DNA of 64,000 nt, taken from NCBI RefSeq assembly GCF_017357525.1, contig NZ_CP036172.1, forward strand, positions 124,001 through 188,000, read 5' to 3'. Position 1 is the first letter of the stretch. Each line of letters starts with the position of its first letter. The notes below the pieces were generated by a model that did no database searches, was not told the origin of the DNA, and saw only the letters and a list, made by a program, of their open reading frames with translations. Shown here in pieces: positions 1 to 64,000 of this stretch. The position numbers and the translations under genes were made by a program. This stretch comes from Methanofollis aquaemaris. GTDB taxonomy: Archaea > Halobacteriota > Methanomicrobia > Methanomicrobiales > Methanofollaceae.

Positions 1-71
1 CGCACTTCCTGAGCAGCCGCTCCCCCGCAGATCGAGAGCAGGAGCAGTACAAAAAGAACTCTTTCTATCAT
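1..71 (-). CDS. Secreted protein, N-terminal fragment
   Basis: This reading frame runs off the left edge of the window. It begins with ATG at 71 and reads MIERVLFVLLLLSICGGAAA, a typical Sec signal peptide with a basic n-region, a leucine-rich core and an AAA-type cleavage region. A GGGGGA purine run lies just upstream of the ATG, and an AT-rich TATA-like stretch near 130-145 could serve as promoter. Nothing can be said of the mature protein. Confidence 0.5.
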   Translation of the reverse strand, partial: MIERVLFVLLLLSICGGAAAQEV

Positions 72-222
72 TTCGTCCCCCCGGATGACCCGGCACCATC
101 GGTGCCATGACTGTCAGGCACTCATATCGTGAAAAATATATAATTGTTGCGCTCATGCCGGGGAGGTCTGCGATCCTGTCATCCGATTCTATTGGGTGCC
201 CATCCGTCGCCGGAGGGAGAAC

Positions 223-230
223 CTATATAT
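223..230 (+). promoter_or_regulatory. TATA box of the pilin gene
   Basis: CTATATAT lies about 25-30 bases before the ATG at 254, the spacing expected for an archaeal TATA box driving a leaderless or short-leader transcript. This supports the internal ATG at 254 over the longer frame opening at 107. Confidence 0.45.
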
Positions 231-253
231 CCCACCCGGACAACTCCTGCCCG

Positions 254-829
254 ATGGCCCGGTTGTACGGAGATGACCAGGGCGTCTCCCCTCAGATCGG
301 CGCACTTCTCCTCACAGTGGTGACTATGATTCTCTTCCTTGTCGTCCTGGCCATTGTGTTGAGTTTTCAGCTCTCTTTCGATCTCTTCCCGCAGGACGAG
401 CCCTGCATCTTCGAGATCGAGAAGGTCACCCATAATGACGAAAAGTTTGCCAGCAGGGTCACCCTCTGGTACAACAAAACCCCGACCCAGCCGGTGGACG
501 ACGTGGAATCGCGCCTGAAAAAGTTATTCGGATGGGAGAGAGTGGAGCCCGACCGCGAGAAAGTCTATGACACAGACGATCTCTGGGCACGCTTTTATCG
601 GAACGGTGAACTGATCGACGTCAAGATCCCAACTCTGTACACTCCGAATTTCATCAAGACACACCATTACGGCGTCCAGACGACAAACGGCCGAAAAAGT
701 TGGTGTCAAAACGGCAAGATCACCATTAACTTCAAAGACCGCACCTTCAGGCCGGGCGACACCGTGAGAGTAGAGATCTACTCGAAGTCGGAGGAACGCC
801 TCATCTCTGCCGACACGTATATCGCATAG
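254..829 (+). CDS. Archaeal type IV pilin-like protein
   Basis: A 191-residue protein starting MARLYGDDQGVSPQIGALLL. The short charged leader, a glycine/serine-proline processing region and the following hydrophobic helix (about residues 15-38) match euryarchaeal pilins with an N-terminal 'DUF1628/pilin_N' domain, cut by the prepilin peptidase PibD and assembled at the cell surface. The remaining 150 residues are a soluble, beta-rich-looking head with no recognised domain. I chose 254 because the upstream frame extension is poor and the TATA box sits at 223-230. Its 3' end overlaps the convergent DUF99 gene by 29 bases. Confidence 0.75.
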   Translation: MARLYGDDQGVSPQIGALLLTVVTMILFLVVLAIVLSFQLSFDLFPQDEPCIFEIEKVTHNDEKFASRVTLWYNKTPTQPVDDVESRLKKLFGWERVEPDREKVYDTDDLWARFYRNGELIDVKIPTLYTPNFIKTHHYGVQTTNGRKSWCQNGKITINFKDRTFRPGDTVRVEIYSKSEERLISADTYIA

Positions 830-1370
830 CCGCGCGTGCGGCGAGCCTGGCGGTCCTGAGTGGTTCGGGCACCTTCCCCTCCAGGGTGAAGACGTCGACC
901 AGCGCCCCGGCCTCATGCACATCAATTCCCGCCGCCCGCAGATAGATGGTGTGGCCGGTGCGGAGGGTGCGCGCCGTGCGCGCTCCCAGGCGGCGGTACG
1001 CCTCCAGACGCTCCTCGTCGCCGGGAAAATGCGCGCGGATCTCTTCCTCAAGCCCTTCTGAGTCCTCGTAGGTGACGACGACGACCGGCACGCCGGTTTC
1101 TCGCCAGACCTGTTCGGGATCGATGATATTGTACCAGGCGATGACGCACCCGCTCAGCATGATCAGATTGACGTCTTCCCTTTCAAGGTCTGCAAAGAGC
1201 GCAATGACCGCATCGGTGGCATCCGTGCCCCCGACAGCCACCTCTCCAAACCCGAAACCGTCGATGATCCCGTCCCTGCGCATCACCACCCCGGCCAGGG
1301 TGGAGCGTTCCCGCCCCCTGAAACTCTCGGCGATCCCCAGGGCCCGCAACCCCTTCTTCGCCAGATGCAT
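801..1370 (-). CDS. DUF99 family protein (endonuclease V-like fold)
   Basis: A 189-residue protein beginning MHLAKKGLRALGIAESF. The pattern of N-terminal GIAESFR, then VVMRRDGIIDGF and VALFADLEREDVNLIMLSG matches the archaeal UPF0215/DUF99 family, which is related in fold to endonuclease V; a biochemical role is not established. The frame is open to 1451, but the conserved family start and a promoter in the 38-base gap to aglJ favour 1370. It is divergent from aglJ and converges on the pilin gene. Confidence 0.8.
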   Translation of the reverse strand: MHLAKKGLRALGIAESFRGRERSTLAGVVMRRDGIIDGFGFGEVAVGGTDATDAVIALFADLEREDVNLIMLSGCVIAWYNIIDPEQVWRETGVPVVVVTYEDSEGLEEEIRAHFPGDEERLEAYRRLGARTARTLRTGHTIYLRAAGIDVHEAGALVDVFTLEGKVPEPLRTARLAARAAMRYTCRQR

Positions 1371-1408
1371 GGAAGCACTTATGATTATGGCTTTTAAATA
1401 GTATTTCA
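1371..1408. promoter_or_regulatory. Divergent promoter between DUF99 gene and aglJ
   Basis: This 38-base spacer contains a nearly symmetric TTTTAAATA block around 1390-1399 that can be read as a TATA element in both directions. Both genes would then have short leaders. Confidence 0.35.
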
Positions 1409-2332
1409 ATGGAGATCGAGAGAGACCAGGTGTGCATCCTGATTCCGACACTGAACGAAGCCCCCACCATTGCAGGACTGATCAGTGCCTTCCATACCAT
1501 GGGCTACCGCCACATCATGGTCATGGACGGCAACAGCACCGACGGCACCCGGGATCTGGCCAGAGAGGCCGGTGCCGATGTCCGCGTCCAGACCGGGAAG
1601 GGGAAGGGCAACGCCGTCATCGAGGCCGCCGAACTCATCGATCTCCCCTATGCCCTGATGCTCGACGGCGACGGGACCTATCTGCCTGAAGACGCGGAAA
1701 AAATGCTGGAACCCCTCTTCAAGGGCTACGACCATGTGATCGGGGACCGTCTTGCCTACCCCGAGTCAGGCGCCTTCACCGGCCTGAACCTCTTTGGCAA
1801 CAAGGTCATCAACTTCTTCTTCAAGGTCGCCCACGGCCACGACCTCCACGACATCCTCTCAGGTTACCGGGCCTTCACCCTCTCCTCGCTGCGGGAGATG
1901 CACCTCCAGGAGGCGGGCTTTGAGATCGAGACCGAGATGGCCGTCCAGTCGGTCAAGTGCGACCAGCGGGTCGCGGTCGTCCCGACCAGGTACCTCCCGA
2001 GGCCGGGCACGCCCACCAAACTCAACCCCCTTCAGGACGGGTTCAGGATCACCTCGGCCATCTACCGGCTTGCACGAGTGAACAACCCGCTCTTCTACTT
2101 CGGGCTGATCGGGATCGGGATCTCGGCGGTTGGCGGGGTGCTCGCCCTGTACGTCCTCTATGAGTGGCTCAACCATGTCGAGCACCTGCCGCTGACCGTC
2201 CTCACCGTCCTCCTCATCGTGGTCGGTTTCGAGATCTTCATGTTCGGCGTGATCAGCGACATGCTCCTCTCCTTCCACCGCGAGGTGATGAGGGAGATTC
2301 AGCGGTTGCAACCGCCGAAGAAACCTGAGTAG
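1409..2332 (+). CDS. aglJ: S-layer N-glycan glycosyltransferase, AglJ-like (GT2)
   Basis: A 307-residue family 2 glycosyltransferase. The N-terminal catalytic domain shows CILIPTLNEAPTI, the nucleotide-sugar binding DGDGTYL and a SGYRAF acceptor-side motif; two hydrophobic segments near residues 225-250 and 265-290 anchor it in the membrane. This architecture fits AglJ, which adds the first sugar to dolichol phosphate in archaeal protein N-glycosylation (known from haloarchaea). Sequons in the secreted proteins of this window are plausible substrates (inference). Its 3' end overlaps the convergent aldolase gene by 34 bases. Confidence 0.8.
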   Translation: MEIERDQVCILIPTLNEAPTIAGLISAFHTMGYRHIMVMDGNSTDGTRDLAREAGADVRVQTGKGKGNAVIEAAELIDLPYALMLDGDGTYLPEDAEKMLEPLFKGYDHVIGDRLAYPESGAFTGLNLFGNKVINFFFKVAHGHDLHDILSGYRAFTLSSLREMHLQEAGFEIETEMAVQSVKCDQRVAVVPTRYLPRPGTPTKLNPLQDGFRITSAIYRLARVNNPLFYFGLIGIGISAVGGVLALYVLYEWLNHVEHLPLTVLTVLLIVVGFEIFMFGVISDMLLSFHREVMREIQRLQPPKKPE

Positions 2333-2844
2333 GCGAGCACCCGGCACGAGTGCTCGGCAAGCGAGGTGAGAAGATAGGCCCGGTCGAGGTCGTCGGCGGC
2401 CGCGAAGGTGCCGTGGCCCCTGGCGATGACAAGCGGCCCCTTTTCCAGGGCCGCCGCCACATTTTCGGCAAGTTCCTCGGTCCCCGGCGCCCCGCCGACG
2501 ACCGGGATCTCAGGGCAGAGCATCTCGCCCTCGCTGTCCACCGGCACAATTTTGGAGAGGACGACCGAGGCCGCGACCGCGTGGGCCGGATGGGCATGGA
2601 CGACCGCCCGGTATCCGGTCCTCCGGTAGATCGCCTGGTGGACCAGGTACTCGCTGGACGCCCCGACGGGCGCCGGTCCTTCGAGCGGGACCAGGACCGG
2701 TGCGCCCGGCACGTCGAGGTATGCCCCGGTCCGCGTGATGAAGAATCCGTCCTCGGCCCGCAGGCTGATGTTCCCGAAATTTCCTCCGACAAGCCCCTCA
2801 GAGAAGAGCCTCTTTCCTATTCTGACAAATTCCTTATCCGGCAC
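2299..2844 (-). CDS. Class II aldolase/adducin family protein (fuculose-phosphate aldolase-like)
   Basis: A 181-residue protein with the small class II aldolase fold: GGNFGNISLR near residue 20, and the zinc-binding HAHPAH motif about residue 85 with a later histidine in ARGHGTF. In methanogens such proteins have been linked to lactaldehyde formation for coenzyme F420 or sugar-phosphate cleavage; substrate here is unknown. It overlaps the end of the upstream glycosylase gene by 28 bases, suggesting cotranscription. Confidence 0.8.
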   Translation of the reverse strand: MPDKEFVRIGKRLFSEGLVGGNFGNISLRAEDGFFITRTGAYLDVPGAPVLVPLEGPAPVGASSEYLVHQAIYRRTGYRAVVHAHPAHAVAASVVLSKIVPVDSEGEMLCPEIPVVGGAPGTEELAENVAAALEKGPLVIARGHGTFAAADDLDRAYLLTSLAEHSCRVLAYSGFFGGCNR

Positions 2845-3443
2845 TCTTCACACCTCTCTGTCCTGCAATACTCCTTTGCATACTCGACGATCCAGGCATG
2901 CGCCCGTGCGTACGCCTCTGCGTCCTCGGGAAGCGCCCGCTCGAAGAGCCGGCGCAGTTCGGGATCGGCCGCGGTGATCCCCATACACCGGCAGACCTGT
3001 CTGGTGTAGGCATCGATCACAAAGGCCGACCGACCGAAGGCATAGCAGAGGATACTGTCCGCGGTCTCCTCGCCGACGCCGCGAACCGCCAGGAGTTCCT
3101 CGCGCAGTCGCACCGTCGGCATGGCCCCCAGGGCCCCTACCCCGCCGAGTTCCTCCACCCGCCCGCAGAGCGCCTTCAGGCGTTCGGTCTTCACCCGGAA
3201 AAACCCGGTCGGCCGCACCGCCGCCTCGATCGTCTCGCGCTCCGTCCCGACGACCCCCGCGACCGAGCAGCACCCGGCCTCCTTCAGGTTGGCGATGGCC
3301 CGCGTCACATTCTCCCAGCGCGTCTGCTGGGTGAGGACGGCCCCGATGACCACCTCTTCGGGAGGCGCCTCCCACCATGAGATCGCACCGTAACGGCCTT
3401 CGAGCTCCTGCAAAAGGGCCTGAATTCTCGCGTCTATCTCCAT
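2817..3443 (-). CDS. Endonuclease III-like / MagIII-type DNA glycosylase
   Basis: A 208-residue HhH-GPD protein (start MEIDARIQAL at 3443). The helix-hairpin-helix reads RGVGEETADSIL and is followed by VIDAYTRQV with the catalytic aspartate. The lysine that defines bifunctional endonuclease III (in GVGRKTA) is glutamate here, and the C-terminus has only CRTERCEEC, so the standard C-x6-C-x2-C-x5-C iron-sulphur loop is incomplete. Size and these losses resemble MagIII-type 3-methyladenine glycosylases (COG2231), a monofunctional base excision enzyme. Confidence 0.75.
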   Translation of the reverse strand: MEIDARIQALLQELEGRYGAISWWEAPPEEVVIGAVLTQQTRWENVTRAIANLKEAGCCSVAGVVGTERETIEAAVRPTGFFRVKTERLKALCGRVEELGGVGALGAMPTVRLREELLAVRGVGEETADSILCYAFGRSAFVIDAYTRQVCRCMGITAADPELRRLFERALPEDAEAYARAHAWIVEYAKEYCRTERCEECRIRNLSE

Positions 3444-3491
3444 GGAAAAGAAAAAAATAATTGCCTGCACCTGCAGGGGCCGCTTCCGGCC

Positions 3492-3770
3492 TTATTCTTC
3501 CTCGATCAGAGGTTTGAGGTAATCTTCCAGGGCGTCGGCCCTGGTTACCCCTTCCAGTTTCTGGATGACCTGATCATTTTTCTCGATGATCAGCGTCGGG
3601 ACAACCCTGATACCGTACTTCACCGCGGCTTCCATGTCCTGGTCGACATCAACCTTCCTGATCTCGACCTGCTCGCCGAGTTTTTCCTTGAGTTCTTCGA
3701 GGATGGGCGTCTGCATCTTGCAGGGCCCGCACCATGTCGCAAAAAAGTCAGTCAGCACTGGTCTGCTCAT
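3492..3770 (-). CDS. Thioredoxin-family protein
   Basis: A 92-residue thioredoxin fold. The redox centre is TWCGPCK near residue 14, and the cis-proline is in VVPTLI. It lies 10 bases downstream of a second, more divergent thioredoxin gene in the same orientation, so the two are probably one operon. Start chosen at MSRPVLTDFF, with a GGGAGAAAT purine run before it; the in-frame upstream ATG would add a non-conserved tail. A cytoplasmic disulphide reductant is the likely role. Confidence 0.85.
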   Translation of the reverse strand: MSRPVLTDFFATWCGPCKMQTPILEELKEKLGEQVEIRKVDVDQDMEAAVKYGIRVVPTLIIEKNDQVIQKLEGVTRADALEDYLKPLIEEE

Positions 3771-3780
3771 AATTTCTCCC

Positions 3781-4065
3781 TCACGTTTCATGATCATCGG
3801 CCAGGGAATTTAAAAGACTTTCGAGCGTCTCCGCGTCGACGGGTCGTTCAAGCCGTTTGACGACTTTTCCGTCCATCTCGATGACGATGGTCGGCACGGT
3901 CGTGAGCCGGTAGGCCGAGACCAGGTCCCGTCGTTCTGCGACATCGACCTTTTGCACCTCGACCCGATCTCCCAGCCGTCCTGTCACCTCGTCCACCGCC
4001 GCCGTCTGTTCCCTGCACGGCCCGCACCACTCCGAGTAGAAGTCGATGAGCACAAGCCTTGCCAT
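3781..4065 (-). CDS. Thioredoxin-family protein
   Basis: A 94-residue thioredoxin fold starting MARLVLIDFYSEWCGPC, with active site CGPC and cis-proline in TVPTIVI. It is the first gene of a two-thioredoxin pair. The open frame extends to 4224, but a CTATATCA box near 4093-4100 lies about 30 bases upstream of 4065 and fixes the start. The two proteins share the fold but are clearly diverged, so they probably serve different partners. Confidence 0.82.
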   Translation of the reverse strand: MARLVLIDFYSEWCGPCREQTAAVDEVTGRLGDRVEVQKVDVAERRDLVSAYRLTTVPTIVIEMDGKVVKRLERPVDAETLESLLNSLADDHET

Positions 4066-4224
4066 GGGGGAGGTGGTAGGCAGGAGAGAGATGATATAGG
4101 TTCTGGTGGTTGTGGCGGGCCGGGCATACTGCTCCGTGATTGGGGCGGGAAGGCCGTGCCGAGTTCCGCCTCCTCCCTTCACACCAGAGCACCGGATGAG
4201 CACACCACTCATCACCACCCCCAC

Positions 4225-4535
4225 CTATCCTCTGCCCCGTGGGGGGTCAGGGGGTAACGCCCCCCGCGCGAGACGCCGGTGTAGAATCATTCTGGGGAAG
4301 TGGCCTTTTGCTCTCACGCCTTCCCACACCATAAACGCCGGGGCGCTGCCTCTGAAACCCCCAGGATGAAGATTGGGTCAGGAAGGCATAGAGACAAACG
4401 TTTAGATGTTCGTGCTGTCCTCCATCGATATCAACTCCATGAGGAGGGGGATCAACCCTCATTCACCCTCATGGGGAATATGGAGGGTGGCAACTCCCTT
4501 CCAGTCAAGAGTTTTGGGATATGCTCAATGTTAAA
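4225..4535. repeat. GC-rich dispersed intergenic repeat, copy 1
   Basis: No gene is visible here. The stretch contains G- and C-runs able to pair (GGGGGGTCAGGGGG with CCCCCC) and ends GAGTTTTGGGATATGCTCAA. That ending recurs at 6813-6832 and, in altered form, at 5758-5776. The block belongs to a family also seen at 5595-5790, 6520-6833 and 50235-50460. Confidence 0.45.
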
Positions 4536-4556
4536 AAACAGGTTTGATTTTAAATA

Positions 4557-5102
4557 TTACACATCTGCTTCAGCGTAGGAGGTATAACATTGTGCACCAG
4601 TACTGGTACCAGATACACCTGCAACAGTTATAGACATCACTTTTGGAACTGGTTGCCCTCCAGCATAAGCATCGCCGCATTTAAATATTCCCGTCCCTTC
4701 ATAAATTGTACCGAATCCATGCATCTGTTTATACTCGATTTCTTCGACATACCAAACCGTTTCATCACCAAAACGCTTCATAGAATTTATATACCCTGAT
4801 TGGGTCGCATAAACCCCATATGTTGCAGTGGTGTCTTCCCAGGTGGGTGTAGTACTGGGAGCAAAATGTTGTGCACCACCAATGGCCTTTATGTGTACAA
4901 ACCATTCTTCTGTAGTTGGGTTATACCAGTAGTGAGTTGTAACATTAACTAATATCGAATAACCCCCTGATGCCTCTCCTGACTGTTTTGAGTCAGTCCC
5001 TAAATCGATCCAATCGGATGCACTTGCTGGCATGACAAATGCTGAAGCGCACAACAGTACCAACAGCACAAGTGCAGTTGAATAGATACTTCCTTTTTTC
5101 AT
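4557..5102 (-). CDS. Small secreted protein, tandem paralogue A
   Basis: A 181-residue exported protein. MKKGSIYSTALVLLVLLCAS and the following VMPASAS form a signal peptide; the mature part is rich in Tyr, Trp, Thr and Gly, has one NVT sequon, and contains HYWYNPTTEEW and YGVYATQSGY. Two cysteines (in FKCGD and GAQCYT) could form a disulphide. No family recognised. It is about 70-80% identical by eye to paralogue B at 5797-6330, with its upstream region also duplicated. The start at 5102 follows GAGGGAAGTAAG; the N-terminal extension in the open frame is just the leader. Confidence 0.7.
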   Translation of the reverse strand: MKKGSIYSTALVLLVLLCASAFVMPASASDWIDLGTDSKQSGEASGGYSILVNVTTHYWYNPTTEEWFVHIKAIGGAQHFAPSTTPTWEDTTATYGVYATQSGYINSMKRFGDETVWYVEEIEYKQMHGFGTIYEGTGIFKCGDAYAGGQPVPKVMSITVAGVSGTSTGAQCYTSYAEADV

Positions 5103-5500
5103 CTTACTTCCCTCTTTGATTTTTGTACTGAGACACATAGAATTGTCCTTGGTGTCTCAGAGAGAACTTTGAGCTACAAATCCCATCATACTTTGAGAGG
5201 GGATTTATAGTCAACCCTCAATTGCATTCTTCAGCATATATAGTTTCTAGTACATTCAACTAATTCCAATGTGATATAATTTTTATTAACGTTATTTCTG
5301 GCCATATGTATGCAAAATAATCATTCATTGACCTGAAAGTAATATGTTTGCGGCTCTATAGGATCCTCTACATCTCTCAATATTAGGGTCAGAAAGATAG
5401 ATAAAATACCCAAAGAACGTATTAATATCTCCAGATCTCTCTTAACACGGTGGAACAAGAGTCAACCCGCTCCTCGCCACCAACACTCTAGAATTACTAT
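5103..5500 (-). promoter_or_regulatory. Long upstream region of paralogue A, duplicated upstream of B
   Basis: AT-rich 400-base tract matching 6331-6519 plus 6834-7150 with many small changes. It carries a GACTATAAATCC TATA candidate near 5203-5214 (about 105 bases before the start), implying an unusually long leader. The distal part (about 5325-5480) is a decayed version of the small frame at 6863-7147. Confidence 0.45.
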
Positions 5501-5594
5501 GAAAATAATCCTGAAACTCTATTCTGGAGTTATGGATGAGAATTTGAACCTACATATTTCCCTCATACTGATATACGAAGAAAAAAACCGTCCT

Positions 5595-5790
5595 TTTCCG
5601 CTGGGGGGCTGCCGCTCCCCGGTCCCCCTGCAGAAGATAGGGCAGAGCCCCCGGCGCGAGGATGGGAGAAGGCGATGAATGTATGCTCGCACTGAGAGGG
5701 GTGAGGATTTTACACCATTATCGGGCTCTATCTTCGAAGGAGGGTAGGGGGAGGAGAGTTTGGGATAATCTCAAAAAATAGGTTGGGTTT
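5595..5790. repeat. GC-rich dispersed intergenic repeat, copy 2
   Basis: Begins with a GGGGGGCTGCCGCTCCCC hairpin-like block, then GCAGAGCCCCCGGCGC and GAGAAGGCGATG, all of which recur in copy 4 near 50380-50415. It lies between paralogues A and B just downstream of B. No coding potential seen. Confidence 0.5.
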
Positions 5791-5796
5791 TTAAAT

Positions 5797-6330
5797 TCAC
5801 ACGTCTTCTTCAGAGTAGGAGGTATAACACTGTGCACCACAACTGCTACCTGCCACTCCTGCAACAGTTATTGACATCACTTTTGGTGGATGGCCTCCAG
5901 GTCCACATTTTAATATCTTTGTCCCTTCATAAATTGTACCGAATCCATTCATCTGCTTATACTCGATTGTTTCGGCATACCAAACATCTTCATCACCAAA
6001 CCTCTTATAACTGTCCATATAACCCGTTTGGGTCCCATAAACTCCATATGTTGCAGAGGTGTCTTGCCAATAAGGCGTAGAACTGTCTTTAAAGATTTGA
6101 GCACCACCGTTAGCCTTGATATGTACTTTCCACTCTTCTGTAGTTGGGTTATACCAGTAGTGTGTTGTAACGTCGACTGATATCGCGTAACCTCCTTTAT
6201 TATCTCCTGAGTGAGCTGTCTTAGTTCCTAAGTCGATCCAATCGGATGCACTTGCTGGCATGACAAATGCTGAAGCGCACAACAGTACCAACAGCACAAG
6301 TGCTGTTGAATAGATACTTCCTTTTTTCAT
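5797..6330 (-). CDS. Small secreted protein, tandem paralogue B
   Basis: A 177-residue exported protein, paralogue of 4557-5102. The signal peptide is identical, as is most of HYWYNPTTEEW and the C-terminal SITVAGVAGSSCGAQCYTSY; B has one more cysteine near the end and lacks the AYAGGQ insert of A. Its leader and RBS region (GAGGAAAGTGAG) match A. No known family; a surface or secreted role is inferred only from the signal peptide. Confidence 0.7.
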   Translation of the reverse strand: MKKGSIYSTALVLLVLLCASAFVMPASASDWIDLGTKTAHSGDNKGGYAISVDVTTHYWYNPTTEEWKVHIKANGGAQIFKDSSTPYWQDTSATYGVYGTQTGYMDSYKRFGDEDVWYAETIEYKQMNGFGTIYEGTKILKCGPGGHPPKVMSITVAGVAGSSCGAQCYTSYSEEDV

Positions 6331-6519
6331 CTCACTTTCCTCTTTGATTTTTGTACTGAGAACCATGGAATTGTCCCTGGTGTCTCAGAGAGAGATTTGA
6401 GCTACAAATCCTATCATACTTTGAGAGAGGACTCATAGTCAACCCCCAATTTAATTTTGTAACCCATATAGTTTCTAGTACATTCAGCTAATTCTAATAT
6501 GATCTTATTTTTATCAACG

Positions 6520-6833
6520 AGGTCATCCCAAAAGTCTTCACGCTTAAACCATCCCCCCGATCAAAAATGTTTTTCGACCCGGTAAAATTGCTTTTCTGGA
6601 GTGTGAATGCCTGGGGGTTGGCCACCCCCCCGACCCCCGGTGTCAGGATAAGGGGGAGGATGGTAAACCCCCATACCAGGACCTGAACGCTATCGTGGGA
6701 AACTCACGCGATAGAACGGCCCATGATCTTCATAAAGGTGATACAGCAACCGTCCCCCCTATCGTCTGCGGGGGTGGGTGCGGGAGGGGGTGGCAATCCC
6801 CTCCCGATCAGGAGTTTTGGGATATGCTCAACG
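6520..6833. repeat. GC-rich dispersed repeat, copy 3, interrupting the duplicated upstream region
   Basis: A 314-base block absent from the corresponding place upstream of paralogue A (around 5290). It is bounded by TCAACG at 6514-6519 and again at 6828-6833. Inside are GGGGGTTGGCCACCCCCCC, an AGGATAAGGGGGAGGATGG tract like copy 4, and the GAGTTTTGGGATATGCTCAA ending shared with copy 1. Either it inserted here, or it is what remains after deletion of a third gene copy. Confidence 0.55.
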
Positions 6834-6862
6834 TTATTTCTGGTTATATGTACCCAGAATAA

Positions 6863-7147
6863 TCACTCATCAACCTGAAATAATATTTTCGCGGCTCCAT
6901 AGGATTCTCCACTTTTGTGCTTGTTGAAAACTTCGACCTCTAAGTGCAAGCATGTATCTACGCCTTTCCTACCCCTCTCACTGAAAGTTCCTTCAAGATC
7001 AGAGTTTTTCTCAAACTCTCTCCGGTTGCATCCTCTGGGCCACCTCATGATTAGGACCAGAATGATAGATAAAAGGGCTGAAAAACGAATTAATGTCCCT
7101 AGATCTCTCTTAAGGCGGCGGAATGGGATCCAAGCCTGCTCCTCCAT
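6863..7147 (-). CDS. Possible small membrane protein (94 aa)
   Basis: Starts MEEQAWIPFRRLKRDLG and has one hydrophobic segment (LLSIILVLIM, about residues 24-36) followed by a charged C-terminal part. A degenerate counterpart exists upstream of paralogue A: around 5325-5480 the same frame reads KRDLEILIR and an equivalent hydrophobic stretch, then a shortened end FQVNE, with a stop and no ATG. Conservation of the hydrophobic pattern hints at coding, but the evidence is thin. Confidence 0.3.
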   Translation of the reverse strand: MEEQAWIPFRRLKRDLGTLIRFSALLSIILVLIMRWPRGCNRREFEKNSDLEGTFSERGRKGVDTCLHLEVEVFNKHKSGESYGAAKILFQVDE

Positions 7148-7371
7148 TAAAACCCTAAAATTTGAATATTATAGAAGGCTGTATTCATTCCGTTTTATTG
7201 ATCTCTCTCTACTTCCATTATTCCAAATCCTTCTTGTTCAGGAAATGAACAGAATAGAAAAAGGTAAATAATTAAATGGCCGCCCTTGGAGCCGGAGTTC
7301 AGTCAACCTCCCCTGAAAGGGCGGTGGCCGAGTGTTCCGGGCCCCGCCAGAGAGGAATGTTCCACCGTCTC

Positions 7372-8826
7372 TTACTTCGAGAGGATCGCCATGATGATCT
7401 TCCCGTACGCCGGCCTGGTGATGAGCACACCGACGAAGACGCCCAGGATCGTGATGATGGCGAACCCGCGCAGGGTGGAGAGGTCCATCAGGGCGAGCGG
7501 GAGCATGGCGATGATCGTCGTCGACGCCGCCACCATGATGATCCCGAGCGCCCGACTGAGCCGCTTGAGGTATACGCTCGGCGAGGGCACCCTTCCCTCA
7601 TGGAGCACCTCGTCGGTGATCACCACCAGTTGATCGATGCCTGTACCCATCACGGCGATGATACCGGCGATCGAGGCGAGATCGAGTTGCTGGATGAACC
7701 TGGCGATACCGAGCAGAATGATGATCTCGGCAAGGTTGGTTGCGATCATCGGCAGCACGATGCTCGGCTCGCGATACCGGTAGTAGACCACAACACCGAC
7801 AATGATGAGGGCAAGGACTGCCGCGATGACACAGAGAACCTTGAAGTAGTCCCCGAGCGCCGCCGAGACCGAGCCTGAACCCGCGACCTTCACGTCCACC
7901 GGCAGAGACCCGGCCCGCAGGTGGATCTCGAGGTTCATCGCCTTCTCCATCCCATCCTCGCCGACGCCGGTCGAGGCGCTGAGTTCACGCACCGGGTTGG
8001 CCTTCAGGTTGTTGGCCAGTTTTATATCAAGTGGGGCGTTGTAGACGGACTCATTGTCCAGATACATGATCAGTTCGTGGTTCTGCGGGTCGTTGACGGC
8101 GTTGGACGAGATCGCCGCCTCCTGGAAGGCCTTCGCACCCGCTGCGTCGAGGGTGAAGCCCACACCCCACTTACCGTATTGGGGATCCTTCTCGGGCAGA
8201 CCGACGCTGGTGATCGAGTCGCCGAAGAGGACGTGCTCGGTCTGGTTTCCGGTCGTCTGGACCCTGATCTCGAACTTGCCCTGCTTGCCGACGATCTCGT
8301 TGGCCGTCTCCATGTCGACGCCGGCGAGTTCGACCCTGACATACTGGGTGATCCCGTTGAGCCCGGTGAGGATATTCACCCGGGCGTCCTTGGTGCCCAG
8401 GCTGTTCACCTTCTCGTCGAGGATCCGCTTCACGTCCTCAGCCGTCTCCTTGGAGACGCCAGGGTTGACGGTGACGATCTCGGCCCCGGCCTGCTCGAAG
8501 AGCGGCCTGAGTTCGGCCTCGGTCATCGGTGTCCTGACCTCAAGCTGGTCTTGAGAGATCGGAATCACTTCGGCGTCCAGTTGTTTTGAGAGGTCGTTTG
8601 CGACGTCCTGGATCGCCCGGTCGGTCAGGACCGTGACCACCTCTGCCTGGAACTCCATCTGGAGCCAGGAGCCTTCCTGGAGGTCGAGACCATACTGAAG
8701 GTTGGTCGTGAACTTCCCGTCCTCGAAGTGCGGCCCGATGGCGATGATCGAGAAGATCACCAGGGCGACCATGAGGACGACCCGCCAGTCTCTGGAGAGT
8801 TTTCTGAGAATACTGTCCTCTTTCAT
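7372..8826 (-). CDS. secD: Preprotein translocase subunit SecD
   Basis: A 484-residue membrane protein. One N-terminal transmembrane helix (about 15-32) is followed by YGLDLQEGSW, the SecD-specific motif, a large extracytoplasmic P1-like domain, then a five-helix bundle (about 325-480) containing GTGIDQLVVITDEVLHEG. With SecF it helps protein export and release at the outer face of the membrane; archaeal forms work without SecA. Its start overlaps the SecF stop by four bases (ATGA), so the two are translationally coupled. Confidence 0.93.
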   Translation of the reverse strand: MKEDSILRKLSRDWRVVLMVALVIFSIIAIGPHFEDGKFTTNLQYGLDLQEGSWLQMEFQAEVVTVLTDRAIQDVANDLSKQLDAEVIPISQDQLEVRTPMTEAELRPLFEQAGAEIVTVNPGVSKETAEDVKRILDEKVNSLGTKDARVNILTGLNGITQYVRVELAGVDMETANEIVGKQGKFEIRVQTTGNQTEHVLFGDSITSVGLPEKDPQYGKWGVGFTLDAAGAKAFQEAAISSNAVNDPQNHELIMYLDNESVYNAPLDIKLANNLKANPVRELSASTGVGEDGMEKAMNLEIHLRAGSLPVDVKVAGSGSVSAALGDYFKVLCVIAAVLALIIVGVVVYYRYREPSIVLPMIATNLAEIIILLGIARFIQQLDLASIAGIIAVMGTGIDQLVVITDEVLHEGRVPSPSVYLKRLSRALGIIMVAASTTIIAMLPLALMDLSTLRGFAIITILGVFVGVLITRPAYGKIIMAILSK

Positions 8827-9683
8827 GCGCGCCTCCCGTTCTTCTGCAACAGATATCCCTTGAGGATGCCGGCATTCAGCACCCAGGTGTTCATCAGGTC
8901 GACAAAGAGCCCGATCAGGAGCACCGCCGCGATCTGGGCGATGACCTCGACCTGGCCGAAGGCCGTGACCGCAAACATCGCCGCGATCGCCGCGATCGTC
9001 GTCGTCGTCATGATGATCCCGGTCCGGTAGGCTCCGGCGAGTTTCTCATCAAGTTTGCCCTGCCGCTTGAGGAGGCGGGTCGTGAGGAGAATGTCGCTGT
9101 CCACCGAATAACCGATGAGCATCAGGAGCGCCGCCGTCGTCGGCAGAGTGAGCTGGATCCCGACCACGTCCATGATCGCTGCGGTGATGGCGATATCGGA
9201 GAGGGCCGAGAGCACCACGGCGATGGAGGGGACGATGTCCCTGAAGGCCAGGAAGACGACGATGGCCATCCCGATGAAGGAGAAGATCAGGGCGAGGAGA
9301 GCCTGTTGCTGCAGGGCTTCACCGAAGGCCTCACCGATCTGATCGATCTTCTTGTCAGGATACCGGTCATTGACCTTCGTGACGAGGCTCTGATACTCGT
9401 CGTCGCTCATCGGACCGAACCTGATGTATTTTCCGCCGTTCAACCCTTCACCCACTGAGGTCAGGGGAAAACCGGCAAAGTACGCCTCAATATCCTCGAC
9501 ACTGTCATCGGTCATGACAGTGACCGCCGTTCCGCCGGCAAAATCTATGCCAGGCGTGACCGGCATCCCGGTGCTCAGCCAGTTGAACCCGAGCAGGCCG
9601 AGTGCCAGGAAAAGCAGGATGAGTGGCACCGCCACCATCTGCTTCGGGGCATATTTATTGACATCGTAGATATCAAAACCCAT
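8823..9683 (-). CDS. secF: Preprotein translocase subunit SecF
   Basis: A 286-residue membrane protein with the SecF signature PGIDFAGGTAV after the first helix and GYSVDSDILLTTRLLKR in the C-terminal helix bundle. It is the first gene of the secF-secD operon, the usual euryarchaeal order. Start taken as MGFDIYDVNK at 9683: AT-rich AATATTAATCC-type boxes at about 9708-9730 give a short leader, while the longer frame to 9779 runs into the divergent DUF2551 promoter. Confidence 0.92.
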   Translation of the reverse strand: MGFDIYDVNKYAPKQMVAVPLILLFLALGLLGFNWLSTGMPVTPGIDFAGGTAVTVMTDDSVEDIEAYFAGFPLTSVGEGLNGGKYIRFGPMSDDEYQSLVTKVNDRYPDKKIDQIGEAFGEALQQQALLALIFSFIGMAIVVFLAFRDIVPSIAVVLSALSDIAITAAIMDVVGIQLTLPTTAALLMLIGYSVDSDILLTTRLLKRQGKLDEKLAGAYRTGIIMTTTTIAAIAAMFAVTAFGQVEVIAQIAAVLLIGLFVDLMNTWVLNAGILKGYLLQKNGRRA

Positions 9684-9855
9684 AACTACATACTCTGCAG
9701 AAGAGGGGATTAATATTTGGATAATATTTCTCGGCCCTTTTGCCGGTGTGATCTGATCGGTGCCGGTCGGCCGAATCATCTTTTTTCCTATGGGGGGGCA
9801 ACGGATTCAGGAACAAATCGAAACATTGATATTATGTTCCATTCAACACCCGATT
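9684..9855. promoter_or_regulatory. Divergent promoter region of secF and the DUF2551 gene
   Basis: Leftward, AAATATTA-like boxes lie near 9708-9730 for secF. Rightward, TTGATATTAT near 9826-9835 is 20-30 bases before the ATG at 9856. No further operator is apparent. Confidence 0.4.
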
Positions 9856-10170
9856 ATGCGGTCGCCGGCCGATATCAGGACGGAGATTGAGACCCGCCTG
9901 AAGAAATATCTCTCCAGAGACAACACGGGTATCAGGCACGAGGTGCTCTCTTTCTTCGTTAAAATTAAGACGACGACAATCCCCAAACTCTACGAGACGA
10001 TCTCCGGGAGTTTTGATATCAGTTATCACTCAGTGGCTTCGATGGTGGGCATCATCGCCTCAAGGATCGGTATTCTCCACGTGAAACGGGATCCCGAGGG
10101 GCCGAATGCCGTCTATGAGATCAAGGAGGCGTACGTCGGGATGGTCACCGGCCTCCTGAAGTGCGCCTGA
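9856..10170 (+). CDS. DUF2551-type predicted regulator
   Basis: A 104-residue protein starting MRSPADIRTEIETRLKKYL. Its helical pattern (IPKLYETISGSFDISYHSV, then MVGIIASRIGIL, then a beta hairpin ending VYEIKEAY) is that of a small winged-helix domain and resembles DUF2551 proteins of methanogens. Target unknown. Start selected by the TATA box near 9826-9835; the frame is open to 9760. Confidence 0.6.
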   Translation: MRSPADIRTEIETRLKKYLSRDNTGIRHEVLSFFVKIKTTTIPKLYETISGSFDISYHSVASMVGIIASRIGILHVKRDPEGPNAVYEIKEAYVGMVTGLLKCA

Positions 10171-10217
10171 ACAGCGATCACAATGGTTTTACCTTCTCCG
10201 GCATCGAAGTATATGGG

Positions 10218-10481
10218 ATGATGCAGGGCGGAAGGGACCTCTCTCCTGAGAGGATCACGGTTTCGGAAGACGTGGTCTCCTATGTTGAGGGACGGGACTG
10301 TGACTTCAGGGTCTGTACCTCCTGCGGGGGCCCTATTCTTCTCCCGATTGCGGTCAAATCCCCGAAATACACCGACGTCCAGGTGAGGGCCGGGCGGCGT
10401 ATGATCTATATCTCCATGTACCAGGCGCCATATCTCGACACCATCGGGATGGAGATGGTGCCCTCGTACTACCGGGAGTGA
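10218..10481 (+). CDS. Conserved small protein with a CxxC pair
   Basis: An 87-residue protein beginning MMQGGRDLSPERITVSED, with CTSCGGPILLP in the middle, half of a zinc-ribbon. I do not recognise a family. A GTG start at 10161, overlapping the previous gene, is possible, but the ATG at 10218 starts the more charged conserved-looking part. The stop at 10481 overlaps the archease frame, so it probably belongs to the archease-rtcB transcript. Confidence 0.55.
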   Translation: MMQGGRDLSPERITVSEDVVSYVEGRDCDFRVCTSCGGPILLPIAVKSPKYTDVQVRAGRRMIYISMYQAPYLDTIGMEMVPSYYRE

Positions 10482-10483
10482 GC

Positions 10484-10891
10484 ATGTCGTTCATCGAAGT
10501 GCCCCATCCGGCCGATGTAAAGGTGCGCGTCCGGGCGGACGACTGCAACACTCTCTTTGCCGAGGCGGCGCGGGCGATGTTCTCGGTGATGTACGTCACC
10601 GCCGAAGACCGCGGGGTCGAACGCACCCTCGCCGTCTCCTCCGACGACCTCACTTCCCTGATGGTCGACTTCCTCTCAGAACTCCTCTATATCTCCGAGG
10701 TCGACCGGGTGGTCTTCTCCACCTTCGAGGTCGAAATCGACGGGACCGATCTCAAGGCCAGGGCCTTCGGCGAACCCTTCGACCCCGCGCGGCACCTCGG
10801 GGGCATGGAGATCAAGGGGGTCTCGTACTCGGGGCTCGGGATCGTCAGGGATGGAGAACAGTTTTGTAGTGAGATACTCTTTGATGTGTGA
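10484..10891 (+). CDS. Archease, RtcB activator
   Basis: A 135-residue archease. It has FIEVPHPADVKVRVRA at the N-terminus, DLTSLMVDFLSELLYISEVD in the middle and GVSYSGLGIVRDGEQF and EILFDV at the end, the conserved metal-binding acidic positions being present. Archease speeds guanylylation of the RNA ligase RtcB, and the rtcB gene follows at once with its start region overlapping this stop. I use the ATG after GGGAGTGAGC; a GTG two codons earlier is possible. Confidence 0.88.
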   Translation: MSFIEVPHPADVKVRVRADDCNTLFAEAARAMFSVMYVTAEDRGVERTLAVSSDDLTSLMVDFLSELLYISEVDRVVFSTFEVEIDGTDLKARAFGEPFDPARHLGGMEIKGVSYSGLGIVRDGEQFCSEILFDV

Positions 10892-10901
10892 GATGGGTCC
10901 G

Positions 10902-12335
10902 ATGCTTGAGGGGATGAAGAAGATCGATGAGGTGGAGTGGGAGGTGCCGGTCGGGTACGTGCCCGGGATGCGGGTACCGGCCAGGTTCTTCCTCTCCGAA
11001 GACCTTGAAGAATCGCTGGAGGAAGGTGCCGTCCACCAGTTGGCAAATGTCGCCACCCTGCCGGGGATCGTCAGGCACGCACTTGCCATGCCTGACATCC
11101 ACTCGGGATACGGCTTCCCGATCGGGGGCGTTGCGGCGTTCCGGGAAGAGACCGGGATCATATCGCCGGGCGGCGTCGGCTACGACATCAACTGCGGTGT
11201 CCGTCTCCTTGCCACGCCGTTGCGGGTCGAAGACCTCACGCAGATGCGTGCGCTGGTCGAAGAACTCTTCAGGACAGTGCCCACCGGCGTCGGCGCCGAG
11301 AGCAGGATGCGCCTCTCGGCCCGCGGGCTCGAGGAGATGCTGGTCGAGGGCGTGCCCTGGGCCGTGCGAGAGGGCTACGGTATCGAGGCCGACGCCGTTC
11401 ACTGCGAAGAGAACGGCCAGATGCAGGGTGCCGACGCGGTGCCGGTGAGCAAGCGGGCCAGAAAACGCGGCATGCCCCAGGCCGGCACCCTCGGCGCGGG
11501 CAACCACTTCCTCGAAGTCCAGGCCGTCGACAAAGTCTTCGACCCCGGAGTCGCCGCGGTCTACGGCCTCGAAGAGGGGCAGGTCTGCTGCATGATCCAC
11601 TGCGGCTCCAGGGGCCTGGGCCACCAGGTCTGCACCGACCACCTGCGGGTGCTTGAGTCGGCGACCAGGAGATATGGGATCGAGATCCCTGACCGGCAAC
11701 TTGCCTGCGCCCCGGTTCACTCGCCTGAGGGCGAGGCGTACTTCGGGGCGATGGCCGCCGCGGCCAACTATGCCTGGGTGAACCGGCAGGTGATCACCCA
11801 CGAGGTGAGGAAGGTCTTCTCCAGGCTCTTCGGGATCGAGTACGAGGAGATGCCCCTCGTCTATGATGTCGCCCACAATGTCGCCAAGCGCGAGGTGCAC
11901 GATACCGACGGGAGACGGGAGACTCTCTATGTCCACCGCAAAGGGGCGACCAGGGCCTTCGGGCCGGGACGCGTCGAGGTGCCGCAGGACTACCGGGCGG
12001 TCGGCCAGCCGGTGATCATTCCGGGGAGCATGGGCAGTTTCTCCTATGTCCTCCACGGCACCGGCACCGCGATGGAGCGGACCTTCGGGAGCACCTGCCA
12101 CGGCGCCGGTCGGGTGATGAGCCGTACCGCGGCGAAGAAATCGATGCCAGGCAAAGAAGTGAGAGAGGCCCTTCTGGGACGGGGGATCTATGTCAGGGCG
12201 ACCAGCGACGCTTCGATCGCCGAAGAGGCCCCGGCAGCGTACAAGGAGAGCGACAAGGTCGTCGACACCGTCACCCGCGCCGGCCTCTCCATGCCGGTCG
12301 TTCGTCTCCGTCCCCTCGGAGTGATCAAAGGATGA
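10902..12335 (+). CDS. rtcB: RNA-splicing ligase RtcB
   Basis: A 477-residue 3'-phosphate RNA ligase. Motifs in order: PDIHSGYGFPIGG, GGVGYDINCGVRLL with the metal-ligand cysteine, AGTLGAGNHFLEVQ, HCGSRGLGHQV, YDVAHNVAKRE and GSTCHGAGRVMSR with the histidine that receives GMP. It joins tRNA exons after intron removal; this window itself has an intron-containing tRNA-Met at 20236. Several ATGs lie near the front (10884-10914); MLEGMKKIDEVEW fits family length. No intein is present. Confidence 0.94.
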   Translation: MLEGMKKIDEVEWEVPVGYVPGMRVPARFFLSEDLEESLEEGAVHQLANVATLPGIVRHALAMPDIHSGYGFPIGGVAAFREETGIISPGGVGYDINCGVRLLATPLRVEDLTQMRALVEELFRTVPTGVGAESRMRLSARGLEEMLVEGVPWAVREGYGIEADAVHCEENGQMQGADAVPVSKRARKRGMPQAGTLGAGNHFLEVQAVDKVFDPGVAAVYGLEEGQVCCMIHCGSRGLGHQVCTDHLRVLESATRRYGIEIPDRQLACAPVHSPEGEAYFGAMAAAANYAWVNRQVITHEVRKVFSRLFGIEYEEMPLVYDVAHNVAKREVHDTDGRRETLYVHRKGATRAFGPGRVEVPQDYRAVGQPVIIPGSMGSFSYVLHGTGTAMERTFGSTCHGAGRVMSRTAAKKSMPGKEVREALLGRGIYVRATSDASIAEEAPAAYKESDKVVDTVTRAGLSMPVVRLRPLGVIKG

Positions 12336-12916
12336 CGACGAAGGCGGCCGTCCTCTGGGACCAGCCCGGCACCTTCAACCGGTACGTCGACGAGTGCTGC
12401 GGGATCTGCTGCGAGCACCTCACCCAGCACCTCATCGCCGCCCCCTTCTTCCGCGGCCGGTACGTGGCCCTGGTCATCCCGACCGGGTTTGCGAACCAGG
12501 CCTACTCCCGACTTCTGCCGGGACTGCGGGCGGCCTCGGGCAGGATCGAGCGGTTCGTCGAGAACGGCGGCCGGCTCCTCGTCTTCGGTGCCGCCGACGA
12601 ACGGCCGGGTGCCTACGACTGGCTCCCCTTCGAGGTGGAGTACAGATTCGAGTTCGGGCAGAGGAGCCTGGGCTTCGCCGACGGCGAAGAGCGGTATGCC
12701 CCGATCCTCGATGGCTACGACCTCGCCGCCGTCGAGACCGACGGGTTCTTCCCCGCGCACGAGGGGGAGGTCGTCGCCGGGACCCCTGAGGGCCAGGCGG
12801 TGATCATCAGAAAGGACATCGGCGACGGTGAGATCCTGGTCACCAGCACCCACGAATATCCGTCTGCAAAATTTATGGGCACTTTCTGCACCGCGGAAAG
12901 AGAAACCTTATTCTAG
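12332..12916 (+). CDS. Conserved hypothetical protein, GATase-like N-terminus
   Basis: A 194-residue protein overlapping the rtcB stop by four bases (ATGA). It has a CCGICCEH cluster near residue 22, then VALVIPTGFANQAY and RIERFVENGGRLLVFGAA, which is the Rossmann-like pattern of class I glutamine amidotransferase/ThuA-like folds without an obvious catalytic Cys-His pair. Coupling to rtcB suggests a linked role but none is known to me. Confidence 0.65.
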   Translation: MTTKAAVLWDQPGTFNRYVDECCGICCEHLTQHLIAAPFFRGRYVALVIPTGFANQAYSRLLPGLRAASGRIERFVENGGRLLVFGAADERPGAYDWLPFEVEYRFEFGQRSLGFADGEERYAPILDGYDLAAVETDGFFPAHEGEVVAGTPEGQAVIIRKDIGDGEILVTSTHEYPSAKFMGTFCTAERETLF

Positions 12917-12946
12917 AAGAACGTAATGGAGTGTACTGGTGGGACC

Positions 12947-13369
12947 ATGGACCAGTATATCATCTCTGCCTCGTCCACGTCCGACGACCTCCTGCCGATG
13001 GTGATGGCGCTCCACCATCTCCTCGGCGGGCTCCCGGTCACGGCGCGTTCCAGAGACGTTCCGGGCCTGCGGGTCGAGGATAAGAAAGTGCTCGACGACC
13101 GGTATACCGGTCCGGTGCTCGAAGCCGCGATCCAGGGGAACGAACTGAAGAAAACTGTTCCTCGGTCCGGCCCGTACCGGGGGGTGCCGGTCGTCGTCGC
13201 CCCGGTGCGGGACGGCACCGGCACGGCGATCGGCGCCATCGGCGTCGTCGATATCACCGGCATCTTCGACCTTGCCACGCTCATGGAGCATCAGTCTGCG
13301 ATCCTGCAGCAGGTCTGTGGAAAAGATCCCTGTCCACTCCCGACAGAATCTGTCGCTGCGAAAAGGTAA
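12947..13369 (+). CDS. DUF2111 family protein
   Basis: A 140-residue protein starting MDQYIISASSTSDDLLPMVM. The section VPVVVAPVRDGTGTAIGAIGVVDITGIFDL resembles a PAS/GAF-like sensor core and matches DUF2111 proteins of methanogens. An ATG at 12926 is also in frame; I prefer 12947 because GGTGGGA stands just before it. Its stop overlaps the birA start (TAATG), so it may be read with the biotin genes. Confidence 0.65.
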   Translation: MDQYIISASSTSDDLLPMVMALHHLLGGLPVTARSRDVPGLRVEDKKVLDDRYTGPVLEAAIQGNELKKTVPRSGPYRGVPVVVAPVRDGTGTAIGAIGVVDITGIFDLATLMEHQSAILQQVCGKDPCPLPTESVAAKR

Positions 13370-14355
13370 TGGCCATGAATGAACTAACCAGAAAAGTTCT
13401 TACGACACTTGAGGCCGCCGAGGGTCCGGTCACGCCCGAGGCGCTCGGCAAGGAACTCGGGATCCCCATCTCCTCGGTCACCAGACAAATCAAAGACCTG
13501 AGAGAGGCGGGGTACGATATAGAGTCATCCATCGATTCAGGATATCACCTGGTCAGGGTCGGCGACGCCCTCACCCCGGAGGCGATCAAAAAGGTGCTCA
13601 AGACCACGGTCATCGGCAAAGAGATCGTCTATTATGAGAGCACCACCTCCACGAACTGGGCGGCGAAGAAACTCTGCGCCGAGCAGGACGCGGCCTCCCT
13701 CCACGGGACGATGGTCATCGCCGGGGAACAGACCGGCGGGTTCGGTCGGCTCGGCCGCGCCTGGGCTTCGCCGAAGGGCGGGATCTGGGCGAGCGTGATC
13801 CTCACGCCGGCCCTCCCCATCGACTCCCTCCCGATGATCATGATGGCCGCCTCGGTCGCGGTGGCACGGGCGATCCGGAGAAAATATGATCTCGGGGCCC
13901 TGATCAAATGGCCCAACGACGTATATATCGGGGACAAGAAAGTCGCCGGCCTCATCCTCGAGCTCTCCAGCGAGGGCGATGAGGTGCACTACTGTCTCCT
14001 GGGCCTGGGCATCGACGCCAACGTGGACCTCGACGAACTCTCGCCCGAACTGCAGCGGATGGTCACCTCGATCTCGGCCGAACTCGGGCACGAGGTCGAC
14101 CGCGCCTCGCTCCTCGCCGTGATCATGCGCGAGTTCGAGAGCAGGTACCGGATCCTCGAGAGCGGCGAGTTCGATCCGATCATCAGGGAGTGGAAGAGTC
14201 TCTCGCTGACCCTTGATACGCGGGTCTCGATCCGGACGATGCGAAAGACCTTCGAGGGGGTCGCCATCGATATCGATCAGCATGGCGCTCTGATCATCAG
14301 GCGCGACAACGGACGGGTCGAGAAGGTCGTGGCCGGCGACATCGCACATCTCTAG
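13369..14355 (+). CDS. birA: Biotin--protein ligase / biotin operon repressor BirA
   Basis: A 328-residue bifunctional BirA. An N-terminal winged helix (about 1-65, with TPEALGKELGIPISSVTRQIKDL) is followed by the ligase domain with the biotinyl-AMP loop GFGRLGRAWASPKGG (about 124-138), KWPNDVYIGDKKVAGLILE (about 184-202), and a C-terminal SH3-like part. It activates biotin with ATP and attaches it to the lysine of PycB, encoded 2.5 kb downstream; the HTH suggests it also represses biotin uptake genes. No clear operator palindrome was found. A second ATG at 13375 is possible. Confidence 0.93.
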   Translation: MAMNELTRKVLTTLEAAEGPVTPEALGKELGIPISSVTRQIKDLREAGYDIESSIDSGYHLVRVGDALTPEAIKKVLKTTVIGKEIVYYESTTSTNWAAKKLCAEQDAASLHGTMVIAGEQTGGFGRLGRAWASPKGGIWASVILTPALPIDSLPMIMMAASVAVARAIRRKYDLGALIKWPNDVYIGDKKVAGLILELSSEGDEVHYCLLGLGIDANVDLDELSPELQRMVTSISAELGHEVDRASLLAVIMREFESRYRILESGEFDPIIREWKSLSLTLDTRVSIRTMRKTFEGVAIDIDQHGALIIRRDNGRVEKVVAGDIAHL

Positions 14356-14365
14356 AGGTCCACAG

Positions 14366-14875
14366 ATGTACGGAGACGAACGTCGTTCCAGGATTATCGC
14401 AGAGTCCGCCGGGTTCATCGCCCTCATCGCGGCGGGTTCGTGGATCTCTTTCCCCTTCTTTCCGGTCCCCATCACGCTCCAGACCTTCTTCGTCCTCCTC
14501 TCAGGGGCGGTGATGAAGCGCTGGGCGGTGGTGCCGGCGACGCTGTACCTCGTCCTCGGGGTGCTCGGCCTCCCGATCTTCCACAACGGGACCGCGGGCC
14601 TGGGTGTTCTCCTCGGCCCGACCGGGGGATATATCCTCGGCTTCATCGGGGCGGCGCTGGTCGCGGGCCTCGCCTACGAGCATGCCTCCGAGAAGGTGCG
14701 GGTCGCGGGTCTGGCCCTGGCCACCGGGGTCATCTATCTCTTCGGCATCCCATGGCTCGCCCTCTCGACCGGCATGAGTGCCTGGGCGGCGGTCGTCGGC
14801 GGCATGCTCCTCTTCCTCCCCGGCGACGCGGTGAAGGCGGCGGCCGCTTACCTGGTGGCCAGACGGTTGGCATGA
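14366..14875 (+). CDS. bioY: Biotin ECF transporter S component BioY
   Basis: A 169-residue membrane protein with about six hydrophobic helices. FPVPITLQTFFVLLSGAVM near residues 32-50 and the glycine-rich GPTGGYILGFIGAALVAGL are BioY signatures for biotin binding. It starts 10 bases after birA and its stop overlaps the next ATPase start (ATGA), so birA, bioY and the ECF genes form one operon. Confidence 0.92.
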   Translation: MYGDERRSRIIAESAGFIALIAAGSWISFPFFPVPITLQTFFVLLSGAVMKRWAVVPATLYLVLGVLGLPIFHNGTAGLGVLLGPTGGYILGFIGAALVAGLAYEHASEKVRVAGLALATGVIYLFGIPWLALSTGMSAWAAVVGGMLLFLPGDAVKAAAAYLVARRLA

Positions 14876-15555
14876 TCACGATCACCGGTCTCAGGCATCA
14901 GATCCTCTCCATCCCCTTCCTCACTCTGGAGGAAGGATATACGGCGGTCATCGGCCAAAACGGCAGCGGCAAGTCGACCCTCCTCTCCCTCCTCGCCGGC
15001 CTTGCGCTTCCCGCGGCCGGAACGATCTCGGTCGACGATCGGCCGCCGCGGGGGGTGGAGGTCGGGTGGGTTGCTGAGTTTCCCGACCAGAGTCTTCTTT
15101 TCACCAGGGTCTACGACGAGGTGGCCGGGCCCTCGCGGTTTGCTCATCTCCCGTGCGCCGAGGTGGCGCGACGGGTCGACGAGGCCGCGGCCCTCGTCGG
15201 GATCGAGTCTCTCCTCCCCCGCACCTTCAGGGAACTCTCCGGGGGAGAGCGCGCCCTCGTCGCCCTTGCGACCGCCCTCTCCTCCCGGCCCGAACTCCTG
15301 GTCCTCGACGAGTTCGACTCGCACCTCGACGCCGAGACCGTCGGGAAGGTCGGCGAGGCGCTCGCCGCGTCGGGCGCCCGGTACTCTGTCAGGTGTACCC
15401 AGGATATGGAGACGGCGGCCTCCGCCGACATGGTCCTCTATCTCCAGGGGGGAAAGGTGCGGCATGCCGGCCCTCCCGACCAGGTCTTTTCGGCGTTGAA
15501 GGAAACCTGCTTCTACCCGTACTCACGGAGGATGCGCGATGCAGGTTGTCTGTGA
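14872..15555 (+). CDS. ECF transporter ATP-binding protein (CbiO/BioM-like), subunit 1
   Basis: A 227-residue ABC ATPase starting MITITGLRHQILSIPF, overlapping bioY by four bases. Walker A is GQNGSGKST (about residue 27), Q-loop FPDQSLL, signature LSGGERALVALATAL, Walker B LLVLDEFDSHLD. The Walker B glutamate-containing DE is present, so it should hydrolyse ATP. It would pair with the next ATPase to drive BioY. The frame is open back to 14440, but that part is the bioY shadow. Confidence 0.88.
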   Translation: MITITGLRHQILSIPFLTLEEGYTAVIGQNGSGKSTLLSLLAGLALPAAGTISVDDRPPRGVEVGWVAEFPDQSLLFTRVYDEVAGPSRFAHLPCAEVARRVDEAAALVGIESLLPRTFRELSGGERALVALATALSSRPELLVLDEFDSHLDAETVGKVGEALAASGARYSVRCTQDMETAASADMVLYLQGGKVRHAGPPDQVFSALKETCFYPYSRRMRDAGCL

Positions 15556-16237
15556 AGACGTGCGCTTTACGAGAGGAGAGTTCACCCTCTCGTGCACCGG
15601 CACCTTTTGCCCGGGTCTCCACTTCGTCACCGGCCGGGTCGGGAGCGGGAAGACCACGCTTGCCCTCCTCCTTGCCGGACTCCTCGATCCCCTCTCCGGC
15701 AGGGTGCGCCGGGACGAGGTGGAGCGTCTCACCCTCTCCTTCCAGAACCCCGAATACCATGTGACCGGGGCGACGGTCAGGGCCGAGATCAGATCGTACG
15801 GTGTCGACGCCGCCGGGGTCGCCGCCGGGGTCGGGCTTACCGACCGCCTGGACGACGATCCCTTCGCCCTCTCGCGGGGCGAACTGAAACGTCTCCACCT
15901 CGCTTCCCTCCTCGCCGGTGAGTACGATCTTCTGGTCCTCGACGAGCCCTTCAGTTCCCTGGACTGCATCCAGAAACACCGGCTCTGTCGCGCCCTCGAA
16001 ACGCGGCGCGGCGGGATCACCATCATCTTCACCCACGAACGCCAGGTGCTCCCCGCGGTCGACCATCTCTGGGAGGTCGAGGAGGGACAGGTGCTCGACC
16101 TCGGGGCGGTGCCCGAAGCGCTCGCGCGCTGGCGGCACGCCCCGCAGTATCTCAAAGAGGCGCGTGCGCGCGGGGACGCACCCGAGAACATCACCTTCAG
16201 AGACGCCATGGAGGCACGATGCAGGACGCGCGACTGA
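15539..16237 (+). CDS. ECF transporter ATP-binding protein (CbiO/BioM-like), subunit 2
   Basis: A 232-residue ABC ATPase. Walker A GRVGSGKTT, Q-loop SFQNPEY, Walker B LLVLDEPFSSLD, H-loop FTHERQ. The signature motif is LSRGELKRL rather than LSGGQ, a deviation that often marks one subunit of an asymmetric ATPase pair. It overlaps the previous gene by 17 bases and the following ecfT by 19, showing tight coupling. Confidence 0.87.
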   Translation: MQVVCEDVRFTRGEFTLSCTGTFCPGLHFVTGRVGSGKTTLALLLAGLLDPLSGRVRRDEVERLTLSFQNPEYHVTGATVRAEIRSYGVDAAGVAAGVGLTDRLDDDPFALSRGELKRLHLASLLAGEYDLLVLDEPFSSLDCIQKHRLCRALETRRGGITIIFTHERQVLPAVDHLWEVEEGQVLDLGAVPEALARWRHAPQYLKEARARGDAPENITFRDAMEARCRTRD

Positions 16238-16863
16238 GACTTCTCTGCACCTTCGTCCTCTCCATTGCGGCCTTCCACTCGGTCGCGGGTGCGGCCCTCG
16301 TCTATCTCTGGTGGCTTGCCTTCAGCAGACGGACCGCCTCCCTCCCCTCCCCGCGGACGGTCGGGATGATCCTCCTCACCCTCGGGCTCACCGCCCTGGT
16401 GACGGAGTTCACCGGGGGAGACGGGATCTCGTATTTCTTCAGGCTTTTTGCAGTATTTCTCGTCGCCTTCTGGGCATACCGCGAGCGGGAGCCCGGCGAA
16501 CTCCTCGCGGTCGGGACCGCACTCTTCGGCCGCGGCCCGGGTTTTGACCTCGGACTTGCCGGTGAGATGGGCGTGGAGGCCCTCGCCTCCCTGGAGACCG
16601 ACATCGCCAGGACAAAGATGGCCCTCCAATTGAAGGGAAAAACCTGGGGTTTCCGGGCGCTGGTCCCCTTTGCCCTCACGGTCCTCCACGCACAGATGCG
16701 GCGCTCGACCGAACGTGCCGCTCTGCTTGCTGTGAGGGGATACCGGGGCGGGGGCTCGATCTGTCCTGAGTTCAGGCCTGATGCGGCCGGGTACGGCGCC
16801 GCAGCTCTCGCCTGTATGGTCTTTATTCTCTCATTTGTTCCCCTTGGTGATGTATTTATATGA
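16219..16863 (+). CDS. ECF transporter transmembrane component EcfT (BioN-like)
   Basis: A 214-residue membrane protein with hydrophobic segments at about 8-35, 48-62, 70-88 and a C-terminal helix at 192-212. LLAVRGYRGGG is the EcfT coupling-helix motif (Ala-Arg-Gly type) that contacts the ATPases. It completes a dedicated biotin ECF module: BioY (S), two ATPases (A, A') and T. Confidence 0.85.
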   Translation: MQDARLRLLCTFVLSIAAFHSVAGAALVYLWWLAFSRRTASLPSPRTVGMILLTLGLTALVTEFTGGDGISYFFRLFAVFLVAFWAYREREPGELLAVGTALFGRGPGFDLGLAGEMGVEALASLETDIARTKMALQLKGKTWGFRALVPFALTVLHAQMRRSTERAALLAVRGYRGGGSICPEFRPDAAGYGAAALACMVFILSFVPLGDVFI

Positions 16864-16917
16864 TCATGATGAAAAATTGAGAGGCTTATGGATGTTTGAG
16901 AGCCCCGAGGTATTCAG
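16850..16917 (+). promoter_or_regulatory. Probable promoter of pycB
   Basis: TATTTATATGATC at about 16854-16866 spans the end of ecfT and could be the TATA element for a transcript starting near 16885, 30 bases before the pycB ATG. Thus pycBA may be driven separately from the uptake operon. Confidence 0.4.
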
Positions 16918-18660
16918 ATGAGTGCAGCCAACCCTACACGAGTATATATTACCGATACAACGCTCAGGGATGCCCATCAATCGCTCATCGCCACCAGAAT
17001 GAGGACCGAGGACATGCTCCCTCTGGCCCGCAAGATGGACGATGTGGGATTCTTCTCCCTTGAAGCATGGGGTGGTGCGACCTTTGACAGCGGTATCAGG
17101 TTCCTTAACGACGACCCCTGGGAACGGCTCAGGGACCTGAAAGCAGAGCTCGCAAAGACCCCGATCCAGATGCTGCTGCGGGGGCAGAACCTGGTAGGCT
17201 ACCGGCACTATCCCGACGACGTCGTCGAGAAATTCGTCGACGCGGCGTACAAAAACGGCGTTGATATCTTCAGGGTCTTCGACGCCCTCAACGATATCAG
17301 AAATATGGAGAAGGCCTTCGCCTCGGTGAAGGCGCAGGGCGCCCATCTCCAGGGCACGATCTCGTACACGACGAGTCCGGTGCATACCACTGCGAAGTTC
17401 ATCGAGATGGCCGAGGAACTGGCGGCCCATGACTGTGACTCGATCTGTATCAAGGACATGGCCGGGCTGATCATGCCCGAGGCGACCCGCAGCCTCATCT
17501 CCGGGATCAAGGAACGGGTCGACATCCCGATCTGTCTCCACTCGCACTCGACGAGCGGGATCGCCTCGATGAGTTACCAGGCGGCCATTGAGGCCGGGGT
17601 CGATATCCTGGACACGGCGATGTCGCCCTTCGCCCTCGGCACCTCTCAGCCCCCGACCGAGAGCGTGGTGGCCTCCCTCAAGGGCACGACGCGCGATACC
17701 GGGATCGATCTCCATGCGCTCAGAGCTGCAAGAGATCTCTGCCTCGGGCTCAGGGAGAAGTACGGCGGGCTCCTCGACCCCATCTCAGAGCGGGTGGACA
17801 GCGACGTGCTCGTCTACCAGTTGCCCGGCGGAATGATCTCGAACCTGGTCTCCCAGCTCAAGGAGCAGGACGCCCTCAACCGTCTCGACGAGGTGCTCGC
17901 CGAGATCCCGCGGGTGCGCGAAGATCTCGGTTACCCTCCCCTGGTCACCCCGACGAGCCAGATCGTGGGGACGCAGGCGGTCCTCAACGTCCTGATGGGA
18001 GCAGAGCGCTACTCCAACGTGACCAAGGAGGTCAAGGACTATGTCAGGGGGCTGTACGGGCGGCCGCCCGCCGCGATCTCCGGGGAGATCAGGGTCAGGA
18101 TCATCGGCGACGAAGAGGTGATCACCGTGAGGCCGGCCGACCTGCTGGAGCCTGCCTACGAGAAGATGCGCGAGCAGGCCGAAAAGGACGGGCTGGTCAG
18201 GAAGGAGGAGGATGTCCTCACCTACATCCTGTACCCGGCGATCGCGCCCTCGTTCCTCAAGGGCGAGCGCAAACCCGAGCCCATCCCCGAAGCGGTCCAG
18301 GCAGTCCAGGCGGCGGCCGAGGTGCCGGGCTTCATGGAGGTCGAGGTCGACGGCGAGGTCTTCTCGGTGCGGATCCTCTCGGTCGAGGGGAGCGCGGTCG
18401 AGACGGCCGTCCCTGCCGTCGGCAAAGAGATCCCGAGAGGCGAGATCGCTGGCGGGGTCAAGTCCAACATGCAGGGCATGGTCCTTGAGGTGCGGGCGAG
18501 TGTCGGTGCAAAGGTGAAGAAGGGCGACGTCCTCCTGGTCCTGGAGGCGATGAAGATGGAGAACCCCATCTACGCCGCTGCAGACGGAAAGGTCGCCGAG
18601 ATCTTCGTGGACGTCGGCGATGTCGTCCAGAACGGCGACGTGCTCATGGTGGTCGAGTAG
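16918..18660 (+). CDS. pycB: Pyruvate carboxylase subunit B
   Basis: A 580-residue carboxyltransferase with biotin carrier domain. The N-terminal TIM barrel shows TDTTLRDAHQSLIATRMRTE, and LRGQNLVGYRHY and a metal-site HSHSTSG; the C-terminal biotinyl domain (about 510-580) has VLEAMKMENP with the lysine that BirA biotinylates. With PycA it makes oxaloacetate from pyruvate and bicarbonate, the entry to the partial TCA pathway of methanogens. It follows the biotin uptake genes by 54 bases. Confidence 0.94.
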   Translation: MSAANPTRVYITDTTLRDAHQSLIATRMRTEDMLPLARKMDDVGFFSLEAWGGATFDSGIRFLNDDPWERLRDLKAELAKTPIQMLLRGQNLVGYRHYPDDVVEKFVDAAYKNGVDIFRVFDALNDIRNMEKAFASVKAQGAHLQGTISYTTSPVHTTAKFIEMAEELAAHDCDSICIKDMAGLIMPEATRSLISGIKERVDIPICLHSHSTSGIASMSYQAAIEAGVDILDTAMSPFALGTSQPPTESVVASLKGTTRDTGIDLHALRAARDLCLGLREKYGGLLDPISERVDSDVLVYQLPGGMISNLVSQLKEQDALNRLDEVLAEIPRVREDLGYPPLVTPTSQIVGTQAVLNVLMGAERYSNVTKEVKDYVRGLYGRPPAAISGEIRVRIIGDEEVITVRPADLLEPAYEKMREQAEKDGLVRKEEDVLTYILYPAIAPSFLKGERKPEPIPEAVQAVQAAAEVPGFMEVEVDGEVFSVRILSVEGSAVETAVPAVGKEIPRGEIAGGVKSNMQGMVLEVRASVGAKVKKGDVLLVLEAMKMENPIYAAADGKVAEIFVDVGDVVQNGDVLMVVE

Positions 18661-18686
18661 ACCGCCCCATCATCTCGTGAGGTTGT

Positions 18687-20165
18687 ATGAGGTATTTTGA
18701 GAAGGTACTCATCGCGAACAGGGGCGAGATCGCGATCCGGGTGATGCGGGGGTGCCGCGAACTCGGGATCGAGACGGTGGCGGTCTACTCGACGCCGGAC
18801 AAGAATGCCCTCCATGTGAAGTACGCCGACGAGGCGTTCTTCGTCGGCGAGGCGCCGCCCCAGAAGAGTTACCTGAATATGGAGCGGATCCTCGAGATCG
18901 CAAAGATGTCGGGGGCCGAGGCGGTCCATCCGGGCTATGGGTTCCTGGCCGAGAATGCGACGTTCGCGCGACGCGTCGAGGAGGAGGGGCTCACCTTCAT
19001 CGGGCCGTCCTGGAAGACCATCGAGATGATGGGCTCGAAGATCGAGAGCAAGCAGGCGATGAAGGCGGCCGGCGTCCCGGTTCTTCCGGGGACCGAGGGC
19101 GGGGTGAAAAGTCTGGACGAGGCCGCAAAGGTCGCCGAAGAGATCGGGTACCCGGTCATCGTCAAGGCGAGCGCTGGCGGCGGTGGGATCGGGATGCACA
19201 TCGTCAACTCGCCGGCAGAACTCGAGGAGGCGATCAAGGGGAGCATGAAGATCGCGGAGTCGGCCTTCGGCGATCCGACGGTCTTCATCGAGAAGTACCT
19301 GGTCAAGCCGCGTCACATCGAGTTCCAGGTGCTCGCCGACCGGTACGGCAACACGCTCCACCTGTACGATCGCGAGTGTTCGATCCAGCGCCGCCACCAG
19401 AAACTCGTCGAGGAGGCGCCCAGCCCCATCATGACCGATGAACTCCGCGAGCGGATGTCCGCCTCGGCGGTGACGGTCGCCAAGACTTCGGGCTACAAGA
19501 ACGCGGGGACGGTGGAGTTCCTGTACGCCGACGGCGAGTATTATTTCATGGAGATGAACACCCGTCTCCAGGTCGAGCACACGATCACCGAGATGATCAC
19601 CGGCATCGATCTCGTCAAGCAGCAGCTGGCGGTCGCGGCCGGGCTCGACCTCCCCTTCGGCCAGGAGGATGTCAGTATCCGCGGGCACGCGATCGAGTGC
19701 CGGATCAATGCGGAGGACCCGCTCAACAACTTCATGGCAGACCCCGGCAAGATCGTGCGGTACCGCTCGCCGGGCGGGCCGGGGATCAGGGTGGACTCGG
19801 GGATCCATATGGGCTATGCGATCCCGCCGAACTACGACTCGATGATCTCCAAACTCTGCGCCTGGGGGCAGACGAGGATGGAAGCGATCGAGCGGATGCG
19901 CCGGGCGATCTACGAGTATGTCATCCTGGGCGTGAAGACGACTCTCCCTCTCCACCATGCGATCATGCACAACCGCGAGTTCGTGCAGGGCAATACTCAT
20001 ACCCATTTCCTCAAGGAGGAGCATATTGCCCAGGCGCTCAGCCGCTCGCTGCGTGAGGAGGAGACACGCATGCAGACGCTGGCGGCGTCGTTGCGCCAGG
20101 GGAAAGAGATGGCGGCGATTTCGGCCGCGGTCAATGTCTACGTCAACCAGCGGCGGCGGGGATAG
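18687..20165 (+). CDS. pycA: Pyruvate carboxylase subunit A (biotin carboxylase)
   Basis: A 492-residue biotin carboxylase, 26 bases after pyc[22 protein letters not shown] opens the N-domain (quoted in two parts: [19 protein letters not shown]); the ATP-grasp glycine loop is [11 protein letters not shown], and [10 protein letters not shown] carries catalytic and metal ligands. It carboxylates biotin on PycB using ATP and bicarbonate. Order pycB-pycA is inverted compared with some methanogens. Confidence 0.94.
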
Positions 20166-20235
20166 GCCTCGCCCCACAATAACCTTTATTAGTCCGTCCG
20201 TCCTTGTTATAATGCACTTAGGTGCAAACACTCAT

Positions 20236-20345
20236 GCTGCGGTGGCCTAGTTGGTTAGGGCGCCAGACTCATAGGGTTTAGAGTGTCACGGAGCGCCCAG
20301 ATCTGAGATATCTGGAGGTCGGGGGTTCGGATCCCCCTCGCAGCA
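20236..20345 (+). tRNA. tRNA-Met (CAT), probably elongator, with intron
   Basis: A cloverleaf can be drawn. Acceptor GCTGCGG pairs with TCGCAGC, with discriminator A and no encoded CCA; the D-arm is GCCT...GGGC; anticodon stem CCAGA/TCTGG has loop CTCATAA after removing an intron of about 36 bases (20274-20309) at the canonical 37/38 position; the T-arm is GGGGG/CCCCC with loop TTCGGAT. Anticodon CAT could also be tRNA-Ile2; the stem sequence favours elongator Met. TATAATGC at about 20209 fits a promoter. Confidence 0.85.
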
Positions 20346-20507
20346 TCTTGAAGTCAATTATGGATCTTTTTATTGTGCAAGAGTATCCTGTCACTCCTAC
20401 GGGTGCTCATCGTGCAACTGACTCGTATTTTCATGGTGACCGATGTCGCGCCATCGACCGCGCCAGCGTCTCCTCGTCGAGAGGCACCTGCATTTGCTGG
20501 CATCCTT

Positions 20508-20812
20508 TTCACGCACGACCCCATGCTCATCTTGTCGATTCTTCTGTTCGGCTTCCTCCTCTGGTCGTCCTTCGCGGCCACGATCTCCATGGTTCATGAG
20601 CTCGTGCCAACACAGATCGGCCTGATCTTGGGACATTTCATGGGGATCGCCATGGGTGCGGGCGGGATCGGCGGTTCGATCCCCGGCGTGATCACCGACC
20701 ATTTCGGTCTGACGGCAACGCTTGCAACGTTCACCTAATTGTCTTTCTTGCGACGGTTCTGTTCGCCACGGTCGGGTATCCGTCGAAGAAAGACGGAACT
20801 GTGGAAGAGTGA
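20508..20812 (+). pseudogene. MFS transporter, C-terminal remnant with frameshift
   Basis: In one frame the stretch reads MVHELVPTQIGLILGHFMG and GGIGGSIPGVITDHFG, typical of transmembrane helices 10-11 of a major facilitator transporter. Near 20730 the frame breaks; the next frame continues VFLATVLFATVGYPSKK to a stop at 20812. The N-terminal two thirds are missing. It lies directly behind the tRNA-Met gene. Confidence 0.6.
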
Positions 20813-21016
20813 AATCGTGAGGAGTCAGCCATCAATATAATCTATGGTGAGGTCCGGGGAGATTGAGAATCGCCGCTCATGTCTCTGCTCACAGATGGGA
20901 CGCGTGCGTTTCAACTGGATACTGGAGAGAGTAAGGCCTAGGCTCCCCCGGAGAATTTTTTACCAAAAAAATTCCGCGAATGTGAGAAAGACTGTCCGGT
21001 AAAATCGGAGAAATAG

Positions 21017-21069
21017 TGCGAGGAGTGGGATTCGAACCCATGGACACCTTCGTGACCGGATCTTAAGTC
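21017..21069 (-). other. Orphan 3' half of a tRNA-Leu(TAA) gene; probable attachment-site scar
   Basis: Read on the minus strand this is GACTTAAGATCCGG, then a variable-arm-like stretch, GGGTTCGAATCCCAC and CTCCTCGCA. This matches anticodon loop to acceptor end of a tRNA-Leu(UAA). The 5' half (acceptor, D-arm and most of the anticodon stem) is not there: bases beyond 21069 have no tRNA character. A 3' tRNA half starting at the anticodon loop is the usual product of integrase recombination at a tRNA gene. Confidence 0.7.
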
Positions 21070-21094
21070 TCATACATTCACATGGCACAGGACT

Positions 21095-21233
21095 CGGTAG
21101 TGCCCCAGAATAGAACTGAAAATCTATTTCAGAAAATCGGACCTAATTCCGTCGAGCAGTGACTTGTATTCATAGCAGAAACTCGCACAGAGAGAGTTTT
21201 TTTTGTTATCAGTTATTGCCTGGGGCACTACCG
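21095..21233. mobile_element. MITE-like element with 14-bp perfect terminal inverted repeats
   Basis: CGGTAGTGCCCCAG at 21095-21108 is exactly inverted at 21220-21233, and the next bases (AATAGAACTGA against AATAACTGA) continue the similarity. The 139-base element has no reading frame. No target duplication is evident at the borders. It looks like a small non-autonomous transposon; its parent element is not in the window. Confidence 0.6.
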
Positions 21234-21393
21234 AAAATTCAATGAAAGAAATTATTGAAAGCGTAGATTATAAAGATCTTATCGCTCGATTGAAGAAGGA
21301 TTTAGAGATCCAAAGTGGGTAACGTAGTTATTTGCATTTGAATTTTTCAAGATATCCAAGATTTTATATTCTATGATTTCAGCGAGATCGTTA

Positions 21394-22146
21394 TCATATA
21401 ATTTTCGGGCATTTTCCATTTAATGGGCATTGTTCGCAGTCGGGATTACTTGGTTTACACCACCCATTCCCAATTTCCCAGCAAACAGAATCATAAAATC
21501 CAGGATATTCGGGATATATTTTCTGGGCGATTTCAATGATCTCCTTGATTTTTGCATCCCTTGGAGCCAAACCCATTCTCTTGAAAACACGTTCAATATG
21601 CACATCACCAGAAACATCAATAGCACGATGATTCGGTAGCGGTAATTTGAAATCCCGGACGAGTACGTTTACCGCCATCGTAGAAATCTTCTGTCCCACT
21701 CTATGAAATTCCTGGAATCTTCTAATGACCGTCTTACAGTCAGGCTCGTCCCACGTCCAAATGTTGGATGCGTCATTATCATATTCAAAATGGATTTTTT
21801 GTATCGCAGCGTGGAAAGCAAAAGCCATTTTATCATTAAAATGGTGTAAGGAATGTTCATGGAAAATAGATTTCGTAGTAGCGAGATCTAGTTTCAAAAA
21901 AGATTCAAAATCCTTTCCATTCAACAACTCTGATATAAAATATGGGATAATCCAGCCACGCTGAAATACGATTTGTTGGTTCATTATACTGCCTAGAACG
22001 AAAAAATGTGGAAAATGTTCGATATCATTGATTATTTTATCTGCCCCAACGTTTTTAGTAAATTCAATTATCACTCGAGGCCGCTGGTGTAATTCAAGCG
22101 CCTGGGAAAGAAGAAAATCTTCCAATTCTTTATTCGATGAGGCCAT
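21394..22146 (-). CDS. Endonuclease III-family Fe-S DNA glycosylase-like protein
   Basis: A 250-residue protein (MASSNKELEDFLL). The C-terminus has C-x6-C-x2-C-x5-C (WCKPSNPDCEQCPLNGKC), the [4Fe-4S] loop of endonuclease III. RVGQKISTMAVNVL is a plausible helix-hairpin-helix with the lysine position kept, and AIDVSGDVHIERVF holds the catalytic-type aspartate. The N-terminal 120 residues are unlike housekeeping endonuclease III. Codon use is AT-rich compared with the core, and the gene sits alone beside a tRNA scar and MITE, suggesting recent transfer. CTATATTTTATTTA at about 22172-22185 is a good TATA region for this start. Confidence 0.7.
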   Translation of the reverse strand: MASSNKELEDFLLSQALELHQRPRVIIEFTKNVGADKIINDIEHFPHFFVLGSIMNQQIVFQRGWIIPYFISELLNGKDFESFLKLDLATTKSIFHEHSLHHFNDKMAFAFHAAIQKIHFEYDNDASNIWTWDEPDCKTVIRRFQEFHRVGQKISTMAVNVLVRDFKLPLPNHRAIDVSGDVHIERVFKRMGLAPRDAKIKEIIEIAQKIYPEYPGFYDSVCWEIGNGWCKPSNPDCEQCPLNGKCPKII

Positions 22147-22759
22147 AAAACATGATTTAAATTTTGGAGTAAATAAAATATAGGTCAGGATATCCCGTGC
22201 GTAATTTAGCAATAATTAGAGCCATCATTTTTTCATGCAAAAATAAAATTATTAATCGAGTACATATAAACACATTGTGTCATCAAAAATCTACTTCAAA
22301 GAAATCGATGTTGTAATTTACTTTCCAGAATATGGAAATGAGAATTGAGATATAAAGAAATATGGCGTTGCATACCGAGATCGCTTCAACAAAAAGAGTT
22401 AATCGGGCGTGAGAATCAATTTCAAAGATGTCTTAGTTATCCTGCGTTAAAAAATCAATATCCCCACACTATAGAGGATTTCCATTAACCCCTCTTTTTT
22501 CAAAAAAATCTGAATTATCGTGTCCTCTTCTCAGCGACGGCCAGACGGAGCATCAAACACATCCCGAAAGAATATGCCCTCAAGGTCGGTGAAGAGTTGG
22601 TGTCCCTCGCATCTGGATAAAGTGATGGTCATCCATGGTATCGAGGTGGGGCACCGAAGTAAGGTGTATCGGAAATATTGACACCTCTATCATTCAACCA
22701 AAAAAGAAAACCGAATAAAAAAACTTTAAATTTTTTCTCAGAATGGCCACATCGGGGAC
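22147..22759. other. Intergenic, AT-rich, with a short coding-like remnant
   Basis: No complete gene is seen. Around 22525-22609 one plus frame reads SIKHIPKEYALKVGEELVSL and then a stop, with GC-rich third positions like the core genes. It is probably the end of a lost gene that I cannot name. Confidence 0.35.
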
Positions 22760-23140
22760 ATGCTCTTTCGTTCACCTTCCGTTGAGGCGGCCTTTGTTGA
22801 TCGGTCTGCCTTCCTCCTCCTGCAGTTTGTTCAGGTGCTGTGGAGGCCGGAGCAGGGCGGGACCAGGGCGGGACCAGGATGGGACCAAGCTGGGACCAAG
22901 ATAGACCTTGATCCAGAAAGTGTCGAGATCCTGCGTGCGTGCATGACAGAGAAGCCCATGGTCGAACTCCTCACCGTTGCCGGCAGGACAAACCGCACCA
23001 GGTTCAGGGACCAAGTTCTCAGGCCCCTGCTCGATGCCGGACTTGTCGAGATGACCATCCCCGAGAAACCAGGAAGCGGCAAACAGAGATGCCGGGCCAC
23101 GGAGAAAGGACATGTTCTGATCGGAGAAGATCGTTCATGA
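22760..23140 (+). pseudogene. C-terminal remnant of an AlbA_2/ATPase (COG2865-like) protein
   Basis: The frame ends PLLDAGLVEMTIPEKPGSGK and GHVLIGEDRS, closely matching the C-terminal winged helix of the intact gene at 24225-25673 (MTIPAKPKSSRQ, ALIGEDRS). It also has the QFVQVLWRPEQGGTR linker typical of the family. The N-terminal AlbA_2 and ATPase parts are absent. The 3' end GGAGAAGATCGTTCATGAAT is identical to that of the intact gene, so the latter is bracketed by a direct repeat. Confidence 0.65.
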
Positions 23141-23589
23141 ATGAACGAATTCCCGGATAAATCTGTTTCAATCCAGAGGATTGTTCAGGCGCCGGATACT
23201 TCTGGGATATGCTCGATGTGATATGGTGCCATCCGTCAAACCGACAGGTCTAAGAAAAGACAGAACAAGATTCATTTCATCAATACTGTCGATGAGGTCG
23301 CCTGCGAGATCAGGTCCGGAGTCTCCCCGCCAGGAAATATATTGGATGTGTGATGACACCCAGGATGATTCAGGTGACACGCTACAACCGGTGAAAAGAT
23401 CTGTGGGCAATAATATCAGTCTCCCGTCGTCACTCATATCAATATCGAATCTGTGATGGCCCCCCCGGAAGAAGCAAGCCTCCTTCTGGATGGATTCTCG
23501 ATGTGTCTGAATGATTCAATCGATCGAAATGATTGAGGTTTTCTCAAAAAGGAGTCTATCAGAGGAACTCTGGATTCAGCGGAGGAAAG
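23141..23589. other. Intergenic, no recognisable gene
   Basis: Both strands carry only short frames without family resemblance. It ends with the GGAGGAAAG ribosome binding site of the DUF4062 gene. Confidence 0.4.
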
Positions 23590-24228
23590 ATGGAGAGCAG
23601 TAAAAAACTCACGGTCATGGTTTCATCCACGGTCTATGGCATTGAGGAACTCCTGGACCGGATATACACACTCTTAACGGCATTCGGTTATGAAGTCTGG
23701 ATGTCGCACAAGGGAACCATGCCGGTCTTTTCAAACCGTTCCGCTTTTGATAACTGCATCGCGGGGGTAACGAACTGCGACCTCTTTCTCGGGCTGATCA
23801 CTCCTCATTACGGCAGCGGGAAAGATGAGGACGGACTCTCCATCACTCATCAGGAACTGAGAAAAGCCATTGAACTTAACAAGCCCCGTTGGCTTCTAGC
23901 CCATGATAATGTGGTTTTTGCCAGATCGCTCCTGAACCATCTCGGGTATAACGGAGAGGACGGTCGAAGACAACTTTCACTGAGAAAAAATCAGATCCTG
24001 GATGATCTCCGTGTCATCGACATGTATGAAGAAGCCATTCTCTCCCAGAAACCCCTGCAAGACCGGCAGGGCAACTGGGTTCAAAAATTTCGTTCCGATG
24101 ATGACGCTGCTCTTTTTGCCATGGCACAGTTCTCTCGCTATCAGGAAGTCGAGGCGTTCGTGCATGAAAACTTACGTGACAGTGCACGTATTTCTCAAAT
24201 CATCTATGATAAGGGGGAGCATCCATGA
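23590..24228 (+). CDS. DUF4062 domain protein
   Basis: A 212-residue protein starting MESSKKLTVMVSSTVYGIEE. The first 90 residues have the DUF4062 pattern: VMVSST, a helix, YEVWMSH, and CDLFLGLITPHYGSG, related to TIR/nucleoside-hydrolase-like Rossmann folds. A helical C-terminal region follows. GGAGGA lies at ideal spacing before 23590, so the longer frame to 23533 is not needed. The stop overlaps the next gene's ATG by four bases, and the two proteins probably act together, perhaps in stress response or defence (inference). Confidence 0.78.
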   Translation: MESSKKLTVMVSSTVYGIEELLDRIYTLLTAFGYEVWMSHKGTMPVFSNRSAFDNCIAGVTNCDLFLGLITPHYGSGKDEDGLSITHQELRKAIELNKPRWLLAHDNVVFARSLLNHLGYNGEDGRRQLSLRKNQILDDLRVIDMYEEAILSQKPLQDRQGNWVQKFRSDDDAALFAMAQFSRYQEVEAFVHENLRDSARISQIIYDKGEHP

Positions 24229-25673
24229 AAATAGAGAATATCAGAGAGGTTCTGCTGCTTGGAGATGACCAGAGCATTGAGGTTTTATCCCGGTGCCTGG
24301 ATCTAGAACACATCGGCACAACAGTCTGTGGTTTTCTCAATACGTCCGGGGGGTCTATTGTATGTGGGGTGGACGATAAGGGGAACATTATCGGCATCGA
24401 TGACGCCGAGAATGCGGCGAGGGATCTTGAACGTGGACTGTTACATGGTCTTTCTCCTACGGCGCTGGTTTCTGTTCAGGTATATAGAGTTGAAGAGGAG
24501 ACCTTGCTGGTTGTCGAGGTGCCGGCCGGCAAGGATCTGCCGTACGCATTTGAGAATGTGATTTATCTTCATGAAGGTCAGACCACCCGAAGAGCAGATG
24601 TCGAAACGATCCGCGACATGGTGCTCCGCAAACAGGTTGAACCAGAGAGATGGGAACGGCGTTTTTCTTCCGCCGACATGAAAATCGATCTGGACGGAGA
24701 TGAAATTCGTTCCGCGATCCATGCCGTGAATAAGTCTTCTCGATTTCAGTTTCGAGATGGTGACAATACGGTCATGGTTCTTGAAGACCTTGCAGTGTGC
24801 CGATATGGCCGCCTGACCAATGGCGGCGATGTACTCTTTGGAACCAATCCCGCGATGCGTAACCCCCAGGTCAGGGTACGTGCCGCCTGTTTTACGGCAG
24901 ACAGGACCGACGACACCTACAGAGATATGAAGTCCTTTGAGGGGCCTCTGGTCCCGGTTTTAGAGAATGTATTCCGTTTTATTCAACGAAACACTCCCAC
25001 AATATCGCGTTTTGGGAAAGGCAATCTGGAACGCCGGGACGACTCCCTCTATCCGGTGGCGGCGATCAGGGAGGGGTTGGTGAACGCCTTCGTCCACCGG
25101 GACTATAGTAATTTTTCCGGAGGGATTGCTGTTTCCATCTATCCCGACCGCCTGGAGATCTGGAACTCCGGTACATTCCCTGAAGGGGTAACCCCTGATG
25201 ACCTATCGACCGGTCACATCTCGGTGCTGCGTAACCCTGACATTGCCCATGTACTTTATCTGCGGGGGTTGATGGAGAAGATGGGCCGTGGGAGCGTGAT
25301 GATCAGGAAGGCCTGTGATGAAAACGGTTTACCTCTGCCGCGGTGGTCGGAGGATGACCGCGGGGTCACTCTTACTTTCTATGCCCCGGAAGTCACCCCG
25401 GAAGTCACCCCGGAAGTCACCCCGGAAGTCACCCCGGAAGTCACCCCGGAAGTCATACGGATGCTCAGGGTCTTTGAAGGAGAGATGTCTCGGAAGAACC
25501 TCCAGGATATTCTCGGTCTGAAAGACAATGAACACTTCAGGAAAACCTATCTGCTGCCAGCAATCCACGACAATCTGATTGAAATGACGATCCCGGCCAA
25601 ACCTAAGAGCAGCAGGCAGAAATATCGCCTCACTGAGAAAGGACGTGCTCTGATAGGAGAAGATCGTTCATGA
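24225..25673 (+). CDS. AlbA_2 (Schlafen-like) ATP-binding protein, COG2865-like
   Basis: A 482-residue protein in three parts. Residues about 20-130 form an AlbA_2 domain (GGSIVCGVDDKGNIIGIDD, then YLHEGQTTRRAD). Residues about 270-390 are a GHKL-like HATPase_c_4 domain (REGLVNAFVHRDYS, RGLMEKMGRGSVMIRKAC). The C-terminus is a winged helix (MLRVFEGEMSRKNLQDILGL ... ALIGEDRS). A linker repeats EVTP several times, encoded by a 12-base tandem repeat at about 25389-25454. Such proteins are nucleic-acid linked regulators or defence factors; role here unknown. Confidence 0.8.
   Translation: MKIENIREVLLLGDDQSIEVLSRCLDLEHIGTTVCGFLNTSGGSIVCGVDDKGNIIGIDDAENAARDLERGLLHGLSPTALVSVQVYRVEEETLLVVEVPAGKDLPYAFENVIYLHEGQTTRRADVETIRDMVLRKQVEPERWERRFSSADMKIDLDGDEIRSAIHAVNKSSRFQFRDGDNTVMVLEDLAVCRYGRLTNGGDVLFGTNPAMRNPQVRVRAACFTADRTDDTYRDMKSFEGPLVPVLENVFRFIQRNTPTISRFGKGNLERRDDSLYPVAAIREGLVNAFVHRDYSNFSGGIAVSIYPDRLEIWNSGTFPEGVTPDDLSTGHISVLRNPDIAHVLYLRGLMEKMGRGSVMIRKACDENGLPLPRWSEDDRGVTLTFYAPEVTPEVTPEVTPEVTPEVTPEVIRMLRVFEGEMSRKNLQDILGLKDNEHFRKTYLLPAIHDNLIEMTIPAKPKSSRQKYRLTEKGRALIGEDRS
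25389..25454 (+). repeat. 12-base tandem repeat inside the AlbA_2 gene
   Basis: GAAGTCACCCCG is repeated about five and a half times without change and encodes EVTP units between the ATPase and winged-helix domains. Perfect identity suggests copy number can vary by slippage without shifting the frame. Confidence 0.8.
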
Positions 25674-25762
25674 ATGCTGCCCGACCAGTTCTTGATCGAG
25701 ATCGGAGCCATCCCAAAACTCTCCTGCCCCTCCTCCACAGAAGATAAAGAGAGATGATAGGG

Positions 25763-26008
25763 TCAAACCCTCTCACCTCTTCGCAGGGTGAACCTACATT
25801 CATCGCCTTCTTCTTTCAATCGCGCCGGGGGTTCCTCGAAGACTTTCGTCTTCTCGAACTCGCTGACGCTCATTTCCACCGGACACTGAAATTGTGATTG
25901 GGCCGGGAAGAAACGCATGGAGGGCTGTGTAGAATCAGGCATGAAGCGAACGCACGCCTCAAGCATACCGCATGAAAAGTTTTTCATGGTAAACCACCCA
26001 ATTTTCAT
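25763..26008 (-). CDS. Unidentified small protein or C-terminal fragment
   Basis: An 81-residue frame starting MKIGWFTMKNFSCGMLEACV and ending RLKEEGDECRFTLRRGERV. The closing pattern resembles the C-terminal strand of small sensory/V4R-like domains, but that is only an impression. It lies between the AlbA_2 gene and a decayed copy of it on the other strand. No promoter or strong RBS seen. Confidence 0.35.
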   Translation of the reverse strand: MKIGWFTMKNFSCGMLEACVRFMPDSTQPSMRFFPAQSQFQCPVEMSVSEFEKTKVFEEPPARLKEEGDECRFTLRRGERV

Positions 26009-26021
26009 CAACGTAACCCCC

Positions 26022-26445
26022 TTGTGAACTGAATCCGTTGCCCTCCTTGCAGAGCCACTCTTTCTGGCCCGATACATCGAGAAAGCCGGCACCGGCACCC
26101 TCGATATGATCGATCTATGCGAGCGGGCGGGCCTCTCTTCGCCGATGTTCAGGCAGGAGGGCGGGCAGTTTGTTCAGGTGCTGTGGAGGCCAGAGCAGGG
26201 CGGGACCAGGATGGACCTTGATCAGGAGAGTGTCGAGATCCTGCGTGCGTGCATGACAGAGAAGTCCATGATCGAACTCCTCACCGTTGTCGGCAGGGAA
26301 AAACCGCACCAGGTCCAGTGACCAGATCCTCAGGCCCCTGCTCGATGCCGGCCCTGTCAAGATGACCATCCCCGAGAAACCAGGAAGCGGCAAACAGAGA
26401 TACCGGGCCACGGAGGGTGATCACGCGAGTATTTCCCGCGAACGA
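26022..26445 (+). pseudogene. Second C-terminal remnant of an AlbA_2/ATPase protein, frameshifted
   Basis: It reads AEPLFLARYIEKAGTGTLDM then IDLCERAGLSSP and FVQVLWRPEQGGTRMDLDQE, the conserved end of the ATPase domain and linker. Near 26300 an extra A in a GGGAAAAACC run breaks the frame; homology to the copy at 22760-23140 continues in another frame (ILRPLLDAGPVKMTIPEKPG). It has lost its N-terminus and true stop. Confidence 0.65.
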
Positions 26446-26582
26446 GGGCAATTCGACACGGACGGATGTATCTTCCTGAAATCCGCCCTTTTCTCCCCCA
26501 TCCCGAACTACGAATGAACGACTAAAATGTGTAAAATGAGTGGTTCGCCATCCGCCGCACCGTCGCTGAGTATTCAGAAAGG

Positions 26583-27803
26583 TTAGGGTTTGGTTCTCCT
26601 TCCCGCAAGCAGCACCATCGCGGTCAGAAGAGCAACGATACCGATACCCGTTCCGAAGCCGGGTGCGGACGCAGGCACGGTTTCCGTCACGCTGATGCTC
26701 TTTTGCGCATAGATGAGGTCTCCATGGAACGACGGGAAATGCGTTTCGACCCACACCATTCGATCGCCGTCCAGGAACGGGTCGTCGACCTGGCCGTCCA
26801 CCGAAATTTTTTCACCCGTTCCTGCCTCCGGATCACAGAGGAGGATTGTCGAACCCGGCGTATTCTCCGAATAAATCCAGCCGATTCGTTCTCCGTCGGT
26901 AAACGGTGAAGAAATCTTCAGATCCTTCTTATCTTCGGCCGGTGTTTTCGAAGGTTCCAAAAAAGTCCCTGTCGCAGGGTCGAGCAGTCTCTTCTCTCTC
27001 GTCGAGAGGAGATAGAGATACAACTCGTCGAACGTCCCCTTATCAGGACCCTCGAAGGTGACGGTATGCTTGAGGTAGATCAGGTAATCGCCGCCCAGTG
27101 CATAGGATTCGACGTGGGAGCCGGATTTGTTCCCGAAGACATTGCGAAAAATCGTCGTGTTCGTTCTGGTTTCGAGAGAATACAGGTAGAGACCTTCAGA
27201 ATTCAGGTACGCGATATGGTCGCCGTCAAAGAGAACGCCCGCGGGATCATCGACCGGCAGTTCGCAGACCTGTTCGCTCTTCCCTGTCCCGATGTCATAG
27301 AGGAAGATCGGGATGTTGAACAGATCGGCGGATTCGCCCAACCAGATGATCCGTCCCCCGTCGATCTTCGGCCACTCTGCGGTGCCCGGAGCATCGATGA
27401 TCTCTGCAGAACCGTTCCGGAGCGAGTACAGGTACACCCGGCTCGGCGCCGTGCTGGTTTCATTCATCCCGAAGTCATCAATGGGAGTTTCGAACCATAC
27501 CGCGTACTCCGCTGAAATGTCCGGCCCGGTTACCATCATGTTTGCTGATGGACTGCCGATGATCGTCCGTTCACCGGTCTGTACTGCATGGAGGTATATT
27601 CTGTTCTGCGAACAATCGATCTCTTCCGCCCCTGCGAGGGATATGATGTATTCTCCGGAGATCTTTCCTCCCAGTGCATCGGTGGTGTTTTCGGAGACAC
27701 TCGTCGTCACCCACCCGGGGTCTGCCGAGACGGGGGTCGCACACAGGACCAGAACAATGAACAACGCCGCGATGCAGACGGTCGTGAAGAATGTTCTGCG
27801 CAT
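26583..27803 (-). CDS. Surface beta-propeller protein with PGF-CTERM-like anchor
   Basis: A 406-residue secreted protein. MRRTFFTTVCIAALFIVLVL followed by ATPVSADP is a signal peptide. The body repeats units such as IDGGRIIWLGE, FDGDHIAYLNSEGLYLYSL, GGDYLIYLK, FTDGERIGWIY and LDGDRMVWVE, about 45 residues apart, typical of a TolB/WD-like propeller. It closes with APGFGTGIGIVALLTAMVLL and an arginine pair, a PGF-CTERM-type signal for archaeosortase processing. Several N-x-S/T sequons are present. ATAAAATTT at about 27832-27840 fits the promoter. Confidence 0.75.
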   Translation of the reverse strand: MRRTFFTTVCIAALFIVLVLCATPVSADPGWVTTSVSENTTDALGGKISGEYIISLAGAEEIDCSQNRIYLHAVQTGERTIIGSPSANMMVTGPDISAEYAVWFETPIDDFGMNETSTAPSRVYLYSLRNGSAEIIDAPGTAEWPKIDGGRIIWLGESADLFNIPIFLYDIGTGKSEQVCELPVDDPAGVLFDGDHIAYLNSEGLYLYSLETRTNTTIFRNVFGNKSGSHVESYALGGDYLIYLKHTVTFEGPDKGTFDELYLYLLSTREKRLLDPATGTFLEPSKTPAEDKKDLKISSPFTDGERIGWIYSENTPGSTILLCDPEAGTGEKISVDGQVDDPFLDGDRMVWVETHFPSFHGDLIYAQKSISVTETVPASAPGFGTGIGIVALLTAMVLLAGRRTKP

Positions 27804-28083
27804 AGCGTAGTATGTCTTTCTCCGGGGTGAAAATTTTATTGCCCCGCATATCTCGGATAAATTCCATAAAAGAGGAGTCAGGGCATTATCTGCATCACTT
27901 TCGGACCGGCCGGGCGAACTCTTTCGCGCACCGTTCCCTCGCTCGCGTGCTGCCGAACTTCTGAAAAACAGTTGGACCTTCATGTCGATGCAGAAACTTT
28001 CGCCAACTTTGGTCGTCGGGAGACGTTTTCTCTGGCAGAATGGGAAAATATCGTAAAAGCATTGCACGAAGAGTATCTGCGGA

Positions 28084-28283
28084 CAGTCAAATACCGGGGT
28101 GACAAACTCTTTGTCGCTGAACGGTTCTGCGTACACGCCGGCGGTCTGCTCCTTCACCCCGCTTGCCGGGCGGGTGAAGACGATTTCGGGCCGTCTTTCG
28201 CCTTCCCGGCAACCTTCCGGCACGTATACGAGTGCGGAGATTTTTTTCTCTTTGCTCAGGTAGGTGACTTTATTCTCCCCGGC
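28084..28283 (-). pseudogene. Alpha/beta hydrolase (dienelactone hydrolase-like), N-terminal remnant
   Basis: The minus strand reads VTYLSKEKKISALVYVPEG, then RPEIVFTRPASGVKEQTAGV and YAEPFSDKEFVTPVFD. This is the start of a serine-hydrolase domain up to strand 4, before the nucleophile. The frame then loses similarity and no catalytic Ser, Asp or His part is present. No start codon is evident. It is a decayed or truncated gene. Confidence 0.5.
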
Positions 28284-28554
28284 ACCGCCATTGCCCTGCT
28301 CATTCTGGCCCCTGTATTTCGTATTCCCGCCTTTGATCCCGGCGCTCAGGGCCGCATTTCAGGGGGACCGAGGGCAGAGGGTGGATCATGCCCGGAGAGG
28401 GGCCGGAGGGCCGGGAAAAATGGGGGGAAGACGGCGCGAATGGGGGCGGGCTCCAGGGAAACGGAACGGACCCCAATTCCAAAGGTCACCGGTGAAATAC
28501 ATGAATCACCATGCCGGCAGGATCGAAATTTTTTGAAAAAGAGAAGGGGGAAAA

Positions 28555-29028
28555 TCAGTTCTTGTCCCGACTGAGACGGACGATGAAGGCCATTGCATTG
28601 TCCCCGTCCTGGAGGTGCCGGAGTTCGATCTCATCGGGTCCGATGAATGTACCGAATGTGTAGCCGTCATCGTGTTCAACAATAGAGATCTCCCCGGCAC
28701 TGGAGATGACACCAGACAGGTTCTCGGAATATTCGAGTCCATCCCAACGTGTATACACCTTCGAGCCGGTAAAGGCCGGCCCTTTTTGTGCCGTGATGGT
28801 GTAGGATGTATTACTCTCGCGGAAACCCGCGGCTGTGGTGTACCCGGTCGTTGTTCCTGTCCAGACCCCGACGATGTCCGGGGTGGAAGGCGATGTGACC
28901 TCCGGGGAGGGGGTTGCCGCATCGGTGACGGGCGTGATGGTTCCGGACTGTGCCTGCAGGCACCCGGCGGTTAAGAGAAACAGGCCGAGAACAACCGCAA
29001 CAATGAGGGAAAACGACGATCTTTTCAT
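28555..29028 (-). CDS. Secreted lipoprotein, unknown function
   Basis: A 157-residue protein. MKRSSFSLIVAVVLGLFLL is followed by the lipobox LTAGC, so it should be lipid-anchored at the outer membrane face. A Thr/Pro-rich spacer (TPVTDAATPSPEVTSPSTP) leads to a beta-rich domain starting IVGVWTGTTTGYT, like small lipocalin- or META-like folds. Two sequons are present. A long AT-rich region precedes it. Confidence 0.7.
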   Translation of the reverse strand: MKRSSFSLIVAVVLGLFLLTAGCLQAQSGTITPVTDAATPSPEVTSPSTPDIVGVWTGTTTGYTTAAGFRESNTSYTITAQKGPAFTGSKVYTRWDGLEYSENLSGVISSAGEISIVEHDDGYTFGTFIGPDEIELRHLQDGDNAMAFIVRLSRDKN

Positions 29029-29167
29029 TTTGAGAGATGGATTTTTTCTGTTAATAAATACCGATCATTCGATACCGTTTTTCGAGATTCTTAAAGACGA
29101 TATAGAGAAACGGGCCATGAAGGTCCATCCGATAGAGATACAAAGACCCTATCCCCGGTATTCCCGA

Positions 29168-29360
29168 TAGTGTTCCCCCATGCACGAGGGGGAAAGGGGG
29201 TCGCCCGACGACCCGGCCCTCCCGTCGTTCACCTGGCAGCCGAGGAAGATGCTCGTCCGGGCCGGGGTGTCGTAGCCGTCGTCCGCCGCGGTGAGGGTGA
29301 CGGCGCGGGGGATCTCTGCGGAGACGACCCCGACGGTCGCCTCCGTGCTTTTCTTTCAGG
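29168..29360 (-). pseudogene. Coding-like remnant, family unknown
   Basis: One minus frame reads STEATVGVVSAEIPRAVTL, TAADDGYDTPARTSIFLGCQ and ends YREYRG then stop, with strongly GC-rich third positions. No start codon is evident. It may be the tail of a lost surface protein gene. Confidence 0.3.
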
Positions 29361-29432
29361 ATTGTACGTGAACTCATCTCCTTGCGGATGAGTCCGGAAA
29401 GTTGATCGAGATCGTACCTGAATCGTTCTTGA

Positions 29433-30491
29433 TTATACATCCGGGCCCTCCACCCATTGCGAAAGGCTGCCCATCCGCTTGAAAGCCTCCAGCATGGGAA
29501 GTCCGATCCCGGAACGACGAGCATTGCAAAAAAACCTCCATCGATCCCGCAGCCTCGGCCCGCTCTTTCCTTCGGGTGAGAGAAGATAATCGAGCGTTTC
29601 CCGCTCTTTTTTCATCCAGGCAAACCGGGCCAGCACCGATCCGGTATAGTCCTCAGGGTCCGGCCAGGAATCCGCCAGAAGTCTTGCACATTCCAGAGAA
29701 TAAACAATTCCTTCTCCCGTGAACGGCGATACGGTCCCTATCGATTCGCCGACGCCAATGATCACCTGGGGCGAACCGTCGCTCCGCGTCTTTCTGACAG
29801 AGAAGGGCGTCGAGTAATACGGAGACGCGACCCGGACGAGACCATGACAGCAGCACTGCCTGGTGAATGAAAACTGCCCGGACGCATCCCGATAAAACCG
29901 TTCCAGAAGGCTATCGTGCCGGAGGAGGCCGATACCGCCAATGCCGATGTGATAGTGATCGTGTCCGAGCGGAAAGATCCACAGGTACCCAAGTCCTGGT
30001 ATCCGGTTCCCGTACACCCCCGCTCCAAGGCGCTCGCTCCCTCTGGATTCCACGATTACCCGGTGCTGCAGCGTCGGGAGCGTCAGGTCGGACCTGCAGG
30101 GAGGAAGGAGAGCCCGGTTGATCCCGGTCGCATCCACCACGATATCATAATCCTCCGCCTTCTCCGGCACCAGGTCCTGCCGCTTCAATCGGACGGATTT
30201 CGTGAGATCCTGGAGAAGCCGGGGTTTATGTACGGTGCAAAGGGGCGTCGTGGCCACAAGGCCGTCAAAATCCATCGGGGACATGGGTTCGATGAGGTAG
30301 TCGTCCAGGTCGAGGCCGACATCGGCGAGGTACGGTCCGATACCCGTCGGCGCACCCCACCCGCACGAACGGCATGTACAGCGGCTGGCATGTCCCCGGC
30401 CATCATAGACATCCGGCGAGATCCCTCTCTGTTCGAGAAGCCCGGCCAGATACCCGCCGGCGATGCCGGCACCTGCAATCGCAATGTTCAT
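29433..30491 (-). CDS. FAD-dependent geranylgeranyl-reductase-like oxidoreductase
   Basis: A 352-residue flavoprotein. The N-terminus MNIAIAGAGIAGGYLAGLLE has the GxGxxG dinucleotide fold and near residue 265 GVGESIGTVSPFTGEGIVYS is the second FAD motif of the p-hydroxybenzoate hydroxylase/GGR superfamily. A CTCRSCGWG cluster near residue 38 is notable. In archaea these enzymes saturate isoprenoid chains. The start overlaps the stop of the UbiA gene (ATGA), so the prenyltransferase and reductase are coupled, which suggests one prenylated product. Confidence 0.8.
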   Translation of the reverse strand: MNIAIAGAGIAGGYLAGLLEQRGISPDVYDGRGHASRCTCRSCGWGAPTGIGPYLADVGLDLDDYLIEPMSPMDFDGLVATTPLCTVHKPRLLQDLTKSVRLKRQDLVPEKAEDYDIVVDATGINRALLPPCRSDLTLPTLQHRVIVESRGSERLGAGVYGNRIPGLGYLWIFPLGHDHYHIGIGGIGLLRHDSLLERFYRDASGQFSFTRQCCCHGLVRVASPYYSTPFSVRKTRSDGSPQVIIGVGESIGTVSPFTGEGIVYSLECARLLADSWPDPEDYTGSVLARFAWMKKERETLDYLLSPEGKSGPRLRDRWRFFCNARRSGIGLPMLEAFKRMGSLSQWVEGPDV

Positions 30492-31504
30492 ACAATCCTC
30501 CCAAACGTCAGTACGATCACGGTGATCGCCACGGCATGGACCATCGATGCTCCCACCTGCTGCAGCATTACCTTGTTGGCTTTCGACTCGAAATCAGGAT
30601 AGACGGAGTACAACGCGCGGGTGCACAGCTGATCAATTCTTGCCCCGCAAACCGTGTTCATCGCTGCGATAACGGCTGTTGAGAGGATAAGAAGATATGC
30701 AAACTCCGTACTGCCGAGAATGAGAACAAGAGGGTAGAACATCAGGACGGACACGAGCAGGGTAACGATGCCGTACACCGTGGCGTGCGGGATCTCCGGA
30801 TACACGACGGAAGATGTCTTTTTCCCCCCCAACCGGTCGGAATGTACGTCCCGACGCATCATCGATACCGCGAAACAGGTCACCGTCAGGCCGTGCAGGA
30901 GCGACAGGATGAAGGCCAGGAGAGAGAATATGCCGGTCGCGGCATAAACGATCGTCACCGTCACGCCGACGACCAGCCAGGGAAAAATGTACCATTCGGT
31001 ATAGGGCTGGTGCCCCAGCGCGATGCGGGGATGGTTATAGCCATAATCGAAAAAAAATCCGATGATAAACAGGAGCGGGATCAACATCCGCTGCATCGTC
31101 AGGTATGCGGTGAGGACCACCACCAGGACCGTGATAATCGCGGACATCTTCCTGTAATCGCCGACAGTAGCCCACCCATAGACGAGGGGCCGGTCACGTT
31201 TCGTTTCCCTGCTCTTTTCACGCCGGTCGACCTCGAGGTCCATGATATCATTCCAGATATGGGCATCGATGTGGACGAGAAGAACTGCGACAACCGCGAT
31301 ACCAAATAAGCGCCAGTCCGCGCCTGAAAAACCGACTTCCCAGAGCGCCGCGGCAAACCCGATGAGAATTGCACACCCGGTAAAAGGAATGAGCCCCTCG
31401 ATCCGCAGGATGTGCCGGAATGTGCGAAAGTCGAAGCCATCTCCTCCAGCAGGAGGCGTCACAGTTTTTTTGTCATCATGATCGTACTCTCTGGACCGTA
31501 TCAT
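30488..31504 (-). CDS. UbiA-family prenyltransferase
   Basis: A 338-residue membrane protein with about eight hydrophobic segments. The first Asp motif is NDIMDLEVDRREK and the second is DVHSDRLGGKKT, both needed to bind Mg-prenyl diphosphate. It attaches a prenyl chain to an acceptor that cannot be told from sequence; digeranylgeranylglyceryl phosphate synthase, haem O or quinone-like chemistry are family options. The start MIRSREYDHDD at 31504 is preferred; the frame runs on to 31945 without conserved content. Confidence 0.82.
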   Translation of the reverse strand: MIRSREYDHDDKKTVTPPAGGDGFDFRTFRHILRIEGLIPFTGCAILIGFAAALWEVGFSGADWRLFGIAVVAVLLVHIDAHIWNDIMDLEVDRREKSRETKRDRPLVYGWATVGDYRKMSAIITVLVVVLTAYLTMQRMLIPLLFIIGFFFDYGYNHPRIALGHQPYTEWYIFPWLVVGVTVTIVYAATGIFSLLAFILSLLHGLTVTCFAVSMMRRDVHSDRLGGKKTSSVVYPEIPHATVYGIVTLLVSVLMFYPLVLILGSTEFAYLLILSTAVIAAMNTVCGARIDQLCTRALYSVYPDFESKANKVMLQQVGASMVHAVAITVIVLTFGRIV

Positions 31505-32116
31505 GAAACGGATATCACCGCACACATTTCCATACCAACGATCTGTCTTCGCTCTGTTAATCTGGCGGATATTCACTCCTTCGCACTTTTCGCCTCGAAC
31601 GCCTTCAGTGGTCCGGGCGGCATTAATATTTTCGCTGTCGATACTCTCGATGATGTCAGGATCCTCCCGAAACAACCAGCGCCGTGATCGAAACAAACCG
31701 GGATTTATCGTCTGTGAGGATTTCACGCGGGATTCAAGATTCCTGAAATCCCCGTTCGAGAACCTGGATGATGTATTGAGTCGTTGGTCGACCGGATACC
31801 CATAGCACGGAATGAAACACGAAATATTGGCCATGAATGTGATGAACCATCTGTCGTGGCCGTTCAGAGCAATCATCCCGGATGCCGGATCGGTGAGTGT
31901 GCTCACATCGACAGATACGTCCGGTGTCAAATGTTCTCGGGACACTATACGGCCGTCTTCAAATGATACGTCTTTTCAAACCCGTCGCAATCAGCATCAT
32001 GCAAACAATATAATAGTAATCTCTTTATCATCAAAAATGATCAATAATTCAATAATAGAGGAAGCGAGATTCGAATCGATCGATCTCTGTCTTCTTCGGT
32101 AGAAGGTGAAACCATC
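31505..32116. other. Divergent intergenic region between ubiA and the sensor kinase
   Basis: No gene supported. AT-rich boxes such as AATATAATAGTAATC near 32005-32020 could start the kinase transcript with a leader of about 70-90 bases. Confidence 0.4.
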
Positions 32117-33919
32117 ATGGCACCGCTCTCCGTCCTCTACATCGACGACGATCCGGGTCTCCTTGAGATAGGCAAGATCTTCCTTGAGCGGAGCGGGGAG
32201 CTTACCGTCACCACCTGCGAATGCCCGCTGGAGGCGAGCGAGATCCTCTCCGGGAAACACGTTGACGCCATCATCTCCGACCACCTGATGCCCGGGATGG
32301 ACGGGATCCGGCTCCTCCGGCACCTCAGGCAGCATGGCACCATGACACCTTTCATCATGTTCACCGGGAAAGGGTGCGAAGAGGTTGCCATCGACGCATT
32401 GAACAGCGGCGCTGACTTCTACATCAGGAAAGAAGGGAGCCCCGAGCAACAGTTTGCCGAGATCGGCAATACGATCAAGCGTGCTGTCGCCGGGAGACGA
32501 GCAGAAGAGACATTCAAAAAGAACGAAGAATTGTATCAGTGGCTATCCGGGAATGCACCTCCCGAGATCGTTGAGAACCTCAACGAGGTATTCTATGTCC
32601 TGGATAAAAACGCCACAGTTACCTATGTCTCCCCGAATATCGAGTCTATAGGCGGCTATCCTGCTTCCGCGGTGATCGGGAGGTCCTATGTCGACCTCGT
32701 CCACCCCGACGACAGGACCGGACGGCTTCTGCAGTTCGGTTCAAGCCTCGCCGGAAGCAACGAAGCGACCGAATATCGCTTTCTCAAAGCGGACGGCAGT
32801 GCGACCTGGGTGAAGACGGCTGCCCGTCCGATACTCAGGGAAGGCCGTTTAATCGGTATTCAGGGTATTCTTACGGATATCACCAGCCTGAAAACGATGG
32901 AAGAAGCGTTGCGGGAGAGCGAGGAGCAGTACCGTGACCTTGCAGTGAATGCGCCGATCGGTATCCTCACCTGCGACATCGAAGGATGCATCACCTACAT
33001 CAACCGGTGTGGTCTGGATCTCCTCGGGGCGCCCGGAGAGGAGGAGGCTCCCGCCGTCAACCTCCTGAAGTATCCCCCTCTGGTCCAGAACGGATTCTCA
33101 GGGCTACTTCGAAAAGCCATGGAGTCGGGGGTGTCCATCCCCCCCCTCGATGGAGAATATTGCAGCAGTTGGGAAAAAAAAGCCCACTACAGGGTACATA
33201 TCTCGCCGATCGCCAATCAGGAAACCGTCACCGGTGCCCGGATCATCCTGGACAATATATCAGAGCAGAAAAGATCTGAGATCGCTCTCAATAACGCAAA
33301 CAAGAAACTCCAGCTCCTCTCGGAGATCACCCGCCACGATATCCTGAACCAGATCATGGTGGTCCAGGGATTCCTGCAATTTGCAGAGAAGATGAGTGTC
33401 GATGCCGTTCAGGCGGGCCACCTCGGGAAAGTGAAGGGTGCGGCGGAAGCCATCAGGCGTCAGATCGAGTTCACCCGCGAGTATGAACGACTGGGCGTGA
33501 AAGAACCTGCCTGGCTCTCCCTGGGCGGTCTGATAGAAAAGATCGTCGATGCGCCGATCCCCATCAGGTGCGACCGTCCCGACGTCTCGATCTATGCCGA
33601 TCCGATGGTCGAACGGGTCTTTTCGAACCTGATGGACAACACCATCCGCCATGCCCAAGGAGCAACCGCCGTGCATGTCAGGTGTTCGAAGACCGGATCC
33701 GGCCTCCTGATCCTCTGGGAAGACGATGGTCCGGGTGTCCCGGAGGACCAGAAAGAGCGGATCTTCGAGCGCGGCTGTGGGAAGAACAGCGGTTTTGGCC
33801 TCTTCCTTGCACGGGAGATCCTCGAGATCACCGGGATCGGCATCACCGAGGCGGGTCGGCCCGGCAGAGGGGCGAGGTTCGAGATCCTGGTGCCTGAAGG
33901 CGGGTACAGGTTCATATGA
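32117..33919 (+). CDS. Receiver-PAS-PAS hybrid sensor histidine kinase
   Basis: A 600-residue soluble signalling protein. A receiver domain (about 5-120) has YIDDDPG, phospho-acceptor SDHLMPGMDG and conserved FYIRKEG. Two PAS domains follow (about 150-265 and 275-395). The kinase core has ITRHDILNQIMV with the H-box histidine, NLMDNTIRHA, DDGPGVPEDQKERIF and GFGLFLAREI. No membrane segment is seen, so it likely senses a cytoplasmic cue. This domain order is common in Methanomicrobiales. Confidence 0.9.
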   Translation: MAPLSVLYIDDDPGLLEIGKIFLERSGELTVTTCECPLEASEILSGKHVDAIISDHLMPGMDGIRLLRHLRQHGTMTPFIMFTGKGCEEVAIDALNSGADFYIRKEGSPEQQFAEIGNTIKRAVAGRRAEETFKKNEELYQWLSGNAPPEIVENLNEVFYVLDKNATVTYVSPNIESIGGYPASAVIGRSYVDLVHPDDRTGRLLQFGSSLAGSNEATEYRFLKADGSATWVKTAARPILREGRLIGIQGILTDITSLKTMEEALRESEEQYRDLAVNAPIGILTCDIEGCITYINRCGLDLLGAPGEEEAPAVNLLKYPPLVQNGFSGLLRKAMESGVSIPPLDGEYCSSWEKKAHYRVHISPIANQETVTGARIILDNISEQKRSEIALNNANKKLQLLSEITRHDILNQIMVVQGFLQFAEKMSVDAVQAGHLGKVKGAAEAIRRQIEFTREYERLGVKEPAWLSLGGLIEKIVDAPIPIRCDRPDVSIYADPMVERVFSNLMDNTIRHAQGATAVHVRCSKTGSGLLILWEDDGPGVPEDQKERIFERGCGKNSGFGLFLAREILEITGIGITEAGRPGRGARFEILVPEGGYRFI

Positions 33920-34179
33920 GTCCTGAAACCGGGTCACGCTTTTCAGTTTCCAACCGTTCGCCTCTCCCTGTCGACCAGAAAGGCGTGAGGATCAGTATCA
34001 TCGTCTCGCTGCTGTTATCAATATCACTATTTTCAACGGCGGCACCCTCTTCTTTGACCTTGTAGGCACACCGTTGTTCGCATGCGTTCGCCACGCAGAA
34101 GAGACCGCAGTCGATGAAAACGACCACAAAGCACTTGATGCATTGTATGCCACCCCTTTTACAGAGGAAAGGTCGTCTA

Positions 34180-35274
34180 ATGAACCAGTCCACATCCCGG
34201 TGCGGAGAGCAGCACTCCCATACGCTTGAAGACCTTGGCTGGGCGGAGGAGCACGATGCGGCATTCTCAAAGTACACCGGGCCGTATGTGCCGGGCCGCG
34301 TGGCCTGCCGGCAGAAGACCGTGTGGGACGTTCTCGTCGACGGTGGGTCCATCACAGCGGGGATCTCCGGAGCTCTGCGGAAACTCGGCCGCTTTCCAGC
34401 GGTTGGAGATTTCGTCGTATTGCTCGATCAGCCGGAGGCCGGCACCTCGACGATCGTTGATATCCTCCCGCGCAAGACTCTCTTTGCACGGGGGGCATCG
34501 GGGCGTGAAAGCACCGACCAGGTCATTGCGGCGAATATCGATACGGTCTTTATCGTCACGGCCGCCGGCCATGACCTCAACGTCCGCCGGATAGAACGCT
34601 TTCTCGCGATCGCCCACTCATCGGGTGCCCGCCCCGTTATCGTCATCAATAAATCCGATCTGGCGGACGACCCCGCATCGCTCGCCGACGGGATCGCTTC
34701 GGTCTCTCCCGGTATACCGGTCATTCCAATCAGCGCCGCGAGCGGAGAGGGTGTCGACCGGCTTGACCCGTACCTCCCGCCGGGAACAACGGTCGCTCTC
34801 ATTGGTTCGTCTGGCGTCGGCAAGTCCACCCTGATCAACCGGCTCATGGGCTGTCCGGTGCAGGAGACCTCGCATACCCGGGACTATGACGAGAAAGGGC
34901 GGCACACCACGACCGTCCGCCAGCTCTTCGTCCTGGAAGGCGGGGCGCTCATGATAGACAACCCCGGCCTGAGGGAGGTCGGCATCGGTACGGCAGCTGC
35001 CGGTATTGCTGGTACATTCCCCGATATTCTCGAACTGGCGGAGGGCTGCCGGTTCTCGGACTGCCGGCACGAACAGGAGCCGGGCTGTGTGGTGCAGGCG
35101 GCCGTGAGGGACGGAGCCCTCTCTGCAGCACGGCTGGAGAATTTTCACCGGCTCATGCGAGAACTCGAATTCGAACGGGATAAAGCGGAGATCGGGCTGG
35201 TGAGGCTTGAGAAGAAACGCTGGAAAGAAATCGGAAAATCTGCCCGAGATATCTGGAAGATAAAAGGGAAGTAA
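34180..35274 (+). CDS. rsgA: Ribosome small-subunit GTPase RsgA (YjeQ)
   Basis: A 364-residue circularly permuted GTPase. G4 NKSD comes before G1 GSSGVGKSTL and G3 DNPGLRE, the RsgA order. An OB-fold occupies the N-terminus (about 30-100), and the C-terminal zinc site is CRFSDCRHEQEPGC. In bacteria RsgA helps 30S maturation; in archaea it is patchy and probably acquired. AGAGGAAAGG precedes the ATG at 34180, so the frame opening at 34114 is not used. Confidence 0.9.
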   Translation: MNQSTSRCGEQHSHTLEDLGWAEEHDAAFSKYTGPYVPGRVACRQKTVWDVLVDGGSITAGISGALRKLGRFPAVGDFVVLLDQPEAGTSTIVDILPRKTLFARGASGRESTDQVIAANIDTVFIVTAAGHDLNVRRIERFLAIAHSSGARPVIVINKSDLADDPASLADGIASVSPGIPVIPISAASGEGVDRLDPYLPPGTTVALIGSSGVGKSTLINRLMGCPVQETSHTRDYDEKGRHTTTVRQLFVLEGGALMIDNPGLREVGIGTAAAGIAGTFPDILELAEGCRFSDCRHEQEPGCVVQAAVRDGALSAARLENFHRLMRELEFERDKAEIGLVRLEKKRWKEIGKSARDIWKIKGK

Positions 35275-35363
35275 CGGCAATCCGTTGCAGTACCGATTGC
35301 AAATCGGACCCCGCATCTCCCGGCGGGAAAGGAGGGCCCGTCAGGAGAGGGAAAGGGTCTGTG

Positions 35364-35540
35364 TTATAGCCTTCCGGAAGGGAAGATCAGCCGCTCTGTG
35401 AACTCAAGGAGGGCCTTCGCCTCTGGATTGTCAGCGATCTCCGGCCGAAAAGAGAGGGTTTGAGACTCTACTCCCAGGTAATTCCTGTCCGCGTTGCTGA
35501 ACGCACCCCGGATGGTCGGGACACGATCACGCACCCTCAC
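35364..35540 (-). CDS. Possible small protein, coupled to the DUF1848 gene
   Basis: A 58-residue frame whose GTG start overlaps the stop of the DUF1848 gene (GTGA). It reads MRVRDRVPTIRGAFSNADRN and ends LLEFTERLIFPSGRL. Third positions are GC-rich. Below usual size limits and of unknown family; it may be a remnant. Confidence 0.4.
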   Translation of the reverse strand: MRVRDRVPTIRGAFSNADRNYLGVESQTLSFRPEIADNPEAKALLEFTERLIFPSGRL

Positions 35541-36505
35541 TCCCCCGTCTGCACCAGCCCCTCCCCCTCAACCCGGTGCCTCTCATAGTTCCGCCGCACC
35601 GCCCCTTCGGCCGAGTTCGCATAGCAGTAGCGACAGAGATGAGGGCATGTCGAGTAGGCGCCGATGTCCTTGCTCCGGATGCAGCCGCAACTGTCCCTCT
35701 GGCCTTTTTCCTTCAGGCTCTTCGAGGGGACAATCTTCCCGAAGAGGTCGCGCTGCGGCGGCGGCCCGAGGAATGCCGTCAACGCGGGGTCGTCGGGGAA
35801 GAGACGGGGGAAGAGACGGCGGAGGAGGTGGTCGTCGACGCACCTGTTCTTCTTTACCCCATAGGCCGAGAGGTCCACCTCCTCCGCACAGGTGGCGAGG
35901 GCAAGATTCCAGTCCCTGTTCAGTGCGGCGAGGCCCTCCGCAAAGGCCCGCATCTCCTCAAGCCCGAACTCGCGGTAGCTCCCGCCGAGACGCCGCTTCA
36001 CCGCACGGTAGGCGTCGATGTCGGCAAAGCTGAAGACCAGGCGTTCGGTCGAGGCGTGGATGCGGTCCCCCACACCCTTCACCCGTGCGAGGAGTTTCTC
36101 GACGGTAAGGTCGTCGGAGAGGAGGAGGGGGTCGAAGCGCCAGATCACCCGCTCCTTTCCCACCCTCTCCGCAAGCGCCCTGAAGGTCTCGACACGCTCG
36201 TCGAGAGGGGGCAGGCCGGGCTCGAGCCCCTCCCTCTCGTAGTCGTTGAGGGTGTACTGGAAGTAATAGTGGTACCCCATCCTCTCGATCTCGTCGAGGT
36301 GCGGCATCAGGGGGGCCGGGTTCTTCGTCCAGAATACGAACACCCTCGCCTTCTCAAACGAAACCGTCTGGGAGAAATTCCTGTTGAAGGGGTTCGTCCA
36401 GACCGCATACCCGGCCCGCAGCCTGTTCATGAGCCATTCAGTGTAGAAAGCCGGGATATCTGTCGCCCGACTCGCCGAGATGATCACGGGCGTTACTGTC
36501 TTCAT
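35537..36505 (-). CDS. DUF1848 family protein
   Basis: A 322-residue protein starting MKTVTPVIISASRATDIPAF, the family signature, with FVFWTKNPAPLMPHLDEI next. Near the C-terminus CPHLCRYCYAN gives a C-x3-C-x2-C cluster as in radical-SAM enzymes, plus CGCIRSKDIGAYSTC. The family is thought to be Fe-S linked; its reaction is unknown. It lies 30 bases after the SDR gene on the same strand. Confidence 0.85.
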   Translation of the reverse strand: MKTVTPVIISASRATDIPAFYTEWLMNRLRAGYAVWTNPFNRNFSQTVSFEKARVFVFWTKNPAPLMPHLDEIERMGYHYYFQYTLNDYEREGLEPGLPPLDERVETFRALAERVGKERVIWRFDPLLLSDDLTVEKLLARVKGVGDRIHASTERLVFSFADIDAYRAVKRRLGGSYREFGLEEMRAFAEGLAALNRDWNLALATCAEEVDLSAYGVKKNRCVDDHLLRRLFPRLFPDDPALTAFLGPPPQRDLFGKIVPSKSLKEKGQRDSCGCIRSKDIGAYSTCPHLCRYCYANSAEGAVRRNYERHRVEGEGLVQTGE

Positions 36506-36535
36506 GCCGTCGCGAAAAAAGAGTTGAGCCTGATC

Positions 36536-37366
36536 TCAAAAATACGTCCCCTTCTTCTCAAACGCCTCCCGCCGCTCACGCGCCATCTGGAACAACCGCT
36601 CTTCTGCTTCCCGGTCGCCGAGGATATACTCCTTCCAGAGATCAGTATACGGATCCTCGGGCACGACGATGATCCCCTTCTGCTCCGCCACCCTGTCCAG
36701 GATGAAAGCCGCCGCTTTCTCGACAGGATAGGCATCGTCCGGAACCCGCAGGTCGCCGTGGGCCTTGCCGTCGATGCTCTTGTTGAAGATCGCGGTCGCG
36801 ATATTGGCCGGACAGATGGTCGAGAAGTGGAGCCCCTTCTCTGCAAACTCGTACTTCAGGCACTCGGTCATGCCGGTCACCCCATATTTCGTGAGAGAGT
36901 AGAGCGCCTGGAACGGAGGCGGGATGATGCCTGCGATCGAACTGGTGTTCACGATATGGCCCGACCCCTGCCCGAGCATGATCGGCACCGCAGCATGCAC
37001 CCCGTAGATGACGCTCCAGAGATTGGTATCGATGATCGTCTTCCAGTCCTCCAGGGTGGCCTGCTCGAAGGGGAGGGTGCCGCCCACCCCGGCGTTGTTG
37101 AACAAGAAGTCCAGTCTTCCGGCCTCCGCTGCCGTCCCCTCGATGCCCTTCTGCACCTGCTCCTGCTTCGTCACGTCCATGACGAGCGTGCGGACGCGGT
37201 CCCCGTACGCCGAGAGTTGATCCGCCGCCCGTGCGATCTTCTCCGGGTTGCGCCCGGCCATGTAGACGGTCGCCCCCCTCTTCAGCAGTTCCTCGCTCAC
37301 CGCATACCCGATCCCGGAGTTCGCCCCGGTGACGATAGCGATCTTTCCCGTGTAATACTCATCCAT
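36536..37366 (-). CDS. Short-chain dehydrogenase/reductase
   Basis: A 276-residue SDR. IAIVTGANSGIGYAV binds NAD(P); NNAG, the catalytic serine region NTSSIAGI and YSLTKYG (YxxxK) are all present. A C-terminal extension goes beyond the core fold. GAGAGGTGAG stands before the ATG at 37366, 12 bases after the acetoacetate-decarboxylase-like gene. Substrate likely a hydroxy/keto compound shared with its neighbour. Confidence 0.87.
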   Translation of the reverse strand: MDEYYTGKIAIVTGANSGIGYAVSEELLKRGATVYMAGRNPEKIARAADQLSAYGDRVRTLVMDVTKQEQVQKGIEGTAAEAGRLDFLFNNAGVGGTLPFEQATLEDWKTIIDTNLWSVIYGVHAAVPIMLGQGSGHIVNTSSIAGIIPPPFQALYSLTKYGVTGMTECLKYEFAEKGLHFSTICPANIATAIFNKSIDGKAHGDLRVPDDAYPVEKAAAFILDRVAEQKGIIVVPEDPYTDLWKEYILGDREAEERLFQMARERREAFEKKGTYF

Positions 37367-37378
37367 ACTTCTCACCTC

Positions 37379-38173
37379 TCATTCGATGACCCTCGCACCC
37401 ATCGCGTGCAGGACGGCCCGTCCCTCGGTCAGCACCGCCTGCGTCACCCGTTTGACCGGGAGCGCGGCAAGACTGTTGATGATGTAATATTGAGCCGGAT
37501 TTTGCATCGGGGTCAGCTCGGTCCACCGAAGACTGCCTGTTCCCGCCTGTGCCGATTCCACCTCGACACCCTGGGGGTAGAGGACGAACTGGCTCAACTC
37601 CGCTCCGGGTGCTCCCACCTTCGGGATATACCGCCACCCAAGAGTGTTCACGGACGCAAACTGAGACTTCAAGACGTCCAGTTCCTCCCCGGCGATCGGC
37701 CCGGCGGCCTCGAAGTCCATGGTGAGGAAAGTGTTCCCCTCGTAGCTGATCGTCGTGGCATAGTGCGGCCTGACAATGTGCAGGTCTTCAATGTCTGCAT
37801 GAATTTTCGGGATGCCGGTCTGCTCCCGCCCGCCGAGGATGGGGGCGGTCTTGTTCTCCCAGACCACCAGCGTGTACGCACCGTCCAGGCGGTCTTTCTT
37901 TCCGTGAAACCTGACCGGCGCCGCCACATTGATGAGGTTGTACTGTCCCCCCTGCATCCAGTTGATCTCGGTGAATTTGCTGAAAGAGACCTGCACCTCA
38001 GGGGCCAACAACTCAAACCCTTCCGGGATATAATTTTCAAGACCTTTTCTGTCGGTTTCATAACTGAGAACCAGAGATGTCGATCGTTGCGTGACGATCG
38101 TCTCGGGATCGAATTTGCCGCCTCCGAAATGGGCGGGCATCAGGTACGTGAAGTCGTTCTGTGGTCTGAACAT
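37379..38173 (-). CDS. Acetoacetate decarboxylase-like protein
   Basis: A 264-residue protein of the ADC family. [20 protein letters not shown] and [14 protein letters not shown] match the family, the lysine in GIPK being at the Schiff-base position. Many members act on other beta-keto acids. A GTG at 38191 could extend it by six residues, but GATATATATT at 38206-38215 puts the transcript start near 38180, so the ATG at 38173 is favoured. Confidence 0.78.
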
Positions 38174-38204
38174 GGAGATATCCTCTGCCACATAATATCC
38201 AATC

Positions 38205-38216
38205 AGATATATATTC
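38205..38216 (-). promoter_or_regulatory. TATA box of the ADC-SDR-DUF1848 operon
   Basis: AATATATATCT on the minus strand, 32-43 bases before the ATG at 38173, is the strongest TATA box in this part of the window. Confidence 0.5.
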
Positions 38217-38475
38217 TTAAAGGTCTGTCACTCTGGCTGCCGGATTTTGAAAATTTTTGGGCATAGAGATCGAATTCGTACCGGAGACGCGGCCAGAAAG
38301 TATGTCGGCACGACAAAACCGATGTCGCCAGGCAGCAGAGCGCGCGCATCTATAAATAATGCATGAATGATAACCTGGCGATCGACCGCATTCGGATATC
38401 CGGTGCCGAATATCTTTCAGGAGGAATGGGCCTCTGGCATTCGAGGGTCAGCAGAAGAAAAAAACCGATTCAAGA
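38217..38475. other. Divergent intergenic region
   Basis: No gene seen. CTATAAATAAT at about 38350-38360 is a TATA candidate for the membrane protein gene at 38476, giving a leader of about 95 bases. Confidence 0.35.
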
Positions 38476-39075
38476 ATGAAGAAGGAATCCGATCTTTCTC
38501 TTGAGGTTGTCATCTTGCTTATCTTCGGAGTATTCATGCTCCTCTTCGGCCTGCTCCTCTTCTGGATCCATACCGGCGCACTCCCTTATGCGCCGGACAG
38601 CACCTACGGGCTCTTTCTCGTCATCGTCTCTTTGCAGGTCATCACGATGGGAAAGACTCCTTTCGGCGATCTCCGCCGTTCGTGGCCGGTCATAATTCTG
38701 GGCATCTGCACGGCGATCATCGGGATGGTCGCCTGTTTCATTCCCGGAACTCTGACGACACTCGTCCGCCTCCTTGTGGGAGGTATGCTTTTTCTCGGAG
38801 GGACCGCACTTCTTGTGCAGTTGTTCGTCTTCGAAGAGAAGGCCAGGACATGGATGAAGATCTCCGGGATATTACGGCACCTGACGGTTGCCTGTGCCTC
38901 TGTGTATCTACTGTCGGTAGTTTTAGGTCTTGTGACGCTCCTTCCCGGCATCACGACCGATCCGCAGACCGCAGTGCTTCTCATCCTCTACGGCATCGGT
39001 TTCTTCTATCTCTCGTGGAGTCTTCAGAGGGTCAACGAATTGTATCCTCCTGAAAAAAGAGAACAGCCGGCATGA
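38476..39075 (+). CDS. HdeD/DUF308-like membrane protein 1
   Basis: A 199-residue protein with six hydrophobic segments in three pairs (about 10-35, 45-60, 72-90, 98-118, 135-158, 165-182). Short loops and glycine-rich helices such as LLVGGMLFLGGTALL resemble HdeD/DUF308 proteins. The following gene starts inside its stop codon (ATGA) and is a clear paralogue, so the two may form a heteromeric membrane unit. Confidence 0.65.
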   Translation: MKKESDLSLEVVILLIFGVFMLLFGLLLFWIHTGALPYAPDSTYGLFLVIVSLQVITMGKTPFGDLRRSWPVIILGICTAIIGMVACFIPGTLTTLVRLLVGGMLFLGGTALLVQLFVFEEKARTWMKISGILRHLTVACASVYLLSVVLGLVTLLPGITTDPQTAVLLILYGIGFFYLSWSLQRVNELYPPEKREQPA

Positions 39076-39692
39076 TTACCATGACGTCAGACAATCCTCA
39101 TCCAACGGACCGTTCCGGATTGTTCAGGGATGTCTCTCTCCCGCTCTCAGTTGCAATCCTCATCCTGGTCGGGACGCTCCTCGTCCTCCTTGGATTCCTG
39201 CTCTTCCCGGTAAACCTGGGGATGATCCCGTTCTCCCCGGACGGTCAGTTGGGTCTGCTGATGGTCGTCATGGCCATCCAGATGATGGCCCTGGGAGAGA
39301 CGCCGATGGGCCAGTATACGCGCTCGTGGTTCCTGATTGCCGTAGGAATCGTATTTGCCGCGATGGGGATTGTCTCGTGTGTCGTTCCAGGCATTTTGAC
39401 CGGGGTGATCCAGATCCTTCTCGGGCTCCTGAACATCCTCGGGGGAGGCGTCCTGCTGACAAAGCGGTTTTTTCCGCTGCTGCACGGCACCGGAAACGCT
39501 CCGGCCGGTCCACTTCCCCCCGGCCTGAAAAATCTCCTGGTCACCCAGACGGTGCTGAACGTCGTCGCGATTGCTTTCGGCATCACCATGCTCGTGCCGG
39601 GCCTCGTTTCGGGTCTGATCATTGCAGGAATTGTCGTGATCAACGGGCTCCTCCTCTTTGTACTGGGAGATATTCTTCAGAAGATGCAGTAG
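39072..39692 (+). CDS. HdeD/DUF308-like membrane protein 2
   Basis: A 206-residue paralogue of the preceding gene. Shared elements are PFSPDGQLGLLMVVMAIQM against PYAPDSTYGLFLVIVSLQV, and GETPMGQYTRSW against GKTPFGDLRRSW. Six hydrophobic segments are in the same positions. Translational coupling and divergence suggest a tandem duplication followed by specialisation. Function unknown. Confidence 0.65.
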   Translation: MITMTSDNPHPTDRSGLFRDVSLPLSVAILILVGTLLVLLGFLLFPVNLGMIPFSPDGQLGLLMVVMAIQMMALGETPMGQYTRSWFLIAVGIVFAAMGIVSCVVPGILTGVIQILLGLLNILGGGVLLTKRFFPLLHGTGNAPAGPLPPGLKNLLVTQTVLNVVAIAFGITMLVPGLVSGLIIAGIVVINGLLLFVLGDILQKMQ

Positions 39693-39776
39693 GATGTCAG
39701 GACTTACCCGGCGTACCTCGCATGCAGTGACCCGGAGATGCAATATGATCGAGAGCTTCTTCGCTGATTGAGGCGG

Positions 39777-41099
39777 TCAGGCGTCGAGCAACCACTTCCA
39801 GAGCGGGACGCACCTGATCTCTCCTTCCGTCCGTTCCGTATCCTTCGTGATCAGCACCAGATCCTTCACCTTGCCCCCGAACTCCCCGGCAAACTCCCTG
39901 AGTGCATCCATCTCGCGTTCTGGGAGGGCGTCGGTGGAGGTGACATTGATCGCCGTGAGGGTGTTGTCCTGGTTTTTCAGGACAAAATCCACCTCGCCTC
40001 TTTTCTTCCAGTAATAAGGTTCGTAGCCTCGCCGCCGCAGTTCGAGGAAGACGAGGTTCTCGACACATCTCCCTTCGTCCGCCGAGAATGTGAACGAGAC
40101 CGCGTTTCTCAGCCCGGTATCGATGCAGTAGATCTTCTTGTTGTTCCGTGCCTGCACCTTCAGGGAATAACTGAAGTACCTGACCTCGAAGAGCACCATC
40201 GCCATCCCGGCATAGTGAATGTATTCCCTGATCGTCGCCGCTTCGATCCCGAGCACCTGCTCCAACTGCCGGTACGAATAGGGCGAAGCGATGTTGGTCA
40301 GGAGATAGGAGAGGAGGGCGCTCATCGCCCTCTGGTTGCGCACCTCGTTCACGCGGACGATGTCGCGGTAGACGATGCTGTCATAGTACGCCCTCAGCTG
40401 ATCGATCTTCACGCTCTCCTCTTTCTGCCGCACGGTCTGCGGAAACCCTCCTTCACGGAGGTACCGCCTGAGATGATGGAGGAGGTCGTACTTCCGGCCA
40501 GTGAGCGCGATCGGATCGCTCCCCACTTCACAACCCTGAAAGAGAAGATACTCCCGGAAATCAAGTGGATAGACCGGGACCGCCAGATATCGCCCGCTGA
40601 TCAGGGTCGAGACTTCAGTGTCGAGGAGATGTGAGGACGACCCGGAGATCACCAGCCCGAACTGATTGCGGTCATAAACTGCTTTGACCCACCGCTCCCA
40701 TCCGGGGACGTTCTGGATCTCGTCGAAGACCAGTACGGCTCCTTCGTCGCTCCAGACTGCTCTTCTATAGGTATCGAGCACCGTCTCCAGCGGGTGGTCC
40801 AGGCCGTCGAGGACAGGTTCGTCGCAGTTGACAAAGAGGATCGATCTCGGGTCGACGCCCTGTTCGTGGATCAGGTCGTGGATCATCTGGTAAAGAAGGG
40901 TGGTCTTACCCGCCCGCCGGACCCCGCTGAGGGCCACGATTTCGCCGGAAGCAAGGTATTGTTTTATCTTCGAGAGATAGCGCTCTCTCCGGACGCCCGT
41001 CTCGAATGCTCTGCCGCTCCACCAGGGATTGAGGGCTACCAGGTGTTCGAGGAGATCGGTCACAAAGTTTCGGGGGGTTATACCCTCGCATAAAGGCAT
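39777..41099 (-). CDS. AAA_14/DUF4143 ATPase
   Basis: A 440-residue protein of the COG1373 type. Walker A GVRRAGKTTLLYQ is near residue 58 and LVFDEIQNVPGWERWVKAVY holds Walker B and the family motif; SGSSSHLL is sensor 1. The C-terminal DUF4143 part (about 215-400) ends in a PD-(D/E)xK-like GEVDFVLKN. The family is widespread in archaea; role poorly known. It is monocistronic and convergent with the membrane pair. Confidence 0.88.
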   Translation of the reverse strand: MPLCEGITPRNFVTDLLEHLVALNPWWSGRAFETGVRRERYLSKIKQYLASGEIVALSGVRRAGKTTLLYQMIHDLIHEQGVDPRSILFVNCDEPVLDGLDHPLETVLDTYRRAVWSDEGAVLVFDEIQNVPGWERWVKAVYDRNQFGLVISGSSSHLLDTEVSTLISGRYLAVPVYPLDFREYLLFQGCEVGSDPIALTGRKYDLLHHLRRYLREGGFPQTVRQKEESVKIDQLRAYYDSIVYRDIVRVNEVRNQRAMSALLSYLLTNIASPYSYRQLEQVLGIEAATIREYIHYAGMAMVLFEVRYFSYSLKVQARNNKKIYCIDTGLRNAVSFTFSADEGRCVENLVFLELRRRGYEPYYWKKRGEVDFVLKNQDNTLTAINVTSTDALPEREMDALREFAGEFGGKVKDLVLITKDTERTEGEIRCVPLWKWLLDA

Positions 41100-41199
41100 G
41101 GTTTTGACTGGTTATAACCTCCCGAAATTGAGTCGGCCCATCGGACGCTCTCCTCCCGGTCTCGGCCGGGGCCGCTCTTCATTCCATGAAGGCACAGCC

Positions 41200-42165
41200 T
41201 TATCGCTCTTTTACCATTGCACGGATTCTCTCATACCCCTGTATGTGGAACGGACAGACCCGTATGCACACCCCGCAGCCATGGCGGTCCTCGAAGTACG
41301 GGTGGCATTTCTTTGCATCGAGAAAGGGGCGACGGATCTCTGAACCGGGATCGGTTCCCCGATCGATCGCATCCCCCGGACAATTTCTGGCGCACTCTCC
41401 ACAGGTCTTGCAGAAGTCACGGATCCATGCGTGAGGGTTCTCGGAACTGACCGGCAGGTTCGTGATGCTCGTATAGATTGCCGCAATCCTCTGGCACGGG
41501 CCGTTCGCCGGGGATATCAGAAGCCCGTGCCTGCCGCGAACTCCGATCTTCGCTTTCTCCGCGAGGTTCGGGAACGACACTTTCCCTCCCAGTGCCGGAT
41601 CTGCCTGGGCCCCGAAACCGTTTGTCCGTAAAAAACCAGCGACCTGATTGACGATCTCCCCGAGCATTGCATAGGAAGCAAAAGAGGTGTCCGAACTATC
41701 GAGACTCGGGGCGGTATCGATCTTCTCTCTGTCCATCGGTGCGGTGATCACGATGGCGTTGGTGTAGAGGATCCCTTTCTGTTGAAAGATCTCATCTTCG
41801 GAAACCGTCGCATAGCCGATCTCTGAGACGCCCATGGTGGTCAGGGTGAGTTCAAGGTCTTGAAGAAAATCGTCGCTGGCAATCGTTTCGGGGTTTTCAG
41901 GATTTTTTTCCAGTGAAATGATGCTCCGCTTCTGCGCCCTTTTGATCCGTCTGATGTGGGGCAGTATTCGTATCAAGAACAGAACTTTCTCTTTAAAACT
42001 CAAAGGAGCAGACATCGGTCTGTCCGGATCTCGAAACTCATCTCTTTGCGGGGAACCAGGGGCGGCGAGGATCACGCCTTCATATTCCAGGATTTTGCTC
42101 TCGCCGTCTTCGAGTTCGGTAAGAAAATCCTGTATCTTTCCCCCTCTCCTCCTCTTTTTCATCAT
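41200..42165 (-). CDS. 4Fe-4S protein related to reductive dehalogenase/QueG
   Basis: A 321-residue protein. Two ferredoxin clusters lie near the end: CKTCGECARNCPGDAI and HGCGVCIRVCPF. Upstream, LAEKAKIGVRGRHGLLISP is the corrinoid-binding-fold pattern (GxxGRxGLLI) of reductive dehalogenase and epoxyqueuosine reductase families. It lacks a Tat signal, so it is cytoplasmic. GGAGG lies before ATGATG at 42165. Confidence 0.75.
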   Translation of the reverse strand: MMKKRRRGGKIQDFLTELEDGESKILEYEGVILAAPGSPQRDEFRDPDRPMSAPLSFKEKVLFLIRILPHIRRIKRAQKRSIISLEKNPENPETIASDDFLQDLELTLTTMGVSEIGYATVSEDEIFQQKGILYTNAIVITAPMDREKIDTAPSLDSSDTSFASYAMLGEIVNQVAGFLRTNGFGAQADPALGGKVSFPNLAEKAKIGVRGRHGLLISPANGPCQRIAAIYTSITNLPVSSENPHAWIRDFCKTCGECARNCPGDAIDRGTDPGSEIRRPFLDAKKCHPYFEDRHGCGVCIRVCPFHIQGYERIRAMVKER

Positions 42166-42569
42166 TGTTCCTCCGGATCTCACCTGAATGTTTAGGGATG
42201 AAATACTGTTCGGTTCTGCCTGGAGTGATCCAGGAATACTCATTCTGTCTGGACCTGACCGGGATGCTTCTCTTCGCCGGATCAGACCGCAGTTCATCGT
42301 CAAGGCCATTCGCTATCCTGGTACTCCCCTCCATGTCAGCGATTACCTCGACACCGAGGACTTCAACGGGCCGCTGCCTGAAATTTTTGAAGGTGTCATG
42401 GCCTTCATCTGCGCACCGTACGCAAGGTGCAGGCCGGCGAGGATTCAATATGTCGGGTCAGCCTGGGTCGGTCACGGGGAGAGGACTGAACGGTCCCCAT
42501 CAGAACTGTCAGAGACTCGTGAAAAAAGTAAAGACCAACTTAAATAATCCTTCCGCAATAGTTCTCATC
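42166..42569. other. Intergenic region with no settled gene
   Basis: Overlapping frames on both strands (42188-42547 plus, 42080-42448 minus) both have GC-rich third positions but no recognisable family. CTTAAATAATCC at about 42538-42549 is a good TATA box for the next gene. Confidence 0.35.
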
Positions 42570-43058
42570 ATGACACCTCAGAACCACGAAAAAACCCCCG
42601 ACCCCCCCATCTGCCTCCCCGCCTACCGGGTTCCTGGAAAAAAAACCGTGGTGGCAGTCTGGTGCCCGCACTGCGGCCTCCTCCACCATCACGGCGAGGG
42701 GCCGGGCCGCCTCTTCTTCCACCGGGTGGCACATTGCGTTCACGCCGCAGACGGGGAGGACGCCTCCCCCTACCGGGCGTCCGGCTACTTTGTCATCCCG
42801 ACCGGGCGTCCGCTGCCCCGAGGGGCACACGCCGCAGTGGAACTCCTCCGGGAAGAGCACCCGGGAACGCCCCGCCCGCTCCCCGGAGCGTGGGCACGGC
42901 CGCTCTCCTATACCGAGGCAGTCGGTCGTATCGGCGACTGGTATCTGCAGGCCGGATATTCTGACGAGGAGATCACCGGTGCGCTTGCGGAATTTGCGTG
43001 GATGTACGAGCGCACCGCAGGGAGGTACCGGGCGCGGAGCGAGAGGTCGCTCCTCTGA
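42570..43058 (+). CDS. Hypothetical protein with zinc-finger-like Cys/His cluster
   Basis: A 162-residue protein starting MTPQNHEKTPDPPICLPAYR. WCPHCGLLHHHGEGPGRLFF and HRVAHC form a compact Cys/His group likely to bind zinc. The end (GAWARPLSYTEAVGRIGDWY) is helical. No family recognised. A TATA box 21-32 bases upstream supports a leaderless transcript. Confidence 0.55.
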   Translation: MTPQNHEKTPDPPICLPAYRVPGKKTVVAVWCPHCGLLHHHGEGPGRLFFHRVAHCVHAADGEDASPYRASGYFVIPTGRPLPRGAHAAVELLREEHPGTPRPLPGAWARPLSYTEAVGRIGDWYLQAGYSDEEITGALAEFAWMYERTAGRYRARSERSLL

Positions 43059-43603
43059 ACTCGCCCATTTTCCGGTATTGTCTGATACAGCCAGGATGCC
43101 GTCCATTCATGGGAGACCTGCGGCAGATCGCCCTGCCCCGCCAGCCCTCATCCCGGAGGGTCACCCTCGCCAGGACGAAACTACGGCCATATTGCCCTTC
43201 GATCGGGGGTCGGACCCCCGGATCCGGGGGCAGATCGGGCGTGTTCAGAGACCGCGGCGGAATGAAGGTTCTTCATGAAATGACGGGCAATCCATGGATT
43301 CTCCTGGCCCTCTCGCCCCCCGGATGAGCGCAGGTTATATGTCACGTCCATGATCTCCGGAAACGCCCGGACACGGGCCAGGAAAGTGGCCGGAAATCGC
43401 CGCAATTTTGTCGGCTCCGATCATCGAATGAGAGCATCATATTCATCCCCGACCCGTCGACTGCGCCTGCTGAAGATACGGAGATCTCGATGCGAAATAT
43501 AACTCATCAATCCACGTCTGAATTGAAATTCCGGATATCAAACGGCAAATTATAGGAAATCAAAAAAGCAATCTTTATAAAATCAGAATTCATTTCATAT
43601 ATT
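43059..43603. other. Intergenic, with GC hairpin
   Basis: No gene supported. GACCCCCGGATCCGGGGGC around 43211-43229 is a palindromic hairpin. CTTTATAAAATC near 43571-43582 is a TATA box for the gene at 43604. Confidence 0.4.
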
Positions 43604-44245
43604 ATGGCCCTCCTGGACATGCTGGTGAACCGAAATCAGAAAACAAAATCCGGTCCTGCCGAATCTTCAGAAAAAGAATGCTATATCTGCAGGCGTTCTG
43701 AAGGTGAGATCCTCGAACTGACCTCTGCAATGACCAAAGAGGTCGATCTCAAGATCCAACTCCTTCACAATAAGATCGGATCGAAAAAGGCTGAGGTCAC
43801 AGAATATTATCAGTCAATCGTCGATCAACTCGCCGGGAACCAGTATCTCGACTTTAAGATCGAAACCATAAAAACCGACATTCCGCAGTTCGGCAAAAAG
43901 ATCCCGAACGTGAATGAGATTGTCCAGAAAAGCCAGAATGACTCCGAGACCATTTTGACAGTCTTGAATCGGTTGAAAGTTTCCATAGACCAGATCTCCA
44001 CCGACCCGGCGTACGATATCAGCCAGGACCATCCTGAGATCCAGAAGGCCTATGATGAGATCCGGTCTCTCGAAGAGGAAAAACAGTTGATCGCCGACAC
44101 CCTGCAACTCAGGAGCAGAGCGGTGCATCCCGGCAATGCCGGGACAGACCAGATCAAGATCCATCTCTGCGGGATCTGCTCGGGGCTCTTTGAGGAGGCG
44201 AGCAGGGGATCGTACGCGGTCTCCGATGATTCTCCTGAAGAATGA
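43604..44245 (+). CDS. Coiled-coil protein with two CxxC pairs
   Basis: A 213-residue protein. CYICRRSEG near residue 26 and CGICSGLF near residue 190 are two CxxC knuckles that could share one zinc. Between them are long amphipathic helices (TKEVDLKIQLLHNKIGSKKA, and EEEKQLIADTLQLRSR). No family recognised. TATA at about 43571-43582. Confidence 0.6.
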   Translation: MALLDMLVNRNQKTKSGPAESSEKECYICRRSEGEILELTSAMTKEVDLKIQLLHNKIGSKKAEVTEYYQSIVDQLAGNQYLDFKIETIKTDIPQFGKKIPNVNEIVQKSQNDSETILTVLNRLKVSIDQISTDPAYDISQDHPEIQKAYDEIRSLEEEKQLIADTLQLRSRAVHPGNAGTDQIKIHLCGICSGLFEEASRGSYAVSDDSPEE

Positions 44246-44376
44246 TCCGGATGGGGTGTCGACACCCCCTCCTCTCAATCATTTTGTTCTACCGATGAAG
44301 CCCTCAGTCTCCCGCACCGTTCGGACTGTCATCCCACGCTGCGGATTTATATAGCCGCGGCCCCAGACCAACACCC

Positions 44377-45054
44377 ATGGACGAGGTGAAGGCGGCGTTC
44401 GATGCCGGGGCGTCGGAGTACGACACCCACCGAAAATGGATCATCCCCGAGTTCGAGACGTTCTACGGCGCCGCCGTCTGGGCGGCGGCGTGGCAGGGGG
44501 AGGCGCCGTCTATCCTGGATGTCGGTGCCGGCACCGGTCTTCTCTCTGCACTGCTCCTCCAGAGATACCCCGCAGCCTCCGTCACCCTCATCGACAACTC
44601 AGAGAGAATGCTGGAGGTGGCGAGACAGCGTTTTGCCGGAAGGGAGGGAGTGCATTATCTGGTCGGGGATTACCGGCAGGAGCGTCTTTCCCACCGGTAC
44701 GACCTGATCGCATCGGCCCTCTCCATCCATCACCTCAAACGTGAGGAGAAATATGCCCTGTACCAGAGGATCTTCGAGGCTCTGAAACCTGGCGGCGTCT
44801 TCGTGAACGCGGAGCAGGTGAAAGGCGAGAGCGCCTGGCAGCAGGAGCGAAACTTTGCCTACTGGGACGCCTTCGTGAACGAAGGCCCCCTGCCCCCGGA
44901 GACGAAGGTCGAGATATTGGAACGGCGGGACCGGCTGGATAAGATGGAGAAACTCTCGGTCCAGATGCAGTGGCTGACCGAGATCGGGTTTGTCGACGTG
45001 GACGTCGTCTACAAGAACAGGCCTTTTGCAGTATTTTCAGGGAGGAGAGCGTGA
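44377..45054 (+). CDS. Class I SAM-dependent methyltransferase
   Basis: A 225-residue methyltransferase. Motif I is ILDVGAGTGLLSALL (about 45-59), then VTLIDNSERML, LVGDYRQE and IASALSIHHL; the core matches the UbiE/Tam-like small-molecule group. Substrate unknown. GATTTATATAG at 44344-44354 gives a TATA box about 27 bases upstream. Confidence 0.87.
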   Translation: MDEVKAAFDAGASEYDTHRKWIIPEFETFYGAAVWAAAWQGEAPSILDVGAGTGLLSALLLQRYPAASVTLIDNSERMLEVARQRFAGREGVHYLVGDYRQERLSHRYDLIASALSIHHLKREEKYALYQRIFEALKPGGVFVNAEQVKGESAWQQERNFAYWDAFVNEGPLPPETKVEILERRDRLDKMEKLSVQMQWLTEIGFVDVDVVYKNRPFAVFSGRRA

Positions 45055-45067
45055 CCGAAAGCCCCAT

Positions 45068-46219
45068 TCAATTCATATCGAGAAAGAGCGAGGCATAACT
45101 CTCCGCGACCTCTGCCGTCACCATGGGCTTCTCTTCATTCAGCCACTCATAGAACCCTGCCATCGAGCGTGCGGGCGTCCGTGTACTCTGAAATACCAGG
45201 TCTCCCGAATGGGCCTGCACGATCTTCAAATATTCTTCTTTCCCCCTCACCTTCAGATAGATGACCGGGGTGTAGGCAGGGATGTCGAAGGCGATCACCA
45301 CCCTCGGGAACTCCCGGTTCACGTCGTCTGCACCGAATACCGCGTCCTTGATTCTGACCGCCCGGTCATGGAGCATCGCCTCGACGCCGGCCTCGTCCAG
45401 GGTGCCGAGCATGATCTTCTTTGAGAGCGGGTTGATGACCGACGAGACCGCTTCCATCCCGTCGTCTCCGGAGGAGAGCATGGCCCTGACGACCCGCTCC
45501 CGGTTCCGGTCGTGGACTGCCCGGTAGTCGAAGGCATCGCCCGAACCGATCCTGGCGAGGTCGAGGAACTTCGGATGGGGGTCCGATTTTGTTGGTCTTT
45601 TTCGTATCGACCCCTCATAGATCAGGTCTCTGATCTCCTCTACAGGATTGGTGATCAGGACGAGGTTGTCGGGCTCGGATATGATCTGTTGAATACTGCT
45701 GTACCCCGAGACGTCCGCCGACGAGACCAGGACAAAGGGCACCGTCTCCTGCCCGAGCATCGAACCCAGCAACCGTTTTTTGTAACAGATCTCGTCGTGA
45801 AACTCTTTCAGGCCCATCGCCGAGGTGATCACCTCGAAGAAGCCCAGGTTCCCGTGGTGGTCCACAAAAAAGAGGTCCATCTCGGCGATCGTCTGGCCGT
45901 TCCCCCGAACGGTCAGGTTCCCTTTTTCTGAATAATAAAATCCGTTCTGACCGGGATGCGGCCTGATATGGGGGCCGGGTGCGTCGGCACCCTTTCTGAC
46001 GACGGACCGGACGGTGTCGGTCCGGAGAGAGAGTTCAAGCAGAATCTCATACACAAGGCATTCATACCACCGCCCCTCAGAGGTGCGCTGGAGCACATAG
46101 TCCTCAGAGAAGAGATCCCATTTCTCAGGATTCCGGAGGTGGCGGAGGGCCCGCTGTGCAATGGCTTCATCATAAAAATCGCGGGGAAAATTGTCTTCGA
46201 GCCAATCCAGAAATTCCAT
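45068..46219 (-). CDS. Conserved hypothetical, possibly nuclease-like
   Basis: A 383-residue protein. Near residue 105-135 TIAEMDLFFVDHHGNLGFFE and VITSA resemble the D-x(n)-E-x-K strand pair of PD-(D/E)xK nucleases, but the lysine position is isoleucine, so it may be inactive. The rest is alpha/beta with no known motif. The upstream ATG at 46249 sits on the TATA-like ACTATAAT, so the ATG at 46219 is more likely. Confidence 0.55.
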   Translation of the reverse strand: MEFLDWLEDNFPRDFYDEAIAQRALRHLRNPEKWDLFSEDYVLQRTSEGRWYECLVYEILLELSLRTDTVRSVVRKGADAPGPHIRPHPGQNGFYYSEKGNLTVRGNGQTIAEMDLFFVDHHGNLGFFEVITSAMGLKEFHDEICYKKRLLGSMLGQETVPFVLVSSADVSGYSSIQQIISEPDNLVLITNPVEEIRDLIYEGSIRKRPTKSDPHPKFLDLARIGSGDAFDYRAVHDRNRERVVRAMLSSGDDGMEAVSSVINPLSKKIMLGTLDEAGVEAMLHDRAVRIKDAVFGADDVNREFPRVVIAFDIPAYTPVIYLKVRGKEEYLKIVQAHSGDLVFQSTRTPARSMAGFYEWLNEEKPMVTAEVAESYASLFLDMN

Positions 46220-46361
46220 AATCTGATTAGAGGGTAATGGTATTGGCATATTATAGTTTCTGTCTTCTCAACCACTTTTCCGGCACCCATGCTCTCCGGT
46301 CCCGGACGTCTCCGGCCATCCGGGCCACCACCATTTTCTCGTGCCGGGTCCATCGTGTCGT

Positions 46362-47024
46362 ATGGGTGTCGCAGCCGAAGCAGTCAAAATGGCACGGGAA
46401 CTCGGCGCCACGGTGGCGGGTTTTGTCCCGGCAAAAAGTCTGAAGAACTCTCCCTCCGCACGAAGTGCCGGCCCGCCGGGATTTCGCGCCGGGACCGGCT
46501 CGATCATGGTGCTGGGCCTCTACCACGACCCGGAGCATCCGGAGATGGACTGGTGGGAGGAGGGAGCGAGCACTCCCGGCGACCGGATGCTGCAGCAGAT
46601 CGCCGAAGCACTCCGTAAGTGGCTGAAAGAGGTGCACAGGATCGATGCCCGCGTCCTCCCCTACCAGGTGCATGACGGCGGGATCTACCTGAAGGACGCC
46701 GCGGTGATGGCGGGCCTGGGCTTCATCGGCAGGAACAATCTCGTGATCGTTCCCGGTTCCGGGGCGAGCATCAGGTTCAGGGCGCTCTGGGTCGACCTGG
46801 AGGTGCCAAAACCCCGTGCCGGGCGTCGCCCCGCCTTCTGCGAGGAGTGCCCGGCCCCCTGCCAGACGAAGTGTCCCATGCACGCCTTCGTTGACGGGCG
46901 GTATCACCGGGCCGAGTGCCTGAAACGGATCGACGTGAACAAAAAAACCGCAACCGGGGAGCGCCGGCCGCTCGACCACTGCCGGGTCTGCGAACTGGTC
47001 TGTCCGTCGGGGCGGGATGGGTGA
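46362..47024 (+). CDS. QueG-like 4Fe-4S protein
   Basis: A 220-residue protein. AVMAGLGFIGRNNLVIVPGS is the cobamide-binding-fold pattern of epoxyqueuosine reductase; CEECPAPCQTKCP and CRVCELVCPSG are two ferredoxin-like clusters, the first one irregular. It is much shorter than QueG (about 350 residues), so it is not likely a true QueG. Start chosen at the ATG of MGVAAEAVKMAREL; GTG at 46341 is possible. Confidence 0.7.
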   Translation: MGVAAEAVKMARELGATVAGFVPAKSLKNSPSARSAGPPGFRAGTGSIMVLGLYHDPEHPEMDWWEEGASTPGDRMLQQIAEALRKWLKEVHRIDARVLPYQVHDGGIYLKDAAVMAGLGFIGRNNLVIVPGSGASIRFRALWVDLEVPKPRAGRRPAFCEECPAPCQTKCPMHAFVDGRYHRAECLKRIDVNKKTATGERRPLDHCRVCELVCPSGRDG

Positions 47025-47092
47025 ACGGCGTTTCTTCGCCGTCGAAAATCCCAACCTATATCCTGCCGTGCGGAGCATCCATTCCTGAACCC

Positions 47093-50000
47093 ATGCACAC
47101 CCATACACTCTCCGGCCTGAACCCCCGCCAGCAGGAGGCGGTCACGGGCCCTGGCAAACAACTCGTCCTCGCGGGCCCCGGTTCAGGGAAGACCCGCGTC
47201 ATCACCGAGAAGATCCTCCACCTGATCAGAGACGCCCATGCCCGCCCCGAGGAAGTCCTCGCCCTCACCTTCTCCGAGAAGGCGGCCCGTGAGATGCAGG
47301 CGCGGATCGACCGGGCCGGCGACCTCACCGCGGGCTGCACGGTCCAGACCTTCCACTCCTTCTGCTTTGCCCTCCTCAAAGACCACCCCCTCGAGAGCGG
47401 GCTCAACCTCAGGAACGGCCTGATCAGCAGGACGAACCAGATCGTCTGGGGACAGCGCGCCATCGACGCCTTCGGCTTCGAGGCGATCGAGGTCGGGAAC
47501 AACGCCGCGGGTGTCATCGAGTCGGTGATGGACGGGATCAGCAGTCTCAGAAACGAACTGATCGCCCCGGCCGACCTGGAAGCCTATCTCGGGACGCGGC
47601 CAGACGACGACCTGGAGGCCTGCCGGCTCGGCGACCTCCTCTCGGTCTACCGCGCCTACGAAGCCTACAAACGGGACGAGCGGCTCATCGACTTCGACGA
47701 TATGATCCACGAGGCCGTCGCCCTCCTGGAGAGACACCCGGCCGTGCGGGACCGTCTCAGGGAGCAGTATCCCTACATCCTGGTCGACGAGTTCCAGGAC
47801 ACCAACTATGCCCAGCTCGCCCTGGTCAAGTCCCTCTGCAACGGCCATCTCTGCGTCGTCGGCGACGACGACCAGACGATCTACCGGTTCAGGGGCGCAT
47901 ACTTCGGCAATGTAATGGACTTCACCGAGACCTACCCGGATCGCTCGCTCACCGTGCTGAACCAGAACTACCGCAACTCCGCCACCATCCTCGCCCTCGC
48001 CGGAGAACTCATCGACCACACCCCCGACCGCCCTGCAAAGCACCTCCAGACCGAGAACCCGGCGGGCGAACCGGTCGTCGTCGCCGAGTGCGAGACCGAG
48101 GCGGCCGAGGCGGTCTATGTGGCCGACGAGATCCGGCGTCTCTTTGAAACGGCATTCACCCCCCGGCAGGAAGGGACGCCGCGCCGGTACCGCTGCAGCG
48201 ACATCGCCGTCCTCTGCCGCCAACGCGCCCAGGGGCAGAAGGTCTACCGGCAGCTCGTGAACGACGGCATTCCTGCCGAGTTCGTGGGCGAGATGGAGGC
48301 CTTCAGGTTCCCGGCGGCCAGGGATCTCATCGCCGCCCTGCGAGTGGTCGACGACCCCCTGAACGCCGGCATCCCGATCAACCGTCTCCTGCGCCGGGCC
48401 GGGGTCTCCGAGCTGACGGTCCAGCAGATCAACCGGGAGGCGCGGGGGAGTGCCGATCCCGAGGCCGACACCGACGGCGTCTACGAGGTGCTGCTCAGGC
48501 ACACCGACGACCCGACGGTGCGTGAGGTCGCCGGCCGCCTGGCACGTCTCATCGAGGTGAAGGCCACGCTCTCGGTCCCCGACCTCGTCTACACCCTGAT
48601 GATGGAGAGCGGGGGGTTGTACTATGCCGCCATCAGGGACGGCGCCGCCAGGGAGCGGCGGGTGCTGGACTGGCTCTACCGTCTCGCCACCGAGTACGCC
48701 GACCTGACGCGGGAGCCGACCATCGCCGACTTCCTCGTCTACCTCGACCAGGTGGGAGAGATCTCGGTGGAGATGGACGAGGCGCCGGCGGAGGACGCCG
48801 TCAGGATCATGACGATCCACCAGAGCAAGGGGACCGAGTTCCCGGTCGTCTTCCTCCTCGACCTCTCTGAAGGCCGGTTCCCGGTGCGGCACCGGGCAAA
48901 GGCGTTCACCGTGCCCCGCGACCTCGCACGGAGCATGGTCCCCGAGGAGGACGAGCGTGAACTCTCCCTGCAGGAGGAGCGGCGGCTCTGCTATGTGGCG
49001 ATGACCCGTGCCGAGGAGCGGCTGTACCTGACGCGGGCGGTGATGTACGGCCAGAGGAAGACCGCGGCAAAGCCCTCCCTCTTCCTGACTGAACTCGACT
49101 ACCGGGAGAACCCGCTCGTCAGGCTCGTCACCGTCCCGGCCCCGCAGACGGTGGCCGACGGGGTGGTCGTCGGCGACCTCGAACAGGCGCGGCAGCGGCT
49201 GCAGCAGGAGGCGATCCGGGCCGTCGCCGAGATGCGGCTCTCGACGGCGGTGCAGCGTCTCGCCGACCTGGAGAAGTGCCGGCTGCTCGCCGCGGGCGCA
49301 GACCCGGGATCGTTCGATCCGGCCGCCTTCTTCTCGGTCCCTGCGGCGCCCTTCGACCTCGGGGTGACGGCGAGGACGCGGCCCGAGCCCGGGCTGACCG
49401 ACGATATCAGGCTCTCGGCCTCGGCCCTCACCACCTTTGAGGACTGCCCCCTGAGGTTCAAGTTCGGGACGGTGCTCCGGGTGCCGACGAGGCCGAAGAC
49501 CTTCTTCTCCCTCGGGACGTCGCTTCACGCCGTCTGCGAGCAGATGGGACGCCGGAAGATGGCCGGGGAAACGGTCACGCTCGACGCCGCCCTCGCCGTC
49601 CTCGACGCCGTCTGGTCCTCGGCCGGGTACCCCTCGAAGACGAAGGAGGAAGAGGACCTGGCACGGGCCAGGGAGATGGTCGCGACCTACGTGGCATGGG
49701 AGGCGGCAAACCCCAACGAGGTGGTGGACGTCGAGCGGTGGTTCGAGTTCTTCATCGACGGCGTCCGTTTCGTCGGCTCCATCGACCGCCTGGAGCGGAC
49801 GCCCGAAGGGCGGTATGTGGTGGTCGACTACAAGTCCGGCGGCACGGGCTCGATCACGAAGAAGCGTCTCCCGGAGAATATCCAGCTCAACCTCTACTCT
49901 CTCGCCGTCAGGGAGATCTTCGGCGACCTTCCCGAGCGGGCGACCTTCTTCTTTGTGCGGGAGAAGAAGGAGTGGAGTTATCTCCCGACCGAAGAGACGG

Positions 50001-50140
50001 TGGGGACGTTCAGGGCGCGGGTGTCGGTGAATATCGGGCAGATCCGTGCGGGGGCGTTCCCGGCGGTGACGGGGTACGGGTGTACCTCCTGTGACTATCG
50101 GATGCTCTGCGAGGGGACGGAGGGGGAGCGGGAGTGGTAA
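47093..50140 (+). CDS. UvrD/AddA-like helicase fused to an Fe-S PD-(D/E)xK nuclease
   Basis: A 1015-residue superfamily 1A helicase. Motifs in order: LAGPGSGKTRV, ALTFSEKAAREM, VDEFQDTN, GDDDQTIYRFRGA, LNQNYRNS, TIHQSKGTEFPVVFLL, and VAMTRAEERLYL. The C-terminal 250 residues are a RecB/AddB-type nuclease: FEDCPLRFKFG supplies one cysteine, VVDYKSGG the active-site strand, and GCTSCDYRMLC the remaining three for a 4Fe-4S cluster. It probably resects double-strand breaks as a single-chain AddAB analogue. No partner gene is adjacent. Confidence 0.9.
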   Translation: MHTHTLSGLNPRQQEAVTGPGKQLVLAGPGSGKTRVITEKILHLIRDAHARPEEVLALTFSEKAAREMQARIDRAGDLTAGCTVQTFHSFCFALLKDHPLESGLNLRNGLISRTNQIVWGQRAIDAFGFEAIEVGNNAAGVIESVMDGISSLRNELIAPADLEAYLGTRPDDDLEACRLGDLLSVYRAYEAYKRDERLIDFDDMIHEAVALLERHPAVRDRLREQYPYILVDEFQDTNYAQLALVKSLCNGHLCVVGDDDQTIYRFRGAYFGNVMDFTETYPDRSLTVLNQNYRNSATILALAGELIDHTPDRPAKHLQTENPAGEPVVVAECETEAAEAVYVADEIRRLFETAFTPRQEGTPRRYRCSDIAVLCRQRAQGQKVYRQLVNDGIPAEFVGEMEAFRFPAARDLIAALRVVDDPLNAGIPINRLLRRAGVSELTVQQINREARGSADPEADTDGVYEVLLRHTDDPTVREVAGRLARLIEVKATLSVPDLVYTLMMESGGLYYAAIRDGAARERRVLDWLYRLATEYADLTREPTIADFLVYLDQVGEISVEMDEAPAEDAVRIMTIHQSKGTEFPVVFLLDLSEGRFPVRHRAKAFTVPRDLARSMVPEEDERELSLQEERRLCYVAMTRAEERLYLTRAVMYGQRKTAAKPSLFLTELDYRENPLVRLVTVPAPQTVADGVVVGDLEQARQRLQQEAIRAVAEMRLSTAVQRLADLEKCRLLAAGADPGSFDPAAFFSVPAAPFDLGVTARTRPEPGLTDDIRLSASALTTFEDCPLRFKFGTVLRVPTRPKTFFSLGTSLHAVCEQMGRRKMAGETVTLDAALAVLDAVWSSAGYPSKTKEEEDLARAREMVATYVAWEAANPNEVVDVERWFEFFIDGVRFVGSIDRLERTPEGRYVVVDYKSGGTGSITKKRLPENIQLNLYSLAVREIFGDLPERATFFFVREKKEWSYLPTEETVGTFRARVSVNIGQIRAGAFPAVTGYGCTSCDYRMLCEGTEGEREW

Positions 50141-50234
50141 TGGGAATCAAGATGCGGGACTGGATCTGAGAGAGAATGAAACCCTTCAGGTTTCTTCCGG
50201 TCCGAGGGTGAAAATGTTCTCCTCTGGGCTTTGT

Positions 50235-50460
50235 AGAAATGCTCTGGATGGATATCTTTGCGGGGGGCTGGCCGCCCCCCGGTCCCCCCGCATTAGGATA
50301 GGGGCGAGGACGACAAACCCCTCTTCAGATGCATCAATGGCGCCTTCCCGACCCTTTCTTCATCCCAGGGGTCCGGGGGCAGAGCCCCCGGCGCAAGAAT
50401 GAGGGAAGGCGATGGATTCAAGGTCATAGGGGGTTGAGGGGATGAAAAGAGGAGGGTTTC
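50235..50460. repeat. GC-rich dispersed intergenic repeat, copy 4
   Basis: Starts GGGGGGCTGGCCGCCCCCC, a near-perfect hairpin, then AGGATAGGGGCGAGGACG as in copy 3 and GGCAGAGCCCCCGGCGC with GGGAAGGCGATG as in copy 2. It fills most of the gap behind the helicase gene. A second TATA-rich stretch (50545-50562) begins the next transcript. Confidence 0.5.
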
Positions 50461-50570
50461 TTCTACAGGGCCCTCCTCTGAATTTTCTTGAACGCTCTTT
50501 CCAACCTATGACTTCGATTATTTTCGTAGTTAACGACCGAAATATATGATATAATATTATATTTCCATTC

Positions 50571-51566
50571 GTGTCGCGAAAAAATGATCGTCTTGCCATC
50601 ATAATCTTTGGCATTATTATCATCACCGTTGCCGTTGTCGGGGCTACTGTACTTCTCAATGAGTCCCGGGAGAACGAGAACGATGCCGCCGAGATCGCGG
50701 GACACGGGACGATGAAGTACATCGATCTTGAGGGGGGATTCTACGGAATTATCGCGGATGATGGAAAACAATACCTGCCGCTTCATTTCAGGGGATATAT
50801 TGCGGACGACACAGAGGTCGATTTCAAAGCGAACGTATCTGAAAAGACGGTAACAATTCAGCAGTGGGGTACTCCGGTCGAGATCATCTCGCTGGAACGC
50901 ACCGGCGGGCCGATGCAGGTCTCCGAGTTGCTCCAGAAACCGGTATACGAGACACCGGTAACCATCTACGGCACCGTTAGTCGTCTCTACGAAACTTTTT
51001 CCCCCACCTTCATATTGTCGAGCGGCAGAGATGCATCGGTTACTGTCTGGTACGGATTAACAGGAGAGGGCAACGGGCAGGATAACGGCGATCGCACTGT
51101 CAATGATGACGCCGTCGATAAGAATGAGAGTTTATCTCCTTCTTCCATCCATGATCCTGTCGCAGGGATCGAAAACGGCGATCTTGTCGTGGTCAGGGGT
51201 GTCCTAAAACAAAACAGTCAGACCGGCCAGGAGATCGATTTCTGGATGGATGAGATCACTCTTTCCGGTCCTCCCGGCGGTGTCGACCCCGCCCGGACGA
51301 TGGTCGAGGACTTCATACGCGATTCAGACGAGTATGCCGCACATAGTGGTCAAAAACTCGGCCTTCAGAGCGCCATCACCACCGAATGGTATCCGACGGT
51401 CACCCTCTACACCTATACGTTCCTTGCAAGGGCGGATGCAGATTCTTCATACATGAATCTGGTCACCGCAGAAATAACCGTCACGGAAGAGAAGATCGTC
51501 GATGCGAATTATGAGGTCTCCAGGATCGATACAAAACCGGAGATCACGGAGACTTCATATCCATAG
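50571..51566 (+). CDS. Membrane-anchored protein with OB-fold-like domains
   Basis: A 331-residue protein with one N-terminal helix (about 9-28) and an outside-facing remainder. VTIYGTVSRLYE ... DLVVVRGVLKQ looks like a five-strand OB-fold of the nucleic-acid-binding or bacterial OB type. A long acidic Asn/Asp-rich insert (about 160-185) follows. Function unknown. GTG at 50571 is used because GATATAATATTATAT stands about 10-25 bases before it; an ATG at 50583 is out of frame. Confidence 0.6.
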   Translation: MSRKNDRLAIIIFGIIIITVAVVGATVLLNESRENENDAAEIAGHGTMKYIDLEGGFYGIIADDGKQYLPLHFRGYIADDTEVDFKANVSEKTVTIQQWGTPVEIISLERTGGPMQVSELLQKPVYETPVTIYGTVSRLYETFSPTFILSSGRDASVTVWYGLTGEGNGQDNGDRTVNDDAVDKNESLSPSSIHDPVAGIENGDLVVVRGVLKQNSQTGQEIDFWMDEITLSGPPGGVDPARTMVEDFIRDSDEYAAHSGQKLGLQSAITTEWYPTVTLYTYTFLARADADSSYMNLVTAEITVTEEKIVDANYEVSRIDTKPEITETSYP

Positions 51567-51624
51567 ATCTCTTTTTCTTGCTCTCTAAATTTCCTGATTC
51601 GGGGATGTGAACGGTGTTGGGAAC

Positions 51625-51773
51625 TAGACCGGTATGATCCACGCCTCGGCACAACTCATACTACTCATCCAGATTAGTACGAATCATGATTAGGGCCTTC
51701 GTCGACCGGGAGGAAGAGCGTCGGTCACATTCAGGTGATCAGTTCGGTCTTTCTTCACTAGACCGGTGAAGCA
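51625..51773. repeat. Short direct repeat flanking an intergenic segment
   Basis: ACTAGACCGGT occurs at about 51625-51635 and again at about 51759-51769. Nothing else is recognisable between. Confidence 0.3.
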
Positions 51774-51774
51774 C

Positions 51775-52100
51775 TCATTCGATCACTTCCCGGTGGCCGC
51801 CCCTCGCCGGACCGATGCGCCGGATTCTGCCTTCTTTCCGCAATTTCGCGATCTGCTTTTCGACCGCTCTTGGCGTGATACTTAACCTTTCTGCACCTTC
51901 TCTGGCTGCGAGTCCGGGTTCGACCCTCAACAAGTCAAGAATTTTCTCCGAACTTTTCTCCTCTTCCCGGTGCACCACAGCGGTGAAGAGGCAGCCCTCC
52001 CGGTCGTCGATGAAGTCGATATGGGGCCAGTCTTCGAGAGCTCGTTTGATGCCCGAGCCAGGACCCCCGTACGGCGCAATCCCCTGGCGATATATGACAC
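51775..52100 (-). pseudogene. C-terminal remnant of an AlbA_2/RecG-like ATP-binding protein
   Basis: Reads GSGIKRALEDWPHIDFIDDR, EGCLFTAVVHREEE, then a winged helix (ILDLLRVEPGLAAREGAERL, KLRKEGRIRRIGPARGG) to the stop. This is the end of a COG2865-like protein, of a subtype different from the copies at 22.8-26.4 kb. The frame stays open to 52413 but has no conserved content there; the AlbA_2 and most of the ATPase domain are missing. Confidence 0.55.
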
Positions 52101-52429
52101 CAGAATGGGATTTCTGATACTGGGGCTCTGCCCTCGAGATCCCCGGGACGAAGATAAAGTCGGGAAGGCACACAGACAACGGTGAAGAGAGGGGTACCTT
52201 CTCTGGAGTTATCTTCGCTGAGGAGTCCTGAAGGGCGGCAATTCCAATCGCAAAACCATTGATCCAGAGGGTTTCAACAGATCTGATCTTCCGTTTGCTC
52301 TCCTTTTTGACGATGATCCCATGGCAACGCAGGTGATGCAGATGTTTGGGATGAGATGGGACTTTACCCCTCTTCTGAAGTGCACAGGTCCAGACCACCT
52401 GGAACGGGATCATCGCCAGACGATCAAGT

Positions 52430-52440
52430 ATAAATTCTCC
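52430..52440 (+). promoter_or_regulatory. TATA box of hicBA
   Basis: AAGTATAAATT is centred about 24 bases before the hicB ATG. Confidence 0.5.
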
Positions 52441-52458
52441 AGATTGCCAGGTAGTGGT

Positions 52459-52662
52459 ATGAAACTGCGGGTTGTGCTTGAGCCGAGTGAAGAAGGGGGG
52501 TACACGGTTTCCGTACCGAGCCTTCCAGGCTGCATCAGTGAGGGGGATACGAAAGAAGAAGCATTGAAAAATATCAGAGAAGCGATTGATCTCTACCTCG
52601 AAACTGTCGAGGACGATTATGTTTTTACCGACCGGTCCGAGCAGATCGAGATCGCCGTATGA
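52459..52662 (+). CDS. hicB: HicB family antitoxin
   Basis: A 67-residue HicB. It has KLRVVLEPSEEGGYTVSVPS, then LPGCISEGDTKEEALKNIRE, the partial RNase-H-like fold that masks HicA. It lacks a DNA-binding tail, so autoregulation may be by other means. Its stop overlaps the hicA start by four bases. Confidence 0.88.
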   Translation: MKLRVVLEPSEEGGYTVSVPSLPGCISEGDTKEEALKNIREAIDLYLETVEDDYVFTDRSEQIEIAV

Positions 52663-52886
52663 ATAAGGTGCCTGTTCTGAATTACGACAGGATCGTTACG
52701 GCCCTTCAGAGAGATGGATGGGTCGTGGTCCGGCAACGGGGCAGCCATCTCCGCCTGCAAAAGCACCTCCCCGATACAACCCTGAAACTGACCGTGCCCA
52801 TGCATACGCCGGTCAAGCGTTCGACGCTGTCACATATTTTGAAACAGGCCAACATGACTGTCGAAGAACTTAAGAATCTTCTATAA
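52659..52886 (+). CDS. hicA: HicA family mRNA interferase toxin
   Basis: A 75-residue HicA with the double-stranded-RNA-binding-like fold. The catalytic histidine is in RQRGSHLRLQK, and TLKLTVPMHTPVKRSTL follows. It cleaves mRNA when HicB is lost. The pair is the only complete toxin-antitoxin unit seen in the window, at the border of a region of decayed genes. Confidence 0.88.
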   Translation: MNKVPVLNYDRIVTALQRDGWVVVRQRGSHLRLQKHLPDTTLKLTVPMHTPVKRSTLSHILKQANMTVEELKNLL

Positions 52887-52984
52887 ATCAGCGGAGACTC
52901 GTTCCCTCTTTTTTGCTCCGGTCATGAGGGGGGCGGGGCGGTGATCCCGTGAGGCCCCTCCCGGCCCCGACAATACTTACACCT

Positions 52985-53405
52985 TTCCAGCAGGTTTTCA
53001 GCAGATTTCCAGCAGGTGCCGCGACGATCAAACGCCGAGGAGAAGCGTTTGATCTCACATTACTAGTACAGATAGAGAGACGCGTCTCTCTCTTAGTACT
53101 AAAGTACAGCAAAACCCACACCCACCCGGTGGCCGGGGTTCTCATGGGTCTGCGGGTGTGGGTGTGTGTGCGAGATCCGAAATGGTGTAACCGATCCCCT
53201 GATCTCGACGAGTGAGAGAGATCATCTCGATCAGATCGCACTACGCCGCCTTTTGAGTGACGTCGCCCTCCGCGAACTGCTACAAACGGCTGGAAAGGCG
53301 GGGGGGTTGCTGGAAGTGACTGTGTCCGGGGTTCCAGAATTGCCGGCGGGTTCATGGGTGGGGGTGCATCGATCTCGGCTGCTGTGATCTCTGTGATGGA
53401 GGGCG
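52985..53405. repeat. Long direct repeat with palindromes, unit 1
   Basis: About 420 bases, matched at 53588-53987. It contains short CAGCAGG/CAGCAG repeats at the front, the exact inverted repeat GATCAAACGC/GCGTTTGATC (53026-53054), a long hairpin AGTACAGATAGAGAGACG/CGTCTCTCTCTTAGTACT (53065-53100), and GAGAGAGATCATCTCGATCAG. Neither strand holds a convincing gene. An AlbA_2-type remnant follows. Confidence 0.65.
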
Positions 53406-53575
53406 GGACCGGGCCGGGAGCAGAGGGGATCTTGATCGGAATCTTATGTGGGTGTATGACGGAGAAGTCGATGGTTGAGTTCCTTGCAGTTGCCAACTGG
53501 ACCATGCACACCACGTTCAGGGACCAGATCCTCAGACTTTTGCTTGATGCCCAGGCTACAGGAAGGGGGGCCGCC
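53405..53575 (+). pseudogene. AlbA_2-type winged-helix remnant, third copy
   Basis: MTEKSMVEFLAVANWTMHTT then FRDQILRLLLDA matches the copy at 22760-23140 (MTEKPMVELLTVAGRTNRTR, FRDQVLRPLLDA). No start, stop or remaining domains. Confidence 0.5.
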
Positions 53576-53587
53576 GACCTTTGCAGC

Positions 53588-53987
53588 ATTGCAGCAGGTT
53601 TGCAGCAGGATTGCAGCAGGTGCTGCACCGATCGAACGGCGAGGAGAGGGGTTGGATCTGCCAGTACTTAGTACAGAGAGAGACGCGTCTCTCTCTCTGT
53701 ACTATGTTGCAGCAAAACCCACATCCACCCGGTAGCCGGGGTTCTCATGGATCTGGAGGGGGGTGTGGGTGTGAGATCTGAAATGTTGCAACCGATCTCC
53801 TGATCTCGGCGAGTGAGAGAGATCATCTCGATCAGACCGCACCGCATCGCCCGTTGAGTGACGCCGCCCTCCGCGAATTGCTACAAACGGCTGGAAAGGC
53901 GGGGGGGTTGCTGGAAGTGACTCTGTCAGGTGTTCTGGATTGCCGGCGGGTTCATGGGTGGGGTGCATCGATCTCGGTCGTTGCGAA
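53588..53987. repeat. Long direct repeat with palindromes, unit 2
   Basis: Diverged copy of 52985-53405. The CAGCAGG run is repeated more regularly here (TTGCAGCAGG units), and the hairpin at 53670-53703 (AGTACAGAGAGAGACG/CGTCTCTCTCTCTGTACT) is nearly perfect. GTGAGAGAGATCATCTCGAT and AACGGCTGGAAAGGCGGGG are unchanged from unit 1. Also followed by an AlbA_2 remnant (54060-54155). Confidence 0.65.
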
Positions 53988-54059
53988 GTGTGTGACGAGG
54001 GACGGGTGGTGCTGGTGATCTCGGCCGGCGTTCAGGTAGAAGGGTGGGCAATTTGTCCA

Positions 54060-54155
54060 GGTGCTATGGAGGCCGGGGCACGAAGGGACGAGGGTGGAAC
54101 CATGGTGGATCTCGATCAGGAGAGTGTCGAGGTCTTGCGTGCGTGCATGGCTTGA
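54060..54155 (+). pseudogene. AlbA_2-type linker remnant, fourth copy
   Basis: The end of the frame reads MVDLDQESVEVLRACMA, matching the linker MDLDQESVEILRACM at 26210-26260. It stops after 30 residues. Confidence 0.45.
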
Positions 54156-54715
54156 TGAGAGGCCGTAACCGACTCCCGGACAGCGTAGTGATGGCGGCCG
54201 GGTAATGGGCGGGAACCCGTATGTGATAGTGCTGGATGGCAGGGGGAAGGAACGGGTCTCTCAAAGGCGGCGGCAAGAACGGTGGGTGTGGGGAACTCGA
54301 ATGGAGGGGTGTGCACGCGAACACCAGAAGGATCACCGGGATGAGTTTTCATCATCCCTATTCTCAGAGTGCAGAACATCGGCCTCCTTGCCCGGCGTGA
54401 GGGGGACTGGGTCTTCCCGCCGTCGAAAGACGTTGCGACAGACTCCTCCCCCTCGTCCATCATCTCGTCGATGACGCGGGAAACGGTCTCCTTCAGCCCC
54501 GTGGCAGTCAGGCTGGCGGTGAGGCGGTCCCGCAGCCGGCCCTCCCGGTCTTCGAGGACAGCGAAGATGAAGGCTTCGAGTTCGCTCTCCCGCACCCCGC
54601 CGGCCCGCGTGATGCGGCTGTCGAGGAGGCGGGCGAGGTGGTCGTGCTCGTCTGTCACGTCGAGGATGGAGGAGAGGTCCATGACGACGGTGAAGCCCCG
54701 GGCGGAGGGTGGCAT
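54116..54715 (-). CDS. Unidentified protein; family repeated as a fragment at 63.8 kb
   Basis: A frame of 199 residues from MPPSARGFTVVMDLSSILD. The first 95 residues look real: DEHDHLARLLDSRITRAGG, ESELEAFIFAVLEDREGR and a helical KETVSRVIDEMMDEGEESV. The C-terminal half is Pro/Arg-rich and may be out-of-frame decay. A second copy of its first 35 residues ([20 protein letters not shown]) lies at 63800-63905. ACCCTTTATC upstream is shared by both copies. Confidence 0.4.
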   Translation of the reverse strand: MPPSARGFTVVMDLSSILDVTDEHDHLARLLDSRITRAGGVRESELEAFIFAVLEDREGRLRDRLTASLTATGLKETVSRVIDEMMDEGEESVATSFDGGKTQSPSRRARRPMFCTLRIGMMKTHPGDPSGVRVHTPPFEFPTPTVLAAAFERPVPSPCHPALSHTGSRPLPGRHHYAVRESVTASHQAMHARKTSTLS

Positions 54716-54976
54716 GGGGAAGAGTCGGAGGGGGAGGAGATAAAGGGTGGGGGGTATGGAGGGCAAGGCATGCCGGTGATGGGCTCGGGGTGATGGCTTC
54801 AGGTCGATGAGGCAGCCGCGATAGCGGTCGATGGAGGATTGCAGATTAAAAAATTTGGATTGATTTCCTCTCCCTATATGGAAAAGTATAGGTCTATAAC
54901 TGTTGAAATAGAAAACAGTACTCCATAACAAATTATTCTGGCTTATGAAAATAGTCTCACAAAGGAGATGAATCCA
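54716..54976. other. Promoter region of the winged-helix gene
   Basis: The composition falls to AT-rich after about 54845. CCCTATATGG at about 54873-54882 and GTATAGGTCTATAAC at 54887-54902 are TATA candidates. AAAGGAG at 54961-54967 is a strong Shine-Dalgarno, nine bases before GTG 54977. Confidence 0.4.
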
Positions 54977-55609
54977 GTGTTAACAAAAGCACATTCATTG
55001 ATTGAAGAACTCGGTGAAATTATTCAGGGCACAATTCAGAACGAAGATCCCGAACTTCTGAAGAAAAAGAACCAGATTGGGGCTCTTAATCTCGCAATGA
55101 ATCAGTTAACGGCCTGTGAACTCCATGTTCCAGAGGATCTGAAACTCAGGAAAGAATCTCTTGAAGATGAGGTTGCTCGGATGGGCGATCCGGATGTAGT
55201 TCTTCCCGTGATGCATGATGAACTTGTTGAGTTAGTTCACATGATTGAAATTCATTTTAATGATTCTAGAGGTCGGTCTGGGAAAGCAAGAATAAGAAAA
55301 AATAAAAAATCTTTCAAGAATTTACATAAAGAGAATAAATCATTCAGTTCCGGTGAAATAACTCCTAGAAACGTATTGAAATTAGTTCTTATTGATGTTC
55401 TTCGTGATATGGGAGGGCGTGGTGGTGTTGGTGAGATTAAGGATGAAATGATCATAAGAATAGGAGACCAATTCACAGATAAAGACAAAGAGCAGCATTC
55501 TAGCGGGTATGCCCGTTGGTGGTATAATACGCAGTGGGTTCGGCAAGAATTAGTGTTCGATGGTGTCCTAAGGGACGATTCGCCCAGAGGAGTCTGGGAA
55601 CTTAAATAA
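54977..55609 (+). CDS. Coiled-coil protein with Mrr-N-like winged helix
   Basis: A 210-residue protein. The first 130 residues are helical and charged. The C-terminus (about 130-210) reads VLKLVLIDVLRDMGGRGGVG, EIKDEMIIRIG, SGYARWWYNTQWVRQELVFD and SPRGVWEL, the winged-helix pattern of Mrr N-terminal and similar restriction-linked domains; no nuclease domain is attached. The Shine-Dalgarno favours GTG at 54977, though an ATG at 54968 is in frame. AT-rich codon use differs from the core. It precedes the helicase locus and could be its regulator or specificity part (inference). Confidence 0.65.
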   Translation: MLTKAHSLIEELGEIIQGTIQNEDPELLKKKNQIGALNLAMNQLTACELHVPEDLKLRKESLEDEVARMGDPDVVLPVMHDELVELVHMIEIHFNDSRGRSGKARIRKNKKSFKNLHKENKSFSSGEITPRNVLKLVLIDVLRDMGGRGGVGEIKDEMIIRIGDQFTDKDKEQHSSGYARWWYNTQWVRQELVFDGVLRDDSPRGVWELK

Positions 55610-55999
55610 GGAATCATTATATGAATGGTCTCTGGAGGTGAACAGGATTTGAATCAGTCCCCTTGCGTTACTTACCCCCCTTTCATGATATATCCTGGGT
55701 TCTCCTTCAGTATAGTCCACATCGCCTGCATACCAGATATTCGGATCACTGAAACACGTACCTGCGGTCTTAAGGAGATATACAAACTAGGAATCACTTC
55801 GTTTTGGCGAAGAACATTTATCCAGACGAATGTTTATATGAAGCAATTCATGGATCGAAATAATTTTTCTTTAAGGGGCAATCGTCAAACGTGATAATAG
55901 ATCCCAACCAAATTACAGAAGGACGCGTATCGATAAGAATCATATGACATATAGTGTAACGATTCATAATCTCTCTTCATACTAGAAAGGGTCTTTAGA
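55610..55999. other. AT-rich intergenic region before the helicase gene
   Basis: No gene supported; a plus frame at 55625-55894 has no family resemblance. The final 100 bases contain the likely promoter (CATATGACATATAGTG around 55942-55957) and AGAAAGGGTC just before the helicase ATG. Confidence 0.35.
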
Positions 56000-58900
56000 A
56001 TGGGAAAACTTGAAGATCTCAAACCTGGTGCAACTGTAAAGGGAATTCTTTCTGATTCGCTCGTCACCGTGGTCAGTGTCCGGAAGTTCTCCGATGACGC
56101 CGTGGAGTTGACCTACAAGGACGCCAACGGAAATGTTGCAAACCTGCTGCTCTACCGGAGCAACGAACCCACATTTAGCATTGCAGAAAACGGACAACCC
56201 TGGAGTTTTGACGCCAACCCTGCCCTGTTCAAACTCGCATCCGAGGCACGCCGCATACAACTGGCATATCTCTTCGATCCTTTGCTTGCTGTTCACACTT
56301 CCCTTGTAGAACCCCTTCCCCACCAGATCACTGCGGTATATGACTCAATGCTCTCAAGGCAGCCGCTTCGCTTTCTCCTTGCCGACGATCCTGGTGCTGG
56401 AAAGACCATCATGGCAGGTTTACTCATCAAAGAACTCATCGCCCGTGGAGACCTCCAAAGGTGCATGATCGTCTGCCCGGGAAATCTTGTCGAACAGTGG
56501 CAGGATGAAATGGACCAAAAATTCCATGTGCCTTTCGAGATTCTGACCCGAGACAAAATAGAAGCTTCGCGCACTGGCAATTGGTTTTCTGAAAATCCCC
56601 TTGCTATCTGCCGCCTCGATCAACTCAGTCGAAGCGAAGATATCCAGAATAACCTGAAAGGAAACGACTGGGATCTTGTGATCTGTGATGAAGCACACAA
56701 GATGAGCGCAACCTATTATGGAAAGGACATTAAACCAACCAAGAGATACAAACTCGGACGTCTCCTCTCCTCGTACACCCGTAATTTCCTTCTTCTCACG
56801 GCCACTCCCCATAATGGGAAGGAGGCTGATTTCCAGCTCTTCATGGCTCTGCTGGATAGTGACCGGTTCGAAGGACATTTCCGCGACGGTGTCCATGCAG
56901 TTGACACATCAGATCTGATGCGTCGGCTTGTCAAAGAGGAAATCGTCAAATTTGACGGGAAACCTCTCTTTCCGGAACGATATGCTTACACGGTCAATTA
57001 CACTCTCTCAGACGCGGAGGCCGCACTCTATGAAGCGGTCACATCATATGTCCGTACAGAGTTCAACCGGGCCGAGAACCTTGAAAAAAATACGCGATTA
57101 AATGTTGGTTTTGCACTGACTGTTCTCCAAAGGCGGCTTGCATCTTCCCCAGAAGCGATATACCACTCTCTGATACGCCGAAAAAAAAGATTGGAGAAAC
57201 GTGTTACAGAGAAACAACTTCCGCAGCCGGGTGAGCAAACACTCTGTTCATGGGAAGGAGGCCTGCCTTCGTGGGAAGAAGACAATCTAGATGACGAACT
57301 TGAGGGCTTGCCGGATTACGAACTCGAAAAATTTGAGGACCAGAGTGTTGACAGGGCAAGCGCTGCAGGGACAATCGAAGGACTCAGGGAAGAGATCAGA
57401 ATTCTGAATCAACTCGAAAAATCAGCGAAGGACGTTTGTGATTTTGGTGTTGATCGCAAGTGGGAGGAGTTGTCGCAGGTTCTCCAAGACAATCCAGAGA
57501 TGTTTGATGCCGCCGGAAACCGGCGCAAAATAATTATTTTTTCAGAACACCGCGATACGGTTCTCTATCTCCAAAAAAAGATTCGGTCTCTGCTTGGCCA
57601 TCCAGAAGCAGTTGTTACCATCATGGGGGGAATGGGACGAGAACAGCGAAAAAACGCTGAAATGGCATTTACTCAGGATAAGAATGTAGTTGTTCTCGTT
57701 GCAACCGATGCAGCAGGGGAGGGTATCAATCTACAGCGGGCTCACCTGATGGTCAATTATGATCTCCCATGGAATCCAAACAGGATCGAACAGCGTTTCG
57801 GCCGAATCCATCGTATCGGCCAGACCGAAGTCTGCCATCTCTGGAATCTTGTGGCTAGCAATACCCGTGAGGGTGAAGTGTATCGTCGGTTGCTTGAGAA
57901 GTTAAATACAGAGAGAAACGCCCTGGGCGGTCGGGTCTTCGATGTACTCGGGCGGGTAACCTTTGAGGACAAACCACTTAGGAAATTGTTGATAGACGCA
58001 ATAAGATATGGAAATAGGCCAGATGTCAGAGAGAAACTAAACAGGGTTGTTGATTCTGCCCTTGACCGTAAAAACCTAGCGAACCTTCTTGAAGAGCGTG
58101 CACTTGCCCATGATTCGATGGACACGCGCAAGGTACAACATATCAGGAAGGAAATGGAGCGGGCTGATGCCAGGCGCCTTCAACCCCATTATATCGAAGC
58201 ATTCTTCCTTGCAGCATTCCACCACCTTGGAGGAACGATCAAGAGGCGGGAAGCGGGACGATATGAAATCTCCCGTGTCCCCTCCGTAATTAGAACGAGG
58301 AACCTGGTGATCGGGGCCCGTGCAGCGATTATTTCGAGGTACGAACGAATCACCTTTGATAAGAATATGGTGAACGTTCTTGGAAAACCTAAGGCGGAAT
58401 TTGTGTGCCCGGGTCATCCACTCCTCGATACTGTGATTGACGTTATACAGGAACAGAACCGCGATCTTCTCCGGCAGGGTACCGTGCTTGTCGATGAGGC
58501 GAATCATGTAGACGAACCAAGGATTATTGTCGTGCTCGAACACTCCCTTCAGGATGGAAAGACTGACAGGAACGGGAAGCCGAGAATCATTTCACGCCGG
58601 CTCCAGTTTATCGAGGCCGATTCGTCAGGTCATTTCATCAATGCGGGATATGCACCATACCTTGATTGCCGCCCTCCCTCTGAAGAAGAGATGGCTCTTC
58701 TGGATCCAGAAATAGTATCATCTATTCCTGAGAATTTTGAGGACTTAATCATGGGATTTGCTGTTGCACATCTTGTTCCAGGACACTTGGATGAGGTCTC
58801 TTCCTATCGTCAGACCCTCGTGGACAAGACCCAGCGGGAAGTTCAGGCCCGGTTGACAAAGGAGATTAATTACTGGGATTACCAGAAGGCACGGCTTGAG

Positions 58901-59503
58901 GAGGAGGAGAGGGCGGGGAAAATAAATGCCAAGATGAACTCGAATAAAGCCCGGCATCGTGCGGAAGAACTCTCCTCTCGTCTAGAACATCGGATGTCAG
59001 AACTGGAGAAAGAACGCAATATTTCACCCCTTCCCCCCCACATCGTTGGTGGAGCACTGGTTATTCCTGCCAGTTGTTTTGCACGTCAGAAGGGTGAAGA
59101 GAGTGACCATTGTGCATCCGCAGAGGAAAGATCCCGGATAGAGCAGATAGCGATGGATGCTGTGATGAAGGCTGAATGCTCACTTGGATATGTACCCCGC
59201 GATGTTCACAAGGAAAACTATGGGTATGATATTGAGTCGTCCATTCCCGATACCGGGAAATTACGGTTCATTGAGGTGAAAGGTCGGGCACAGGGTGCGT
59301 CGACGGTAACGGTAACGAAAAACGAAATTCTTACGGCGTTCAATAAACCAGACGATTTCATCCTTGCACTTGTCCTCGTGAACGGAGATGATTCTACGAC
59401 AAAGTACGTGAAGCGCCCCTTCTCCCGGGAACCGGATTTCGGGGTTACCAGCATCAATTACAATCTCAATGAACTGCTTGAAAATGCCCGGGATCCGTGG
59501 TGA
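56000..59503 (+). CDS. SNF2-type (DrmD-like) helicase with C-terminal DUF3883
   Basis: A 1167-residue superfamily 2 helicase. A small N-terminal domain (about 8-60) is typical of DISARM-type helicases. Walker A is ADDPGAGKTIMAG (about 128-140), DEAH box CDEAHKM (about 229), LLTATPHNG (about 265); the second lobe has FSEHRDTVLYLQ, VATDAAGEGINLQ and RFGRIHRIGQT, the SNF2 arginine-finger motif. The last 120 residues are DUF3883: NYGYDIES and RFIEVKGRA give the D...ExK of PD-(D/E)xK nucleases. It probably translocates on DNA in a restriction-like role. The next gene overlaps or abuts its stop. Confidence 0.88.
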   Translation: MGKLEDLKPGATVKGILSDSLVTVVSVRKFSDDAVELTYKDANGNVANLLLYRSNEPTFSIAENGQPWSFDANPALFKLASEARRIQLAYLFDPLLAVHTSLVEPLPHQITAVYDSMLSRQPLRFLLADDPGAGKTIMAGLLIKELIARGDLQRCMIVCPGNLVEQWQDEMDQKFHVPFEILTRDKIEASRTGNWFSENPLAICRLDQLSRSEDIQNNLKGNDWDLVICDEAHKMSATYYGKDIKPTKRYKLGRLLSSYTRNFLLLTATPHNGKEADFQLFMALLDSDRFEGHFRDGVHAVDTSDLMRRLVKEEIVKFDGKPLFPERYAYTVNYTLSDAEAALYEAVTSYVRTEFNRAENLEKNTRLNVGFALTVLQRRLASSPEAIYHSLIRRKKRLEKRVTEKQLPQPGEQTLCSWEGGLPSWEEDNLDDELEGLPDYELEKFEDQSVDRASAAGTIEGLREEIRILNQLEKSAKDVCDFGVDRKWEELSQVLQDNPEMFDAAGNRRKIIIFSEHRDTVLYLQKKIRSLLGHPEAVVTIMGGMGREQRKNAEMAFTQDKNVVVLVATDAAGEGINLQRAHLMVNYDLPWNPNRIEQRFGRIHRIGQTEVCHLWNLVASNTREGEVYRRLLEKLNTERNALGGRVFDVLGRVTFEDKPLRKLLIDAIRYGNRPDVREKLNRVVDSALDRKNLANLLEERALAHDSMDTRKVQHIRKEMERADARRLQPHYIEAFFLAAFHHLGGTIKRREAGRYEISRVPSVIRTRNLVIGARAAIISRYERITFDKNMVNVLGKPKAEFVCPGHPLLDTVIDVIQEQNRDLLRQGTVLVDEANHVDEPRIIVVLEHSLQDGKTDRNGKPRIISRRLQFIEADSSGHFINAGYAPYLDCRPPSEEEMALLDPEIVSSIPENFEDLIMGFAVAHLVPGHLDEVSSYRQTLVDKTQREVQARLTKEINYWDYQKARLEEEERAGKINAKMNSNKARHRAEELSSRLEHRMSELEKERNISPLPPHIVGGALVIPASCFARQKGEESDHCASAEERSRIEQIAMDAVMKAECSLGYVPRDVHKENYGYDIESSIPDTGKLRFIEVKGRAQGASTVTVTKNEILTAFNKPDDFILALVLVNGDDSTTKYVKRPFSREPDFGVTSINYNLNELLENARDPW

Positions 59504-59508
59504 TAGTG

Positions 59509-62500
59509 ATGGCGAATAAAATATTTCCTCCCTATTTTGAGAAGATAAGCCAGAACGCTTCTCAAATCTGGGAAAAATTGGAAGCAGATGAGCAAATTGC
59601 TGCTCCATGGTGGCAGTTGTTCAAGCAGATACAGAGTCCACGTCATGTTCTCTCCGAACTGCTCCAGAACGCTGATGATGCTGGCGCACGATCTGCTGAG
59701 GTCAGGATCGAAGAGGGTACGTTTATTTTTGAGCATGATGGGGAGGATTTCAACGAAGATCAATTTGCGTCGCTGTGCCGATTTGGATTCTCAAATAAAC
59801 GCAATCTCCATACGATAGGGTTCAGAGGTATCGGGTTTAAATCGACGTTTAGCTTGGGAGATATAGTCGATCTTCTCACCCCTAGTATTTCTGTGCGGTA
59901 TTATAGCCGTCGGTTTACTGAACCGGTCTGGATTAATAATGCTCCTTCTACACCCAGAACACGTATTTCTATACGATTACGGGATGAGCATGTTCTCCAG
60001 GAGATTCAGAAGTCACTTGAGGAGTGGGCAAATAGCAGGTTATCACTTCTATTCTTCCAGAATGTCGGTAGTTTAACTATTTCTGGCAAAGAGATTACCC
60101 GCACGGTCATCGGAGAGGGACCGGTGAAGGGTTCAGAAAGGATACGTTTGTCCAGCGGTGATGAAAAAGAGATTATTCATATTACCTCGCCACTTGAAGA
60201 ATTTCCTGCTGAGGCCATCGAAGAGATCCAGCGGGAGCGCATGGCAGGCGATCAAGAATTTTCCCTCCCGCCATGCAAAGTCGAGATCGTAGTGGGGGTT
60301 CCCGGCCCGCAGAACCTGTATGTCGTTCTTCCAACCGATAAAGAGACCAGAATGCCATTCTCCGTGAACGCCCCATTTGTCCAGGACCCGGCAAGGATGG
60401 GGATCAAGGATCCGTCGATATCCCCTACAAACCGCTGGCTTCTGGAGCGTGTCGGGCGCCTTGTAGCAGAAAGTATGAGCGAATGGCTTGGGAATGAACA
60501 GTGCGATCTCTCAGAGCGTGCCGAGGCGTACCGCCTCCTTCCTGCTCATCGCGAATGGGTCAATGGTTGTGATGTTATTATATGTTCAGTCATTTCCGAA
60601 TATCTTGAAAGATCCCCCATTCTCCTCGCTTCAGACGGATCTCTTGTGAAAACGTGTTTCGTTCCTCCATATCCACTCTACGAAATCTGGGATCCTGAAA
60701 ACATAGCGATTTTTGCAGGAAAGGATTACACAGCAATATTATCCCGTACAATTCGTTCAGACTATCGTGAGCGCCTTGAAAAATGGGGCCTTCTCGCCAT
60801 CAACAACGACTCAGAGATTGTTGAATGGTTTAAGACGCATACGGTCCCACGGCCTGCTGAAGATGATCAGATAGTCCTACTCTGGGCATATGTGATAAGG
60901 TATTACCGCGGTTATTACCCGGATAAATTAGACATTATACCTGTAGGGGGCTTGGATCGTCTCTATCCTCCAAACAGGGTCGTTCGAGTCGGTGATTCGA
61001 TCAGAGGTCTTTCTGAAGATGATACCGAATTTTTGTCGAACTATCTCCATTTCATCGATCAGTCATTTATTCGTAAAGTGACGGAGCAGTTGAAAAATCC
61101 CAAGGCAGACAATAATTGGGCAATATCTGAAGTGCTTTCAAGAGAAAAGTTGGAGAAAGATTCTTCAGAAAAGGTTCTTATCGAACGTGCGTATGATGGG
61201 CTTTTAAAGGATCGTAAAAATCTCATTCGCTTTGCTTTGGTCACCGGTTTTCTGAACACAGATGTGCCAAAAGGTTTTTTTTACGTCACTCAGGACGGGA
61301 GGATTCATCAGGTTGAAGATGATCTTGCGCTCGATCCCCAGGGGTATCTGGCAGAGATTCTTCCTGAGGACTATAGAACATCACATATCCTCCATGAAGA
61401 TTACCTTGCCGGTCTGGATCCCGATAAGAGGAGAAAGTGGATTGGATGGGCACAATCAACAAAGAGCGGGTTAAAATCATTTGTGGGCATTGAAGAAAAA
61501 AGCAAAACAATCTATGGTAAAACCAGATTCCTGGAATCACTAAAAGCCCTGGGAGGTAGAGAACCAGGAGAAAAAGAATATCCGATCCAGAGAAAGGTCT
61601 TTATCTTCACGGATTATGATTTCAGGCCAGATGTTTTAGATCAGATTGAACGGTTCTGTGAAAGTCTATCTGAGGATAAAAAACCTTTAGCCTGGTTCAA
61701 GATTTTGGACCTGATCGCATCGGATCCCATGCGGTCATGGAAAAACCAGTTGCACGCGACTTTTTCTCAGCAGGGAAGGAGCCATGATCACCCTCTTCCC
61801 TGTGGAAACCTCCCGGCTTCGTGGATCAGGCGGTTAGCAAAAATTCGGTGTCTTCAGGACACCGATGACATTCCTCGTGAACCGCACGAACTGTTGATGA
61901 GGAATGTTCAGACAGAGGCCCTGATGGGTGTTGAACCGTTTGTCCGCCACGAATATGACACCAAAGAGCTTCATGATCTTTTACTCGCTCTTGGCGTCAG
62001 GAATACGCCGGGAAGCCCGAATTCAGTTCTCGATCGGATTAAGATCTTTTCTGGCCATGATGACCCGCCGGAGTATGAACTTATAAAATTGTACGAACGG
62101 CTGGACAGACTGCTGAAATATTGCACACCCGATGAGGTGGGGCACGTTCAGCGTTACTTTGGAGAACACCGGATGATCTTCACGCGGGAAAGAACGTGGG
62201 CTTACCCCCACGAAGTGTTCCGTACCATTCCCTGCGCTGAGATGCCGGGTATTTTCGTAGTGCTTCCAGCACTTCGGGATCTTCCACTCTGGAGCCGCAT
62301 TGGCGTCGCCCATGAACCGACCATCGATATTCTCATTGGACAGTTAGATAATCTGGAATCGGGATCTTCTGTAGAGGCAGCAGACCGGAATCGTATCAGA
62401 ATGATCCTCTCCCGCGCTCCCCACCGTGTCTGGAATGAGACCGGACACTGGTTGAGTCTTGATGCAATCTGGAAGCCTGTTTCGGCCTTTTCGTATTTCC

Positions 62501-63669
62501 TCTCCAAGAACTTGGCCGGAGGTGTTGACGCCCTGTTCCCGCAGGTAAAGGGGATCACCGCCGATATGAGGATGGTCGACAATCAGGATATTACTACTCT
62601 GATTTCTGCTTCTGAACTGAAAGATCTTCAATCGGCGCTCTCTCTCCGGGTGTCCAACCTTGTGGAGGACGGCCCCTCAGAGGGGGACAGGCCATGGATG
62701 ACGACTCTTGGGAAACTGCTAAAACGTGTCACGTATGAAAATACCGACGAAGAGCAGGAAATCCAGGGGATGGGGGTTAGGTTATCGGAGACGGTCTGGA
62801 AACCAGTCTCTGATATCCGGGTGATGCCCTATCTATGTGGGAGTCCGGCGGGGAGGGAACAAACACCTGAGGTGTTCTGGGATGACCGGGTGTTGTACCT
62901 CTGTAAACTGTCGCCAGGGCGTCTCCTGAGAGTCGTGCCAACCGAACTGAGAAAGGCATGCTCTGTTCAGGCCGTGGCCGATGCGATCGTCTATTGCTAT
63001 GATCGTGATCCAGTGATCGTATCTGAATACTGCGAGGCGAATTTTACCCTTCTGCCAGAGGCTCGGGAACCTCTTATCTCTCAACCGCCTGTTCCCGCCG
63101 GTGGTAAAACCGCTTTAGATCCTCAAGAGGGAATACTGCATCTCGCTCCTGTACAGAGCGCCAATTCAGGTTGTTTCAGTGCTGAAACAGAGGAGCAGGA
63201 AGTAACGCTAGAGCCAGAACTTCAAACAGCACCGATCGCCGATAAACATCCATCCCATACACCCTCCCTCGCTACAGGGGGTGGAGATCGGCCACAGCGC
63301 TGCTCACTCATCGAAATTTTTGCAGAACAATATCATTACCAGCGGGCCCAGTCGAACGGCCATTTCACTCATTCAGATGGTTCATGGATCCAGAGATGTG
63401 ATGGGCCTTTCCAGTGGGAAATCTTATCCTCGGATGGCAATGTTCTCGGAAGGCTCTGGATAGAAGATGGAATATTGAGAAGAGGGATAGAGATGCCCGC
63501 GGAGGTGTGGGGAATGATCGAAAAGGATCCGAAGAAATCCGCCGTGTTGTTCCGGGCAGAGGATGATGGTGTGGACGTGATATCAGGTACGGCGCTGCTT
63601 ACCGGGATCAAACACAAAGATTTAGATTTACTCTTGGCAAAGTATCGTTTACGGAGAATTAACGAATGA
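59509..63669 (+). CDS. Giant protein with sacsin/Hsp90-type ATPase domain
   Basis: A 1386-residue protein starting MANKIFPPYFEKISQNASQI. The N-terminal 250 residues form a GHKL ATPase like sacsin: SELLQNADDAGARSAEV (N-box, about 49-65), FEHDGEDF (D-x-G, about 74), NLHTIGFRGIGFKSTFS (G-box, about 99-115). The following 1100 residues contain no family I know; a low-complexity linker at about 1180-1260 separates a terminal domain (SLIEIFAEQYHYQRAQSNGH to the end). GTG at 59497, overlapping the helicase stop, is an alternative start. Its stop overlaps the start of a methyltransferase remnant. A chaperone-like or nucleic-acid-remodelling partner of the helicase is inferred. Confidence 0.75.
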   Translation: MANKIFPPYFEKISQNASQIWEKLEADEQIAAPWWQLFKQIQSPRHVLSELLQNADDAGARSAEVRIEEGTFIFEHDGEDFNEDQFASLCRFGFSNKRNLHTIGFRGIGFKSTFSLGDIVDLLTPSISVRYYSRRFTEPVWINNAPSTPRTRISIRLRDEHVLQEIQKSLEEWANSRLSLLFFQNVGSLTISGKEITRTVIGEGPVKGSERIRLSSGDEKEIIHITSPLEEFPAEAIEEIQRERMAGDQEFSLPPCKVEIVVGVPGPQNLYVVLPTDKETRMPFSVNAPFVQDPARMGIKDPSISPTNRWLLERVGRLVAESMSEWLGNEQCDLSERAEAYRLLPAHREWVNGCDVIICSVISEYLERSPILLASDGSLVKTCFVPPYPLYEIWDPENIAIFAGKDYTAILSRTIRSDYRERLEKWGLLAINNDSEIVEWFKTHTVPRPAEDDQIVLLWAYVIRYYRGYYPDKLDIIPVGGLDRLYPPNRVVRVGDSIRGLSEDDTEFLSNYLHFIDQSFIRKVTEQLKNPKADNNWAISEVLSREKLEKDSSEKVLIERAYDGLLKDRKNLIRFALVTGFLNTDVPKGFFYVTQDGRIHQVEDDLALDPQGYLAEILPEDYRTSHILHEDYLAGLDPDKRRKWIGWAQSTKSGLKSFVGIEEKSKTIYGKTRFLESLKALGGREPGEKEYPIQRKVFIFTDYDFRPDVLDQIERFCESLSEDKKPLAWFKILDLIASDPMRSWKNQLHATFSQQGRSHDHPLPCGNLPASWIRRLAKIRCLQDTDDIPREPHELLMRNVQTEALMGVEPFVRHEYDTKELHDLLLALGVRNTPGSPNSVLDRIKIFSGHDDPPEYELIKLYERLDRLLKYCTPDEVGHVQRYFGEHRMIFTRERTWAYPHEVFRTIPCAEMPGIFVVLPALRDLPLWSRIGVAHEPTIDILIGQLDNLESGSSVEAADRNRIRMILSRAPHRVWNETGHWLSLDAIWKPVSAFSYFLSKNLAGGVDALFPQVKGITADMRMVDNQDITTLISASELKDLQSALSLRVSNLVEDGPSEGDRPWMTTLGKLLKRVTYENTDEEQEIQGMGVRLSETVWKPVSDIRVMPYLCGSPAGREQTPEVFWDDRVLYLCKLSPGRLLRVVPTELRKACSVQAVADAIVYCYDRDPVIVSEYCEANFTLLPEAREPLISQPPVPAGGKTALDPQEGILHLAPVQSANSGCFSAETEEQEVTLEPELQTAPIADKHPSHTPSLATGGGDRPQRCSLIEIFAEQYHYQRAQSNGHFTHSDGSWIQRCDGPFQWEILSSDGNVLGRLWIEDGILRRGIEMPAEVWGMIEKDPKKSAVLFRAEDDGVDVISGTALLTGIKHKDLDLLLAKYRLRRINE

Positions 63670-63812
63670 CACAACCTTCATAATTACGCAAGAAACTAAT
63701 TGAGGCTGCCCGACCCCAGGAAGCGATCAACAAGGGGCCGGCGCGCGAGGAATCGATCCGCCATGGCCATCCGTCGACGCTCCACCTTTGGTGGGCCCGC
63801 CGGCCTGTGTGA
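63666..63812 (+). pseudogene. DUF1156 DNA methyltransferase, N-terminal remnant
   Basis: ATG at 63666 overlaps the stop of the giant gene (ATGA). The frame reads MTQPS, a TAA stop at codon 6, then continues [18 protein letters not shown] and [19 protein letters not shown] to a [14 protein letters not shown] and [16 protein letters not shown] are the hallmark N-terminus of DUF1156 adenine-specific DNA methylases found in defence islands. Everything after ARRP is lost, so the methylase is dead here. Confidence 0.7.
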
Positions 63813-63905
63813 TGGGGGCATTGAGGAGGCAGGCGAGGTGGCTGTGCTCGTCTGGTACTTCGAGGACGGTGTGGAAGTCGACGGTGAAGCTCCGGCTGGC
63901 GGGAG
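63800..63905 (-). pseudogene. Fragment of the family at 54116-54715
   Basis: The minus strand reads SRSFTVDFHTVLEVPDEHSH and [14 protein letters not shown], matching GFTVVMDLSSILDVTDEHDH and LARLLDSRITRAGG at 54.6 kb. Similarity ends where the DUF1156 remnant ends, so this is a recombination junction joining two broken genes head to head. Confidence 0.5.
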
Positions 63906-63922
63906 AGGATAAAGGGTGGGGG

Positions 63923-64000
63923 TTATGCGATTGCCTTGATCGTCTCCCTCAGGTCAGCCGCGAAGGCCTCCATCGAATCGAGGTCCCTGAACCCCGTAAG
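63923..64000 (-). CDS. C-terminal end of a gene beyond the window
   Basis: The minus frame from the right edge reads LTGFRDLDSMEAFAADLRET and IKAIA to a TAA at 63925-63923. It is followed by the ACCCTTTATC element and the fragment at 63800-63905, so it may have been cotranscribed with that family. Too short to identify. Confidence 0.4.
   Translation of the reverse strand, partial: LTGFRDLDSMEAFAADLRETIKAIA

What the first reader, a model, noticed from the sequence alone, without database searches (positions are those of the whole stretch)
21017..21069. tRNA-Leu 3' half marks an integration scar
The minus strand carries anticodon loop, variable arm, T-arm and acceptor 3' end of tRNA-Leu(TAA), but no 5' half. 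Integrases recombining within tRNA genes leave such halves at one element end. The region from here to 26.5 kb holds a MITE, an AT-rich glycosylase and AlbA_2-type genes and remnants, consistent with an old island. No integrase is visible.
Basis: partly seen in the sequence, partly recalled or inferred. Interest (0 to 1): 0.65.

Follow-up and report, generated by a model that had tools for sequence, protein, structure and literature searches.

The report
Relic end of a tRNA-swapping archaeal element
The half tRNA gene is the broken-off right end of a mobile DNA element that splits one of the cell's leucine tRNA genes and, in its intact relatives, brings a complete spare copy of that same tRNA; this was known for some bacterial viruses, and I found no report of it in archaea.

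Summary
Window 21017-21069 (minus) is the 3' half of tRNA-Leu(UAA). It starts in the anticodon loop, has no 5' partner anywhere in the genome, and is 96% identical to the intact gene in three congeners.

It is the right junction (attR) of an integrated element. The 24 nt on its element side match the ends of intact integrated elements in other Methanomicrobiales. A 142-bp MITE (21094-21235) lacking its 8-bp target duplication sits where the rest of the gene was.

The intact relatives are the larger finding. In 11 elements with both ends read, integration splits a tRNA-Leu gene at the anticodon loop with a 7-14 bp core (10 of 11), too short to rebuild it. A complete tRNA-Leu lies about 100 bp inside the left end, with the same anticodon in 10 of 11. 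UAA, UAG, CAA and CAG genes are hit. This works like the 'tRNA-dependent lysogeny' of mycobacteriophages (2024), here in archaeal plasmid-like elements.

Unresolved: how the relic came to lie 284 kb from the intact tRNA-Leu(UAA) gene, whose own locus is uninvaded.

The parts
21017..21069 (-). Displaced 3' half of a host tRNA-Leu(UAA) gene; the crossover core GACTTAAGATC is at 21059-21069
   Evidence: 51/53 nt identical to the intact genes of G005, G008, G009 and 48/53 to the genome's own
21070..21093 (-). Right arm of the element (attR arm), GTCCTGTGCCATGTGAATGTATGA
   Evidence: 19/24 identical in register to arms of intact elements in G047, G066 and G030 (binomial p = 4e-8 each), 17/24 to G055, 16/24 to G079
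21094..21235 (.). 142-bp MITE with 29-nt terminal inverted repeats, sitting where about 1.1 kb of integrase gene stood; lacks the 8-bp target duplication seen in two other copies
   Evidence: inverted repeat I1; other copies at G000:C1:2155524 and in G005; flanks compared
21242..21319 (+). C-terminal stub (26 codons, stop at 21320-21322) of the element's tyrosine recombinase
   Evidence: HMM of family C-termini: best of 1949 six-frame segments of the window, E = 5.6e-6, next 0.46, reversed control 0.72; same orientation and place as the integrase in intact elements
21394..22212 (-). Endonuclease III-like (HhH, 4Fe-4S) glycosylase gene in the AT-rich block; possibly element cargo (inferred)
   Evidence: PF10576 hit; found in only 5 of 232 genomes of the order and in no congener
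20823..22500 (.). Block private to this genome that holds the relic
   Evidence: congener DNA matches end at 20822 and resume at about 22501; GC 0.33-0.39 over 21000-22499

Best explanation
The half tRNA is the attR junction of a decayed integrative element. The element's tyrosine recombinase recombined a short core with the anticodon loop of a host tRNA-Leu(UAA) gene and split it; the 3' half with the element's right arm is what remains here. In intact members the element does not rebuild the gene at the junction. It carries a complete tRNA-Leu, nearly always of the same anticodon, about 100 bp inside its left end, so the cell keeps that tRNA only while the element stays or after precise excision. 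Shown: half, arm, core, integrase stub, MITE in place of the integrase body, and the anatomy of intact relatives. Inferred: that the window's own element also carried a tRNA, that the substitute tRNA is expressed and required, and that the relic later came to this locus.
For: Half identical to congener genes at 51/53 nt, with a paired variable-arm change. Arm next to it conserved in intact elements of five genomes. Integrase C-terminal stub in the expected place and orientation, E = 5.6e-6. MITE without target duplication, so DNA beside it was lost. Eleven intact elements with both junctions: joined flanks give an intact tRNA-Leu in all, anticodon equal to the element's tRNA in 10, core 7-14 bp in 10. 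In G047 and G066 the element-borne gene and the attR half are the only matches to the half. Congeners G001, G007 and G011 show the left junction of this family at the native tRNA-Leu(UAA) locus.
Against: No left end, no element tRNA and no second tRNA-Leu(UAA) survive in this genome. The native tRNA-Leu(UAA) locus here is uninvaded and collinear with G005, so the relic lies away from any known target. The stub is only 26 codons long.
Confidence: 0.88

Rival explanations
1. Ordinary tRNA-gene island: the window's own element carried a 3' half in its attP and rebuilt the host gene at attL, as most islands do; the half here is simply the displaced fragment.
For: This is the usual mode (PMC8371274). 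The genome's own tRNA-Leu(UAA) has a different 3' half (variable arm CCC-GCAG-GGG) from the displaced one, as replacement of the 3' half would give.
Against: Every relative whose left end was read has a dangling 5' half and a complete tRNA instead. The own tRNA-Leu(UAA) locus shows no element beside it.
Confidence: 0.1
2. Route to the present locus: the relic was moved here from the native tRNA-Leu(UAA) locus by chromosomal inversion or another rearrangement, rather than formed in a second tRNA-Leu(UAA) copy (for example one borne by an earlier element) that stood here.
For: pycA and tRNA-Leu(UAA) lie about 40-285 kb apart in varying relative orientation across congeners. The family invades the native locus in G001, G007 and G011.
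Against: No breakpoint was mapped. The 194 bp beyond the half match no native downstream flank of tRNA-Leu(UAA). A degraded integrase of this family lies in the same interval in G003, which would also fit an element that once sat here.
Confidence: 0.5
3. A split, trans-spliced tRNA gene: the half is transcribed and joined to a 5' half from elsewhere.
For: Split tRNAs exist in some archaea (established knowledge).
Against: No orphan 5' half in the genome; a complete tRNA-Leu(UAA) gene exists; the half's T-stem is broken and it folds worse than shuffles.
Confidence: 0.01

Closest known systems
tRNA-dependent lysogeny of actinobacteriophages (Guerrero-Bustamante and Hatfull 2024, PMC10865867)
   Same: Tyrosine integrase, attB in a host tRNA gene, common core of about 8-17 bp so the tRNA is not rebuilt, and an element-borne tRNA of the disrupted isotype.
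   Different: There: bacterial temperate phages, tRNA-Lys and one tRNA-Leu(CAA), with experimental proof that the tRNA is required. Here: archaeal elements with Orc1/Cdc6, primase and helicase genes, tRNA-Leu of at least four anticodons, the tRNA next to the left end, and no experiment.
tRNA-Thr(GGU) disruption in Caldiarchaeum subterraneum (Sugahara 2012, PMC3293823)
   Same: An archaeal 5' tRNA fragment upstream of a complete gene of the same anticodon, with a recombinase gene between them.
   Different: A 1.8-kb transposon-like unit, read by its authors as a route to introns and scattered tRNA fragments; only its abstract and outline were read here.
Archaeal tyrosine recombinases that use tRNA genes (SSV-type, pTN3, pT26-2, SNJ2; review PMC8371274)
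   Same: Tyrosine recombinases with attB in tRNA genes; the SSV1 overlap region is the anticodon loop.
   Different: The review says integration restores an uninterrupted tRNA gene; here it does not, and the integrase gene lies whole at one end, outside the att site.
Genomic islands in tRNA genes (Islander, PMC4383910)
   Same: A displaced tRNA fragment marks one end of the element.
   Different: Islander's rule is that island DNA regenerates the target gene at the junction; that fails in this family.

Membership tests
Methanomicrobiales tRNA-Leu anticodon-loop element family (defined here from intact relatives) | Right arm plus 3' half of tRNA-Leu starting in the anticodon loop | tested here: met
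   window 21017-21093 against five intact ends
Methanomicrobiales tRNA-Leu anticodon-loop element family (defined here from intact relatives) | Integrase of the A1 family beside the right arm, reading inwards | tested here: met
   only a 26-codon C-terminal stub remains, E = 5.6e-6
Methanomicrobiales tRNA-Leu anticodon-loop element family (defined here from intact relatives) | Dangling host 5' half and complete element-borne tRNA-Leu at the left end | not testable with these tools
   left end lost in this genome; present in all 13 relatives whose left end was read with a recognisable 5' half
tRNA-dependent lysogeny | attP and attB share too short a core to rebuild the tRNA | tested here: met
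   in intact relatives, not in the window: 7-14 bp core in 10 of 11
tRNA-dependent lysogeny | Element encodes a tRNA of the disrupted isotype | tested here: met
   in intact relatives: same anticodon in 10 of 11; G064 ambiguous, CAG left and GAG right
tRNA-dependent lysogeny | Element tRNA is required for survival of the integrated state | not testable with these tools
   in G047 and G066 no other tRNA-Leu(UAA) was found; needs experiment
tRNA-dependent lysogeny | Element is a temperate phage | tested here: inconclusive
   Orc1/Cdc6, primase and helicase hits and no virion genes among the ORFs tested; integrase family not found in IMG/VR

The most novel reading that the evidence does not exclude
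Methanomicrobiales carry an undescribed family of plasmid-like integrative elements that splits tRNA-Leu genes at the anticodon loop and replaces them with its own, so that in several lineages (for example congeners G001, G007 and G011) the tRNA-Leu(UAA) gene in use is of mobile-element origin and the element is hard to lose: an archaeal counterpart of tRNA-dependent lysogeny.
Probability: 0.75. Interest if true: 0.65.

Novelty: new variant of a known kind. Interest (0 to 1): 0.55.

Why it matters
The authors who described tRNA-dependent lysogeny left open how far it reaches beyond actinobacteriophages (PMC10865867). These elements suggest that it exists in archaea, with one integrase family working across several leucine isoacceptors. 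They also show a current process that cuts archaeal tRNA genes at the anticodon loop into halves 8-45 kb apart, which bears on how split tRNA genes could arise, and they show essential tRNA genes being replaced by mobile-element copies.

Tried and rejected
Split/trans-spliced tRNA: rejected. An element at the native 429-kb tRNA-Leu(UAA) locus of this genome: rejected, the locus is collinear with G005. ARAGORN's 'tRNA-Leu(GAG)' at 20276-20345 as partner or target: rejected, it is the 3' part of an intron-containing tRNA(CAU) at 20236-20345. Three further matches to a tRNA-Leu 5' half in the genome (73548, 625431, 756875) looked like orphan left ends but are complete tRNA-Leu genes (GAG, CAG, GAG). 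DUF4062/AlbA_2 genes as element cargo: rejected, shared with G009 at the same locus. IMG/VR scan with the integrase: no relatives. Relatives of the DNA at 20823-21016: none in the loci compared. Literature terms for an archaeal version: nothing found in the open-access papers searched.

Full report
Observation. The minus strand at 21069-21017 is the 3' half of tRNA-Leu(UAA), starting in the anticodon loop. The genome (2.75 Mb, one contig, window = 124001-188000) has one intact tRNA-Leu(UAA) at 429269-429352. The half matches it at 48 of 53 nt and matches the intact genes of congeners G005, G008 and G009 at 51 of 53 nt, including their variable arm CAC-GAAG-GTG. Against the genome's own gene, the variable-arm change CCC to CAC is paired by GGG to GTG, so the half came from a once-functional gene of the genus's type; a TC-to-CT change at the T-stem/acceptor joint marks it as dead now. 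No orphan 5' half exists in the genome.

It is an attachment site. A search of 80 genomes (this one and 79 relatives) found five relatives in which the match runs on past the half into the nucleotides on its other side. There, those nucleotides are the right arm of an integrated element. The 24-nt arms of the window and of G047, G066 and G030 agree at 19 positions in register (binomial p = 4e-8 each), G055 at 17, G079 at 16. G047 and G066 are near-identical, so they count as one.

Integrase remnant. In intact elements a tyrosine recombinase of about 379 aa starts a few tens of nucleotides beyond the arm and reads away from it. It has PF00589, a weak N-terminal SAM-like match and paired cysteines near the C-terminus that look like a zinc ribbon. 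In the window the same position holds a 142-bp MITE and then, in the same orientation, MKEIIESVDYKDLIARLKKDLEIQSG-stop. An HMM of the family's C-termini finds this as the best of 1949 six-frame segments (E = 5.6e-6; next 0.46; reversed-sequence control 0.72). By my reading of the flanks, two other copies of the MITE have 8-bp target duplications (GAATCATC, GATGATTG) and the window copy has none. So DNA on one side has been lost since it inserted, here about 1.1 kb of integrase gene. Recombination between two MITE copies would give the same picture.

Intact relatives. A profile of four integrases found close relatives in several families of the order and in named Methanoculleus, Methanoregulaceae and Methanosarcina records. 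Beside them lie 3' halves of tRNA-Leu whose loops read UAA, UAG, CAA, CAG or GAG. For 11 elements both ends were read: a host 5' half ending in the anticodon loop, a left arm, about 100 bp, a complete tRNA-Leu, the body of the element, the integrase, the right arm, the host 3' half. Ten have both ends on one contig and measure 7.8-44.8 kb; G055's ends lie on two contigs. Joining the two host flanks in a script gives an intact tRNA-Leu in every case, and its anticodon equals that of the element's tRNA in ten (UAA five times, CAG three times, UAG, CAA). In G064 the two junctions disagree in the loop (CAG left, GAG right), so the identity of its host gene is open. The core shared by both junctions is 7-14 bp in the other ten. 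So the host gene is not rebuilt; it is replaced. In G047 and G066 the only matches to the half at E <= 1e-5 are the element-borne gene and the attR half.

Closest kin. In congeners G001, G007 and G011 the native tRNA-Leu(UAA) locus, recognisable by its upstream sequence, is followed by a left junction and an element-type tRNA whose D-stem differs from the host type. In G001 and G007 the dangling 5' half is intact; in G011 it has worn away. The family has therefore invaded tRNA-Leu(UAA) within this genus.

Cargo. G047 carries an Orc1/Cdc6-like protein, G064 a DUF5906/D5-type primase-helicase, G002 a UvrD-type helicase and a DnaG-like primase; no virion genes were seen among the larger ORFs tested. 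They look like integrating plasmids, though many of the proteins tested have no match.

Place of the relic. Matches to congener DNA reach 20822 on the left (the stretch 20616-20822 lies at other places in G010 and G011) and resume near 22501 on the right. The block between is private to this genome, AT-rich over 21000-22500, and holds a glycosylase gene found in 5 of 232 genomes of the order. The native tRNA-Leu(UAA) locus at 429 kb is collinear with G005 and empty. Hence the relic either moved here or formed in a second tRNA-Leu(UAA) copy that stood here. Congener G003 has a degraded integrase of this family in the same interval between pycA and the prenyl-reductase gene, a hint that this locus has held such an element before. 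This step is unresolved.

Comparison. The mechanism matches tRNA-dependent lysogeny (PMC10865867). Its authors saw it in actinobacteriophages, cite one Lactobacillus prophage, and say the wider prevalence is unknown. I found no archaeal report in the open-access papers searched; most subscription papers are not in that library. The review of archaeal recombinases says integration restores an uninterrupted copy of the tRNA gene (PMC8371274), which these elements do not do at the junction.

Shown and inferred. Shown by sequence: half, arm, core, stub, MITE without target duplication, and junction anatomy in relatives. Inferred: that the window's element carried its own tRNA (all relatives with a readable left end do), that the element tRNA is expressed and needed, and the route to the present locus. 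The genus is probably Methanofollis; that is a guess from kinship and base composition, not tested.

Noticed in passing
window 20236-20345 (+): ARAGORN's 'tRNA-Leu(GAG)' at 20276-20345 is a miscall: the full gene is an intron-containing tRNA with anticodon CAU. DNA beyond its 3' end differs in nearly every congener, and G003 has another integrase directly beside it, so it looks like an integration hot spot.
   Followed up: partly
window 25384-25455: Six head-to-tail copies of a 12-bp unit (CCCCGGAAGTCA) in the AlbA_2/RecG-like gene encode a PEVT repeat; a similar run occurs in G009.
   Followed up: no
window 22822-23104 and 26165-26415: Two 87-98% identical stretches flank the DUF4062/AlbA_2 genes: fragments of the C-terminal part of AlbA_2-type genes, a gene graveyard shared with congeners.
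   Followed up: no
L180 (G064:C1:1315000-1334999): Element whose left junction reads CAG and right junction GAG in the anticodon loop: either a cross-isoacceptor insertion or a mismatch resolved in the overlap.
   Followed up: no
L106 (G003:C1:1030000-1049900), 12612-13181 (-): Degraded integrase of the same family in the syntenic interval of a congener.
   Followed up: partly
L197 (G011:C222), L195 (G001:C36), L196 (G007:C51): Congeners whose tRNA-Leu(UAA) has been replaced by an element-borne copy; in G011 the split host 5' half has decayed beyond use.
   Followed up: partly
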